Below are positions 1 to 64,000 of a DNA stretch of 64,000 nucleotides, in pieces. Every line of letters starts with the position of its first letter. Position 1 is the first letter of the stretch. The notes below the pieces were generated by a model. It was not told the DNA's origin. It ran no database searches and saw only the letters and a list, made by a program, of their open reading frames with translations. A program made the position numbers and the translations under genes. The DNA lies in assembly GCA_022925895.1 (NCBI GenBank), contig JAKSYS010000018.1:1-64000 (forward strand). The letters are read 5' to 3'. This stretch comes from Fragilaria crotonensis (taxonomy: Eukaryota; Bacillariophyta; Fragilariophyceae; Fragilariales; Fragilariaceae).

Positions 1-2241
1 ATTCGTGCGAGTATTCATGTTGATTCGGGAATCGTTCCGCACTTAGAACGTGAACATGATTCATTTATAATGGATTGGGTTGTTCATTCTGGAAAGTTCA
101 CGGCAGGTGAGATCCGACGCATTAACTACTGTCGTCTATTCCTTCAAGTGGTTACTATTTCAGATCTGGTGACGGTAGATGGGACATATCTTGATTTGTC
201 TAAAGTGGAAGGGGCCCCATCCTTGCAGAGTAGTCGTACTCGATGGATTCAAATTCACCAGGATAAACCGTCTACGCCGACGTGGAAGTTATGGAAGAAG
301 GCGAATCGGTTGTGGAGTAACTCTTCGGGAAAACTATTACAACCCTCGGACCATTTCTGAGAGACCATCGAGAGCGACGCATGGATTTCTCGTATGGGTA
401 TCGGAACAAAGTGGCCATTAGGACTGTTGATGGATACGTGGAATGTCTCAATACAACAAATGGAAAATTAAAAGAGACAGGAAAGCTATTATCCTATAAT
501 CATCTTCCAAGATCTGCCGCTCGGTTGCCGTCCGAATGCTGGAAGCATCAGATGAGTGGGAACTTCTCAGTAAAGCGACTCAAAGAACCGAAAAGCCATC
601 GCTTCCTATCCCGAGAACGTTCGAACAATTTATTGCGCAATTAGACCCATGGGAAGAAGATCTCCTTCGTTATACGAGTACATCGTATGATCCTCGGATG
701 ACAGTTCTGGAGTTGCAAGATGGCTTTTTCGCGGGCTGCGATGGATCGTCAAAGCATAACACTCAGGGTGCATTTGGGTGGATGATTAGTGCTCCGACGG
801 GTGAACGTATGGCAAGTGGAAACGGACCCTCCAGGGGGGCCACGGTAGATTCGTATCGTGCTGAGTGCAGTGGCATGTTGGCAATTCTTCGTTTTCTTAT
901 TCGTTTGGCCGAATATTCTGAAATGTTTGGTGAGTGGACGGGCACGATAGGGACTGATAGTCAAAGCTTACTAGATCGGTTATTCGGGAAACAGAAAGAA
1001 GGTCAAGAACCATTGGAGTATGTTGCGACACATTTGCAACCCTTGGATGTCTTGACACCTGAATGGGATCTTCTCATCGAGATTCAAGCATCCCTACGTC
1101 GACTACCCGATATCCGACTCCAATACGTTAAAGGACATCAAGACAACGATACTCCTTATCAACGATTATCACTCATGTCTCAACTCAATGTTGATGCTGA
1201 CAAGCTGGCCACTCGTTATCAGGAAGAGTTTGGGATGTCACGGCCACATGTTTTAATGTCACCCAATGGGAGCATATCTTCTTCTAAACGACGGCATGGT
1301 CACTGCAAACTTCGACGCAGTAATTCGGTATGCAGCCACCGCTCCTGGACTTCGCGAATATATAAAAGTCAAGAACCATTGGAATGAAACAATCATGCGT
1401 CACATTAATTGGGATGCTCACGCTAAAGCCGAAAAGCTCCATCAAGCGACATTCATTTCTCGAAACTTGTCCACGACTGTCTTCCAACACACAGCATGCG
1501 AAATCGAATCGACTCGGGTAAACGAACGTGTCCATTATGTTCTTGTGACCGGGAAACGCGCGATCATGTCATTCGATGTCCTGCAGAGGCTCGGTCGAAT
1601 TGGAGACGTGAACTGTTTACACGCTTAAACACTTTTCATGATCAAGAGAAGACTAGCCCTCTAATCCGGCATTTACTTCAGAGGCGTTGCTCCAGTGGCT
1701 TCAATCGGAAGACAATATGACGGGTGTCACCAATATTTTACCCAACGGAGCTCAGAAATCATTATTCAGCAGAATGTTATCGGTTGGCGTCAGATATTCA
1801 ATGGACGATTTAGCAACGAATGGAGCATCAGGCAGGAAGCTTATTACCGACGAGTGGTCCCAAAGAAACATGGCACGAAAGCTCAGCGAACCGGCGCCCG
1901 ATGGCAGCGACAACTTATCTTGGTCATATGGGAATGGTGGTATGAACTTTGGAAGTCCCGCAACGCTGACGTGCGGAGTTGATAAACAAACACACGCTGT
2001 AGCTGAACGCCGAGAGGTAAACCGGAGATTAGAAGAGATATATGACCAGCGGCATCAATTGGAACCTCAGATCCAGCATTTGTTGCTTCCTACTCTTCAG
2101 GACCATGCTCAGCGACCTACATGGGTGAATCAAAACTGGCTTGCTGTCAATGCACAAATTCTAAGAGACAGTATGCGTCGGGCTAAGTCACGAGCCATTC
2201 AAGGAGTGCGGTCGATTCGTACATATTTTGTCTCCACGTGA
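1..2241 (+). pseudogene. Retrotransposon RT C-terminal/RNase H region, decayed
   Basis: Several frames joined end to end give the 3' part of a reverse-transcriptase polyprotein; the polymerase itself lies upstream of the window. The first open piece (from about 70) has the connection-type phrase INYCRLFLQVVTISDLV. Frame 2 from 536 carries an RNase H domain with acidic residues in FAGCDGSS, YRAECSGMLAIL and GTDSQSLLDRL, then YVKGHQD and NVDADKLA. After a shift near 1270 the reading continues to a zinc-knuckle-like CPLCSCDRETRDHVIRCP (about 1520-1590), then IGWRQIFNGRFSNEW and a charged tail ending at 2241. At least four frame changes show decay. I have seen this layout in diatom non-LTR-like elements; the exact clade is inference. 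Confidence 0.75.
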
Positions 2242-3125
2242 TTTGATTGTTTGTGGAAGCACTTTTTATTGGACAGTACCCGTATAGAGTACTGTTCAAT
2301 CGTGTGAGTCGAGTTTTCTAGTCAGTGAGAACAGCGGCAGCACGTTAAACGATTTTAGGTCTTTTTTTTTTTTTACAGCAGGCTCGTAGATCTGACACCT
2401 GCAAAATGTTGATTAGGGCAAGCAAGACCGACCAATACCAAGGTCCCAGAGTTTGGTTCTGCAAAATGACACATGAGCCCATTGCTGACCCAATGTCAAT
2501 GCCATTTTGAAGCACATGGATGACTGCATTACCTATAATACAAGCACACGGATGACTGCATTACCTATAATACAAGCACACGGATGACTGCATTACCTAT
2601 CCTACTATATTATAAATTAATTGTGTGCGTGTGTGCGTGTGTGCGTGCGTGCGTCTGTTACGGAGTATGACCACTCTGGGGTACTGGATCAAATGAATAC
2701 TGTCTGAATTTTTTTACTGTGCGCAATACGCAGTACAGTGGTCTCACTACGGAGCTTCGCCAGGGTTGAGTACTGAAAGTAAACAGTAACCAAGAAGCTT
2801 CGCCAGTATTGGTGCTTGGCCTCCCCATGAACGCAAATTTTTTGATTCCAAAAGTCAACCCTTACTCAAATAACGTTTTATTAACGGTGGGTTATTTCGT
2901 TTTTTAAAAAATAACGCTTTATTAACGGCAGGTTGCGTCGTGAAGTTGTATTATTGGTGGTCATTGCACAGTACTGTACGCTGGCTGTACTGTAGTCCCT
3001 GTTACGACTCTACATTGTACTCCAGTACAACATACACTCACTCACTATAAGATGTACTCGAGTACTGTACAGTATGGTACTGTACGCTGTACTGTAGACT
3101 CCAGTACCTCATACACCTACAGTAA
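2242..3125. other. Intergenic, repeat-rich
   Basis: No gene seen. It holds a 32-bp tandem repeat (2511-2600), a GT/GC microsatellite (about 2620-2655) followed by a CTGTTACGGAGT motif that recurs at 9951, two copies of an AATAACGYTTTATTAACGG motif (about 2870-2935) around a palindromic run of T and A, and many GTAC palindromes at 2960-3110. Confidence 0.6.
2511..2600 (+). repeat. 32-bp tandem repeat, 2.8 copies
   Basis: The unit runs from AGCACAYGGATGACTG to CCTATAATACA. Copies start at 2511, 2543 and 2575. The third is partial and the copies are almost identical. Confidence 0.9.
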
Positions 3126-3182
3126 TTGTACCGCTCACATAATTCCTTGCTTCCAATTCTTTCCAATCAGCATATAACCATT

Positions 3183-6100
3183 ATGTCACACCCAAGTAAA
3201 CATTCACTATCAACAAAGCCAGCTGCCATTGCAGCAAGGAAAAGCGTGCCAAACTTAAACCTGTCCCAAGAAGAAGGTGGTGACCCTGTAGCTGCCACAC
3301 AGATGGCCGCCATCACCACCAGGAACCGTGAGCAGAAGAGACAAACACGTCTGGAGCGCCTCCAGAGATCTCAAGAAGGTGACCCTGTTGCTGTCACACA
3401 GATGGCCGCCATCACCACTCAGCACCAAGAGCACATGAGACAAACACGTCTGGAGCGCCTCCAGAGATCTCAAGAAGGTGACCCTGTTGCTGCCACACAG
3501 ATGGCTGCCATCACCACCAGGAACCAAGAGCAGATGAGACAAACACGTCTGGAGCGCCTCCAGAGATCTCAAGAAGGTGACCCTGTTGCTGCCACACAGA
3601 TGGCTGCCATCACCACTCAGCACCAAGAGCACATGAGACAAACACGTCTGGAGCGCCTCCAGAGATCTCAAGAAGGTGACCCTGTTGCTGCCACACAGAT
3701 GGCTGCCATCACCACCAGGAACCAAGAGCACATGAGACAAACACGTCAGGAGCGCCTCCAGAGATCTCAAGAAGGTGACCCTGTTGCTGCCACACAGATG
3801 GCTGCCATCACCACTCAGCACCAAGAGCACATGAGACAAACACGTCTGGAGCGCCTCCAGAGATCTCAAGAAGGTGACCCTGTTGCTGCCACACAGATGG
3901 CTGCCATCACCACCAGGAACCAAGAGCACATGAGACAAACACGTCTGGAGCGCCTCCAGAGATCTCAAGAAGGTGACCCTGTTGCTGCCACACAGATGGC
4001 TGCCATCACCACTCAGCACCAAGAGCACATGAGACAAACACGCCAAAGTTGCCAACGCACCAATGGCGCAGCCTATTCATCTGCTCCTGCTCCAGCACGT
4101 CATGTCCTTGGCCCATGCACAGTTGAATGTCAGGGCTGCTCTGCACTGCATTTTCCAAATGAATCAAGGTCTGAAAGGGGCTACTTTTCATCTTGCTGTG
4201 CCAAGGGCAAGGTATCTCTCCTCCCTCTTGATCCCACACCAAATGTGTTGATGGATCTTTTTCATGCACATGAATTGTTCATGCCACACATCCGTGCCTA
4301 CAACTCTGCCTTGAGTTTTGCCTCAATAGGCGCTAATGTGGATGATGCTTTGATTGATAGGAGTTGTGGAATTTATACTTTTCGCATTCATGGCTCAATG
4401 TACCACCGGTTAGGATCATTGCTCCCAGAACCTGGACAGCATCCTGCTTTTGCACAACTCTATTTCTATGACACTAACCATGAGGTGGACAATCGTTTAC
4501 ATCATTTGAATACCTTGGACAGGAATACTTTGGTTTTATTGCAGCAAATGATTCAGAATCAAAACCGGCTGTATGGATTATTCAAGCAAGCTCTTGATGA
4601 GGAAACCTTGGCCAGTAATACTGATGGTAATCATGATGTTGAATTGCCTGGCCACAATGTTGCAATGCATATCCTGGATCAACCTGAATTGGACAACAGA
4701 CGGTACAATGCACCAAGTTCCAGTGAGGTAGCTGTGATTCTTCCTGACGAAGGTTCAGGTAACCGTGATATTCGAGTATTGCCGTGCTGGAGCAATTCAG
4801 TCAATCTCAGAGCTCCATCCCGACTATTCTCCACTGGCATATGTACTCCTTTTTCCAACAGGCTCCCCAGAGGCTGGCATCCTGGCATGATGCAAACTGG
4901 TCCAAATGCTACGACTCCACATTTGACAAGATTAACTTGCCTCATGCATGCTGCATTTCGGCTTTTGTACGACCTGCTGCTCAGTTCTCCAATCACCTTC
5001 ACTTTGCAGGGAAGCTGTTTCACCAATACATTGTGGACTGCTATGCCCAAGTGGAACAAGGCCGTCTTAATTTCATCCGTCTTAATCAACCAAGATTGCG
5101 TGCTGAACTTTATCAAGGCATTGCAGATGCTGTTGCTGGTGAGGATGTGACAAACACTCGACAGCTGGGGCGACGAATCATTCTGCCTTCATCTCACATT
5201 GGAAGTGCAAGAAACATGCACCAGCTTTGCCAGGATGCATTGGCAATTGTTCGCCGAATGGGCAAGCCAGACCTCTTTATTACAATGACAACCAATCCGC
5301 AGTGGCCAGAAGTTGTTGAAAACCTTCTTCCTGGCCAAACTGTAAATGACAGACCAGATTTGGTGGCACGAGTGTTCCATCTCAAGTTTACAGAGATGAT
5401 GATTGACCTCCAGAAGCGGCAAGTGCTTGGAAGGGTTGTGGCTGCTATCTACACCATCGAATTTCAGAAGCGAGGATTGCCGCATGCACATGTACTGGTC
5501 ATTTTGGCAGAGAATGACAAACCGCGCACAGAATCTGACATTGACCATATTGTTTCAGCTGAGATCCCAGATGCATTGATAGATCCTGAACTTTTGCAAC
5601 TGTGAAGAGGTGTATGTTGCATGGGCCCTGTGGCACCAAAGTTTCCCCAATCGATGGAAAATTTGAAGTGTTGTAATAGTTCTACAAAGCCAGCAGGTGA
5701 ATGCAAGGACAAGTATCCCGGCCCTTTCAAGATGAGACAACACTCAATGATGATGGATTCCCTCAATATCATCGACGTGATGATGGAAGGACTGTAACTG
5801 TTCGAGGAGCTGAGTTGGACAACCGCTGGGTTGTGCCATATAATTGCCATCTTACCAAGAAGTATGATTGTCATATCAATGTTGAGGTGTGCAATTCAGT
5901 GCAGGCCGTCAAGTACCTCTACAAGTATGTATACAAGGGACACGACCGTGCTGCAGTCCAGATGGGGGAAGATGTTGATGAGATCAAGCTCTATCTTGAT
6001 GGACGTTATGTCTCTGCATCAGAGGCATGCTGGCGCCTCTTCAGCCTTCGTCTACATTCAGAGAAGCCCAATGTGATGCGCCTAATGTTCCATCTTCCCA

Positions 6101-6429
6101 ATCAGCAATCGGTGGTTTTTGAGGAAAATGAAAATGTTGCTCAAGTGCTTGCAAGAGGACCACCCTGTACACAATTGACTGCCTGGTTGGACCTCAATCG
6201 GCATGATCAGTATGCTCGCCAGTTCCTTTATCATGACATCCCACAACACTACACATGGAAAAGTGCTGGTGTCGAGAAGTGCTGGGTACGACGCTCCAAT
6301 CACCGGCAGACATTCCCCACTGTGTCTCGCCTCTACAGTGCTTCCCCTTCTTCTGGTGAGAGATACTTCCTGCGAAGGATGTTGACTGTAGTGAAAGGTG
6401 CAACAAGCTTTGAAGCTCTGAACCGTTGA
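3183..6429 (+). pseudogene. Helitron Rep (HUH endonuclease) portion
   Basis: ATG 3183 is chosen because the longer open frame begins with TTG. Residues about 33-290 are eight tandem 33-residue units rich in Arg, Gln and Glu. Next comes VECQGCSALHFPNE with a downstream CC pair, which matches the putative zinc region upstream of Helitron Rep proteins. From about 4790 the reading moves between frames. Frame 2 from 4890 gives the Helitron-like N domain, including IILPSSHIGSARNMHQ, FITMTTNPQWPE and the HUH metal site in KRGLPHAHVLVIL (about 5468-5506). Another break lies at 5603. Frame 1 from 5701 then gives KYLYKYVYKGHDRA with the candidate catalytic tyrosines (about 5910-5950). Confidence 0.8.
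3279..4044 (+). repeat. Eight 99-bp coding repeats (33 aa)
   Basis: Eight in-frame units begin GDPVAATQMAAITT and end QRSQE. Units alternate between RNxE and QHQE variants, giving a higher-order period of 198 bp. The last unit is cut after MRQTRQ. Near-identity between units points to recent amplification. Confidence 0.95.
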
Positions 6430-8305
6430 TGATGTACTTTGTCCAACATTTCAAGATGCCTGTCGTACATTGGGTCTTCTAGATGATGATACTGAGTGGC
6501 ATCGAGCCATGCAGGAAGCCACACAGACACTCTCCCCAGCAAGGCTCAGAAGACTTTTGCAATCATCCTCTTCAACTGTGATGTCTCTGACCCAAGGTCA
6601 CTCTATGACTCTCACTGGGCTGCCCTGTCAGAAGACTATGCACACCGTCAACCCAGCCTTAGTGAACAACACCTGCAGGACCTCCTTGTGCGTAAACTTG
6701 ATGCCCTTCTGGGGATAATGCACAGCCGTTCTGTATTCGAATGGATACCATCCCTCCGCACACTTCTGGTTGAGGAGCATGGGAGTGCCATGGACAACAA
6801 TTCAGTCAACCATTTGTTAGAATTGCAGCTGTCATCATCCAACACTGATATTCAACAGCAGCTGGATCGCCTCCCTCTCCTGAATCTTGAACAGCGTGCT
6901 ATTTTTGATGCTGTACTTGCTTCTGTGAACAACAATGCTGGTACTGAAACTCAGAAAAATGTTTATTTTGTTGATGGACCTGCAGGCTCAGGTAAGACGG
7001 AGTTGTTCAGGATGATCCTTGCCAAGGTGCGCAGTGAAGGGAAGGTTGCCCTTGCAACTGCCATATCAGGCATTGCTGCCTCAAACTTTGCCCCTTTGGG
7101 CCGTACTCTGCACTATATATCCGGGCTTCCAATTCAATTATATGAAACATCCATGTGCAACCTATCAAAAGAGAAGGCAGAAGTTATGAAGGTTGCAAAG
7201 ATTTTGATCATTGATGAGATCACAATGCTTAAGGGTGTTGGTCTTGATGTTCTTTCACAGTCTCTTTGTGATTTACTTGAACGTAATGATGCTCCTTTTG
7301 GTGGCTTGGTTGTCGTCATGGGTGGTGACTTTCGTCAAGTGCTTCCCATACTACGCCATGCTGGAAGAGCTACCACTGTGCATTCAACTGTCCTACAATC
7401 CAAAGTCTGGCAAACATCATCTGTGAATGTAATGCAACTCTCTGAAAATATGCGATTGCGAATGGACTTACAGAACACGAATGCTAACCCAGAGTTCCAA
7501 GAAGTACTTTCCCATTTTGCATCTTTCCTGTTGAGGATCGGCGAGGATATGGAGCCTTCCCCAATAAATCTACCATCTTATATATTCCAGCCTCAGGATA
7601 CAAACGAACTGGTTGAGCATGTGTTTGATGATTTTTCTTCCAATGAACCAGCCTATTGGTCTGAACGTGCTATTCTATGTCCTAAAAACAAAGATGTTCA
7701 AAGAATCAATGATATGGTAACCTCAAGGCTACCTCATGATGAACATGTGTTTCTCAGTATTGACAACATCATATCTGAGGAACCTAATGATCCTGCACAT
7801 ACCCTCTATCCTCCTGAATTCCTGAACTCTTTGGAGCTATCTGGCCTTCCACCACATTGCCTCACTCTGAAAAAGGCATGTTGGTCATGCTGCTCGAAAC
7901 CTATCAAGCACACTCAGCAATGGCACCCGTCTCATTGTTCGCCGTATCTCACAGTCTGTCCTCCAGTGTTTGATTCCTACCACTGCAGAAATTGTGGACA
8001 TACCACGGATTGCTCTCCTATCACCTCAAGATGAGCTGCCATTTGTCTTCAAACGACGTCAGTTTCCAGTTCAACCAGCATATGCAATGACGATCAACAA
8101 GAGTCAAGGTCAAACATTGCGAAGAGTTGGCATTTTCTTGCCACAAGGTGTATTTGCACATGGCCAGCTTTACGTTGCTCTCTCAAGAGTTCGTAACCCA
8201 CATGATCTTTTCATATTTACTGATGGTCATCTTCTGCACAACATTGTTTATAAGGAGGTCCTGATATCAAAACTGTGCCCTCAGTATCATCAACAGGATT
8301 TGTAA
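6424..8305 (+). pseudogene. Helitron PIF1-like helicase portion
   Basis: The helicase part starts as VDDVLCPTFQDACRTLGLL in frame 2 and moves to frame 1 near 6540. Walker A is GPAGSGKT at 6976-6999, followed by KVALATAISGIAAS. Walker B is ILIIDEITML at about 7203-7232, then GGDFRQVLP and QLSENMRLR. A frame change between about 7850 and 7980 leads to the C-terminal motifs FPVQPAYAMTINKSQGQT and YVALSRVR, typical of PIF1/RecD helicases, ending at the stop at 8305. In an intact element this helicase would unwind DNA during rolling-circle transposition. Here it is a fragmentary passenger of the Helitron. Confidence 0.85.
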
Positions 8306-8791
8306 ACAACTTCAATACTGTGTATTTTGGCAATCTAAATTAGAATTTGTCACTTTTTTTCCTCATCTAATTGTGTTGTAAAACACGTCATTTGCAGCAC
8401 GCTTGCCACTACACACAACCGTGAACAACCCATACCGTACACGTATTCCAAAAGTCCGACCAATTGGGAGGCACCCACTAGTAATCTATAATACAAAAAG
8501 ATAACATAACATTTCTTGCGTGATGGTCGTTTTACATATATTAAAAGAAGTGCTTGCCAGCAATCGCACGAAGCAACATATATATGTAGAGAAGGATATA
8601 AGTGCACGTAAGCGAGGTTCAGAAAAGGCTGGCGACACAAGTAGATTCAACGTCGGTTTCTATATGCAGATGGCGTTCAAAAAAAGTTACCTTCAACTCG
8701 CTTGTGAACAGGCGAATCCAAATTCGAGCACTCGCATGAACCGTGAAGGCACATTGAAGGAGGGGTTGGCAACCAGATTCGAGCTCCAACC
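8306..8791. other. Intergenic between Helitron and DUF6824 gene
   Basis: No convincing gene or RNA. It should hold the Helitron 3' end and the promoter of the next gene, but I could not place either exactly. Confidence 0.4.
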
Positions 8792-9730
8792 ATGTTGTTG
8801 ATTCAGCCGACAGACATTTTGCTTGGACGAGGTCCCGGGTGCTACAACAACCCAGGCAACATGGTCTTTCGCAAAATGGTGAAGGAATACGCGTTCCACT
8901 ATACGAATACAGCACTTCGAAGGGAAAAGACAGCCGTCGTCAAGATGTTGATTATCAAGCTTGAAGCGCTGGGTTATCGTTTTCTCCAGAGATCCTCAAC
9001 TGGGACCTGGATTGAAGCGCCTCATCATATGGCCGTGAACAAGGTGGGTCACGGACTTCGAGATGCTCGACTGTCAACGGCTACGATCGGGGGAAACATG
9101 AAAGTGGTTCCGAAGAACTTCCGTCCCGCCATTACAGAACAAAAAGTACACAGACCAGGCCAAGGACAATAGGGCCGAGATCACTATTGACGACGAGGCC
9201 CCTCATTGCCATGGTGCTCCAACAAAGCCAGAGAAGAATACCAATGCATTCGTTTCCTCCCCGAAAACACCTTTTGACTTCACTTCGGCGCTGCAGGAAA
9301 ACCCACTTGCTGTGCTTGAAGAAGCTTCCAAGCATAGAAAGAACGGTTGCATTACAGTCAACACTATTTCTGAGCAAAGGCATCATAAACCTCTTTCCCC
9401 CTCAGACTCTGAGGTGGATCAACCGTCGGAACATTCAGATCGACGTTGGGAGGACTTGAATGATGCTTCGATGCTGCCAGCTGTCTCACCTATTAATTGG
9501 GAAACGCGTGACGCGCATGTTTTGCATTCGGTGGAAGCGACTTTGAATATGTATACAGCTATTTACGGACGGTCCATTGGCAACTTCTTTGTTGGCGATC
9601 CAAATGAGACATTGGGGTGCCAGGTTGAGGATGCGCAGAGCCTTTGCCGCTGGTTTAGTACTCAGTTTTGTGATTGGAATCAGGGCTGCGCACAATAGTA
9701 TTGTTCTTGTATAGTCGCATCTTGAATATG

Positions 9731-9898
9731 CAATACAATAGATTGCAATACTTCAAATGGACAATACAATATATTGCAATACTTTAATTGAGCAATACAA
9801 TATATTGCAATACTTCAGATCGACAATACAATATATTGCAATACTTTAATTGAGCAATACAATATATTGCAATACTTCAGAATGACAGTACAATATCC
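9731..9898. repeat. 31-bp tandem repeat, about 5.5 copies
   Basis: Units containing CAATACAATATATTGCAATA begin at 9731, 9762, 9793, 9824, 9855 and 9886, an exact 31-bp period. Each unit is an imperfect palindrome. Related degenerate units fill 10769-11043, so the array is subterminal at both ends of the hAT element and may hold transposase-binding sites. Confidence 0.9.
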
Positions 9899-10561
9899 TA
9901 CTCCTTTTTAAATTTGCTTGGTGCGTGTGTGCGTGTGTGTGTGTGTGTGTCTGTTACGGAGTGTGACCACTCTGGGGTACTGTTGCACTGTTACGTGGAT
10001 TACATGTACTACAGGTCTACAGTACATAAATCGACAGTAATTTATGTTGAAACGACAGTGTCTTACCTTACTGTAGTACTGTACTGTACGTATTCAAAGT
10101 TACTGGATGGAATAGTCATATGAATTGGTTGTAAACAGGTTGCTTGACAGATGCTACTGTAAAACATACCGTGCGATGAACTGCAATACTGGGGCATGAC
10201 CACAACACTGGGGGTACTGTGTACTGTACGTCATGTAGTAGCTTACGCCGTTGGTAGCAGGGTACTGCATACTGTAGACTGTAGAACAAAAAATGTGTGT
10301 ATGCCATACTGTAAATGGTCTGTTCCTACGGAGTATTGACCAGTTTGGGGTTTGGGGTACTGCGCGTCCTCTATCCTGTATCCTGTGGTATGTATCATAC
10401 TACTCCGATCAGTTGTGAGGAACCCACTACTAGTATATTGTAATACTTTTAACACTACAACTACTAGTACAATGTATGTACGCTAGTATTGGTAATAGTA
10501 TATTGCACTATTATACAACGTAAATATTGTGGCGCCGCCCGGGCCGGAACCCGGAACACCA

Positions 10562-10701
10562 ACGATTAGAATGCAAGGCGGAAATGACGCATGCTCTCCA
10601 TATGTTACTGTCTTACTGGAGTACTGTATCACCGTAGGTAGACGTGAAAGGGTCAGTATTGTGACGTCATGCTTGACGTCATTTCCTTGCATTCTAATCG
10701 A
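10562..10701. repeat. Inverted repeat, about 25 bp arms
   Basis: CGATTAGAATGCAAGG(CG)GAAATGACG at about 10562-10588 returns inverted as CGTCATTTCCTTGCATTCTAATCG ending at 10700, with one 2-nt gap. The spacer is about 90 bp. It lies inside the hAT element. Confidence 0.85.
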
Positions 10702-11159
10702 AACCTGTACGGGCGCATCCATGTACAGTACATACTAGAGTAGTACATAGTACTTGTACCATGCCACCGTACAATATATTGTACTCGGAGTACAAGATAT
10801 TGCAATATTAAATATGACAATACAATATATTGCAATAATTCAAAACGACAATACAATATATTGCAATACTCCAGATGGACAATACAATATACTAGTATTG
10901 CAGTAGTTCAGAACAACAATACAATACTCGGAGTATATTGCAATACTTCAGAATGACAATACAATATATTGCAATGCTTTTACTACTACAATATATTGTA
11001 TTGGTAACAATACATAGCAATATATTATAATACAATATATTGTTGCGCAGCCCTGATTGGAATAGTGTGGTGTCGACAATAATCCGAGCAGCAATTTTTT
11101 AGGCTCGTAGTATCATACATGTAAGAGCATTCTTTATGGTTGAGGGGTACTACGTCAAA

Positions 11160-11756
11160 AATCTGACCTTAAACGTTTCTTTACCGACTTAACGGGGGGT
11201 CATCGTGTGCAAAATGCTGACGGTCGTCCAGGATGGCGCTACCTTGACGAGAACCGCCGCGTGTCTGCCTGGAGAATTTCCACTGGGAGGACACACAGGT
11301 CCCAGCAGAACCGAGTGATGTACAGGGCCATCCAGTGCCATGACGTGAAAGGTCCCATGTTGCCACCCGATTTCCTCATGGGTGACAACAAGCGGACAGT
11401 CCCTCTGGACTATCGTGCCGCCGCGTACCAACAGCTCCTTCTTCGTGCCAACAGTGCGAAGAAAGACGGCCGCCACTACGTTGATGGGTGTCACCACTAT
11501 GAGCTACCCGAGTCCTGTTGGATTGTTGATCCGGCAACGACTCACTTTGTTGACATCGTTGTTGGGATCGACACAACGGTGGGTGGGACACGTGATCGTA
11601 CGTGATCGTGAGTCCGTTGTGATGATACGCAACCTAACGAAGATCGATGTGAACGCTGACCACTGCGAATTGCTTGAGAGGCTCACGGGGCAGTGTTCTG
11701 AGTTTCGGAAGTCGGAAGTGAAGGGGACTGGCCTCAAGATAGGGTCTGCCATATAG
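11160..11756 (+). pseudogene. Broken partial copy of the 13.4-15.8 kb gene
   Basis: Frame 2 reads VSAWRIST, a GPMLPPDFL block, GRHYVDGCHHYELPESCWIVDP and HFVDIVVGID. These match VSAWRVS, GPRMPPDLI, GRHYAPGCLHLNIPDTCWIVDP and PFVDIIVDIE in the gene at 13438-15831. The frame breaks at 11590-11609, where the 10-mer ACGTGATCGT is repeated in tandem. The next frame continues RESVVMIRNL, matching KSVIMVRSI in the paralog, and stops at 11754-11756. The dioxygenase-like C-terminus is absent, so this is a remnant. Confidence 0.65.
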
Positions 11757-11861
11757 CTTTCTCTGATTTGCTTGTGACATTGCAACCTGCCTTCTGCCAT
11801 ATAGCTCAAGGTGAGGATTGTGACACTTTGTTGTGCTTTTGCTCGTTGATAGTTGTTGACA

Positions 11862-12474
11862 ATGGAGTCGGAAAGTACTGCCACTGGGGGTGGATCAAGA
11901 GTGACAAGGGCCGGACGATTGGCATTGCCGGCAGGACAAGGTCGCGGTGTTGGACTACAACGTCAGAATCGTCTTGCTGGCTGGTCGAGGTGGAGCAGCG
12001 CCAAGAGCTGCACGACTGCCAGCGGCAGCGAATCCTATTGCTCCCTCTGATACTGCAGGCAGAGCAGAGGCTCATGCACGAGGGAGGAGTCATGGTCTTG
12101 ATGCGATGCGTTCGCCCCGTGGTGAAAGAAGGCGGTGCAGGCATCCCGACGAGTCACCCAACACAAGAGCACGTACAGCGGCGGCACGAGCCGCAGGAGA
12201 AAATGAGAGGCATCGTTTTGAGTCGCCAAACACTAGGGCGCAAACAGCAGCGGGTAGAGGAGGTCGTTGTGCTGGTGGAATGTCCACTGGCCAATTGGCT
12301 TCTGCTTCGCAGCAGCGCGGGCCCATTACGGGCGCTAACCTTAACAGGACAACAGGACCAGCAGGAGTTGTGGGACGTGGAGGAAACGTTGAGTCGCCAA
12401 ACTCTAGAGCACGTGCGGAGCAAGTTTACGTCCTTTCGTCGTCTCGTCTTCCACGAGTTCTGGATTATCATTGA
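11862..12474 (+). pseudogene. Arg/Ala-rich hypothetical, probably frameshifted
   Basis: ATG 11862 opens a Gly/Arg-rich stretch (GGGSRVTRAGR). The reading moves near 11960 to the frame that gives LAGRGGAAPRAARLPAAANP and three ESPNTRARTAA-like repeats (around 12150, 12218 and 12390), ending at 12474. The low-complexity, basic composition gives no family match. It may be an N-terminal piece of the gene family found on both sides. Coding status is uncertain. Confidence 0.35.
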
Positions 12475-13232
12475 TCAAGTCATTACATGAATTGAAGTAC
12501 TCATAGGTGCCAAGGCTTCCAATGTGAGATGCATTCGTGGAAATTACCTCCTGGGGAGGGACAGATCGCTGCAATATACAGTCCAACAGCAACGTGCTTA
12601 ACCAAGCATTTGTTGACAGCGCAGAAGTGTCCTCACTACTGGGTGAGATCCATCCAGAAAAGCGAGGATCTCCCGGAAAGTGTGCCTCCTTCATGGTTTA
12701 TTTGTGGTGATCGCAACACAACTCCCAAGACAACGTCAAGAAACGAAGACGACCAACGACGGCTCCAGAATTCGATCTACGGTAGTAAAAGTGGTACTCC
12801 TACTCATCCGTATTATGTGTAAGTTAAACGCTTAAGTGTTTGGCATTTTCTTTCATTGCAAAACGTGCCTGCGTTTTGCTATCCAAAGAGAACAAAAATT
12901 ACTGCAGTTGTTGGAGGGATTGGTGTGTCATATATTATCATTCCAGTACACACTAATTTTCATGACTAGAGAGAAACATCAAAATTTTGTTATCCTTCGC
13001 GCGCTGGTACTCTAAGTAGTAGTTTATGATTCAAATCCAAGCGAAATTCAACGTAGAAGATGTACTGGGCGAAGAATTTTGCGCGGACTTTCACAGCCAA
13101 CACATTTCACTGCGGCGTCACTTCCCCACTTTAGATTACTTCTTCCTGTCTTCTTGTTGTAAACTCATTCCGGACAATCTTCGATTCAGCACATCTCAAG
13201 GTAACGTCCCGTCACGTCGTCACTACTAAGAG
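12475..13232. other. No clear gene
   Basis: A short open frame at 12529-12822 has no recognisable feature. The remainder is plain AT-rich DNA leading up to the hairpin array. Confidence 0.4.
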
Positions 13233-13423
13233 CGCATCATCATTTCCCTGCCATCTAGCCGGGAATGGTTGTTGCGTTGAGTAGAACGAGGTGTTCTTGA
13301 CGTAGGGTTACAGCCGTTGTCACCGAAACAAATTCCGTCTGCCATCTAGCCGACAGAGTTTGTTTCACTGTCAACAACTATACAGTACTCTCCCTGCCAT
13401 CTAGCCGGAAGTGTACAGTATTG
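13233..13423 (+). promoter_or_regulatory. Three hairpins sharing one 12-nt loop
   Basis: The 12-mer TGCCATCTAGCC occurs exactly at 13249-13260, 13340-13351 and 13395-13406. Each copy sits at the tip of a different inverted repeat. Hairpin 1 has arms 13233-13248 and 13261-13276 (12 of 16 positions pair). Hairpin 2 has arms 13316-13339 and 13352-13375 (19 Watson-Crick plus one G-U of 24). Hairpin 3 has arms 13378-13394 and 13407-13423 (13 of 17 pair). The stems are unrelated in sequence while the loop is invariant, as expected for a loop recognised by a protein or RNA. The array ends 14 nt before ATG 13438, so it is probably 5' leader or promoter. A short AGAAC/GTTCT inverted repeat lies between hairpins 1 and 2 (about 13283-13297). 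Confidence 0.75.
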
Positions 13424-13437
13424 GCAAACCACCAGCC

Positions 13438-15831
13438 ATGTCGGACTTGATACCGAATGAAGACAACGATACGTTGAAGGCGCGATGTCGGACGTCCATT
13501 TGTCGGTCAACTGTGCTCAACTTTGGAAAGGAAAATCCACGTGTAGTAGTGGTGGATCCTTCGAGAAAACGGTTAAGTAACAAGATGCCGAAGAAACGCA
13601 AGCAGAGGAATTACTTTCCTTCCAGTCCAAAGGTGTTGGCGCTTCTACTAAAGTGCTTCCCCATGAACGGCGGTAATTTCAGTGAAGGTGGGGATTTCGC
13701 GACTGCGTTTCGCGATGCGGTGAAGACAGGGACAATGAAGGGAGAGGTCGAGGTATGCGGGACACCCTTGCGATGGATTGCGTATGCGCTTGCTTGCTCG
13801 TTCGGTCTCAACAATGATTCCGATCGTAGTACTGCCATCACGCAATTGCGGTCTGTTGATGACATTTTCATGAAGCACGGATCATCATCGGAATTCCTCT
13901 CGGAATTCATCCTCATGGATGTCATCTGCAATCGGAAGATTACTCCGACAGCTGCCGCGGCGTTGGGTATAAGTGGCTCTGGTACCTTGGGTGACGACGA
14001 CGTCGTTCTGGCACCTGCGTCTGAAGAAGAAGACCTGGATGACATCAATGACTTCAAGTACAGGACTCTCCTTGCATTCCTCCCAGGGCGGGTGTATTTT
14101 ACGCCGTAAGGGACTGGCGCAGAAAGTCAGAAGGTGTTGATGGCTCCAGGATAGCCATGGACATAAGTTGGTTTCGTCTAAAGACGGGCATGGAGCACTC
14201 TCCACAGTTGGACTTGCAATTTGGGGAGGATGGGTACGTTAAAGATTTGCCAGCGTTACAAGTGCGGGGTCGCCACCATCTACTTTTGTGTCTGCGTGGA
14301 GAGTTTCGTACCATCCCGCCGCAATAAATTTTCCGCGTGAAGTGTTCACGTCAACACAGTGCGCGGATCACGAAGGCCCAAGGATGCCACCGGATCTTAT
14401 CTCTGGCCATGATGTGGGTGTGTGGCCAGTTCCTGACCGAGCTCAAGAATACAACCGCCGCCTTGTCAACTCTAATTCCACGAGGGTGGGTGGTCGTCAT
14501 TACGCTCCTGGATGCTTGCATCTTAACATCCCGGATACTTGCTGGATTGTTGATCCTGAGGAACGCCCATTCGTTGACATCATAGTTGACATTGAGCCGC
14601 CAGTGTCAAGCATGATTGGGAGGAAGTCCGTCATCATGGTCCGAAGCATTCTTGATGCGTCACTCAAGTCGCGGTATTGTCATCTAAAGCAACAATATGA
14701 CGTTGTCGGTTGCCTAGATGCAATTGTGGAACACAACTCGCTTCTGCGTCGGCATGTACCTGTTGGAACGGCGAGACAGAACAAAGGAGATGTTGGGACA
14801 ATGCATGCCATCGGGACACGAGTGCTCCTTGACGGATCGGGTACTGTTGGGTACGCCGCTAACTATAAGGTGCCGCAAACAGTACTGAAAAGGTTTATAG
14901 CGGCGTTCGCAACCGTCGGTATGTGCTGTTTTCCCGATGTGCTATCTGTTGTTCAACACATGGAAGCCGATTCATCTCTTCCACCCATTGCTCCGATGGG
15001 TGAGAATGACTGCAATGGAATCCGGGTGGGTTACACGATTGATATGAGCGTTGACCTAGGAAACGCGTCGCATTTCGACGTAAACGACGCGTCGCAGGGA
15101 TTTAGTGTGTGGACAGAGGAAATGCCCGGTTGTGCATCAAACTGGTACTTGATCTTCCCAATTTGCACGGAAGGAGGCCATGCGGAACGGAGTACAATGG
15201 CATTGCCGTCAAGCTTTATCATGGGACAGCCATAAGTTGGGACGGACGTGCTGTGAGACATTGCACGTCGGTGTCTCGACCGGATGGGCCAGGTACAGCA
15301 CCAGTACGCTCGGGTTGTTGGAATGGCAACAATCACTTATATGGCACCTTCACGGCAGCCAAGGAAAAAATTGTGGCAGCAGGTCGATGTCGTGCTTCTG
15401 GAAATAGTGCGGCAGCAGATGTTGTCACGAATGTGGCACATTCAAATGCAAGGCGCCCGAAGAGACTATTCCACGAGGTGAATGAGAAGGACGACGAAAT
15501 AAAGAAGATCACCACTGGATCCCATGACCGTAATGACAGCGATGACGAGGCAGAAACATACATTCGTCGTTGTATTCGGCATGGTTGTCGTTACAACGAT
15601 GACGTAGACGTTATGATGGGTACTGCGAGAGGGATGCAGGAGGAGGAAGGGACGGCACGTCAATTCCAGTCTGACCTGGAAATGACGAGTGACGAAGACT
15701 GTCCTAGAGTGCAGGCACGGAGGAGGCAGGCAATGCGTAATCGTTTGTTGGGTCTGGATTTGTACAGACCTGACGGCGATGAAGAATGCTGTTCAAAAGA
15801 TACTGATGACGAGGATGAAGAAGACGATTGA
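13438..15831 (+). pseudogene. Unfamiliar protein with 2OG-Fe(II) dioxygenase-like end; frameshifted
   Basis: ATG 13438 lies just after the hairpin array. Frame 1 to 14109 gives a basic N-terminus (KKRKQRNYF) and a helical region (GTPLRWIAYALACSFGLNN, FLSEFILMDVICNRK). Frame 0 continues RDWRRKSEGVDGSRIAMDI to about 14280. Frame 2 gives VSAWRVS, DTCWIVDP and RSILDASLKSRYCHLK, up to GNASHFDVNDASQGF and NWYLIFP. Frame 1 from about 15170 gives EYNGIAVKLYHGTAISWDGR and RHCTSV, then an acidic tail. HxD (HFD), a later His (RHC) and a nearby Arg in beta-rich context resemble the double-stranded beta-helix of 2OG oxygenases, including TET/JBP-like forms. That fold assignment is inference. All three frame changes are in the same direction, consistent with single-base losses. 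Confidence 0.55.
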
Positions 15832-16739
15832 TGTTGATGTTAATGATAACTAACTTGCAGGGCAACTGCTAAGTATAACGGTAGCAACGTGAGTATAAAG
15901 GAAAAGTAGTGGACACATTTGTAAGGCAATGTCATGTTGCCTTTCATGGACTTTGCTACCTCAGTAGGTTGGTCGTCGTACGAGTTGTTTGTGGTACTGT
16001 ACTGTGAGGCAGATCTTGTATGGGTATACTGTTGATGTCAGATTTGGTGGAGCCGTCGACCGTATAGATGAAGATGAAGTTGCTCTTTTGAAAGAAAAGA
16101 GCACAACAAAGAATTATGACCGCACTTAAACCATGATATTTGATAAACGAACGACACATGTGAAGTGCGTGATGAAGATGTTCGTTGTGTATGTATGACA
16201 TGGTGGAGCGATGAGTGTGGTCCATCTTGGATGAATGTTACGAGACGGTGTACCATGATGTCCGTGGAGGTCGAGCATGGCAGGCGACAAAAGCGTGATA
16301 TAGTAAAAAAGGGCAAAACAATGCGTGATATTGTAAATGTATCTTTTCAAAATGCGTGATATTGTAAAATACAATTGCAAATGTAGTATATAGTAAAATA
16401 TGAATTTGTGGATAGTAAGTCATTGTACTATATTGCAAAGTGGCAAAAAAATGCGTGATATTGTAATTTCCCCTTTAATTAAAGATTGAGCCCAGACGGA
16501 TAGACACTAGTACTTGTACCTGGTACGGTCTCTTTAGAATGGGAACACGCCATACACATATCCATACATACGTAGATATGCTAACGTTTCCAGTACTGAA
16601 CATATGTCTGCCAGTCCCGCACGGAATGCCATGGTCTTGACTTATTGCATTTTTGATTCGTGATCCAGAGGAGTGTTTGTCATATCTTTACCTTCGCATC
16701 TTGGACCTGCTTCACACCACAGTTGTCAAAACATTGTCG
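15832..16739. other. Intergenic with short AT-rich repeats
   Basis: No gene seen. The motif ATGCGTGATATTGTAA recurs at about 16321, 16351 and 16450, with related GTGATATAGTAAAA forms between 16296 and 16440. The last 200 bases should contain the promoter of the glycosyltransferase gene. Confidence 0.5.
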
Positions 16740-18119
16740 ATGCCGTCATCTTCATACCTTGCTGTGGTTGCGTTCGTGGCTTTTGTCGTGGCCCTCCTTT
16801 ACGTTGCGAATCTACGTCGGGCTACTGCAGCTGTGTTACGAGCGGATTTACCAAACGACGCTCTGTCAAAGATCCAGGCGGATGTACTCGGCGTTCCAGT
16901 GCAATTGGGCACTGGGGTTGTGCATACCGATGCCGGTGCCGGTGCCGGTGCCGATGCCGATGCCGATGCCGATGCCGATGCCGATGCCGATGCCGATGCC
17001 GATGCCGATGCCGACGCCGATGCCGATGCCGATGCCGATGCCGATGCCGATGCCGATGCAACAATGGCCGAAGAAGAAAGCAACCGAAGTGAACGAAGTA
17101 ACAAGATTATTGGAGATACAGTCAAACCCACAAATTCACTCTCGCATGACACCTTTCACGTGCACCTCATGCAGCCTAGTAATACAGAAGTTCTGAACAA
17201 AACCAAAATTGTTGGTGTCATCAGTGGTTCATACGCCAGTATTGCCATACGATGGTACAATCGCCTGGAAACACTGGGCTACAACAATCACTACATCATT
17301 TGCACTGACAACGAAACCTGCCATGAATTTCTGAAGTATGATAACAGTACCCGACACTACCGCACGGAAGCTAGCTACTACACGCTTCCCGAACCACCGG
17401 ACGATGCAGAAAGTCGAAATGAGAAGGAGCGAAATCGAATCTATGCCACGTTTGCACATCGATGGGTGTACGTATTGGAGCAGTTGAAACTCGGATATCA
17501 CGTTCTCCTGACGGACGTTGACAACATATTTACGTCATACTATAGCATGAACGAACTGGAAGACTCTGAATTCGATGTGTATCTGGCCCTCGAATTGAAG
17601 CACCCCATGGACGTTTTCGTCCACCAAGGATTTGTCTTTTGCGGAGGCATGGCATGGTTCCGTTCGTCGCCTCCCACCATTCGTTTCATCGAAGAAATGG
17701 TACACCGGTGCGGCGAGGCATGTGAAGACCAAGACCTACTGAATCAAATTGTGGCATATGACCTTGGCGTCCAATGGAATCGCACCGGAGAAGAGCACAC
17801 GCAAGTGACAATGGCCACGGAAGATACCAATGTGACAGAAGCTCATTTTGAACGGTTAGTCGGGCTGGTGATCAAGGGTTTCACAGGCTACAGTGAGACG
17901 ACTGGGCTCAAGATTAAGGTTTGGGATCGCGACTTTGCTTATCGTGGCAAGGTGGATCCATCAGTATGTCCACTAGGAAACTGGGTGTCCATGCCATTTA
18001 CTATAGCCCGCTTACGATCACGGGCAAGGGCTAGGAAAGAAAGGGCATTCAATGTGTGGGATAAAAACTGCCCAAATGAATACACGAATCGAACTCGTCG
18101 TATGACTCGAATAAGTTGA
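16740..18119 (+). CDS. Nucleotide-diphospho-sugar transferase (type II membrane)
   Basis: Start at ATG 16740; the longer open frame begins only with TTG. Residues about 5-25 are a hydrophobic anchor (AVVAFVAFVVALLYVA) after a short N-terminus, which suggests a type II Golgi membrane protein. A hexanucleotide microsatellite encodes an Ala-Asp run at about residues 65-105. The catalytic region starts at KIVGVISGSYASIAIRWYNR. It includes WVYVLEQLKLGYHVLLTDVDNIF with the metal-binding DxD (DVD), VHQGFVFCGGMAWFR, and EDQDLLNQIV. This is the pattern of the nucleotide-diphospho-sugar transferase family (PF03407-like, plant GT77 relatives). The sugar and acceptor are unknown. The 459-residue frame is intact. 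Confidence 0.85.
   Translation: MPSSSYLAVVAFVAFVVALLYVANLRRATAAVLRADLPNDALSKIQADVLGVPVQLGTGVVHTDAGAGAGADADADADADADADADADADADADADADADADADADATMAEEESNRSERSNKIIGDTVKPTNSLSHDTFHVHLMQPSNTEVLNKTKIVGVISGSYASIAIRWYNRLETLGYNNHYIICTDNETCHEFLKYDNSTRHYRTEASYYTLPEPPDDAESRNEKERNRIYATFAHRWVYVLEQLKLGYHVLLTDVDNIFTSYYSMNELEDSEFDVYLALELKHPMDVFVHQGFVFCGGMAWFRSSPPTIRFIEEMVHRCGEACEDQDLLNQIVAYDLGVQWNRTGEEHTQVTMATEDTNVTEAHFERLVGLVIKGFTGYSETTGLKIKVWDRDFAYRGKVDPSVCPLGNWVSMPFTIARLRSRARARKERAFNVWDKNCPNEYTNRTRRMTRIS
16926..17061 (+). repeat. GATGCC hexanucleotide microsatellite, coding
   Basis: About 20 GATGCC/GGTGCC units are translated as (Asp-Ala)n in the stem of the glycosyltransferase. Unit length is a multiple of three, so expansion keeps the frame. 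Confidence 0.95.
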
Positions 18120-18911
18120 ATAGAGGTGAAATTCAACATTCAACTTCGGAGGAGATAAACCGAAGGTTTACTCCTTAACGCAATGAGTTCTCATCTCCTG
18201 GATCTGCACCACGAACTTGGACAAGCTGAGACGTCATTAATGTTGCGATGAGAGGTTGAGGCAGAAAGATTCGTCTCATCGCCTTATTTCATAGGCGACT
18301 GAACAATTGATACAAACTGTTGCGACCTGGAGAGAAAGAGGATCACCTTTCTGGTTGCAAATTCTTCGAAATCATTTTGTTTCGGAAAAGGTTTGTAAAC
18401 AGATCAATTTGCAGCCGACGGCAAGTTACTGAGATCGCTCGTTGGTGCATCATAATGAACTTGAAACACGATGCAATTTTTTCATAAAAGTCTCGCAGAC
18501 TGCCAACCGCTTTGGTCTGATTTGGGATGAGGCAAAGATTGATCCGTCGAGTTCGCCATAGTGTCATAAGTCGTAATCATTGTCTACTCCGTCGATTGTT
18601 GCACCTCGCCGAAGGACCCTCAACCCCCAACCAGCTCGTCCAAAAACAAGGAAACAGAGGAAATACTCTACTATGGTTGCGACGTTTTTATTGAATTAAA
18701 AAAGGTCAGAACGTAGCATTCCGGATAATTCGGCCCGTTCTATGATAGCTACTGTAGAACATTTGTCGAAATCCACTTGATTCTAACGTTGAAAGATTGA
18801 ATATATATATACGAATGTATCAATATATTTACTATACATGATGTAGATGTTTTTTCAAGAGGTCCTTTTCTCGAAGGGAGAGAAAGATCCATACAATTCC
18901 ATGTCACTTTG
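18120..18911. other. Intergenic with a probable copia relic
   Basis: At about 18343-18567, plus-strand readings in mixed frames give DAPTSDLSNLPSAAN, then IDLFTN/YKPF and FEEFATRK. This resembles the very end of a Ty1/copia RNase H region (consensus of the type QxADLFTKPL). The evidence is short and shifted, so it is only a suspicion. The rest holds nothing clear apart from the promoter of the next gene. Confidence 0.35.
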
Positions 18912-20621
18912 ATGCAACGGTGCGCACCTTCTGGAGTGTCAACCATGAAGTTGTTGTTTTGCTCTGGCACAGTCCTGCGCTCATTGCGAAGAAGACATGG
19001 GAGACATGTCGTGCACGTATCATGCTTCACTACAACTCGCGGGAGTCATCGTTTTGCCTCATCTCTGTCGTCGTCATCATCGTCGTCGGCACAACAACAG
19101 TCACAACAACAGCAGCTACAACAACAACAACAACCCGCCGCTGGAGAACGACTACGAATTGCCATTGTTGGAGGAGGGGTTGCTGGTTTATCAACAGCAT
19201 TGCATCTTGCGGACTTGGTGGAGCGAGGATTGGTGGCATCACCAATTGATGTGTTTGTCGACAAGACGGAATTGCGAGATATTGGAGTCGGGGTGTGGTC
19301 CACAGGACTGACTCCGTTTTCACAGTCCTGGACGAGACCGTCTCATCAGTCATGTTGGGATGATTGGATGCGATCCGGACAGTGGTTGGGAGAAGTTGGA
19401 TATCGATCTCCTTCGGGAGCCTGGTTGGCCAAATCGACTCTGCCCACGTCGGGCTCGTTTTTAGATTTTCCTGGCCTTTTGTTTTTGAGGGAACGAGACT
19501 TGATACAAGCATTGCAACGAGGTGTACATTGGGAGGAGTCGTTGTCGACGATTAAGTTACATTCAGGTCCAAAAGTCACAGGAATTGTGGAAGCGCTGAA
19601 CCCGTTTCAATATTCTGCTCAGCTCACATTGGATTCTGGCGAAACAACTGTGCGAGATTATCATCTCATTATTGCTGCCGAAGGGACTCATTCGAATCTG
19701 AGACAGCGATATGGGGGCCACAACGTATCACGAACTCGCCTGACTGGTACCAATGTTTTTAATTCAGATGAAGACATTCAGCAGGACACCACATGGAAGG
19801 AGATGGGGCAGACAGAAGCCAACGCTGTCGAAGATCGCAGCTATTCCGTCCTGCGAGGAAATGCCAATCTCACGAATGCGCAAGTTGGTTTGGGTGGAGT
19901 GTCCTTTCAGACCTGGGGTGAAGGCCAGTCAATGCGCTTTGCCACAGTTCCAATGTCGTCTCCCTCCGGAGAAGGACGTCGACTTGAGCAGCAAGTGTGG
20001 TTTGCGACGACATCCGATCGAATAATTACTGACGAACTCGATCCTGAAAAGCGGAAAGAAAAGCTTATGGAAGCCTTCTCTACATGGCATGACCCTATTG
20101 CAAGGTTGATGGAGGCGACTCCTGCTAATGAAATTCTTATGGAACGCGCCGTCGCACATAAACACTGCGTTGGTCCAGTCCCAAACATACATCGACTGGT
20201 GAGAGAGCTACACCGGAATGCTCCTCTATCGGCAGGTCCTGGACCTGCCATGGTTTTTGTTGGAGATTCCCTCATGACAGTCGATCCCATTTTGGCCCAA
20301 GGCTTTACAATGGCATTGGAGGGTGCTCATGCTCTTGCTGGATGTGTCGAGGCTGCCTGTCAAACAAATGCGGACCATCTTGCCTTTGATCCTTACGCCT
20401 TGCGTATCTCCTTGCAAGAGAGTCACGACGAACGCAGCAATCACCGACTCGTGTCGCTCTTGCGAGCGACGGAACTTGTGCAAACTTTGGGACAGCCCCA
20501 GGCCAGTTTGATTGGATTTTTGGCCAAGAATGTGATTCGACCCTGTATGCAGCTAATGCCCAACACCATCAAGACGCCGATTTTCAATGCGGTTCTCAAA
20601 TACTCCTTGGGTGCAAAGTAG
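18912..20621 (+). CDS. FAD-dependent monooxygenase
   Basis: ATG 18912 opens a 569-residue frame; ATG 18945 is an equally possible start. The N-terminus is rich in Arg, Ser and Gln (FASSLSSSSSSS, then a poly-Gln stretch) and lacks acidic residues, suggesting an organelle presequence. The Rossmann FAD motif RIAIVGGGVAGLSTALHLA is at about residues 81-100. The second FAD motif, VFVGDSLMTVDPILAQGF, is near residue 455, where the GD and DP pair contacts the flavin in PHBH-fold hydroxylases. The family uses NAD(P)H and O2 to hydroxylate or epoxidise; the substrate is not readable here. Pieces of this gene recur at 21290-21510, 24597-26210 and 43374-44412. Confidence 0.85.
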   Translation: MQRCAPSGVSTMKLLFCSGTVLRSLRRRHGRHVVHVSCFTTTRGSHRFASSLSSSSSSSAQQQSQQQQLQQQQQPAAGERLRIAIVGGGVAGLSTALHLADLVERGLVASPIDVFVDKTELRDIGVGVWSTGLTPFSQSWTRPSHQSCWDDWMRSGQWLGEVGYRSPSGAWLAKSTLPTSGSFLDFPGLLFLRERDLIQALQRGVHWEESLSTIKLHSGPKVTGIVEALNPFQYSAQLTLDSGETTVRDYHLIIAAEGTHSNLRQRYGGHNVSRTRLTGTNVFNSDEDIQQDTTWKEMGQTEANAVEDRSYSVLRGNANLTNAQVGLGGVSFQTWGEGQSMRFATVPMSSPSGEGRRLEQQVWFATTSDRIITDELDPEKRKEKLMEAFSTWHDPIARLMEATPANEILMERAVAHKHCVGPVPNIHRLVRELHRNAPLSAGPGPAMVFVGDSLMTVDPILAQGFTMALEGAHALAGCVEAACQTNADHLAFDPYALRISLQESHDERSNHRLVSLLRATELVQTLGQPQASLIGFLAKNVIRPCMQLMPNTIKTPIFNAVLKYSLGAK

Positions 20622-21939
20622 TAGTAATGCGGATGGGAGTCGGCGGCGACGAATTTAATTTTCGTGAAATGTGTTGTCCTGGCTTGCATATGTCTGTTGA
20701 CCAAGGTAACTTCCACCCGCGGCTGCCATGTTTTCCACTTGTATGCTATCGACAAGGCTTATGGAAAGGTCCGTGACTTTGATCGTTGTCGAAACAAAGC
20801 AAGATTAAAAACCGTAGAGGGTGGAAACTTATTACGTTGCTGGTTTGAAAAAATCGTGAATTGAATTAGGTGTAAAATGAAGTAAAGTCTTGAAATGAAT
20901 GAAATAGAGAGCTGTGGAAATGGTATGGAAGTAGTGTTGACCCCGTAGCTTTCGGTATGTACATGTTGGCTCGGCAATGGACTGCTGTGATGACGTTTGA
21001 ATGAATTTGGCCAAGTCGACGCTCTCGGACAAATGCAATCATAAATGTAGCCAAGTCAGGAGTATCATACCGACGTCCAGAATTGAGATGATTTGGTGTA
21101 GATCCGATTTCTGTTTAGTTGTCAAGGCGGACCTCATAGTAAACTTGATTCCCAGATTTGCATTCGGCGCAGTTTGCATTTTGCAGATATCGATCAATGA
21201 AGGATTGAATGTTTCGAGTGAGTGCCGGTGGAACCAAGGTAAGTGCAACTGTCGTTACGCACTGGCTGTGGCACGAAACGACACAACAGTAACAGTGCCC
21301 AGTGCCAGTACACACTATCAAACATCTTTCCGTTCAGCGAGGAAATGCCTACCTCACTGCTGCACACTTCGGTTTGGGTGGAGTGTCCTTTCAGACCTGG
21401 GGCGAAGAAAAAGTCAATGCGCTTTGCCACGGTTCTAATGTCGTCCCAAAACGATTACGGTCATGCTCCTATAACATCTGGATCGTATGTGCTGGCTGAG
21501 AAGGTTAGAGCGCTATGATTGGCGGGATCTTGTGCTAGACTTGAATCGTGCTACTTACAAATCAGACATACAATGTACTACCGGTAGTACCACAAATTCC
21601 ACCTAAGTGGAAGTGGAATTTCCTGACATCGTTCGTGGTAGGTACCAGGTACAGTAGTAGTACGCATGTTGCTGTATTCGCGCTTGATCGGCTTCCAAGA
21701 TTGACGAGTGTCGACTTTGAATCGTGCTACTACAAATACCTCAAATGCAACATAGCACCACGATCCAGATGTAAGGAAACCAAGGTTGAAGCATGACTGT
21801 AATCGTTTTGGGGCGATTGATTCTACACACAAGTAAATTCTGAATCCATCACAATTTTTGAAACCGGAAGTTAGAACCAGGGACTTCCAACGTTATCACT
21901 CCAAATTCCAAAGTCACTTTTCGTTATTAATTGATTCAG
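20622..21939. other. Spacer with a decayed monooxygenase fragment
   Basis: About 21290-21510 carries a degraded piece of the FAD monooxygenase (WVECPFRPG/GVSFQTWG, MRFATV, AEKVRAL), closest to the fragments at 25920-26130. 21590-21840 is a diverged form of the CAP upstream region seen at 31270-31410 and 47090-47240 (shared AACATAGCACCACGATCCAG). There is no intact gene. Confidence 0.7.
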
Positions 21940-22788
21940 ATGCAGGCAGCCCTCGACAGACACAACGCGCTTCGAGCTCACCATGGGGCTCCACCACTTG
22001 TGTGGAGCGACGATTGCGCAATGAAAGCACAGCAGGCGGCCAATTACTGTCAGAGCATAAGAGATTTGGTGCACAACAACCATTCCAATCAGGGCCAAAA
22101 CCTCCTCTACAGTTCCTCGAGTCGGGTCAACCCAGTGGATGCGACGCAGCTATGGTACGACGAGGTGGCCAGTTATGACTACAACAACCCTCGCTTCTCA
22201 ATGTCCACAGGACACTTCACACAGCTCGTGTGGAGGTCGACCACTCATGTGGGAATCGCTGTTTCATCCGACGGGAAGTATCTTGCAGCACACTATTCCC
22301 CATCCGGCAACGTTACGGGTCGATTCAGGGAGAATGTATTGCCACCGCAGCCCAGACGCGGGGCGACAGATACAATGCATGTGCCCACAAATCAAGACAT
22401 GGTGCTAATCAATCCTCAATCGGGAAAGGCTCTTGATGTTGCCTACAGTGGAACTGATAATGGTACCAACATTCATTTGTGGGAGTGCAACGGCAGTGGG
22501 GCGCAGATCTGGCGTTATACGCCGGAACAAGAACTTATCAATCCACAGTCGGGAAAGGCTCTTGATGTGTCCTATAGTGGAACTGATAATGGTACCAACA
22601 TTCATTTGTGGGAGCGCAATGGTGGTGGGGCTCAAAAGTGGGTTTTCATGACGGATGGCAGTATTGTGAATCCTCAGTCAGGAAAGGCTCTTGATGTGGC
22701 CTATAGTGGAACTGATAATGGTACCAACATTCATTTGTGGGAGCGCAATGATGGTGGGGCTCAAAAGTGGCAGTTTGTTGCGTCCTAA
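21940..22788 (+). CDS. CAP/SCP domain plus ricin-B-type lectin repeats (copy 1)
   Basis: ATG 21940 starts directly at the CAP domain: ALDRHNALRAHHGAPPLVWSDDCA, GHFTQLVWRSTTHVGIAVS and SGNVTGRFRENVLPP fill residues about 2-145. Three repeats of about 40 residues follow, each INPQSGKALDVxxSGTDNGTNIHLWE ending in a QxW motif (QIW, QKW, QKW), which make one ricin-B-like beta-trefoil carbohydrate-binding module. CAP proteins are normally secreted, yet no signal peptide precedes the domain. The base before ATG ends TTCAG, so an upstream signal-peptide exon with a 3' splice site is possible. The usual CAP Glu in GEN is Gln here (QGQN). GH3 copy 1 follows 553 bp downstream. Confidence 0.82.
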   Translation: MQAALDRHNALRAHHGAPPLVWSDDCAMKAQQAANYCQSIRDLVHNNHSNQGQNLLYSSSSRVNPVDATQLWYDEVASYDYNNPRFSMSTGHFTQLVWRSTTHVGIAVSSDGKYLAAHYSPSGNVTGRFRENVLPPQPRRGATDTMHVPTNQDMVLINPQSGKALDVAYSGTDNGTNIHLWECNGSGAQIWRYTPEQELINPQSGKALDVSYSGTDNGTNIHLWERNGGGAQKWVFMTDGSIVNPQSGKALDVAYSGTDNGTNIHLWERNDGGAQKWQFVAS

Positions 22789-23341
22789 AAGGTATGATTT
22801 GTTTCCAGATAAGAAGTCCTCTACGGGAGTATAAAAATGCATTTCCTCGATACAGACAGAGGTAATTTCTTCATCTAACATAACAGCATTTAGCACTTAC
22901 GGAGCAGGCTTCTATATTCCTCCTTTCTTCTTTCGGGCGTGTTTCCGAAATCAATGTCTAGGAAACTCTCGAATCTACATGCTGTCCGCCAAAGTTCAGC
23001 CAGCAGTACGTTCTCACGTATGGGAACCTTGTAGCTTAGTACATGTAGCACTTTTTATACTGTAGCTCTACACTCTACAGTTATATGCATACCAGGTACT
23101 AGCACTTGCCGCTTGCAGTACCACGTACTTGTACCATATATTGCCATATTTCGTACGCAGTTCCCATTGTACATCGCACCGTTACTACGGTACTAGTAGC
23201 AACGTTCACACCGGTACGCCAGTACAGGAGGAGAATTGTCGTATCTTTCGCTCTCAATCGACCTTGCCTCTTGCCTCCAATGTCACATTCACAACTAAAC
23301 GTTCCATCACAGCAATTCTATAGCACCATCGGTCAGTCAGC
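22789..23341. promoter_or_regulatory. CAP-GH3 spacer (copy 1), GH3 promoter
   Basis: The spacer is homologous to 48164-48772 and to 32340-32641 plus 42537-42715. It is rich in GTAC motifs, and the last 110 bases, a C/T-rich leader ending CAGCATGGCG, are conserved in all three copies. No TATA box is certain. Confidence 0.5.
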
Positions 23342-24603
23342 ATGGCGCCGTCTGGCTTTGTAGCCTCTCACCGCGTCGAAACGTTGCTCGATAGCATGAG
23401 TGTTGAGCAGCTGATAGGCCAAATGTCTCAAATCGACTTGAAAATGCTTCTCGATGACGATACCGGCGATGACGCAACAGTTCGCGTCAATCTGAGCAAA
23501 CTAGAGTATTACATTGGTCATCTGGGAATTGGGTCAGTGTTGAATAACGTTGTTGGTCATCAATGGAATGCATCTCAATTTCGTTCGGCTGTTGTTGAAA
23601 TGCAACAAGTTGCCAAAAAATACAATAATCCGCCCATCATTTATGGACTCGACAGCATCCACGGTGCGAATTACATTCGAGGAGCAACCTTGACACCCCA
23701 ACCAATCAATCTTGCTGCCACATTCAATACCACCATGGCATACCGGGCGGGAATCCTGGCCAGTCGAGACACTCGTGCCGCCGGAATATCATGGCTCTTT
23801 TCGCCGGCGTCGCACTCAATCCGCGATGGAGCCGACTGTACGAAACCTTTGGAGAAGATATGCTGGTCGTCGGTCAAATGGCAAAATCCATGATTATGGG
23901 TATACAAGCCAAAGACAGTACTGGCAGTAGCACCACCACCAGCAGTAGTAGTCATGGAGACAATACGTCGCAACATCAAGGCGGCATTCCTTCCCGAGCG
24001 GCCGCATCGGCAAAGCACTTTATTGGATATTCCGCACCCCGGACGAGTCACGACCGTGCTCCGAGTTGGATCCCCACGCGGCATTTGTATCAATACTTTG
24101 TACCACCGTGGCGACACGTTGCAGATGAGGTCCTTACCATCATGGAAGCGTACACGGAATACGACGGCGTCCCAGTGGTGACCAACCGACATGCCCTGCA
24201 AACGTTGCTGCGATTTCAATTGGAATTCAACGGTGTGGTGGTGACGGATTATAGTGAAATGTGGAACCTTGTTGAATGGCATCACGTGTCCAAGGACAGA
24301 ACAGATGCAGTCGCTTCATCGATACGAGCTGGTGTTGACATGAGTATGATACCTTTTGATGCCGAGGAATTCGTTCGAGCTGTCAAGGATGCGATCGCTT
24401 CCAACCAGCTGGACAAGGATCATGTTCGAAATGCTGCACGACGAGTCTTGAGCTTGAAGGAAACGTTGAACATGTTCGACGAGACTGTGACGATGGAGGA
24501 TGTCGATCTGGCCAAAGTTGGAACCGATCGTGAGGAAGCCTTGGAGATGGCGCGACAATCCATTGTATTGGTCAAGAATGAGAACAACCTGCTACGATCC
24601 TGA
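23342..24603 (+). pseudogene. GH3 beta-glucosidase-like, copy 1, truncated
   Basis: ATG 23342 starts the same protein as the copy at 48773. Near 23808 copy 1 has 5 nt (GCGTC) where copy 3 has 12, a 7-nt loss that shifts the frame; the first frame stops at 23893. The second frame resumes GVALNPRWSRLYETFGEDM and continues through AKHFIGYS, GVVVTDYSEMWN and IVLVKNENNLL to 24596. There the sequence jumps within the codon into the FAD monooxygenase fragment, adding RS and a stop. The GH3 C-terminal and fibronectin-like domains are missing, so no functional enzyme is expected. Confidence 0.85.
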
Positions 24604-25174
24604 AAAGCGAAAGGAAAAGCTGATGGAAGCCTTCTCTACATGGCATGACCCTATTGCAAGGTTGATGGAGGCGACTCCTGCTAATGAGCTGTAGCGCATA
24701 AGCACTATGTTGGTCCTGTCCCAGACATACATCGACTGGTGAGAGAGCTACACAGGAATGCTCCTCTATCGGCAGGTCCTGGACCTGCCATGGTTTTTGT
24801 CGGAGATTCCCTCATGACAGTCGATCCCATTTTGGCCCAAGGCTTTACAATGGCATTGGAGGGCGCTCATGCTCTTGCTGGATGTGTCGAGGCTGCTTGT
24901 CAAACGAACGCAGACCATCTTGCCTTTGATCCTCACGCGCTGCGGGTCTCCTTGCAAGAGAGTCACGATGAACGAAGCAATCACCGACTCGTGTCGCTGT
25001 TACGAGCTACGGAATTGGTGCAAACCTTGGGACAGCCCCAACCTAGTTTGATTGGATTTTTGGCCAAGAATGTGATTCGACCCTGTATGCAGCTAATGCC
25101 CAACACCATCAAGACGCCGATTTTCAACGCGGTTCTTAAATAGTCGTTGGGTGCAAAGTAGTAGTAATGCTGAT
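24597..25174 (+). pseudogene. FAD monooxygenase 3' fragment fused to GH3 copy 1
   Basis: From GATCCTGAAAAGCG the sequence follows 20041-20645 closely (DPEKRKEKLMEAFSTWHDP, then VFVGDSLMTVDPILAQGF). A deletion after ATPANE removes the frame. The homologous stop is replaced: the final LKYSLGAK codons read LK-stop (TAG 25141-25143). There is no start and no N-terminal FAD motif, so it is a duplication remnant. Confidence 0.85.
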
Positions 25175-26465
25175 GGGAGTCGGCGGCGACGAATTTTATT
25201 TTCGTGAAATGCCTTGACCTCTGAGTGATAGTATCGCTGCAAAGGCTGTGCTGTATCCGGAAGTAGGCGCTCACACTTGCAGTACTACCGGTAGTTCGAT
25301 TTTGAATCTTTCGATGGTTCTGGGCCCGGCGGAACCCTATTTTATCAGCAGATGCACATCCGATTCGGAATGTACCTATACTAGACATAGCATGCATTTT
25401 CAGCATCCCAACATGGTGAGGTGTGCTGGCTGCTTCAGTTCGCTGAGAGTACCAGGTACCAGTCCTCTCGTGTGGTAGTGGAGATTCGTTTCGCTCTTGT
25501 CTTGATCTACTACTGGACTTTTGCAAGGGAGACATTATGGGCGTAAACGACTTATAATGCTGCATTAAATCCGTGCTTGCGAACCTCAACATAGATGCTG
25601 ATGCCATAGCAATTGAAAACCTACGGGTACATTGACAGCATCGGTCAGAAGTACTCCTCACGGGTGCCCCTCGTTTCTCCTCAAAGAGAGTACAACTTCA
25701 CGAGAAGAAGGAGCTCTGGGCGAAACAACCGCACAAGAATACCATCTCATCATTGCTTCCAAAGGGACGCATTCGAATCTGAGACAGCGATATGGGGTCC
25801 ACAATGTTTCACGAACTCGTGTGACTGGCACCAATGTTTTTAATTCAGATGAAGACATTCAGCAAGACACCACATTGGAGGAGATGGGACAGGCGGAAGC
25901 CAACGCTGTTGAAGATCGAAACTATTTCCGTTCTGCGAGGCAAGCCAACCTCACTAATGCACACTTCGGTTTAAGTGAAGGGTCCTTTCAGACCTGGGGC
26001 GAAGGAAAGTCAATGCGCTTTGCCACGGTTCCATTGTCGTCCCGAGACGATTACAGTCACGCCAGTATCTCAAGTCGTAACATCTGGATCGCATCTGCGG
26101 CTTTAGTTGAGAAGGTTCGTGCGCTATGGTTGGCGGGTCCACATCACGTACTGGAGCAGTTCAGAAAACACAAATACAGCATTGGCTCTATGAAAACGAA
26201 GCAGAAGCAGTAACAAGAGGAAGAACAGAGGTGGAAATCGCTGGCACATCATGGTCAGTTCATCGTTTTCGGCGTCGTGTCAAAATGCTGTCGATCACCC
26301 TGTGTTTGCTTCCGTCACAATTCCAAAAGATACGGGGTACTAGCTACATAGTACAATTCACATAACAGGAGCTACAGGTACAAGTACGAGAAGTGAGTTT
26401 TCCTTCGTGGAAATTCCTTCAACCGTGTGCACTCGAACCGCCGCATTGGAGGTCGTACTACCAGG
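25175..26465 (+). repeat. 1.3-kb duplicated segment with monooxygenase relic (copy a)
   Basis: This segment is nearly identical to 43374-44675. Differences include one T and a 10-nt CTGTACAGTA insertion in the second copy. It contains a shifted middle part of the FAD monooxygenase (25720-26212: EYHLIIASKGTHSNLRQRYG, TNVFNSDEDIQ, SFQTWGEGKSMRFATV) that no longer has FAD-binding ends. The two copies mark the ends of an approximately 18-kb tandem duplication. Confidence 0.9.
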
Positions 26466-29400
26466 GACATCCGGCAAACCTGCTTACACACATTTAACGG
26501 CTGACATCCGGGGCGTTAAACGATAGATTATTTAAATTGATGATTGTAGTATTTCATAGAACGCGTGCCAAACAATGGTTGGCACACTTGCGATGAGGCT
26601 TGGCTGGCGCTCTCCCCAATATTTCTTAAGCTATATTATTTTTGCTTAAATAATGTTAATATTTACGTTTGCTGCTTAAGAAATATTTTCACTGACAGCG
26701 ATGTTCCTAGAAAATATTTGCTTTTATGTTACTGCTTAGGAAATATTAATGGTTCCAATGTTTGCTCATTTCTTCACGTGCAGCATATCGTGGTCAAGGG
26801 TTTATCATCCGCCTGTCTTTAGTCGCTCCTCACAACAAACAGTGTTCCCATTTGCACTTCAGGCAGTTTCCTGAGTTCACACATAAACCGATCGCAATAT
26901 GAGAATCAGCAACACCAACAACAACAAAACAATGAAGGCCTTTAGGGACATGCATTATTTGTAAATACCTCATTGAGGGGGGTTATCATTGTTACGGTTG
27001 ATAAAATGCTTCCAAGGGCAATTTAGGAACGGTGTGTCAGTGATTTCAAATCTGAGACACTACGCTGCCCCTAAGTATGCACTACTACTACTAAACCACT
27101 GACAAACATGTATGCACCTGCTAAGCTGCAGTTGTTGTAACAGTCTGCTGCCTTCTGGCTGATGCAAATTGTCTACTCAATGGACAATGTTAGATAGGTA
27201 CAGTAGCTAGTAGTAGTAATCGTAAAATGTAAGTGGCATCTGTCATGATCAGCCAAATGCCCCTCTGTGCAGGATAATTGCTTAAAATCCTTTCACATTT
27301 CATCAACCACAATCTCCTATTAAGTCTACGTTTTATAGTACCTGTAGAATTGTCAAGTTCTCTGAAGCATCACTCATAATAGTGTTTTCTGATTCGATTG
27401 TTACCTCCAAGACCACGTTCCAGCAGGAAAGATGTCTCTTGCATTGCCTTAGGTTCTGCACTGAGAAGACCACCAGCAGCAACGAAAGCCTATGACTGTC
27501 ACGCAGAAAGCGTTGAAAGTCATTTCTGAATGCACAACAGCTTCATGCCAAAAGTTTTGACATTCCGAACGAATGTTTGCGAGCAAAAAATAATTGAAAG
27601 TGATCAATGTCGTATCTCTCTCGTATGCTCTTGCTTTTCCCATCGCCAGCAAACTCAACTGTCTCCTCAGAAATACATTTGTTTCAAACCAGTAAAAGGA
27701 ATTGAGGGAAGCCATGTGTGTTGTATCTTCCAAGGGAGACGATGAGCAACATTAAACCCCACCACCGCCATGTTGTCAGCTTTAATACAGGATTCGGTAG
27801 GCAACTGGAAGGGCAACTTAATGCTGATGAACAAGAATGGTTCCAAGTTCCGACTGCTTCATCTACATCCTCACTCATGACTAAGATCAGCCAAAAATGA
27901 TTGAATGGATGGGCAAGATTAGTATGAAGATTTCAGAGCAGAAGCGAGCAAGGTGAACCCAAGAAAGCTTCAGGGACAAGGGATGAGGTGACAACTAGTA
28001 TAAGTGCGGGTGTGCTTGATACCAAGGCAATGACTACTGCTGCATCAAGGAGGAAATCCACCACTCTCGGGTAAGAGCATTTGGCTTAAGGTGGCGGTGC
28101 TGCTATCGGCCGTCGGTGCAGATGTCTCAGGGTATGCAGCATCATGCCATATTGTTTGAACAGTATTCTGGTAGAGCCTCCCTCCATCAAAACACTTCAT
28201 AGACACCTTTAGGTTCAAGCACAAGATCCTGTACCAGTGTCCCCTGGATGATAGAAAGGGGGACTGAATTCTCATACAATGGTTGCACTAGCTGCTGCTC
28301 CAGCCAATGATAGACAAGTCAGAAATCCTCGATTGATTTGGGGGTTTCTTCACCAGCAGACAAGTAGGTAATGGTCATGCATAATGATTCCACGTCGCCA
28401 AGGGGTCCTGACAATAGCTCTATCTTGAGATTTTCCTTATGTGGTATGCAAAGATGGCAGAGTGGTGATGTGGTCAGAATACAAGGGCAAGCCCCCATCA
28501 GAGCGACTTCCATATTGTCATTGACAGCAACAATTGCCTGTAAGAGCCCCAGAGACCAGAACTCCATCCATCTGCATTTGCAATATTAATAATTGGCCAA
28601 GGTATCAACAAGTCACCAGCACTGCACAGGAGCTCATCGCCTTCACATCCAAAAATTGTCTGTAACATGCAAGCAACTCACATCCAGCAAGCCACCACTA
28701 AAGTCACAGAATGAATGCATTCCACGCCCTCCTTCTTATTATCTATGCAACTCAAAGGCCAGAGCTGCAGCTGCAGGCTCCTTGAGGGTTCAAGTCACCA
28801 TGGTACCAGCATCAGTGATAGCCTTTGCAGTGTCTTGACATTGTCTTGCTGTAAACGTAGCTGGCAAACAAATGACGACTGACTTCATATTTGTCATGAT
28901 TCAAGAATAGGTGCGTGATCTCCATCATGTAGTTGAAAATGTACAAGTATGAACCAGCATGAATTTGAGCAGGGGGAGACATACAAGACAAAGATGCATG
29001 GCGCATCATGGGAGACCAACATGCCAATGGTATTGTTGTTGTTGAAGACAATTTGAAATTTAACCTCATAAGAGGAGAAGCAGATATATTGGAGCTGCAC
29101 TGCCCCAAGTGCAATGTCGAAGAACAGGGTCAAAGAAGCATTAGCATGCAAGCAACAGTAGTGGATGGTTCCAACCTTGCTTTGAAACACCATGATGATG
29201 ATGGGTGGCATCGGACAGAAGCAAACCACTACCACTTCAGCTTTTCTAGCACAGGCCACGACCTCGATTAAAAGGGCGCCTGCGAAAGAGCAGAGACTGA
29301 AGATGATAGATGGCCGTTCTGTTCGAAGCCTCCGAACAAGATCAAATGCAGCAAAGTAAAGCATCCCATGATTTTTACTAGAGGCTAGGAGAATTTACCG

Positions 29401-30882
29401 GAGTTGTCTTCAGACAATGATGAAAAGGCTGTGAGTCTGAGTTGAGAACAGAAAAAAGGTGCATCAGCAACTAACCACATACCATGCGGACAACTCCAAA
29501 CAGACAGCACTAGAAACTGAAAGAAAGAACAGCAGTCAAGGAATGATAGCTACTGCATGTGTCCTACTTGGGCACCGTGATGCTAACATGCTGACTGGTG
29601 GTGCTGTCGGACAGAAGGAAACCACTGCCATTTCAGCTTTTCTAGCACAGGCCACGACCTCGATTAAAAGGGCGCCTGCGAAAGAGCAGAGACTGAAGAT
29701 GATAGATGGCTGTTCTGTTCGAAGCCTCCAAACAACATCATGCTAGGGGCTAAGTGGTTGATCAAAGTAGTCTGCAAGATGAGGACATAGTTAGAAACAG
29801 TGCTAGTCGGTACAACAGCTGACCACAGGAACATGCCAGCCACCATGACGTTGAGTACCCCATAGGCATTCAACAACAGCAAATTCTTGCTGGTGTCAGC
29901 ATGGACTTTACTCTTGCTGTCGGTGTCTGTAAACCACGATAACAACAAGCAACCATATACGGGCATTTTGGTGCGAAACGTACTGTACCTTCCGGTACAT
30001 TCGTTCGAGAAAGATGATTATTGCTGGACCAGCAAGAAGGATGATAAAATTTCATCATATAGCAACTCACTGTCAGAAGGGACAAGGTATCACCAGCCAA
30101 TTGTACTGATGGAGGAGGACAACGATGATGGAAGTGTCGGGAACGAAGGCATATGATCAAACGATCAAGGATGCAAACATAATGCCGCGAATAGCGCTCC
30201 GATTCGTTGTTGTGGAAGATTTTCGATGTACCAGGTACAACAGTGCTTGTCCTCAGCAACGATTGCTGGTTTTGTTCTCTTAAATGCGACCTCTTACGTT
30301 ACAGGAAGTACTTCGGGTACACTGAAAATCCCGATTTAGCTCGCGAGCAAGATTCGCGTTTTTCCTTCGAAAACTACGACCTCTTTGGAAGTGTTTTCGT
30401 TCAACGGCTTCGAAACAATCAAAGTCACAGTATGCCTGGTAGCTCGTGCGTGCGATCTTCGATTCTACCGGTAGTCTGCACTCCATGTAGTAATAGTGCC
30501 ACCAGGTATGCATACGAGGTACACGTACTTGTACTCCGAGTCAAAAGTAGCGTTGCCTCGTAAGCCTTACGTGTTGTTTTGTACTAAGCTTCTTTCTTAA
30601 GAGATATTTCTCCGGAAGGTTTTGTTTTAATTAAAATATTCTAATGACGTTCGCTTCTTAAGTTTTCTTAAAATATTCATGGACTGCTTAAGAAATATTT
30701 CTAACGACATTTTCTTCTTAACAAATATTATTTGGCAAGGGCCAGGCCAGCGTGCATGCGATTCACGACGCCAGCCTCTCTCTATTGTCGTTGAAATCGT
30801 AACTGCCATCAACGGTGGGGCCGAAAGGTTATGACGCCAAAACCTCGAGCGCTCGTGTTTATAAGAAACTTTTCCGCACGTC
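26466..30882. mobile_element. 4.4-kb insertion with imperfect TIRs, unclassified DNA transposon
   Basis: The element is flanked by CCAGG on both sides (26461-26465 and 30883-30887). The paralogous segment at 44660-44690 has the same flanks joined with a single CCAGG, so it is an empty site. The ends are inverted repeats: GACATCCGGCAAA on the left and GACGTGCGGAAAA (reverse complement) on the right, matching about 17 of 26 positions. AATATTTCTTAAG-like motifs recur near both ends (26615-26755 and 30590-30730), as subterminal transposase-binding sites often do. Open frames inside are short and unrecognised. Minus-strand pieces at 28319-28567, 28894-29364 and 29664-29966 are hydrophobic and might be captured exons, but I cannot assign them. 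Confidence 0.75.
29211..29740 (+). repeat. 134-bp direct repeat pair
   Basis: 29211-29344 and 29607-29740 are about 90 percent alike, from TCGGACAGAAG through GGCCACGACCTCGATTAAAAG to GAAGCCTCC. The pair lies inside the 4.4-kb insertion and suggests an internal duplication. Confidence 0.85.
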
Positions 30883-31493
30883 CCAGGTACTACGTCGTAC
30901 CACAAATACTGTAGTGGAATTTCCACTTTTAGGCTTTTCGGTCAAACGGAGTTTTCTGACTCCTGACATCGGTCGTGGTAGATACCTACGAATGCATATG
31001 ATTTTCAATACAATTTTGAGTACAAGTACTGTACAAGTATTGTACGAGTGTTGCTGCGTTTTTCTTGATGTCTACGTCCAAGATTGACGGCGCAGGACTG
31101 GAATCTTTATAGATGGGGCGATTGATTCTTTTCTCGTGATCAGGTACATGTATCTGATACATGTATGATTCAAGGATACAAGGTACTTGGAGTACGATAG
31201 AAGTGGTACTTGTACTGTAAATATGCATAGACATCATCATATACATTCTGACACATGTGTCGACGTTGAATCGTGCTACGTACATGTACAAATATCAAAT
31301 GCAACATAGCACCACGATCCAGATGTAAGGAAACCAAGGTTGAAGCATGACTGTAATCGTTTTGGGGCGATTGATTCTACACACAAGTGAATTCTGAATT
31401 CATCACAATTTTTGAAACCGGAAGTTAGAACCAGGGACTTCCAACGCTATCACTTCAAACTCCAAAGTCACTTTTCGTTATTAATTGATTGAG
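30883..31493. other. Upstream region of CAP copy 2
   Basis: The region matches 44671-44754, 45480-45549 and 46856-47317 once the insertions in those places are removed. It is GTAC-rich and carries no gene. The last 200 bases are the likely CAP promoter or a 5' exon/intron region conserved in all three copies. Confidence 0.6.
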
Positions 31494-32339
31494 ATGCAGG
31501 CAGCCCTCGACAGGCACAACGCGCTTCGAGCTCACCATGGGGCTCCACCACTTGCGTGGAGCGACGATTGCGCAAGGAATGCACAGAAAGCGGCCAATTA
31601 CTGTCAGAGCGTAGGACATTTGGAGCACAGCAACCATCCCAATCAGGGCCAAAACCTCTACAGTTCCTCGAATCGCGCCAACCCAGTCGATGCGACGCAG
31701 CGATGGTACAACGAGGTGGCCAGTTATGACTACAACAACCCTCGCTTCTCAATGTCCACAGGACACTTCACACAGCTCGTGTGGAAGTCGACCACTCATG
31801 TGGGAATTGCAGTTTCGCCAGACGGGAAGTATCTTGCAGCAAACTATTCCCCGTCCGGCAACGTTACGGGTCGATTCAGGGAGAATGTATTGCCACCGCA
31901 TTCCCGACGCGCGGCGTCAAATACAATGCATGTGCCCACAAATCAAGACATGGTGCTAATCAATCCTCAGTCGGGAAAGGCTCTTGATGTTGCCAACAGT
32001 GGAACTGATAATGGTACCAACATTCATTTGTGGGAGCGCAACGGTGGTGGGGCGCAGATGTGGCGTTATACGACGGACCAAGAACTTATCAATCCACAGT
32101 CGGGAAAGGCTCTTGATGTTTCCTCTAGTGGAACTGACAATGGTACAAACATCCATTTGTGGGAGCGCCATGGTGGTGGGAATCAAAAGTGGGTTTTCAT
32201 GGCGGATGGCAGTATTGTGAATCCTCAGTCAGGAAAGGCTCTTGATGTGGCCAACGGCGGAACCGATAATGGTACCAACATTCATTTGTGGGAGCGCAAT
32301 GGTAGTGGGGCCCAAAATTGGCAGTTTGTTGCATCCTAA
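31494..32339 (+). CDS. CAP/SCP domain plus ricin-B-type lectin repeats (copy 2)
   Basis: The frame runs from ATG 31494 to TAA 32339, 281 residues. The CAP domain is intact (HNALRAHHGAPPLAW, GHFTQLVWKSTTHVGIAVS) and three lectin repeats follow with INPQSGKALDV and QMW, QKW, QNW motifs. It differs from copy 3 by few residues and from copy 1 by more, so copies 2 and 3 separated more recently. The sequence immediately before ATG ends TTGAG, so a 3' splice site and a missing signal-peptide exon remain possible. Its GH3 partner lies beyond the retrotransposon at 42716. Confidence 0.82.
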   Translation: MQAALDRHNALRAHHGAPPLAWSDDCARNAQKAANYCQSVGHLEHSNHPNQGQNLYSSSNRANPVDATQRWYNEVASYDYNNPRFSMSTGHFTQLVWKSTTHVGIAVSPDGKYLAANYSPSGNVTGRFRENVLPPHSRRAASNTMHVPTNQDMVLINPQSGKALDVANSGTDNGTNIHLWERNGGGAQMWRYTTDQELINPQSGKALDVSSSGTDNGTNIHLWERHGGGNQKWVFMADGSIVNPQSGKALDVANGGTDNGTNIHLWERNGSGAQNWQFVAS

Positions 32340-32641
32340 AAGGTGTGATTTGTTTCCAGATACGAAGTCCTCTACGGTAGTATAAAAATGCATTTCCTCG
32401 ATACAGTCGGAGGTAATTTTCTTTATCTAACATAACAGCATTTAGCACTTACGGAGCAGGCCTCTATATTCTTCCTTTCTTCTTTCGGGCGCGTTACCGA
32501 AATCAATGTCTAGGAAACTCTCGAATCTACATGGCATGACCGAGAGAACCTGTCCGCGGCATGCATACTACTAGCAGTTCCAGCTTGCAGTACCGGTACC
32601 GGTACGATATATTTGGTTCGCAGTTCTCTCATTATGCATCT

Positions 32642-33162
32642 GATTACTGCACTGCATCTACCAGTACCGACGGTAACGGTAACATATTCTAAACCGCAGA
32701 AAGTTATAAAGATGAACACGACAAAGAACCAAGCTTAAACATAGTTTGAGGTGGATGGAACCCCAGACTAGCATAAACCATTTTCGTCGCAGAGTTTCAC
32801 AATTCGCTTGACTTAGGTGGGGTCAATCGAACCGCAACGTGGGGGGAACCGATGCTTAGTAAAACAACACAAAGCACAGAAAATTATACCCCTCCTCAGG
32901 GTCATGCTGGTGACATGAATTCGCGTCGCCAGATGTCTCTGAACCCAACGGGGTTGTTCTCCCTGATTCCCAACGCCAGCGAGTTGAGTCGGAACAGAGT
33001 CATCGACTTTCAACGCTGACGATGGGTGAAGATATACCAGTCTTGACAACTCGCAGAATCGAATGCTTGCGGTCGTCGATCCGTTGAGTCGAGAGACGCC
33101 CAGTGACAGGAGCGAAGAAATTGACTCTTTTCAATTATATTCGTCCTTGAACATAGAACCCC
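32642..33162 (-). repeat. Split direct repeat B2 (521 bp)
   Basis: Nearly identical to 33694-34215, starting GATTACTGCACTGCATC on the plus strand and ending at GAACATAGAACCCC. It forms the 3' terminus of the element. Confidence 0.95.
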
Positions 33163-33230
33163 GGTATAAAAGCGATCAGAAAAAAGCGAAAATACCGCAA
33201 AAGGAAAAGAAAGAAGGGTGGTGGGTGGGA

Positions 33231-33693
33231 AAAGAAAAATCTTGAAGGAAAGGCAGATGAAATCAATGGATGTACGGTCCAAGGGTATAAATCTGACAAA
33301 CCAAAAAGTGAGGTTTAGGAAGAGAGTGAACCTGGTGAAAGCTGACAGAAGGTACTGACAGCTACCTCCAGCAACTTGAATTGAGTAACGAAATAACGAG
33401 TAACTCAATAAAGAGGTTGTACTCTTCTTAACCAGAGAACAGAGAAATTAATTGTCGTGTTCTAAGCTTGGAGAGACCATTCCAAATTCCACCGGAACGA
33501 AATCCACTTCGATACAGCGTACGGAATCAGGGTAGTCACTGTGAACGTGACCCATGGAAGATTCTGTACGCTTTAACGGTGACAGTGAATTAGTTCGAGG
33601 GAAATATTTGCGAGTTTAGCGTCATGTTATAGTTACCGACAGTATCAATCGACACTGTACCCGTAATCCACCTTAACCTGTAGGTACGTATAG
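33231..33693 (-). repeat. Split direct repeat A2 (463 bp)
   Basis: Colinear with 42074-42536 at a constant offset of 8843 with few substitutions. It joins B1 at 33693/33694 with no gap, which recreates the junction of a circular intermediate. Confidence 0.95.
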
Positions 33694-34215
33694 GATTACT
33701 GCACTGCATCTACCAGTACCGACGGTAACGGTAACATATTCTAAACCGCAGAAAGTTATAAAGATGAACACGACAAAGAACCAAGCTTAAACATAGTTTG
33801 AGGTGGATGGAACCCCAAACTAGCATAAACCATTTTTGTCGCAGAGTTTCACAATTCGCTTGACTTAGGTGGGGTCAATCGAACCGCAACGTGGGGGGAA
33901 CCGATGCTTAGTAAAACAACACAAAGCACAGAAAATTATAGCCCTCCTCAGGGTCATGCTGGTGACGTGAATTCGCGTCGCCAGATGTCTCTGAACCCAA
34001 CGGGGTTGTTTCCCCATGATTCCCAACGCCAGCGAGTTGAGTCGGAACAGAGTCATCGACTTTCAACGCTGACGATGGGTGAAGATATACCAGTCTTGAC
34101 AACTCGCAGAATCGAATGCTTGCGGTCGTCGATCCGTTGAGTCGAGAGACGCCCAGTGACAGGAGCGAAGAAATTGACTCTTTTCAATTATATTCGTCCT
34201 TGAACATAGAACCCC
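33694..34215 (-). repeat. Split direct repeat B1 (522 bp)
   Basis: Copy of 32642-33162 with a one-base gain and scattered substitutions. It lies just downstream (element sense) of the recombinase gene, which ends at 34344. Confidence 0.95.
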
Positions 34216-34343
34216 CACATACAGAAATCAACCACGCACCATGCTCCGGCACCTGAAGCATGGATTTTTCAAGACACAATGAGGGTGCTGAGATATAGCT
34301 TCAACTCGTCGATTGCTTGAACCCAGTTCAAGGACAATCTAAG

Positions 34344-35978
34344 CTACATGCACCCCGTGTATCGAAGGAACGGGTCTTTTGCAAGAGATACATCGACGTA
34401 CGACTGATCTATCGTCAAAGTAATCTTGGAGGCGCCCGCTCGTTCCTTTTTCCGCCATCGATTCACAATGTAGCGATCGCCCTCGCTCACATTCTTTTCA
34501 ACGGCCCTGGACTCAGAGCCTCTCCGAAATGAACGAAAGACATTGTACTTGTCGTGAAGATCGGTCGGAGTTTGAATATCGACCGCAAACAGATCTCGAT
34601 CGTCTTCGAGAAGTTCTGTGAGAAGTTCGATGAATACATCATTCATTTCGGCAGTAGATGACTGCTTCCGAGTGTCTGGGTTAACAAAGGCAGGACCAGT
34701 TGTTCGTCCCAGCAGAACATTAGCAGACTTCAGTCTCCTCAACCAGTTTCTCACATGAATTCCGGAGTGAGTCTCATTAACACAATGAAGCAAATGTTGA
34801 CGAGTATGATCTTCTCCCTTGACTTGGCCAAGCAACGGGATGATCACGTGCAACGGGCTCCTCTCGCCGTATTGAATGAGACCTGGCATATCCACCATCA
34901 AACCCTCGGGACTCCGCAGCGAGACCACATAGCAGAAACAGGCTCCTGCCATGACCAGGCTCAGGCGATCGTTGACATCAACGCTGGTTCGAATTTTGGA
35001 TTCCACCAATCGGAGTAACTTTACCATGATAGGATTGCTTATGGCTCTATTGGGACGCCAGTCCTGACCCATTCGTTTCCGGCATCCCAACGTGAACCTC
35101 TGGAACCATAACGAACCGCACACTTCAGTTGAGAAACGGTCATAACCACTTCCTTTTGAATCCGACAAATTCATAGTGTTTACATTAGCCGTCCTGCCTC
35201 CTCGACTCTGATTTGAGTGAGTGGATTTAAACTTTCGGATTGTATCCCATTGAGTGTATCCCTCGTTGTGCCTCCCTGGTTGCAATGATTTTGCAACCAT
35301 TAGGATTGCAACCTTGTACCCGCAATGATCGAACGACGGTAATGGACCAGGAGGGTCGTAAGGTGGATCGAAACCCAAGGACAAAGACAAGTTGATCATC
35401 TCACGAAAACGGTTTGAATTCGAAACCACCGTTTGTCGAGCTCGACTCCAAAAGGCATCCAAAATCACTCGACGAGTGCAACCCATGAGTCGAACATCTT
35501 TGATATCATCCGGGTTTTGCATGCGGCCCGTGACCTTGATGAACACACAAAAATCACACTCGAAAGACACCATCAGGTCATCACCATCCCTCGCCTCCGA
35601 ATACTTTCTTACGTCGCTGGGTTTTGATTTCCAACCAGCCAGAAGCCGGTTTTCGTCTCCCTCTGCAACGTATAAGTTTTCTTCATCAGAGGTAAAGAAA
35701 TCAGGACAGTTTTCCGAAGTATAACATCTTCCGCACCACATTCTCTGGCATACTTCCAAGCCGGTGACATTTGATCCAAAATTCGCGCAAAAGATTCCCC
35801 GCGTCCATGTCTTTCGTTTTGAGCACTTTTCGCAGTTCGCTTCCCACCTGGTACATCTTTGGGGTACCTCTGAGTTGCCAGGGTTTAGTCCTGAGGAAAG
35901 GGAACATAATGGCGATGAGAACAGGTTCATGCATATCGCAATCCCAATAGGAATGACCAGCCGGCACCTCAAACACAA
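34344..35978 (-). CDS. YR retrotransposon tyrosine recombinase
   Basis: The C-terminal 350 residues resemble DIRS-type phage-integrase-like recombinases. I see the first Arg in VVSLRSPEGLM, a box-II-like RSFRRGSESRA with the second Arg (the usual His is replaced), NRWRKKERAG, and the candidate nucleophile Tyr in DQSYVDV near the C-terminus. It would integrate the circular cDNA. The frame overlaps the RNase H frame by 278 nt (35701-35978); the true start is uncertain because the listed first codon is not necessarily ATG. The N-terminal part has a Cys-rich segment (CEKCSK, CGRCYTSENC). The frame is intact, so this module could be active. Confidence 0.75.
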   Translation of the reverse strand: MCLRCRLVIPIGIAICMNLFSSPLCSLSSGLNPGNSEVPQRCTRWEANCEKCSKRKTWTRGIFCANFGSNVTGLEVCQRMWCGRCYTSENCPDFFTSDEENLYVAEGDENRLLAGWKSKPSDVRKYSEARDGDDLMVSFECDFCVFIKVTGRMQNPDDIKDVRLMGCTRRVILDAFWSRARQTVVSNSNRFREMINLSLSLGFDPPYDPPGPLPSFDHCGYKVAILMVAKSLQPGRHNEGYTQWDTIRKFKSTHSNQSRGGRTANVNTMNLSDSKGSGYDRFSTEVCGSLWFQRFTLGCRKRMGQDWRPNRAISNPIMVKLLRLVESKIRTSVDVNDRLSLVMAGACFCYVVSLRSPEGLMVDMPGLIQYGERSPLHVIIPLLGQVKGEDHTRQHLLHCVNETHSGIHVRNWLRRLKSANVLLGRTTGPAFVNPDTRKQSSTAEMNDVFIELLTELLEDDRDLFAVDIQTPTDLHDKYNVFRSFRRGSESRAVEKNVSEGDRYIVNRWRKKERAGASKITLTIDQSYVDVSLAKDPFLRYTGCM

Positions 35979-37476
35979 AGTCTGCAGCCTTAAACACTTG
36001 TTTCATCCACAAGGGTGAGCAGAGCCTCGGAACTACAAACACATGGGTTGAAGTTTGTCGTCTTATCCTCGCCTTTCTCAACTCCGCAATTGCAATGTCA
36101 GCAGCAAAAGGGGGTGGGGTCCACAAGTAAATTCTTCCTTCTTTCAAAGCTGGACGATGAAACCCGTCCCACCCAGACTTCCATTCCCCGATGTCGTGAG
36201 CGACATCGAACCAGTCTCGGGGTTCGAGACATATAATGGACGGGGACGACCAGCTTATAATCCAATTCATTAAAAGCGGGGATCGATTCACTGCGGATGC
36301 GTGGATGGGTATGAAGGACTTCATCGGATTTCCAGCCATGATTCCGTCCCCCAAGAAGCCTCTCGACACACCATCTGTCCCTTGAGCAATCATTCTCGTC
36401 CCAGAAACGTGAAAGATGTGTAATCGAACACCGTGTGTCGATGTCAGACCACGCAGACGAATTACCAAGTGCAGGAGTTTAATCGACGAGGAAGTGCCCT
36501 TTACAGAGCATGATTCAACCGTTGAATTGTCGGTGAACATGAAGACTTCAGAGTTCCCTAGATTTCCTGACTTTGCCTCATCCTCGAGAGAATCCACAAT
36601 GTTAGTAAATTCTCTCCAGTTTGAAGACTGTCCACTATCGTCGGAGCCCCATACTCCAACTCGAAAATTGAAGCCAGCCCCACACGTGAACGTTGCTCCC
36701 AAACCAGTCCCGGAGGCGTCCCCAAATCCATAAATCAAACTAACGATATCCTTCGACCGTAGCTTGACTTCCGGGACGACCTTCGTATCGAACATGGCGG
36801 TTAGGGCTCGGAGGTCGTCACCTAGACGAGTAGAGGCAGTGACTTCGACGGGGCATCCACGATCCAGAACAGAGTTTACTTCGTTGTTAAACTCAGGTTC
36901 AGTTATGGAACCATTTTCCATCTGTGCGACAAGACATTTCATCCATATCTTGTCGTCCATTTTCCAGTCATCGGGATCACGTTTTCCTCGCCATGAGTTC
37001 AAAGTCAAGTAGAATCCTTTTAGGAACGGAGTCATGTCGTCAAACGTCATGGTCAAGTGATTCAAGAACCCGGTCTGTCTCTCCAATTCTTTTCGATTGA
37101 TAAGAGGTCTCTCTAACGGGTGTTCCCGGATCAGCGAATACAAATTTTCAATGATCAATTTCCCCTTCATCCACTTTTCCTGCGACACTGACTTGGTGAT
37201 GTCATGCTTAGTGATCTTGAAGATTGTCCCCGTCCATGCCCCGGCTTGATCCTGTGAAGGTGGTCTGAATTTCCTAGGAGCATCCTGGATACCGAGATAC
37301 TGCATTCGACTCGTGAACTGTCTGTGCACCCGATGACAATGTTCCTTTGAGGCCCCCACTATTCTAACATCATCGACAAAAGTTATAATGTCTCCTGACA
37401 TCCTTCCAGCTTTTGAATTCCATTTCATCAGTTTCGGTTTGGTGGTGTCGTACGAGTCCATCCCAGGTAAGTTCAT
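35701..37476 (-). CDS. YR retrotransposon RT C-half and RNase H
   Basis: It starts inside the RT domain (MNLPGMDSYD), just where the upstream RT frame stops. The catalytic motif is FVDDVRIVG (YxDD box with Phe). The RNase H domain follows: FGDASGTGLGATF, an EFTNIV Glu, MFTDNSTVES and GTDGVSRG supply the acidic residues typical of DIRS/Ngaro RNase H. It is in a different frame from both neighbours (upstream RT half and recombinase). The junction with the upstream frame needs a -1 shift at 37494-37496. Confidence 0.85.
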   Translation of the reverse strand: MNLPGMDSYDTTKPKLMKWNSKAGRMSGDIITFVDDVRIVGASKEHCHRVHRQFTSRMQYLGIQDAPRKFRPPSQDQAGAWTGTIFKITKHDITKSVSQEKWMKGKLIIENLYSLIREHPLERPLINRKELERQTGFLNHLTMTFDDMTPFLKGFYLTLNSWRGKRDPDDWKMDDKIWMKCLVAQMENGSITEPEFNNEVNSVLDRGCPVEVTASTRLGDDLRALTAMFDTKVVPEVKLRSKDIVSLIYGFGDASGTGLGATFTCGAGFNFRVGVWGSDDSGQSSNWREFTNIVDSLEDEAKSGNLGNSEVFMFTDNSTVESCSVKGTSSSIKLLHLVIRLRGLTSTHGVRLHIFHVSGTRMIAQGTDGVSRGFLGDGIMAGNPMKSFIPIHASAVNRSPLLMNWIISWSSPSIICLEPRDWFDVAHDIGEWKSGWDGFHRPALKEGRIYLWTPPPFAADIAIAELRKARIRRQTSTHVFVVPRLCSPLWMKQVFKAADFVFEVPAGHSYWDCDMHEPVLIAIMFPFLRTKPWQLRGTPKMYQVGSELRKVLKTKDMDAGNLLREFWIKCHRLGSMPENVVRKMLYFGKLS

Positions 37477-39653
37477 AATGACTTTGTCAAACCAAACGGA
37501 TTAGACACATCCCGAAGATTTCCTTTTGCAAATTCCTCTGCCCAATAATAGAATCTGACAGCGTTGTAGGGGCTGGGTCTCATTCCCATAAACAGTCGAC
37601 TCCATCGCAAACCCACAAACTTCAGATCTACATTCTTAGATGCGACCAACGAGACAGGTAGGAAAGGTGCGAGTGATGACGTGTTGACACCAGCATGTTT
37701 TCTTATTCTTTCGTCAGAGAAAAAGTTGTGAAAGAATTCGCCGAAGTCAACATCAGCCATCCACGAGTCGAACGATAGTAGCTCCGATGCATTGCGCGAC
37801 GTCGGCAAGAAGAAATTTGGGCTCCATAGCACTTCATTCAGTCCACATGAGGTGCCGTCAAAAACGACTCGAATATCGGTGTCACCTTTAGGGACAGCAA
37901 AGTAATGCAAAAACGTCTGAACGTGATCCACTTCAAGATATGACTTGGAGATCATGGATTCAATTTTTGAAGACACTAGACACCGAGTGTCGGTATCAAA
38001 ACGAGGAAGCTTGACACCTCGTTGAGAACGTGGGAGACAACCTTGGACAAAAATATGCATGCCGTCGCGTGCAGCCCGGAGTTGTTCCTCTCCGTTCCAT
38101 CGCCAGAATAGGGGTGAAGACCCTGTTGTCCACTCCCACCACGTGGACCTCAGGATCTGACCAATAACTTTGAGACCGCGTACAACGTCTTTTTGGAGAT
38201 CCTTCCGTTCGTTCGATACCAATCCTTCAACTAATTCCTCCTTCACATCCTCCTCCTTTATCCCCCCCTTTATGTCCCCCTCGATGACCCTCGATCCCGA
38301 CAAGCAACCGCGCTTGCGGGGGGGCATCGAACGGACCGCGAGAGAGCGTTTATCCATAGACAACGCATTAGTTCGCCATGTACTGCCATAGTGAGCCTTC
38401 AGATACTGAAATAACGAACGGCAGACATTGAATCGCCACCTCCGCATTGCGAAACGCTCCAATATTCCGATGGTGTCAATAGAACATGGGAATAAAAGTT
38501 GGATCCGACGATTCCAGGGTCTGAAGTCGATGGGAGCATTGTCAGACTTGACCGCCTTATCAGAAATCTCAGCATCCGCCCACGATCCTGGAAGCCATTT
38601 GCCAACGGACTCCACCCAAACCACGTCTTCCACCATCTCATGTGAACTGTCAGACGAGATCGACAGCTTGAGGCGTCGTTTCGCGGGAGGTGATTGTATG
38701 CAGGAGGATCCAGACACGTAATCGATGACGGATCGAAACATTTGAAGAGGCACGATGTCTCGGAGGAAACGATCGTCCCAAGGCACATAGTCAGGCAGAT
38801 CGAAACATGACGATAATTCAAGATCCGACAGAATTCGAAGACCCCAACCCGTCCTGGACATGTAGGTAGGGTATAGCACAGGTCGTCGCGGGAAAGACAA
38901 GGAAAGCAAATTGCTTAACTTGTAGTGATCTTCGTCCGTGTCGGGATCGCATGCCTTGGGGCGGATAGAGTATTTCACCACATGCGCAAGGGATCGGTGA
39001 ACATCCTTTTCCAGCTGGATTCGAGGCGACCGATGGTCGATCCCGAAAGTACCCCGTGCCTCGGTCACTCCTCCGACGTTTCGATGGAGAACCTTTGTCC
39101 ATAGAATGTTTTCCGTATCAGATGGCGTTCGTCGAGACGTCTTAGACATCCAATAAACGTTAGAACCGTTCGGAGACAAAGAGACCATGTCAATGAAGTC
39201 CCGTCCGCCACTTATCAACATAAAGTCCGGTGATACTTTAGTAGACTGGATTGTGGCCAGCCTGGAAGACAAAAGACGAAACAGACACGGGTGATCCCGA
39301 CGCAGGCGGATTTCATCCTGGAGAGTGATGTAAATCTTATTCCAAGAATTTGGGCGGATAGACCAAAGCCAAACAGGGTCAGACTCGAACAGAACTCCAC
39401 AAGTCAACGGGGAGGTCATGTCGCGGTAACCCCGTTTGACTTGTAAATCCTCAACCGGTAATGAAACCTCAGTGGACTCGACGGAGAGTTTGGCTTCGAC
39501 ACATTGGAGAGTCGGATCAGGAGAGCAGAAAGGGACGTCGTGACGAGTAACATTGTTAACACGAGAGGTGACAGATAAACTGTCGCATCCTAGTTTAACT
39601 CCACGCCTTTCACAGGATGGAACCTCTTCCGATGATGGAAGGGTTCCATTTTG
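37473..39653 (-). CDS. YR retrotransposon pol N-part (RT N-half), readthrough frame
   Basis: The frame follows ORF1 without a shift; only TGA (39656-39654) separates them, and the next 78 codons to ATG 39419 are open. The RT core begins about residue 560: FAVPKGDTDIRVVFDGTSCG, then motif A as MADVDFGEFFHNFF, and MGMRPSPYNAVRFYYWAEE. The stop TGA at 37475-37473 overlaps the ATG of the next frame. If the stop is bypassed, ORF1 and RT make one polyprotein; otherwise translation starts at ATG 39419, leaving 649 codons. Confidence 0.8.
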   Translation of the reverse strand, partial: QNGTLPSSEEVPSCERRGVKLGCDSLSVTSRVNNVTRHDVPFCSPDPTLQCVEAKLSVESTEVSLPVEDLQVKRGYRDMTSPLTCGVLFESDPVWLWSIRPNSWNKIYITLQDEIRLRRDHPCLFRLLSSRLATIQSTKVSPDFMLISGGRDFIDMVSLSPNGSNVYWMSKTSRRTPSDTENILWTKVLHRNVGGVTEARGTFGIDHRSPRIQLEKDVHRSLAHVVKYSIRPKACDPDTDEDHYKLSNLLSLSFPRRPVLYPTYMSRTGWGLRILSDLELSSCFDLPDYVPWDDRFLRDIVPLQMFRSVIDYVSGSSCIQSPPAKRRLKLSISSDSSHEMVEDVVWVESVGKWLPGSWADAEISDKAVKSDNAPIDFRPWNRRIQLLFPCSIDTIGILERFAMRRWRFNVCRSLFQYLKAHYGSTWRTNALSMDKRSLAVRSMPPRKRGCLSGSRVIEGDIKGGIKEEDVKEELVEGLVSNERKDLQKDVVRGLKVIGQILRSTWWEWTTGSSPLFWRWNGEEQLRAARDGMHIFVQGCLPRSQRGVKLPRFDTDTRCLVSSKIESMISKSYLEVDHVQTFLHYFAVPKGDTDIRVVFDGTSCGLNEVLWSPNFFLPTSRNASELLSFDSWMADVDFGEFFHNFFSDERIRKHAGVNTSSLAPFLPVSLVASKNVDLKFVGLRWSRLFMGMRPSPYNAVRFYYWAEEFAKGNLRDVSNPFGLTKSL

Positions 39654-41909
39654 TCACTTTTTCTCAAGATTCTTGACCTTCGCCGAAAGAGTCTCCAGCT
39701 GCTTTAGGATGTCAGAAAATCGCGAGGATGCGGCATCTGCCTTCTTTCCAGCATTTTTGGACTCCACCGTTGCCGCCTTGGCCTCCTCACTGGCCGTGTT
39801 TGACTTGGATTTGAGTTCCTTCATTGCCGTTTTCATTTCCTCCAATGAACTAGACAGTTTTTCCACCTTTTCCGATCCCGAATTTGTTGCCAAAAACTTC
39901 ACATATTCGGTCGACACGGACGGATGGTTCTCAAACTTGTGAGCCACGTACGATGCCATGATGTCATGAGTTTTGAACGCAGCAAACAAAACCTGCGCAC
40001 AATTTGCAGGAGTGTTACGGGTCTTGAGGGACTGCGCGATGTTATCCTTTGGGCTATACAAATCAGCAAGAATGCGATCCAAGACTTGAGTTGTTAGCGA
40101 CCACGCCTGCTCAGTAGTAAACTTCGAGAAGTTAAACAAACGCTTGTAGATGGCTTCGATACATCCAAACAGTTGATTCAGAAACGAAACAGTAGCCGTC
40201 AAACACTTAGACGCAATCCAGTGAGCGGTGGATTCGGCTTCAAACGTGTTGCCAATCTGATCTGAAATAGAATCCTCTAGGAGATTCATCTTTTCGATCA
40301 CGTAATCCTTCACTCCATCTCCGCCAGGATTCCATGCCGCGTAGGTATCAATAACGTTTAACCGAGACTTGTTACGAACCGACACAATCGTTGGTCTGCC
40401 TTTGTGAAAAACTCTTGGTCGAGCAAACTTTAACGCATTCAACGCTGCCGCTTCCGATCCTGAGGCAATCTTCATCTTGAATTGGAGATCCATTCCCTTT
40501 AGCAAACCCCCTCCGCCATCCGGTTCGTCTTCACCGTAGATTCGATCCAGCATCAACAAGGGATCCATTATCAAGCCATAATGGTGACCGGATAAATGTT
40601 TCTCAACCCACGCGGTGCAATCCGAAAGATCCGATATCCCAAGACCTCCAAACTTCACATGGGTATTCTGCTTTGACGTCTGAAGTGTCTTAACATCTTC
40701 GGTGAGCTTCGACAAGATGGACATAACGGAATCCTCGGGCGCATCAGAACCGCTCATGGTCTTGTTCGGAGAGACGACCGCCACGGAGGGTGGAGCAATT
40801 CGATCTCGACTAGAGGAAGAGGAATGATCAGCTTCCTCCGTATTGATGTAGTCCATCAATTCATCGGTAGCTTCATCTGCTGGGGAAGATTCAGGTGTAG
40901 AAAACCTGACACTTTGCTCCGCACGAACAATAACCATATCAGTTTTTATTTCCTGAACGGACTCGTTCACAGCCTGAACCCTTGACAGAAGTAGCTTTAC
41001 AGCTCTGACCACTTTCTCGGTCTTGGATGCAATTTCGACATCGGCAGAGGTCAAGGATGCCATGGATTCCTGCATTGGTTTGATGATCCGCTCTTGAAGC
41101 GAATTCATATCCTCCGCTACCTTAGCCAGGTCATCTGCAATAAAGGCAGTTGACCCCCATAGGGTAGGGGCAGTGAACCGTTCTCCGATGTCAACGGAAG
41201 AACCAATGCGAGACTTCAACGTTTGCATCATTCCTATCATGACCTCCAGATTGTCTTCCAAAGTGCATAATCGATCGTGATGAATGGAAGTGGACTCTTC
41301 AAGGGCAAAACCCATTCCCTCCATGTAAGTCTCGATTTTGGAGACCGTGGTAGATAGCACGCCCTTCTTTACTCCCTGCTCGATAAGAGTTTCGAGCTCC
41401 TCGAGATCTTGGGGAAACGTGCGTTCGTACCTTGGGTTTTTCCAACCCGGGAGGTCACCTTCGAATTCCTCTCCAGCGAAAGAATCCTTCTTCCTTTTTC
41501 CCGGTGTGCGCAGGAGTGACGACTCGATGAGAAAGTCAGATTCAGTTTGAATTTCCTCTGCCGATGTGAGCGCTTCAACCGTTCCATCAATGGCTTGGAA
41601 TTCCGTAGACCAATCAGTTATCGAGAGGTACTTGGAATCCCAATCGGTCATTACTTCAACCGGTATCTTATCAGTTGATAACTTGGGCTCGCTGAAGACG
41701 GACCCAGGAATGTTCCGACGAATGAAAACATAAGACTCATCAATTCCAACAAAGGACATTTTGATACTTGCATGAGACTTCACAGGACAATTCTTCTTAA
41801 TGCAGAACGCAACACCATGATTTCCAATCACCCCAAAACAGTATGACAAATCGGAACAATCAATCCCGATGACAGAAAACAATTTTGGTGGCACAGTACC
41901 TTCAGTCAT
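39654..41909 (-). CDS. YR retrotransposon ORF1 (Gag-like)
   Basis: A frame of 751 codons from ATG 41909 encodes a charged protein with long helical stretches (MQTLKSRIGSS, MNSLQERIIKPMQESM, VKLLLSRVQAVNESVQEIK) and a C-terminal coiled coil (SDILKQLETLSAKVKNLEKK). This suits a structural or Gag-like role. A better start may be ATG 42057, which reads MSSSDSVLDDILAAAESL and would join this frame if the C11 run at 41920-41930 had one base more or fewer. The stop is TGA followed by CAA. Confidence 0.75.
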   Translation of the reverse strand: MTEGTVPPKLFSVIGIDCSDLSYCFGVIGNHGVAFCIKKNCPVKSHASIKMSFVGIDESYVFIRRNIPGSVFSEPKLSTDKIPVEVMTDWDSKYLSITDWSTEFQAIDGTVEALTSAEEIQTESDFLIESSLLRTPGKRKKDSFAGEEFEGDLPGWKNPRYERTFPQDLEELETLIEQGVKKGVLSTTVSKIETYMEGMGFALEESTSIHHDRLCTLEDNLEVMIGMMQTLKSRIGSSVDIGERFTAPTLWGSTAFIADDLAKVAEDMNSLQERIIKPMQESMASLTSADVEIASKTEKVVRAVKLLLSRVQAVNESVQEIKTDMVIVRAEQSVRFSTPESSPADEATDELMDYINTEEADHSSSSSRDRIAPPSVAVVSPNKTMSGSDAPEDSVMSILSKLTEDVKTLQTSKQNTHVKFGGLGISDLSDCTAWVEKHLSGHHYGLIMDPLLMLDRIYGEDEPDGGGGLLKGMDLQFKMKIASGSEAAALNALKFARPRVFHKGRPTIVSVRNKSRLNVIDTYAAWNPGGDGVKDYVIEKMNLLEDSISDQIGNTFEAESTAHWIASKCLTATVSFLNQLFGCIEAIYKRLFNFSKFTTEQAWSLTTQVLDRILADLYSPKDNIAQSLKTRNTPANCAQVLFAAFKTHDIMASYVAHKFENHPSVSTEYVKFLATNSGSEKVEKLSSSLEEMKTAMKELKSKSNTASEEAKAATVESKNAGKKADAASSRFSDILKQLETLSAKVKNLEKK

Positions 41910-42073
41910 TCTGATATCACCCCCCCCCCCGACGTGTGGAGACACGACCAACAGGAGAAAGAACCGCACCCGGCGAGCGAGCCGAAGGCAACTCAGAGAC
42001 CGTCAAAGACTCCGCAGCCGCAAGAATATCATCAAGAACAGAATCAGACGAGGACATGATAAGGAAGAACAAA

Positions 42074-42536
42074 AAAGAAAAATCTTGAAGGAAAGGCAGA
42101 TGAAATCAATGGATGTACGGTCCAAGGGTATAAATCTGACAAACCAAAACGTGAGGTTTAGGAAGAGAGTGAACCTGGTGAAAGCTGACAGAAGGTACTG
42201 ACAGCTACCTCCAGCAACTTGAATTGAGTAACGAAATAACGAGTAACTCAATAAAGAGGTTGTACTCTTCTTAACCAGAGAACAGAGAAATTAATTGTCG
42301 TGTTCTAAGCTTGGAGAGACCATTCCAAATTCCACCGGAACGAAATCCACTTCGATACAGCGTACGGAATCAGGGTAGTCACTGTGAACGTGACCCATGG
42401 AAGATTCTGTACGCTTTAACGGTGACAGTGAATTAGTTCGAGGGAAATATTTGCGAGTTTAGCGTCATGTTATAGTTACCGACAGTATCAATCGACACTG
42501 TACCCGTAATCCACCTTAACCTGTAGGTACGTATAG
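42074..42536 (-). repeat. Split direct repeat A1 (463 bp)
   Basis: 5' terminus of the YR element in coding sense, matching A2 at 33231-33693. The candidate ORF1 start at 42057 lies 17 nt inside its inner edge. Confidence 0.95.
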
Positions 42537-42715
42537 CACCGCTACCACGGTACCAGGTAGCAACCTTAACACCGGTACAAGTACGCCAGTACTGGAGGAA
42601 TTGTTGTATCGTTCTCTCTCAACTCTCAATCGACTTCGCCTCTTCCCTCCAATCTCACATTCACAACCAAAAACGTTCCATCACAGCAATTCTATAGCAC
42701 CAAGGTCAATCAGCA
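42537..42715. promoter_or_regulatory. GH3 copy 2 leader
   Basis: The C/T-rich leader before CAGCATGGCG is conserved with 23230-23341 and 48660-48772. The rest of its promoter is now separated from it by the YR element. Confidence 0.5.
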
Positions 42716-43416
42716 TGGCGCCGTCTGGCTTTGTAGCCTCTCGACGTGTCGAAACGTTGCTCGATAGCATGAGTGTTGAGCAGTTGATAGGCCAAATGTC
42801 TCAAATTGACTTGAAAATGCTTCTCGATGACGATACCAGCGCTGACGCAACAGTTCGCGTCAATCTGAGCAAACTAGAGTATTACATTGGTCATCTGGGA
42901 ATTGGGTCAGTGTTGAATAACGTTGTTGGTCATCAATGGAATGCATCTCAATTTCGTTCGGCTGTTGTTGAAATGCAACGAGTTGCCAAAAAATACAATC
43001 ATCCGCCCATCATTTATGGACTCGACAGCATCCACGGTGCCAATTACATTCGAGGAGCAACCTTGACACCCCAACCAATCAATCTTGCGGCCACGTTCAA
43101 TACCACCATGGCCTATCGGGCGGGAATTCTTGCCAGTCGAGACACTCGTGCCGCCGGAATATCATGGCTCTTTTCGCCACTCTTGGGGGTGGCACTCAAT
43201 CCACGATGGAGCAGACTGTACGAAACCTTTGGAGAAGATATGCTGGTCGTCGGTCAAATGGCAAAATCTATGATTATGGGTATACAAGCAAAAGACAGCA
43301 CCAGTACCAGCAGCAGTCATGGAGACAATACCTCGCAACAACAAGGTGGCATCCCTTCCCGAGCGGCCGCATCGGGAGTCGGCGGCGACGAATTTTATTT
43401 TCGTGAAATGCCTTGA
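42716..43416 (+). pseudogene. GH3 beta-glucosidase-like, copy 2, truncated
   Basis: ATG 42716 to about 43373 reads in frame with copy 3 (MAPSGFVASRRVETLLDSM, YGLDSIHGANYIRG, SPLLGVALNPRWSRLYETFGEDM, PSRAAAS). At 43373/43374 the sequence switches to the 3' flank of the FAD monooxygenase (GGGAGTCGGCGGCGAC), giving a short foreign tail and a stop at 43416. The nucleophile region and the C-terminal domains are absent. It retains about 220 of the roughly 950 residues. Confidence 0.9.
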
Positions 43417-44675
43417 CCTCTGAGTGATAGTATCGCTGCAAAGGCTGTGCTGTATCCGGAAGTAGGCGCTCACACTTGCAGTACTACCGGTAGTTCGATT
43501 TTGAATCTTTCGATGGTTCTGGGCCCGGCGGAACCCTATTTTATCAGCAGATGCACATCCGATTCGGAATGTACCTATACTAGACATAGCATGCATTTTC
43601 AGCATCCCAACATGGTGAGGTGTGCTGGCTGCTTCAGTTCGCTGAGAGTACCAGGTACCAGTCCTCTCGTGTGGTAGTGGAGATTCGTTTCGCTCTTGTC
43701 TTGATCTACTACTGGACTTTTTGCAAGGGAGACATTATGGGCGTAAACGACTTATAATGCTGCATTAAATCCGTGCTTGCGAACCTCAACATAGATGCTG
43801 ATGCCATAGCAATTGAAAACCTACGGGTACATTGACAACATCGGTCAGAAGTACTCCTCACGGGTGCCCCTCGTTTCTCCTCAAAGAGAGTACAACTTCA
43901 CGAGAAGAAGGAGCTCTGGGCGAAACAACCGCCCAAGAATACCATCTCATCATTGCTTCCAAAGGAACGCATTCGAATCTGAAGCAGCGATATGGGGGCC
44001 ACAACGTATCACGAACTCGCCTGACTGGTACCAACGTATTTAATTCAGATGAAGACAATCAGCAAGACACCACATTGGAGGAGATGGGACAGGCGGAAGC
44101 TAACGCTGTTGAAGATCGAAACTATTTCCGTTCTGCGAGGCAAGCCAACCTCACTAATGCACACTTCGGTTTAAGTGAAGGGTCCTTTCAGACCTGGGGC
44201 GAAGGAAAGTCAATGCGCTTTGCCACGGTTCCATTGTCGTCCCGAGACGATTACAGTCACGCCAGTATCTCAAGTCGTAACATCTGGATCGCATCTGCGG
44301 CTTTAGTTGAGAAGGTTCGTGCGCTATGGTTGGCGGGTCCACATCACGTACTGGAGCAGTTCAGAAAACACAAATACAGCATTGGCTCTATGAAAACGAA
44401 GCAGAAGCAGTAACAAGAGGAAGAACAGAGGTGGAAATCGCTGGCACATCATGGTCAGTTCATCGTTTTCGGCGTCGTGTCAAAATGCTGTCGATCACCC
44501 TGTGTTTGCTTCCGTCACAATTCCAAAAGATACGGGGTACTAGCTACATAGTACAATTCACATAACAGGAGCTACAGGTACTGTACAGTACAAGTACGAG
44601 AAGTGAGTTTTCCTTCGTGGAAATTCCTTCAACCGTGTGCACTCGAACCGCCGCATTGGAGGTCGTACTACCAGG
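43374..44675 (+). repeat. 1.3-kb duplicated segment with monooxygenase relic (copy b)
   Basis: Copy of 25175-26465. The monooxygenase relic at 43900-44412 reads EYHLIIASKGTHSNLKQRYGGHNVSRTRL in one frame, with mixed identity: its GGHNVSRTRLTGTNVFN part is closer to the full gene at 19700 than to copy a. That patchwork suggests gene conversion. Confidence 0.88.
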
Positions 44676-44754
44676 TACTACGTCGTACCACAAATACTGT
44701 AGTGGAATTTCCACTTTTAGGCTTTTCGGTCAAACGGAGTTTTCTGACTCCTGA

Positions 44755-45479
44755 GTCAGGCCTCATTATTTTCGGGTTTTTTTTTATTTTCGGGAATTTT
44801 CCCGAAATTAAGGTCTGAGCAACTCCCGAAAATAACGGTGACGTGGCACTTTTCTCTCGTACAACGCCGTGTTAAAAATGCTCAAACTTTGACGGTCAAA
44901 GGGACGATGATAAAGTCGTCAGATTTTAATTCTGAAGTTGCAAACTAATCACCATGACACCCAAGAAGACCAAGGGTGCTTTGAAATTTCATCAAGATTG
45001 GGAGGTGAAGTATGCTGTGCAGATTTGCGCACGTGATCCGGTGTCAAAAGATGTGACGAGTGTGGTGTGTTTGATGTGCACAAACTTCGGCCGTGACGAT
45101 GGTGACGCTCCTGACCGCAAGCGAAAGAGGACATCAAATGATAAATACTACACAGCTCCATGGCGCTCTGATAACTTTGTCAGCCATCTTCGAACGCAGC
45201 ATGCAACAATGTGGGAGGAGTATAAGAAGCTCACACACGAAGAAAAGAAATCTTTCTTTGTCACAACCGAAGCACCGGAGGCAGTGAACCTACGTTCCTT
45301 TGTTCAACCAGAAGCAAGTGTCAAGGCTAAGATTATTGCAAAGCAGAAGTGTTCCTTTGTCATTGATGGAGATATTGTGTCGAAAATAATTGCTGATTTA
45401 CTTCTGACTCCGGCAGCAAGAACAACTGAAGGTGGAGATGCAGACGAGGTTCTTGACGATGACCCAGATGTCAGGAGTC
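44755..45479 (+). mobile_element. BED zinc-finger transposase fragment insertion
   Basis: The frame from ATG 44954 encodes KFHQDWEVKYAVQICARD, VVCLMCTNFGR and PWRSDNFVSHLRTQHATMW, a BED-type C-x2-C...H-x4-H finger as found at the N-terminus of hAT transposases. The reading runs through DEVLDDDPDV and then straight into duplicated flank sequence, so the catalytic part is missing. The uninterrupted flank is at 30945-30975. TCCTGA occurs on both sides of the insert, but I find no clean terminal repeats. The 5' part (44755-44950) holds palindromes built on CGGGAATTTTCCCG and TTTTCGGG. Confidence 0.65.
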
Positions 45480-45549
45480 CTGACATCGGTCGTGGTAGAT
45501 ATGAATACTCTACGAATGCATATGATTTTCAATACAATTTTGAGTACTG

Positions 45550-46855
45550 TGATAGTAGTCCTTTTTAATTCCACTCTCAGTACCACCACGTGATAAGGGG
45601 TCGTGATGTCGTGCATTCAAGTGTTGGCTCGATTACAGGTCGTACGGTTTATTGCCTACTGTGCTACGGCTACGGAGTTCTAAGTACATACTCCAGTACA
45701 GTATTTTTAACGTGAAGAATAAAACGAAATCTATGGCGGACTCTGAACGCTGACTATCCGGATAGATGTTGTTATCAATTAGCTTACATTGCAGTTTACC
45801 TTTACCTTTGATGATTGCTCACCACAACCCAACAAGTAGCAACTAAACATCTCTAGATGTGGCCATTTCACTCAATTGCAGTCCTTAGGCAGGGTAGCCA
45901 TGGCAATTCAAGTTTGCAGCTTGTGATGACGCCCCATCTCCTTGATGGCATTCCAACAACATCACCAACCAGCATGCCTGTAAACCAGTCCTATGCAGTC
46001 CTGACAGTATGCCCAGCAATGATAACATACCAACAAAACTTCCGGAGAACAGCCGTACAACCAATTCCAAATTACTGATGCCTTTGCCATCACAACAACC
46101 AGCAATCCACGGTTGCTCTGACAGAGAAGTCCACCATTTACCTGGCATCTCCATCAATACTTGCTTCTTGTTGTTGGGTATGTTGTTGAGACTGCATACG
46201 TGAGCTGCTGGTTTGTGGGCGGCGGATTGGTTGCACCAACTTTGATGCCGCCAGCCAACATCTTGCTCAATGCTTCCAATGCAACCAATGGACCAACCAG
46301 CCTGAAAACCACTTCATTCTTACAAACCAGTACGTCCATGACTTCTCCAATGAAGCCTCCGTAAACAGCGCAAAACATGTTGTTGACAGGCCTGCAGTTG
46401 CCTCAAGCAACCCATGCACCAACATAGATGCCGACCAACATCTTAACTCGGATTCCATCTACTAACCAAGGCAGCAATTCATCATGACCTCAGCCACCAT
46501 CAAACTAAACAGCATCCCAAAACATCCCAACAGGGTGGTTGTTGTATTCAACAAGATCAGTTGCTTATGACAATGAGGTGATGATGCAGATGATGACAGT
46601 GGTGCCAATATAATCCTTTATGATCGGAGTACTGTGAACAAAATGCGCGTAGGATGTTGAGATCCAGTACAAGTGGAATAGTGGATTTTTAATAGGAGGC
46701 TCTACGAAGGAAAAAATCCACTCTCAGCGCCACTTGTGCAACAAAAATTACCTAAATTATACCCACCCCAAAATTAGAGTACAGTAAAATTATACGGGGA
46801 CCCCCGTTACACTCCCCTACATAATACCACTTCGGTGGAATTTCCGTACTTTTGT
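45550..46855. mobile_element. 1.3-kb insertion in CAP copy 3 upstream region, unclassified
   Basis: Copy 2 (31010-31045) runs continuously from TTTTGAGTAC to GTACAAGTATTG, whereas here about 1.3 kb separates the same flanks. Minus-strand open pieces at 46154-46378 and 46267-46458 (GPLVALEALSKMLAGG, TTCFALFTEASLEKSW) look hydrophobic but are not recognisable. A nested hairpin lies at 46671-46739. The insert borders are approximate. Confidence 0.5.
46671..46739. repeat. Nested inverted repeat
   Basis: The inner arms are AGTGGATTTTT (46682-46692) and AAAAATCCACT (46714-46724), 11 bp perfect. The outer arms are ACAAGTGG (46671-46678) and CCACTTGT (46732-46739). Confidence 0.9.
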
Positions 46856-47317
46856 ACAAGTATTGTACGAGTGTTGCTGCGTTTTTCTTGATGTCTACGT
46901 CCAAGATTGACGGCGCAGGACTGGAATCTTTATAGATGGGGCGATTGATTCTTTTCTCGTGATCAGGTACATGTATCTCTGATACATGTATGAGATGATA
47001 CAAGGATACAAGGTACTTGGAGTACGATAGAAGTGGTACTTGTACTGTAAATATGCATAGACATCATCATATACATTCTGACACATGTGTCGACGTTGAA
47101 TCGTGCTACGTACAAATATCAAATGCAACATAGCACCACGATCCAGATGTAAGGAAACCAAGGTTGAAGCATGACTGTAATCGTTTTGGGGCGATTGATT
47201 CTACACACAAGTGAATTCTGAATTCATCACAATTTTTGAAACCGGAAGTTAGAACCAGGGACTTCCAACGCTATCACTTCAAACTCCAAAGTCACTTTTC
47301 GTTATTAATTGATTGAG

Positions 47318-48163
47318 ATGCAGGCAGCCCTCGACAGGCACAACGCGCTTCGAGCTCACCATGGGGCTCCACCACTTGCGTGGAGCGACGATTGCGCAAG
47401 GAATGCACAGAAAGCGGCCAATTACTGTCAGAGCGTAGGATATTTGGTGCACAGCAACCATCCCAATCAGGGCCAAAACCTCTGCAGTTCCTCGAATCGC
47501 GCAAACCCAGTCGATGCGACGCAGCGATGGTACAACGAGGTGGCCAGTTATGACTACAACAACCCTCGCTTCTCAATGTCCACAGGACACTTCACACAGC
47601 TCGTGTGGAAGTCGACCACTCATGTGGGAATTGCAGTTTCGTCAGACGGGAAGTATCTTGCAGCAAACTATTCCCCGTCCGGCAACGTTACGGGTCGATT
47701 CAGGGAGAATGTATTGCCACCGCATTCCCGACGCGTGGCGTCAAATACAATGCATGTGCCCACAAATCAAGACATGGTGCTAATCAATCCTCAGTCGGGA
47801 AAGGCTCTTGATGTTGCCAACAGTGGAACTGATAATGGTACCAACATTCATTTGTGGGAGCGCAACGGTGGTGGGGCGCAGATGTGGCGTTATACGACGG
47901 ACCAAGAACTTATCAATCCACAGTCGGGAAAGGCTCTTGATGTTTCCTCTAGTGGAACTGACAATGGTACAAACATTCATTTGTGGGAGCGCAATTGTAG
48001 TGGGGCTCAAAAGTGGGTTTTCATGACGGATGGCAGTATTGTGAATCCTCAGTCAGGAAAGGCTCTTGATGTGGCCAACGGCGGAACCGATAATGGTACC
48101 AACATTCATTTGTGGGAGCGCAATGGTAGTGGGGCCCAAAATTGGCAGTTTGTTGCGTCCTAA
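47318..48163 (+). CDS. CAP/SCP domain plus ricin-B-type lectin repeats (copy 3)
   Basis: The frame runs from ATG 47318 to TAA 48163, 281 residues, differing from copy 2 at only about a dozen positions. It has the same CAP core and three lectin repeats; repeat 2 has CSGAQKW where copy 2 has GGNQKW. Its upstream region from 46856 duplicates that of copy 2. It lies 609 bp before the only nearly complete GH3 gene, so this pair is the best candidate for a working module that binds and cleaves polysaccharide outside the cell. That joint role is inference from proximity. Confidence 0.82.
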   Translation: MQAALDRHNALRAHHGAPPLAWSDDCARNAQKAANYCQSVGYLVHSNHPNQGQNLCSSSNRANPVDATQRWYNEVASYDYNNPRFSMSTGHFTQLVWKSTTHVGIAVSSDGKYLAANYSPSGNVTGRFRENVLPPHSRRVASNTMHVPTNQDMVLINPQSGKALDVANSGTDNGTNIHLWERNGGGAQMWRYTTDQELINPQSGKALDVSSSGTDNGTNIHLWERNCSGAQKWVFMTDGSIVNPQSGKALDVANGGTDNGTNIHLWERNGSGAQNWQFVAS

Positions 48164-48772
48164 AAGGTATGATTTGTTTCCAGATAAGAAGTCCTGTACG
48201 GGAGTATAAAAATGCATTTCCTCGATACAGACGGAGGTAATTTTCTTCATCTAGCATAACAGCATTTAGCACTTACGGAGCAGGCTTCTATACTCCTCCT
48301 TTCTTCTTTTGGGCGTGATTCCGAAATCAATGTCTAGGAAACTCTCGAATCAACATGGCATGACCGTTGAACCTGCCCGCCAGAGTTCAGCCAGCAATAC
48401 GTTCTCAAGTATTGGTACGTTCCAGTTATACCTGGTACTAGTGTAGTAGCTATTAGTAGCACTTCTATAGGTCTACGGTCTACAGTCTATGCATACTTGT
48501 ACCAGGTGTTAGCACCTGCAGCTTGCAGTACTTGTACCAGGTACTGCTGTACTAGTACCAGTACCATATTTCGATCGCAGTTCCCATTATACATCGCACC
48601 GTTACTACGGTACTAGTAGCAACGTTCACACCGGTACGCCAGTACAGGAGGAGAATTGTAGTATCTTTCTCTCTCTCATAGACTTGTCGACTGTCAACTC
48701 TTCCCTCCAGTCTCACATTCACAACTAAGCTTTCCGCATCACTGCACTTCTATAGCACCAACGTCAATCAGC
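48164..48772. promoter_or_regulatory. CAP-GH3 spacer (copy 3)
   Basis: The spacer is GTAC-rich (48410-48580) with a C/T-rich GH3 leader at the end. It is the uninterrupted form of the site occupied by the YR element in copy 2. Confidence 0.5.
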
Positions 48773-51692
48773 ATGGCGCCGTCTGGCTTTGTAGCCTCTC
48801 ACCGTGTCGAAACGTTGCTCGATAGCATGAGTATTGAGCAGCTTATAGGCCAAATGTCTCAAATTGACTTGAAAATGCTTCTCGATGACCATAATGGCGA
48901 TGACGCAACAGTTCGCGTCAATCTGAGCAAACTAGAGTATTACATTGGTCATCTGGGAATTGGGTCAGTGTTGAATAACGTTGTTGGTCATCAATGGAAT
49001 GCATCTCAATTTCGTTCGGCTGTTGTTGAAATGCAACGAGTTGCCAAAAAATACAATCATCCGCCCATCATTTATGGACTCGACAGCATCCACGGTGCGA
49101 ATTACATTCGAGGAGCAACCTTGACACCCCAACCAATCAATCTTGCTGCCACGTTCAATACCACCATGGCCTATCGGGCGGGAATTCTTGCCAGTCGAGA
49201 CACTCGTGCCGCCGGAATATCATGGCTCTTTTCGCCGCTCTTGGGGGTGGCACTCAATCCTCGATGGAGCCGACTGTACGAAACCTTTGGAGAGGATATG
49301 CTGGTCGTCGGTCAAATGGCAAAATCTATGATTATGGGTATACAAGCCAAAGACAGCACCAGTTCCAGCAGCACCACCAGCAGCAGTCATGGAGACAATA
49401 CGTCGCAACAACAAGGTGGCATTCCTTCCCGAGCGGCCGCATCGGCAAAGCACTTTATTGGATATTCCGCACCGCGGACGGGTCACGACCGTGCTCCGAG
49501 TTGGATCCCCACGCGGCATTTGTATCAATACTTTGTACCACCGTGGCGACATGTCGCGGATGAGGTCCTTACCATCATGGAAGCGTACACGGAATACGAC
49601 GGCGTCCCAGTGGTGACCAACCGACATGCACTCCAAACGTTGCTGCGATTGCAATTGGAATTCAACGGTGTGGTGGTGACGGATTATAGTGAAATGTGGA
49701 ACCTTGTTGAGTGGCATCACGTGTCCAAGGACAGAACAGATGCCGTCGCGGCATCGATACGAGCTGGAGTTGACATGAGTATGATACCTTTTGATGCCGA
49801 GGAATTCGTTCGAGCTGTCAAGGATGCGATCGCGTCAAACCTGCTGGACAAGGATCATGTTCGAAATGCTGCACGACGAGTCTTGACATTGAAGGAAACG
49901 CTGAATATGTTCGACGAGACTGTCACGATGGAGGATGTCAATCTGGCCAAAGTTGGGACCGATCGTGAGGAAGCCTTGGAGATGGCGCGGCACTCCATTG
50001 TGCTGGTCAAGAATGAGAACAACTTGCTACCGCTACCGTCGAAGGAGAACATTAAAGTTCTGGTCACTGGACCCACCGCAAATTCCTTGTCGTTTCAAAG
50101 TGGGGGATGGACTTGGCAATGGCAGGGCGCTGCCGATTCATGGTTTCCTTATGGAACGACAGTCTTGGACGCTGCAAAAGAACTGCCCTGGCAGGTAAGC
50201 TACGAATGTGGAACAGACATTATGGGTAACGACTGTGGCGGTGATAGCGTTCCTGGCATTGTCAACACCGTCGAGTCCTTCATTGGTTTCGGCAGCGATA
50301 TTCCTCCGTCGATCAAGGCTGCCTCTCAGCAAGACGTGGACTACGCCATTGTCTGTGTCGGTGAAGAAAATTATACAGAAAAGCCGGGAGATATCAACGA
50401 CTTGGCATTGCCAGAGGGCCAGAAGCTACTTGTGCAGCAACTTGCAGGCAAGGCGAAGATTATCTTAGTTTATTTCGGCGGTCGACCTCGACTGTTAGGA
50501 GAGATCGAACCTCACGCCGACGCCATTCTCCTCGGCTTTCTCCTGGTCCAGACGCCGGCAAGGCTGTTATTGAGATTATCATTGGTGCGAGTAAACCCAA
50601 GTGGTCGTTTGCCCATCACGTACCCCAAGCATGAGGACTTGCAAGGTGTACCTTACTTCCACGCTGTTTCGGAAGAATGCACCTTGGGATCTGGCCAACT
50701 ACCACACTTTCAATACGGGCTTTGCGATACACAGTGGCCTTTTGGTTATGGTTTGAGTTTTACTTCGTTCGAGTATTCGAATCTGCAAGTGAACTCCAAT
50801 ACGGTTGAATACACTGCACCTGGCCAAAGTTCGATGTACCGTCGGGGTGTGGACTCGCTGGTGGTGTCTGTGCAGGTAACCAACACGGGTTCAGTGGCTG
50901 GTCGCGAAACTGTGATGTTCTTTTCCTTTGATGAATACCGAAGTGTGACACCGGAATACAAGCGGCTTCGAAGTTTTGAAAAGGTGGATCTCGCACCTGG
51001 CGAGTCCATCACAGTGACCGCGGCGATTTCCCCGACTGATTTAAAGTTCATCGGCCCTGATGATGATTCTCATCTCATAATCGAAGATGGCATGGTTTTT
51101 CGAATTGGTGTTGGAGCAGCAACCGACTGCAGGGCTGATGGCGACGATGCAATGTGCACAGAGCCAGTAACAGTTGCTGCAGGAGCTGAATACATTGGAG
51201 CTTGTGAAGCCGCATGCGACGTGTGGACAAGGAGTATCTGCTCAGCGATGCTTCGTCCACGAGGCTGCTATTCCATGTGCTCAGAAGCCAGCGAGGGTGG
51301 TCCTATTAAAGAGGGGTGGTACGTTTACATCTGTGTGCCGCACGTTGTATACTTGGATCCGATGAAACTCATTTGCCATGGGCACTTGTCTCAGGGGCTG
51401 GGAGTACGTACGATGCATCGAATCAGTTGCAACTCAAAGCTCAGTCCAAGGCCTTGACGACTGCTGGAGGATGACGTCTAGTTGTCGTGACATCTTTCAA
51501 AGCTCTGGCCCAGCAACTGCCGTTCCACTCCCAATTCCAACAGGGTTGGCTGTTGGCGCCGGTGTATTGGCAGCATGCTTCATCGCCCTTGCCGTTCGGG
51601 GCGATCTCTTTCGATGGCTTTCACTGACACCTCGGGATACCTTGGAACAGAACGTCCAGTTCGCTCCTGTGACGGATACCGACCTAGATTAG
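48773..51692 (+). CDS. GH3 beta-glucosidase-like with C-terminal TM tail (copy 3), one intron
   Basis: Exons 48773-51318 and 51395-51692 join in phase (GW then GWEYVRC). The GH3 N domain spans about residues 1-390: YGLDSIHGANYIRG, FSPLLGVALNPRWSRLYETFGED, AKHFIGYS, and the nucleophile Asp in GVVVTDYSEMWN. The GH3 C domain starts at about 425 (LPLPSKENIKVLVTGPT) and contains CVGEENYTEKPGD. A fibronectin-III-like domain follows PFGYGLSFTSFEYSNL. A Cys-rich segment (about 800-880) and a single helix GLAVGAGVLAACFIALAV end the protein. No N-terminal signal peptide is visible. Codons 50543-50594 are out of frame between two opposite single-base indels; the shifted frame there reads PGPDAGKAVIEIIIGA, the normal GH3 sequence. 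Confidence 0.85.
51319..51394 (+). other. Predicted 76-nt intron in GH3 copy 3
   Basis: Begins GTACGT and ends CTCAG. Removing it joins codon TG|G and keeps the frame into a Cys-rich segment and a transmembrane helix. Without splicing the frame ends at 51457. Confidence 0.7.
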
Positions 51693-51872
51693 CTCAAATC
51701 TTCGACGCGTACACCGTATTTGATGGTGCTACAGTATTTTTAACATTTTACAAGTGCCATTCTATGCAGAGGTTTGGCGCAGACGCTTCTGGGCAGGCGT
51801 GTATCTATCATCTGATTAATGCATTGAGGGGGGCTGTGCTAACGTGCAGAGCCGCCCAGATGGGCGCGGCCT
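51693..51872. other. Short convergent intergenic
   Basis: Lies between GH3 (plus) and the conserved hypothetical (minus). No feature seen; it presumably carries both polyadenylation regions. Confidence 0.5.
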
Positions 51873-52469
51873 TCATTTCAAAGTTTTCCGCCGTAGGTCG
51901 AACGTGCGAGATGGGATGGATATCGCCCTTCTGAGGCGTTCCGCCTGGAGGAGATCCTTGTCGCTGTAACCACCAACTTCCTTCAACATGATCCGTCTGT
52001 CATTCGCTGAAGTCCAAAGATCTTTCGGGAGGCGTCTTCCCCCTTCGCGAGATCTTTCAAAATCGTCGAGATCAACATGCTGTATATGTGTCTGTTCCCA
52101 AGAAAGGGTGATTGGAGGGCCATTTGTCCATGAACTGCTGCCGATCAGAAGCTTGTGCTCCCTGATGACAAGTCCGCCAAACTTGACGGATTTCTTGCTT
52201 TCCTCTGATTCCTGAACTGGTACATCTGTAACCGGCGACGACTTCTCTTGCAGTGTCAAGGGACGATGCGCATCTTCGTGGACGACTCCATGTACGGGTT
52301 CACTGGATCCCTCCTTGCATAGATCTTTCAGTGATGATGAGCAATGTGATGTCCGAGTAGCTTGTTTTACGCCCGATCCCTTGTGGAAGACGTCCAGCTT
52401 GAGGTCCTCCTTCTCCGTTGGTTTCATTGAATAATTCATGCGCAATGAGTGTGGCAACGAAGTCATCAT
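51873..52469 (-). CDS. Conserved diatom hypothetical protein
   Basis: Minus-strand frame of 198 codons; Met candidates cluster at its start (52469, 52466, then codons 11 and 15). The core KSVKFGGLVIREHKLLIGSS then GPPITLSWEQ, followed by an acidic LDDFERSRE and a basic helix LLQAERLRRAI, resembles a motif seen in many diatom proteins (VxFxxVxxREY...GPPLxLGW). Function is unknown to me. The N-terminal 90 residues are low in order and rich in Ser, Glu and Lys. The frame is intact and it is convergent with GH3 copy 3. Confidence 0.65.
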   Translation of the reverse strand: MMTSLPHSLRMNYSMKPTEKEDLKLDVFHKGSGVKQATRTSHCSSSLKDLCKEGSSEPVHGVVHEDAHRPLTLQEKSSPVTDVPVQESEESKKSVKFGGLVIREHKLLIGSSSWTNGPPITLSWEQTHIQHVDLDDFERSREGGRRLPKDLWTSANDRRIMLKEVGGYSDKDLLQAERLRRAISIPSRTFDLRRKTLK

Positions 52470-54015
52470 GGCTGTTAATGCGCGTATTCAAGTCCTGGCT
52501 GTGGGGATAGAATTGTGTGACAAATGCGAATTTCTAGAGAAAAATTAGCAAACGCATATAGTGGAATGGTCGTAGGACCTGGTATGGACACGCCGCGGAC
52601 TAACGTGCCTTCGCAAGAGCTGTGTTTGCTACCGGTCATTGCAAGATTGAAGTTTCAGAGGGACATCCTGTTTCTTCAGGACATTCAATGAGTCATATCG
52701 TATATGTTTTTTGAATACGTCGATCTGACGAACATGCGTCACAAAATTGAGGTCATCCCAACACGGGCTGGCTACACTTGACCACGTAAACGCAAGCATG
52801 AAAAACAATTTGATTTGGCGCTTGCCAAATGGTTTTGAGTATTCACAGAATGTCGTTGACGTCACGTTAATGGTCATTGTCTATCGTTGCTATCGTTCCC
52901 TCGGGGCGAAGGAAAGGTGTTGGGCCTGTCTTGTCACATATATAAAAACGACGCACATCAATTGATCTCTCTGAAATGAACGAGTATGGGAGTATGGGAT
53001 ATCGGGAAAGGATTGTTTATATTGATAGGCCCTGAGTTCCCAACCGAACGCAATATTCTACATATATCTTTGTACTGTATCACGACCACAGAGCACAGAG
53101 TACTCCGAGAATAAAAAGGCTGCCTAATAATACAACGGGATGGCTGCGAAAGAATGCGTTGCTTGCGACATTTAACTGTTAAAATCCATGTGCAATTGTA
53201 TGTGTCAATAGGTTGGCAAACACGAATACGCGGCATGCGACATTTTCCTTCAATGCACACGTTGTGTCTTTATACAATACCTGGTACTACGAATACGCCT
53301 TGTTGGGAAAGGTCGACCGTATCATAGTTTGGATCGCTCGTTTACAGACTGTGAGTTTCGGTGTTCGAAAGCCGAATGCATCACGGCATCATGGCATTAT
53401 TTCTGTTTCATGCGAAAATTTTGTTGCGAAGTCAATAAATAAATTGTCGTCGGCTATGTGTAGTCGTAGACAACGACCACTAACCTTAACACAAAGTACT
53501 TGTACGACCACTGAGGGACTTCGAGGATCCAGAGTCCAGAGTACGATATCATCTGCTTCTAATTGTAGGGAAGGGCAATGTGTTGCTATCCATTTCAGAA
53601 AGACTTTGACAATTAGCAGTGCCTTCCATTGGGTACAGTTTAAGAGTTTAAGTTGTACTCAGAGTGTACAGCAAGGACCCGAGTGGGAGTACAAGGTATA
53701 ATCCTCATCCAAACGTATCTTATGGAGTGTAGTCGGGGTAGACGACCTGATGGAGTCAAAACGTCTCAAAATAAACCGATTGATTTTCAACATCTGACAC
53801 CATTTGTTTCATGCCGTTGGTCCATGGCTTTTCCTTAGAAAGCGTCTTGAAATACTCCCAATAGCACTGCTTTGGTCGCTTATAGAGATATTCACCGACA
53901 AAAGTTGCAACAAGTCAAACTTCCTCCAGCAACACAACGGTGCGACATGGCATGACGATCTGAAGGTAGCATGAAGAACATGTAGCAACCTAGGATCCCC
54001 ATCTGCCAACGCAAC
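52470..54015. other. No recognised gene
   Basis: Open frames at 52629-52877 (minus) and 53213-53701 (plus) have no known motif and no convincing start context. No tRNA or repeat stands out. Confidence 0.4.
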
Positions 54016-54954
54016 TTAAACATCACTTGCGGACGAAGTGTCTGAACCAGAGGAGCTATCAACCGAGTCTTCCTCTGATTCATCGGATGCTGAAGAGGAG
54101 GACCCATCCAGTGACGAATCCTCATTGGTTGGCAGTTCTGGAAGCCCCGATGCGTCCCGATGCCGCCGCAACGGCTTTAGTGTGAGAGGTCCCATATCAT
54201 GCCCTTCCTTTTCCAACCAATCCTTCAGATCCTCATTCTCGTCGTCAGGCGCGCATTGTCGTTCCAAGATGCCTGTAAGGACCTTGAGCTTGTCCAGAAA
54301 AACTCGAAACATGGGGTGTTTGGAGGACATGGCATGCAGGAGCTCCTCCTGATGCGTCAATTTATTTCTCGAGTGAGTAATGCGTTTGGAAGCGCTGCAA
54401 ATTTCCCAAATAAGTTGTCGTAATCCTCCATCTTGTAGTTCCTTCCGCAACCAGTCGGACTTGTCAATTTCGTTCATCATTTCCTCTGTAATTTTCCAAC
54501 CAGCATCTAGATCCTCATAGTCATCATCCTCATCATGTTTGTCGTTTTCCAGCTTTTTACGATGCAAGAGAGCGTTTTGAATTGGATCGCGAGTCAATTG
54601 ATCGGATGGAAGGTATTTACTCTTCTTCTCAACAACACCCTGTCCGTTGTTGTTCCCATCCTTGACTAATTTACTTTGTTGTTGTTGTGGGACGACGCCA
54701 CATGTCCGTTCCTTGTGTTTGCGACAGCATTCGATACTGCAATACGGTGCACGACATTTGGGACATTTGTATTTGGGTTGTTCCTCGGTGCGGCATTCGA
54801 CACATGTTGGGGTTCGAGGAAGTAATGGTTGCGCTGCGGACGCATCATGGGGCTTTCGTCTTGGTCGTTTTCGTCGCGAGTCAAACGCAGATGATTGTCG
54901 TTTGTTTTTAAAGGCTTGTGATGTTGTTGTTGTTGTTGCTGCTGCTGTTGACAT
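54016..54954 (-). CDS. HIT zinc-finger protein, ZNHIT3-like
   Basis: ATG at 54954, stop TAA at 54016, 312 residues. Residues 51-86 are a HIT-type zinc finger: CVEC, YKCPKC, YCSIECCRKHKERTC. A basic stretch (RRKRPRRK) precedes it. The middle (about 170-250: WLRKELQDGGLRQLIWEICSA, then EELLHAMSSKHPMFRVFLDKL) matches the layout of ZNHIT3/Hit1 C-terminal helices, which bind Rsa1/NUFIP in box C/D snoRNP assembly. The last 60 residues are Ser/Asp/Glu-rich. That role is family knowledge; the match here is by pattern only. Confidence 0.78.
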   Translation of the reverse strand: MSTAAATTTTTSQAFKNKRQSSAFDSRRKRPRRKPHDASAAQPLLPRTPTCVECRTEEQPKYKCPKCRAPYCSIECCRKHKERTCGVVPQQQQSKLVKDGNNNGQGVVEKKSKYLPSDQLTRDPIQNALLHRKKLENDKHDEDDDYEDLDAGWKITEEMMNEIDKSDWLRKELQDGGLRQLIWEICSASKRITHSRNKLTHQEELLHAMSSKHPMFRVFLDKLKVLTGILERQCAPDDENEDLKDWLEKEGHDMGPLTLKPLRRHRDASGLPELPTNEDSSLDGSSSSASDESEEDSVDSSSGSDTSSASDV

Positions 54955-55896
54955 GACAAGGTGTGTATGAGATCGCAGATGGCCGAATGGGTATACGATT
55001 GTATCAAGAGAGCACTGATCTAGTCGTATGTGTCATGTTCATGAGACGAGCGACTTGAACCTCCATCATGGGCTGCATGGGTGGATGGCACTGAACTCAC
55101 AACAGTAGCCAATTCTGTATCATACACGTTCCAGTAGTTTATGCATACACGGCATACGGAGTATTGCTTTTTGCAAAAGAGTTCCGGTAGATGTACCATG
55201 TACCTGTACACTGTACACACCGGTCATACCTGGTACAGTACGTTCTACCTGTAGTAGTCTGTCAGTCTGTAGTCTGTAGTCCCTTGAATATGATATGATA
55301 CAAGATGGAGAAGTCTGTACCATACAACTGTACTTGTATACTTGTACGAATAGTCTGTATCATAGTACGATGTACTCCGTGCAATTTACTCAAGAGAAAT
55401 TGAGTGGTTGTCGATTCTTGCCTGCTTCCGACCTTCTTCACGACTCTCGGAGACTCCGAATACAGGACCATGGCAAGATACTACAGGTACAGTAGTAGTA
55501 TTACAGTTTGCTGACGGTACAAGAATTGGGAGTTCTCAAGTCAGAGCAGCCGTGACCACGTTGGCGATTCACATACGAAGTACGGCAGTCAGACTGACGG
55601 TGGCTATCCAATCAGAGTCGTTTCGTACGTGTCCTCGCGATGGCGTATGACAGATGTCTTCCGAATTCATCATTCCAACGGATGACTCTGTGTATGTTAT
55701 ATGGCTGAGTTAGCGCAGGCATTCTTCCAGCACGGTGGCGCACCGCGATTGCATAGTTGGACTTCACGACCTTTCATCATCGTCAAAGTGCCTGAGTCAC
55801 GTTCGTTCCCAGTTTTTCTGTCGTGCTCGACTCCGTCTCATTAAAAAATACCATCGACGTCCGTCAATCTCAATCTCAACACAAACTTTTCAAAAT
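54955..55896. promoter_or_regulatory. Divergent intergenic region
   Basis: Separates the ZNHIT3-like gene (minus) from the thioredoxin gene (plus), so both promoters should lie here. It is rich in GTAC-containing palindromes (55190-55510). No clear TATA or known motif. Confidence 0.5.
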
Positions 55897-56610
55897 ATGA
55901 AGTCTCCATGTCTGTTGCTCGCTTGTGCTGCCTTGATGGGATCATCAGATGCCTTCATGGTATCACCCAATCCAACCAAATCCCAATTAGCTCTATCCTA
56001 TTCGTCAGGGACGACACTACCATTGCCCGATCCCATGTTTGGTGCGTCACGCGTGATGGGTGGTAGTCGTGGTGGCAGCAGCAAGACTGTCCCATCAACT
56101 ACGGCACCGGGTCGTCCTGCGCATATTCAAGAAGTCATGACGATGGACGAATACAACAAGGTCGTTGCTGCGGAGAAAGACCAAGTGGTTGTTGTTCGAT
56201 TTTACGCTCCTTGGTGCAGGGTAAGTTTATATCTTGCTATCACTCCGTTTGCATCATGATACATATCGATACTCACCAATTCACAAAACTATAGGCATGC
56301 AAAGCCATGGCACCATCGTACTACAAATTCTCCAAGGATCTCGAACAAAAGAATGTTAAATTCGTCGACTGTCCGTATACACCACTCAATGCCGATTTGC
56401 ACGCTAGTCTTGGTGTCGAAAGCATTCCCCTTTGTGCACGTGTACCATCCCGAGGCGGGGTTGGTGGAACAGCGAAAAGTTTCGCGAAAGTATTATTCCA
56501 GTTTTGAAAAAGTGGTCAAGACATACCTTGAGGATTCGTGTGATGTGACAGACTGTGACGACTTTTCAAGTCCATGGGAAGTCAAGGAACTGGCCACACA
56601 AAGTGCGTAG
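55897..56610 (+). CDS. Plastid-type thioredoxin-domain protein, one intron, frameshifted
   Basis: Exon 1 is 55897-56220 and the intron 56221-56294; exon 2 starts at 56295 with the frame kept (WCR then ACK). The N-terminus MKSPCLLLACAALMGSSDAF is a signal peptide with a Phe after the cleavage region, the diatom plastid-targeting pattern. The thioredoxin fold covers VVVVRFYAPWCRACKAMAP, with redox pair CRAC instead of CGPC, up to GVESIP with the cis-Pro. Right after it a C4 run (56427-56430) has one base too many; the next frame continues FVHVYHPEAG and EDSCDVTDCDDF to stop 56608-56610. As written the protein ends at 56507. I regard the shift as either a recent mutation or a consensus error. 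Confidence 0.8.
56221..56294 (+). other. Intron, 74 nt, in thioredoxin gene
   Basis: Begins GTAAGT and ends CTATAG, splitting the active-site WCR|ACK between exons in phase 0. Confidence 0.9.
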
Positions 56611-57084
56611 AGGGGATGTACTGTATTTATATTCTCGGAGGAGAACACGACGGATGGTTTACAGAACCAACACAAATATAGAGAGAGGGACGAGAGCTTG
56701 GCAGGTGAAAACACATTTTGCGCCAATTTTCCCATGACCATGCCATCGAAGCAAGCAGCAGTCACATCATGGCAACGAAAAGAACGGAATCAACAACGTC
56801 CGAACACAGCTGGATTTTCATATCCACGGAGCCCAAGCACATTCCGTATGCCAATCGAAACTCATGTACAGCTACTACGGAAGATGGTAGATACCCACTA
56901 ATAATAGAGATGTCATAGAATTCAAAACGTTGTGATGTTAAGCTTAAACGTCTCCCATTCTGTAAACGGACTGGTTTCACTGCCATGTCATACTCGCCTA
57001 CTTCTAGAATACTACTTGTCCAGCTTGATGAACGGCATGTGTTGCAAGGATCATCACAATCCATTTGCACACAACGTTCCGAAT
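56611..57084. other. Convergent intergenic
   Basis: Lies between the thioredoxin and RRM genes, which converge. No gene is supported; the short frames here have no motif. Confidence 0.5.
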
Positions 57085-58717
57085 TCATGCCAAGGACGCA
57101 AAGAAGTCATCCAAATCATCTTCTCCGTCATTTCCATCAACGACGACATTCCCTACTGGTTGGGAAGGAGCTGTCATATTTTCCTGTAGAACGCCATTGG
57201 ATTCCTCCGATCGAATCTTCTCATCTACCAACACAGACTTTTCAGATCCATCTTGACTCGGTTGGGACACGTCCACCATTTTGGCAGGTTCCACATGCAA
57301 AATACTCCCACAAGGCAATTCACATCCATGGAGCTAACACATGTGCATATACACGTTTGACATTGATTTTGTTTGTTTTGTTGTGAGACAATGAAAAAAC
57401 GAAGGATCTGTATCACAACGCCGACAAGGTAACTCCATACTTAGGCGTACGAACCTCGTTGCACAGAAAATATATTCATGCCCCAAAAAGTGTGGTACAT
57501 GCACCACCAATGTGGACATTGTGTCACTGGCGATTGTCGGATTGGAAATAGCGACCTATAGGCAGCACATCATCATCATGATTATGATGGACACACGTGT
57601 GGGTTGAGGCAAAAACTCACCTGTTGACAAACTGATTGCAAGAAATCTGTTGTAATCTGTTTCTCCTTGTTCGTTTCATACGTTACCAATCCATCACCCT
57701 TGAGCAATCCAGTTGTCTTGTTGGTATAAAAAATGAACTCTCTTGATCGTTCCATAACTTTGAAAAAGATTCCGAATCACATCCATGGAGGTTGTGGACG
57801 AAAGATTCGATAGGTACAGGGACGATGAACAATCCTGCTCTTGTTGTTGTCGCTGCTGTTGCTGATTGACCTTGCGTTTCCGATTCCGTTGTTCCAACGT
57901 TCCAATTCCAGCTTGACTTGATGACAAATGTCCATTGCGATTCTGTTTTTGTTGTTGTTGTTGTTCCAACACTTTTGTTTGTAGAACTCGTCGTTGGACT
58001 TGGTCTTGTTCCAATTGTTTAGCAGCATCAATGAGTCGCAGTTGATGTTGCAATCGTTGTTCCTCTCGTTTGGCCAAGTATTCCCAATTCTGTAACAATG
58101 CCTTTTCCAATCGTACTCGTTCTTGCTCCAAACAAATATCACGACGACGCTTGCAATCATGATCTTCGATTGTACTACTACTACTACAAATACCACCAAA
58201 CATGGCGGATGGTGTTGTATCCGCGGACGATGTGGGTGGTGCTGTGGCGGATACCAAACTTTTGAATAATGACTTGCGCACGAATCATGGCTTCTTGTGC
58301 TGCCAGTCTTGTCGCCAAAGTCGCCTCGTCATCGTCATCATCAACAACACAATTGTCACCGTTGGCAGCGTTCGTGTCAATGATTGCATGATGATTGTTG
58401 CAGTTTGTAGTAGCAGCAGCAGCATCAGCATGAAAGGTAGATTCGACTTGATATGGTGATCGAGTGTCGTCATTGTTGTTTTTGTCATTGTCATGACCAT
58501 GACCAGTAGTCAGGTGATACGGTTGAATTCCTTGCATGACATCTTGAACCATGTGGTGACGGATATGATGCAGCTGCTGCTGTTGGTTTTGAGAAGGTGA
58601 AGCAAAGCCCAAACCCATGGGAACCATGTCATTCTCGTTGTCCATCATGTCCATGACAACATTATCACCATCGTGGTTGCTGGATGATGCAACCAATGCC
58701 CATGGCGGTGTCGTCAT
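57085..58717 (-). CDS. RRM RNA-binding protein, one intron, with likely indels
   Basis: ATG at 58717 opens an Asn/His/Asp-rich N-terminus (MTTPPWALVASSSNHDGD). Near 58275 the frame must drop one base (MIRA to KSLFKSL). A coiled-coil segment follows (CLEQERVRLEKALLQNW, then Gln-rich runs). The RRM has RNP2 LYLSNL and, after removing one base from the A6 run at 57728-57733 (T6 in the coding strand), TTGLLKGDGLVTYE as RNP1. The intron 57620-57334 (GTGAGT...GTTAG) joins VCQQ to LHGCELPCGSILHVEPA, completing the RRM. The C-terminus is acidic (EDDLDDFFASLA). The RNP1 form is like that of Tat-SF1/CUS2-type splicing factors; that assignment is tentative. Confidence 0.72.
57334..57620 (-). other. Intron, 287 nt, in RRM gene
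   Basis: On the minus strand it starts GTGAGTTTTT after CAACAG and ends ATGTGTTAG before CTCCATGGATG. Splicing restores an unbroken RRM beta4 strand. Confidence 0.7.
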
Positions 58718-59136
58718 GATGAGGGATGTTGGATGTTGGATGTTGGATGTTGGATGTTGGATGATGGAGATGCTGTCCAAGTACAAGTACTGTATCCCAG
58801 GATCTCTGATACCAGGTACCGTATCTTCCGTTTCGAGTTTCGATAGATTTCAGTCGAAGTACACGGCGTGATCAAGGCTGTGTACTTCGACTGGTTATTT
58901 TCGCCCAATAATAAGACTTACCCTCTAACGCACTTTCCTCTCCGGCAAGCTCGTTTCAAGTTCCTTTCCAAGGAAGTTACGCTCCGCGTCAAGGCAGGTC
59001 TCCTCCGGCGATCCTGCGACAGCCCCACGTCTTCCCAAGACTAGGCTGATTCATTGCTCTCTGCCAACTCGAGTACGCAGCCAGCAATCTGTTGAGTGAT
59101 TGAAGATCTGCTTTCCAAGCCAAGACTCCAATCATC
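58718..59136. other. RRM gene leader and copia 5' region
   Basis: 58728-58757 is a 7-bp TTGGATG tandem repeat upstream of the RRM start. 58851-58893 is a perfect inverted repeat. The left LTR of the copia element may be here, but I cannot see a matching partner in the window. Confidence 0.45.
58851..58893. repeat. Perfect 14-bp inverted repeat, 15-nt spacer
   Basis: CAGTCGAAGTACAC at 58851-58864 and GTGTACTTCGACTG at 58880-58893. It could form a strong hairpin. Confidence 0.95.
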
Positions 59137-60950
59137 ATGTCGGTTCCACCATCTGAAGGCTCTACGTCCCCGACGAATCTTCCAGACGAACCTGTTGTTG
59201 GAATCCTTGGGACTGCTGTGGAAGGCCGCGGCAATCCAGAAGGATTCGAGATCACCGATCCTGTCGACGTTCGCCTCACCGAGGCAATCGCTCAAGCCAG
59301 GACTCTTGCTACCGATGAAGAGTCTGTCTTGGAGTTCCCAACTCCAATGACTGCCCCAGTGGAGCTCCCAGCTCCTTCAAGCTCCAAGCCTCTTGTTCCC
59401 CTCATTGGGGGAATCACTTTGGTGACCAAGGATGAATGGTCTGCTTGGACAGGTGGAAAGCCCAACTACACCTGGACAGGTTTGGATGGCTCCATTGCTC
59501 TCCTAGAGCACACCTCTCCCAACCAGCTCCGCCCTGTCTATGTTTCTGCAGCCCAGAAGGGCTACAACTTCAGGAGAACTGGGCACAAGATCTCCTTCAA
59601 GCCAAGTGATGATTTGATCAGCTTCCAGAATGTTGTCTGGGATCATCTCAAGGACACGGGATGGACTCCATTGCTTACCTCAGGGACCCAACTGACGACG
59701 CCAAGATGACTAACGTTATCAAGGCTCACGCCAGGTACACGGTCCAGTCAGCAAAGTTGTTGGCGGAAGCTCAAGTTCAACGCTACGACAAGTATGACAG
59801 GACCAACGACATGGCAGCTAGGACCTATTTGCTTGCTTCACTCTCCACTGAGCTCAGCAACAAGGTAACTGAGAGGTTGGATGATTCTGACTCCTTCCCA
59901 GTTGTGGCTCCAGTTCCTCAAGTCAATCCAGTCCACCTCCATTGAGAGGTTTGAAGATCTCAAGGCCATCATCAAGGCCAGGCTCCCAAGTCAGTACTCT
60001 GGAGAGAACCTTGAACAATTGGCAGCTCACTTTCGCAAGGATGCAAATGAGTTGACGACTGCTGGCCAGTATGACCACAACCTCACTCTGGCCATGCTCA
60101 AGATCTTTCTTTTGGCTGGTGGTTCTGGCAACGAGGACTTCCGCTTTCCTTTGCGATCTGTCAAGCAGAAGTTGGAGCAAGCCTTGTTGGACATTGGATT
60201 CAAGGACAAGGAAGCTGCCAACCTTCACATGCAAGTCAACAAGCTGACCTACAAGGACATCTGCGCTCACGCAGAGGATGCCTACAGGACGCTCTTTGAC
60301 AGGAAGGAGGCCGCCTGCACGTCACACTCGCGACTCAAGGCTCCACCAGCTGCATTCGGAAACATGGCAATCACCAGAGCTGAGGTACTCAACCTCATCC
60401 AGTCCAAGGCCTCCAACAATGGCGCTGGACTTGCCAAGAAAGAGTCTGTCACAAGTGCAACAAGCCTGGACACCAGAGACAGGACAGGAACCCAATGGGC
60501 TCAGAGGGTGGGCTGGCAAATCATAGCAAAATGACAGTAGATGTTTGCTACAGTAGTAGAACCATGTCCAGGACTGGCTACTGGGTGGTCTTGGTAGATC
60601 GTAGGGTTCTGGGTGGGTTTGGGCTGGTACTCGTGAGCACGGGTACCCATGGGTTTGATGTTTCAGAAATCCGTCTGCTGACACTGGTCGCGAATGCCCA
60701 GAGAACAACAAGGGCAAGGGCAGGAATGGGAATGGCAATGAAAGACCAAAGGATGTCAAGTCCTGGAAGTCTACTCCTCCTCCATCTGGAGCACCTCAAG
60801 TCAAGCAAGCCAACGGAAAGGCTTTCAACTGGTGCGCAAGCTGCAAGCGTTGGACCACCACCCACGCAACGGCAACGCATACTGGCGTCAAGAAGAGCTC
60901 TGAGGGCCCTCAAGGTGTTGGTTCTGCAATCAACAATGTCTCCCTTGCCT
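59137..60950 (+). pseudogene. Copia Gag, frameshifted
   Basis: MSVPPSEGSTSP starts the product. Frame 1 reaches 59709; frame 0 gives DAKMTNVIKAHARYTVQSAK; frame 1 again gives IERFEDLKAIIKARLPSQYSG, EQLAAHFRKDANELTTAGQY and LTYKDICAHAEDAYRTLFDRKE. Later (about 60800-60880) a zinc-knuckle-like WCASCKRWTTTHATATH appears. An intact protein would form the virus-like particle. Confidence 0.75.
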
Positions 60951-61104
60951 TCGATCCATCGGTGTGGACCACGGAAATTGAGGTCGTCCCAAGTGTGACT
61001 GACGCGCTCTTTATCCTGCGCACCATGGTGACCCGGATCCTCCCCGTACTCGTTCTACTGCTCACCTACGTGATGGCAATATTTTCAGTCCCGTTTGCAA
61101 AACT

Positions 61105-62202
61105 ATGTGGACCTCCACGCTGGAAATTATTCAACTCGCCATGGCGCATTTTAACGCCGTCGATTGGAGCCAAGTCATGGCAATCCTTCGAGCGCATGTC
61201 ATGGTCGTTCGCCCGCACGTCTCGCAATTTTTGGAGGCTCACCAGGAGGCGCTCATTGCTCCATTGCTTTGGGCACTACTGGCTACGGTCGTACTGTTCT
61301 GGCTTCCTAAGCCCAGCTCAACATCGCCTGAGCCTGATCCTAAGGAGCTACCTTCTCGCCGCCATCGTCGTGCTCTCAAGCAACACAATCGCAAGGTCAC
61401 ACGACGCGCGAATGTTCCCCAAGCCGGAAGTATTCGCTCCCATGGACTGCATCGCAGGTACCCCATTAACTTGCGATCCATGGGACGCTACATTCGGAGG
61501 AATGCACCAACGTTGGTTGAACAACAGCAGCAAGTGCAGTTGAACGACCTTCACTCCAAGGTTGCGACTCTCCTTCAGCGTGTCGATTCGCTCAAGCGCT
61601 CCATTCCGCGATCAACTCACTGGACCTGCCGCCACTGCAACGATACAATCGTCCATGGGCCAACTGAACCCTGCCCCAAGGTCCGTAACACATCCCGCTC
61701 GCCATCGGATTTGTCGACGCAAGAGGAAGGGCCAAGGATCAACCACTGCGATATCAACGACGCCTACCTCGACGCTCCGCTTCGCCAGCAGCGACGCCGC
61801 GCTCGCAGGCTTCCCAAGTCCAACGGCGTCTATCGCCCCGTCTCTCCCATTGGCTTCCAAGGCCTAGGGAACCATCAGTGGACCTCCAAGCAACTTCAAG
61901 CTGCTCGCAAGATGGCAATGCAAGTGAACATGGCTAAGTTTCCAAACGGCAACTACTCCACAATCCTTCGCATGGCTCTCCAGTCAACCGACCGCTTCCG
62001 CGAATCCTTCCCAAGGCTTCAACGTTTCCTGTCATTTGGGACTCTGGTGCAAGCATCTCGATCACTCCTGACCGCAAGGACTTTGTTGGACCCATCAACA
62101 CCCCTGGCCCTATCACTCAACTGCAGGGCATTGCAAAGGGACTCAGGATTGAAGGTCAAGGTCATGTTCTGTGGGCAATGCAAGATACTCTGGGCAACCT
62201 AA
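61105..62202 (+). pseudogene. Copia linker and aspartic protease region
   Basis: Residues about 45-75 of the open frame are hydrophobic (ALIAPLLWALLATVVLFWL). A Cys-His stretch THWTCRHCNDTIVHG follows. From about 62036 a second frame reads the protease active site DSGAS and continues RKDFVGPINTPGP and LRMLKVPAYLV. The active Asp is present but the frame leading to it is broken. Confidence 0.65.
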
Positions 62203-63340
62203 GGATGCTCAAGGTCCCAGCATACTTGGTGTCTTGCATCAAGGTCAGGCTCCTATCCACCACAAGCTTGCTCCAAGCTTATCCTGGAGAGACCATCACC
62301 ATTGAAGCTCATCAACTGACCTTGAGTGGCACCTCTGATGAAGCCAGAGGGCAACTCATTGCAAGAGTCAACCCTGACAACAACTTGCCTACCTCTGATG
62401 CACACCGCAGCTCAGATACTCCCAAGGCAGTTGCAGCTCTCAACATTACTCTCAACACTGTTCATGAGAGCAACCTCAACTTGACTGAAGCTGAGAAGGA
62501 GTTGTTAAGGTGGCACCACCGCCTTGGACACCTTTCTTCGCAAGATCCAATTCATCATGCGAACTGGAGTCCTGAGTCGGAGTGAGTCGCATCGATCACT
62601 CCACACTGCTGCTTGCCGAATTGTCAACCCTCCCAAGTGTGCTGCATGCCAATATGGGAAGCAACATCAGCGACCAGCTCCTGCCAAGATCACAACTGTT
62701 ATCAAGGATCGAGCTGGAGTTCTCAAGGCAGACAACTTGCTCCCTGGACAACAAGTCTCCATTGATCACTTCATTTGTGGAACAAAGGGAAGGCTCTTCT
62801 CTTCAGCTGGAAGGAGCTTGAACTCAGACATGTTTGCTGGTGGCTGCCTCTTCATTGATCATGCTTCCAACTTTGTGCATGTCGAGTTTCAGAAGCATCT
62901 GAACACTCATGAGACCTGAAGGCCAAGCAGAACTTTGAGTTGATGGCAAGGGACAGTGGAGTCATTCCACAATCCTATCTCTCTGACAATGGTGGAGCTT
63001 CACCTCAGCTAAGTTCACTGAGCACCTTGGAACTCTGAAGCAAGTTGTCAAGTTTGCTGGAGTTGGAGCTCACCATCACAACGGCCATGCTGAGAGGGCA
63101 ATCCAAACGATCATGTCAATCGCTCGGACGATGATGCTCCATTCAGCGGTACATTGGCCTGATGTGGCTGATGCAACACTTTGGCCAATGGCAGTCTCCC
63201 ATGCTATCTTTCTCCACAACCATGTTCCTGATTTGGCAACAGGTCTCTGTCCAAGTGATGTCTTCACTAAGTCCAGATGGGAGCAAAGGAAGTATCATGA
63301 TCTGCATGTGTGGGGATGTCCTGTGTATGCTCTTTGAGAA
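62203..63340 (+). pseudogene. Copia GAG-pre-integrase and integrase core
   Basis: The zinc-binding pre-integrase region reads LLRWHHRLGHLSSQ (about 62505-62545) and, after a shift, CAACQYGKQHQRP. The integrase core has SIDHF (first Asp), a GGCLFIDHASNFVHVEF strand, LSDNGG (second Asp, about 62980) and GVGAHHHNGHAERAIQTIM with the catalytic Glu. The frame shifts at 62580 and again between 62920 and 63070. DD-E residues are present, but the product cannot be made as one chain. Confidence 0.8.
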
Positions 63341-64000
63341 AACCATTGCAGATGGAAAGAAGCTGCCTCGCTGGAAGCCTCGGTCCATCCGCTGCGTCAA
63401 CATGGGGCTCTCCAAGAAGCATGCAAGCACAGTCCCCTTGGTTTTGAATCCAGAGACAGGGTACATCACTCCCCAATATCACATTGTGTTTGACGATTGG
63501 TTTGCAACGGTGGCTACTAATGTGGATGCCCTCCCGGATTTTAATACAACGCGTTGGGCCCGTTTGTTTGGCGACTCAAGATATCAGTTCCCATTCGATG
63601 ACGACGACGACAATGATGCTACAGAGGAAGCGCGAATGGACTCCCAAGCTACAGAAGCCATCAATGAGAACCAAACAAGAGTTGCTACCTCCATGGATGA
63701 AGCTGTTGCAATTGAACAACTCCCAGTTCCTCCCTTGGCTGAGGCTCCACCCAGGACACCAACTGTCCAACAGCCATTGCCAAGTTCTCCATTGCTCACT
63801 CCAAGGCCTCCAACTCCCATGATGTCTCAAACGAGGAGCAGTCTATCGATCCTCGGTCTCTCCAGTCTCCTCCAACGCCAGACATCAGAACTTCACCTCT
63901 GCAACGCCGTCACACTCCAGCTCACAAGCCAAGGAAGCGACGCCACGCAAGGTCCCAGCTACCCCGATCTCCCAGTTCATCAGCCAATCTTCTCCCCAGT
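63341..64000 (+). pseudogene. Copia integrase C-terminal/linker, partial
   Basis: Readings in mixed frames give KKLPRWKPRSIRCVNMGLSK and GYITPQYHIVFDDWF, which correspond to the region after the integrase core in copia elements, then a Pro-rich linker. It is cut by the window end before RT. Confidence 0.65.

Follow-up and report, generated by a model that had tools for sequence, protein, structure and literature searches.

Same-loop hairpin arrays upstream of a putative TET/JBP-like gene in Mutator-like transposons of the diatom Fragilaria crotonensis

Three consecutive hairpins with one identical 12-nt loop, found in a 64,000-nt stretch of Fragilaria crotonensis DNA (contig JAKSYS010000018.1, hereafter the window), belong to a broken copy of a Mutator-like transposon (MULE) that lies in the window. 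Pairing in the hairpins is under constraint and the stems covary. We interpret the hairpins, with moderate confidence, as a transposon-specific array of cis-acting RNA operators in the leader of a TET-like gene, read by a factor that is tuned to the loop. The three hairpins are:

13233..13276, + strand: hairpin 1, 16-nt arms, loop TGCCATCTAGCC at 13249-13260
13316..13375, + strand: hairpin 2 (number three of the four in fuller copies), arms of 24 nt, loop TGCCATCTAGCC at 13340-13351
13378..13423, + strand: hairpin 3 (nearest the start codon), arms of 17 nt, loop TGCCATCTAGCC at 13395-13406

The original prediction that TGCCATCTAGCC occurs three times, with an inverted repeat around every copy, was confirmed; all three copies are exact and on the + strand. 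A recount returned the same arms (16, 24 and 17 positions) and pairs (12, 19 plus one G-U, and 13), and the arm of hairpin 3 stops 14 nt ahead of the ATG at 13438, the gap that had been given between the array and the start codon. The stems had been described as unrelated, which does not hold entirely: hairpins 1 and 3 have 9 of the 12 innermost stem bases in common, and hairpins 1 and 2 have 12 of the 20 outer ones. The triple coincidence withstood shuffling, with none of 20,000 arm shuffles attaining the joint pair sum of the three hairpins. Standard pairs in ungapped 16-nt arms were found at 12, 14 and 12 positions (hairpins 1, 2 and 3), values attained by 0.33%, 0.005% and 0.33% of 20,000 random places in the window (mean 6.0 pairs). 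Folding the 221-nt stretch as RNA gave z-scores of -4.0 for the + strand and -3.4 for the - strand. By folding energy alone, hairpins 1 and 2 were matched by 1.1% and 1.5% of random 56-mers, but hairpin 3 was matched by 23%. An Rfam scan of the window at gathering scores gave no match. Fuller copies carry a fourth hairpin, absent from the window, between its first and second, and their loops are TGCCATCTAGCC, TGCCATTTAGCT or TGCCATCTAGCT.

Covariation was scored on 17 chosen hairpins, 16 of them distinct, whose relatedness inflates such counts. The score was 0.416, vs. 0.253 in shuffles (0 of 500 attained it) and at most 0.268 with slid partners. Pairing cells stood at 65.6% vs. 56.3%. Two counts were less distinctive: changes on both sides at 14 of the 16 pairs, attained by 21 of the 500 shuffles, and further pair types, attained by 446 of the 500. 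The CAGTG-group alignment, with badly placed gaps, was left out of the counts. Pairing inside and outside arrays, as well as the strand test given below, was assessed on the 68 of 72 distinct hairpins that had long enough flanks: 40 of the 68 array hairpins paired above the random 99th percentile, and none of 14 loop-like words outside arrays did.

The original prediction had named a lack of other genomic copies as grounds for doubt; the genome holds 57 exact TGCCATCTAGCC copies, mostly grouped in twos or threes, vs. five for the reversed pattern (genome-wide counts here are matches to loop words, not to structure). Hairpin arrays contain 55 of the 57, with 52 in 25 loci of one MULE group and three in a Harbinger element (L029); L018 and L031 have single words without a hairpin. 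The parts of the MULE recognized in the window are:

12418..16474, + strand: truncated MULE copy, which lacks its left part and left TIR, from DNA comparison
12416..12778, - strand: first part of the divergent Ulp1/C48 peptidase ORF, which is truncated at the left break of the element; relatives supplied the match to the domain
13438..15822, + strand: ORF2, interrupted gene of a predicted TET/JBP-like dioxygenase, matching pieces 13438-14100, 14228-15163 and 15148-15822
15984..16474, + strand: right TIR of the MULE, ending in ...ATTGTAATTTCCCC

Whole elements are ~7.1-7.5 kb long, with inverted repeats of ~480-580 nt (pairwise DNA comparison) and ends reading GGGGAAATTACAA. Target site duplications of 8-10 nt were found at nine of 13 copies, six of them 9 nt long; L010 and L013, both among the nine, have common flanks and thus represent one insertion event. 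Another copy has a 7-nt direct repeat, and none was found at the other three, including L011, which is cut by a contig end. In addition to the TIRs and target duplications, the MULE assignment is carried by a MULE transposase domain (PF10551, E 7.7e-08 and 4.4e-09) in L010 and L015, which also have a SWIM zinc finger (E 2.7e-06 and 9.3e-06); this transposase/SWIM part is absent from the truncated copy in the window. The elements encode the MULE/SWIM transposase and the C48 (Ulp1) peptidase on one strand and ORF2 on the opposite strand. The hairpins occupy the divergent intergenic stretch, adjoining ORF2, and their spacing differs among MULE subfamilies. The transposon, the TET-like gene behind the array and the loop differences between families had all escaped the original prediction. 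For the MULE-Diatoms lineage, which also has a SWIM domain, a table gives a single ORF and either TIRs of 123-124 bp or only amino acid sequences (PMC6446971); the diatom MULEs reported here have TIRs of ~480-580 nt and at least three ORFs.

By its fold, predicted on the open ORF of a relative, the ORF2 of the window being interrupted, the ORF2 product looks like a putative TET/JBP 5-methylcytosine dioxygenase. Recognition comes from the predicted fold only: Pfam gave no TET/JBP model for 19 ORF2 members at E up to 10 (the best, 0.05, was unrelated), and a PDB sequence search with ORF2 gave unrelated matches (E 0.032 and 0.44). A candidate HxD ... H iron triad was conserved in all rows having a letter in the 19-row alignment (H548 in 16/16, D550 in 15/15, H611 in 15/15), with a pLDDT under 50 for residues 546-554 around the candidate HxD. 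Basic residues are kept after H611 (K645, K/R647 and R653), none of them clearly where the 2OG-binding arginine is expected. Two protein searches, in which scoring covered the 8000 candidates with most words in common, gave 24 ORF2 relatives, four of them named Fragilaria crotonensis. In viral contigs, no relative of the TET-like protein was found. A 16-nt hairpin pattern gave eight single matches and no arrays in these contigs, which were taken as chance. One of the eight, at 2493-2508 of IMGVR_UViG_2841371829_000002, is a strong hairpin (-30.2 kcal/mol) with the 12-nt loop of the window, and is probably due to chance as well.

Eleven diverged ORF2 loci (41-57% protein identity) were read upstream of the start. 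Eight had arrays with their own loop (TGCCATATAGCA/T, TGCCATACAGTG, TGCCATCCAGTG and one further), two had a single hairpin and one had none. Three pairs are near-identical (C137/C76, C17/C471 and C592/C873), so the families are fewer than the loci. Upstream of ORF2 we found:

C137 and C76: three TGCCATATAGCA and one TGCCATTCAACA
C17 and C471: three TGCCATATAGCT
C109 (130.8 kb): two TGCCATACAGTG and one TGCCATACTGTG
C529: two TGCCATACAGTG
C341: two TGCCATCCAGTG in the stretch read
C637: two hairpins with an altered loop
C592 and C873: one variant hairpin with TGTCATACATCA
C108: no array in the 211 nt read

The genome contains 110 copies of TGCCATATAGCW (2 for controls) and 202 of TGCCATMCAGTG (3 for controls). 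Among the matches listed, the longest arrays have at least 18 copies (C263 and C285), and the arrays of C43, C317, C405 and C526 lie, by position, upstream of ORF2 relatives. Judging from the sequences compared, the loops of one array are mostly alike, those of different families have drifted apart, and TGCCAT is kept in most families. Read off as RNA, the majority have the form of a hexaloop, CAUNYA, with GC/GY closing it; the hexaloops seen are CAUCUA, CAUAUA, CAUACA, CAUCCA and CAUUUA, with CAGAAA in C637.

Runs of TGCCATCCAGTG loops, of at least 18, 18 and 11 copies among the matches listed, were seen in C263 (54000-54270, L076), C285 and C383. Their spacing is often ~66 and ~84 nt, and three loops read in L076 fold as hairpins; the runs may be plain tandem duplication. 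The window itself has a relic of a second, more diverged TET-like element at 11144-11806:

11144..11605, + strand: fragment of the second TET-like ORF2, 56% to P0014 over 104 aa
11747-11758 and 11795-11806, + strand: two TGCCATATAGCT loops; the stretch around them has 89% identity to C230 (L077) over 140 nt

When the sequence of the window is folded, the second TGCCATATAGCT loop alone is on a hairpin tip.

The orientation of the hairpins follows the genes. In seven whole elements of the group found in the window, exact loops are confined to the array and all run in the sense of ORF2, and the divergent peptidase gene has no such hairpin. At C137 and C317, two loci of one relative group, the divergent gene is preceded by a hairpin in the sense of that gene, 34 nt ahead of an ATG and with an identical stem at both loci. 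Opposite-strand loop copies among the matches listed, at C3, C14, C76, C103, C594 and C230, suggest a layout like that of C137 and C317; C230, the only one of the six that was read, has two loops at least 61 nt before an ATG. The distance from the last loop to the ORF2 ATG is 15-31 nt in the window, L010, L054 and L049, and 84 nt in L050. In 38 collapsed stems, G.T opposites outnumbered A.C opposites 42 to 13, a weak strand signal that is in part due to arm composition (p = 0.05 allowing for it). Together, the orientation and strand evidence favours a transcribed leader.

The original prediction, borne out in part, had offered, among others, a 5'-leader binding array with pairing kept and the loop frozen. 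Covariation, the arrays before the same gene in relatives and the sense hairpin at the divergent gene of two loci speak for it. The operator reading draws on an element with TIRs and target site duplications, on hairpins with covarying stems in many copies and in relatives, on the family specificity of the loops, on their place just 5' of the start of a gene with a predicted TET/JBP fold, and on their gene-sense orientation. The ORF2 leader would be transcribed, and each RNA hairpin would present a hexaloop, mostly CAUNYA, closed by GC/GY. A trans-acting protein would bind the loops, most likely one encoded by the element, either the TET-like protein itself or its Ulp1-like partner, and this binding would set translation or stability of the TET-like mRNA. 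The element could thereby switch its demethylase on briefly and solely for itself. Leader operators such as iron-responsive elements have a fixed loop, a free stem and a position near the start codon; the iron-responsive element has a CAGUGN hexaloop and a bulged C in the stem. The hairpins would work alike, with a variable stem and a fixed loop near a start codon. Judged by the loop (mostly CAUNYA vs. CAGUGN), and with no Rfam match in the window, they do not match iron-responsive elements. A small-RNA precursor, also offered originally, is not favoured, since conservation falls on the loop and not on the stem. The hairpins might also be a cruciform DNA site, likewise an original suggestion.

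A rather improbable variant would make the hairpins a self-identity tag in nascent RNA: the leader hairpins would draw the TET-like enzyme of the element to the copy being transcribed, where DNA methylation would be removed. Each family, having its own loop, would free only itself, and an unrelated Harbinger element would have copied the tag to hitch-hike. This Harbinger element, L029, has three hairpins with exactly the loop of the window upstream of a PIF/Harbinger transposase ORF (PF13359, E 1.4e-22), the last loop being 114 nt before the first ATG. Detectable similarity between its hairpins and those of the MULEs extends mostly over 36-51 nt, with a further, weaker match of 108 nt. The module has either moved or arisen twice, and a reader common to the MULE and Harbinger arrays is suggested. 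The Harbinger relatives L052, L053 and L066 had no such loop at the guessed places, L052 being a poor test, as it seems inverted relative to expectation. At 4725-5146 of L029, the leader hairpins lie within larger imperfect repeats of ~140-155 nt.

Several points count against the operator reading: the loops could act as double-stranded DNA sites, and template-switch repair of imperfect palindromes could make the arms match. Others are the peptidase gene with no hairpin in the seven whole elements, the lone variant hairpins of C592 and C873, the lack of an array in the stretch read of C108, the Harbinger relatives with no such loop at the guessed places, and the long runs in C263, C285 and C383. 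The main rival, possible though unlikely, is a DNA-level anti-silencing tag like that of the Arabidopsis VANDAL elements. A protein of the element would bind the motif as DNA, the TET-like enzyme would thereby demethylate the element's promoter, and the stems would aid a cruciform or be by-products. Such a tag would suit the often tandem loop copies and the TET-like appearance of ORF2. It would also agree with known MULE systems, whose short, multiplied noncoding motifs evolve together, differ between related families and in one case recur in an unrelated element (PMC5735166; cf. L029). A double-stranded site, however, needs no covarying stems, nor does it require the gene-sense orientation at both C137 genes or the confinement to the ORF2 leader in the seven whole elements.

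We find it doubtful that a host RNA-binding protein, or a trans RNA forming a kissing loop, reads the loop and represses transposon mRNAs or is exploited by the transposon. A host partner would explain why the loop is common to MULE subfamilies and the Harbinger element, and why the core TGCCAT is retained in most families, but the loop differs where the protein diverged, a pattern more in keeping with a partner encoded by the element. Outside the 55 array places and two single sites, the assembly contains neither the exact 12-nt word nor its complement, so that a trans RNA complementary to all 12 nt is unlikely. It is very improbable that the arrays are a mutational artefact without function, in which a quasi-palindromic unit is tandemly duplicated and template-switch repair keeps the arms complementary: obvious tandem duplicates do exist among the arrays (C529, C341, C637 and C263), but orthologous hairpins keep imperfect stems and fixed loops, hairpins are no commoner than by chance at the 14 loop words outside arrays, diverged families keep arrays near the ORF2 start, and C137 and C317 have a hairpin before the divergent gene.

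By analogy, the closest known logic is that of VANDAL and VANC in Arabidopsis, in which short noncoding motifs undergo concerted evolution, so that every family has an anti-silencing target of its own (PMC5735166, PMC10398659). VANDALs are MuDR/MULE elements (PMC12730594), the VANC6 motif is also present in an unrelated element (PMC5735166), and VANC acts on double-stranded DNA. Both systems have a MULE carrier and a short, multiplied noncoding motif that evolves in concert, differs between related MULE families and is also found in an unrelated transposon. In contrast to VANDAL/VANC, each diatom motif forms the loop of a hairpin with covarying stem, in gene sense in a leader and next to a TET-like gene; the word "hairpin" is absent from the main text of PMC5735166 and PMC10398659, as far as accessible. 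The countering of DNA methylation has been shown for VANDAL/VANC and is a guess for the diatom MULE. TET/JBP-type dioxygenases are also carried by DNA transposons of fungi (PMC12730594). The diatom elements resemble these in being DNA transposons with a TET/JBP-type dioxygenase, here a predicted one, and differ in the MULE carrier with an Ulp1-type ORF. The accessible text of PMC12730594 contains no "diatom", "Mutator", "MULE" or "hairpin", and has "MuDR" twice, for VANDAL and SET genes.

In the open-access literature, we found no description of a MULE with a TET-like gene and an array of same-loop hairpins. The elements join a MULE, a TET-like dioxygenase and concertedly evolving structured leader motifs, which are unjoined in the literature found. 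Should the loops serve as protein operators, their variants within one genome would be natural test pairs for how an RNA (or DNA) motif co-evolves with its reader. Should they steer demethylation, they would show how a transposon unsilences itself without unsilencing its neighbours. At high pH, transposon genes of F. crotonensis reportedly rise (PMC9732472), and therefore expression data for testing exist.

The window has further repeats and genes. Tandem repeats of ~31 nt containing CAATACAATATATTGCAATAC lie at 9731-9896 and 10791-10979, and a 129-bp repeat forms three separate arrays, whose consensus units closely resemble each other, at 22408-22771, 31959-32309 and 47783-48146. At 16927-17059, 22 copies of (CCGATG)n code for an Ala-Asp run within an ORF with a nucleotide-diphospho-sugar transferase domain. 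A PIF1-type helicase ORF (PF05970, E 1.8e-52), as in Helitrons, was found at 6496-8305 and continues in another frame.
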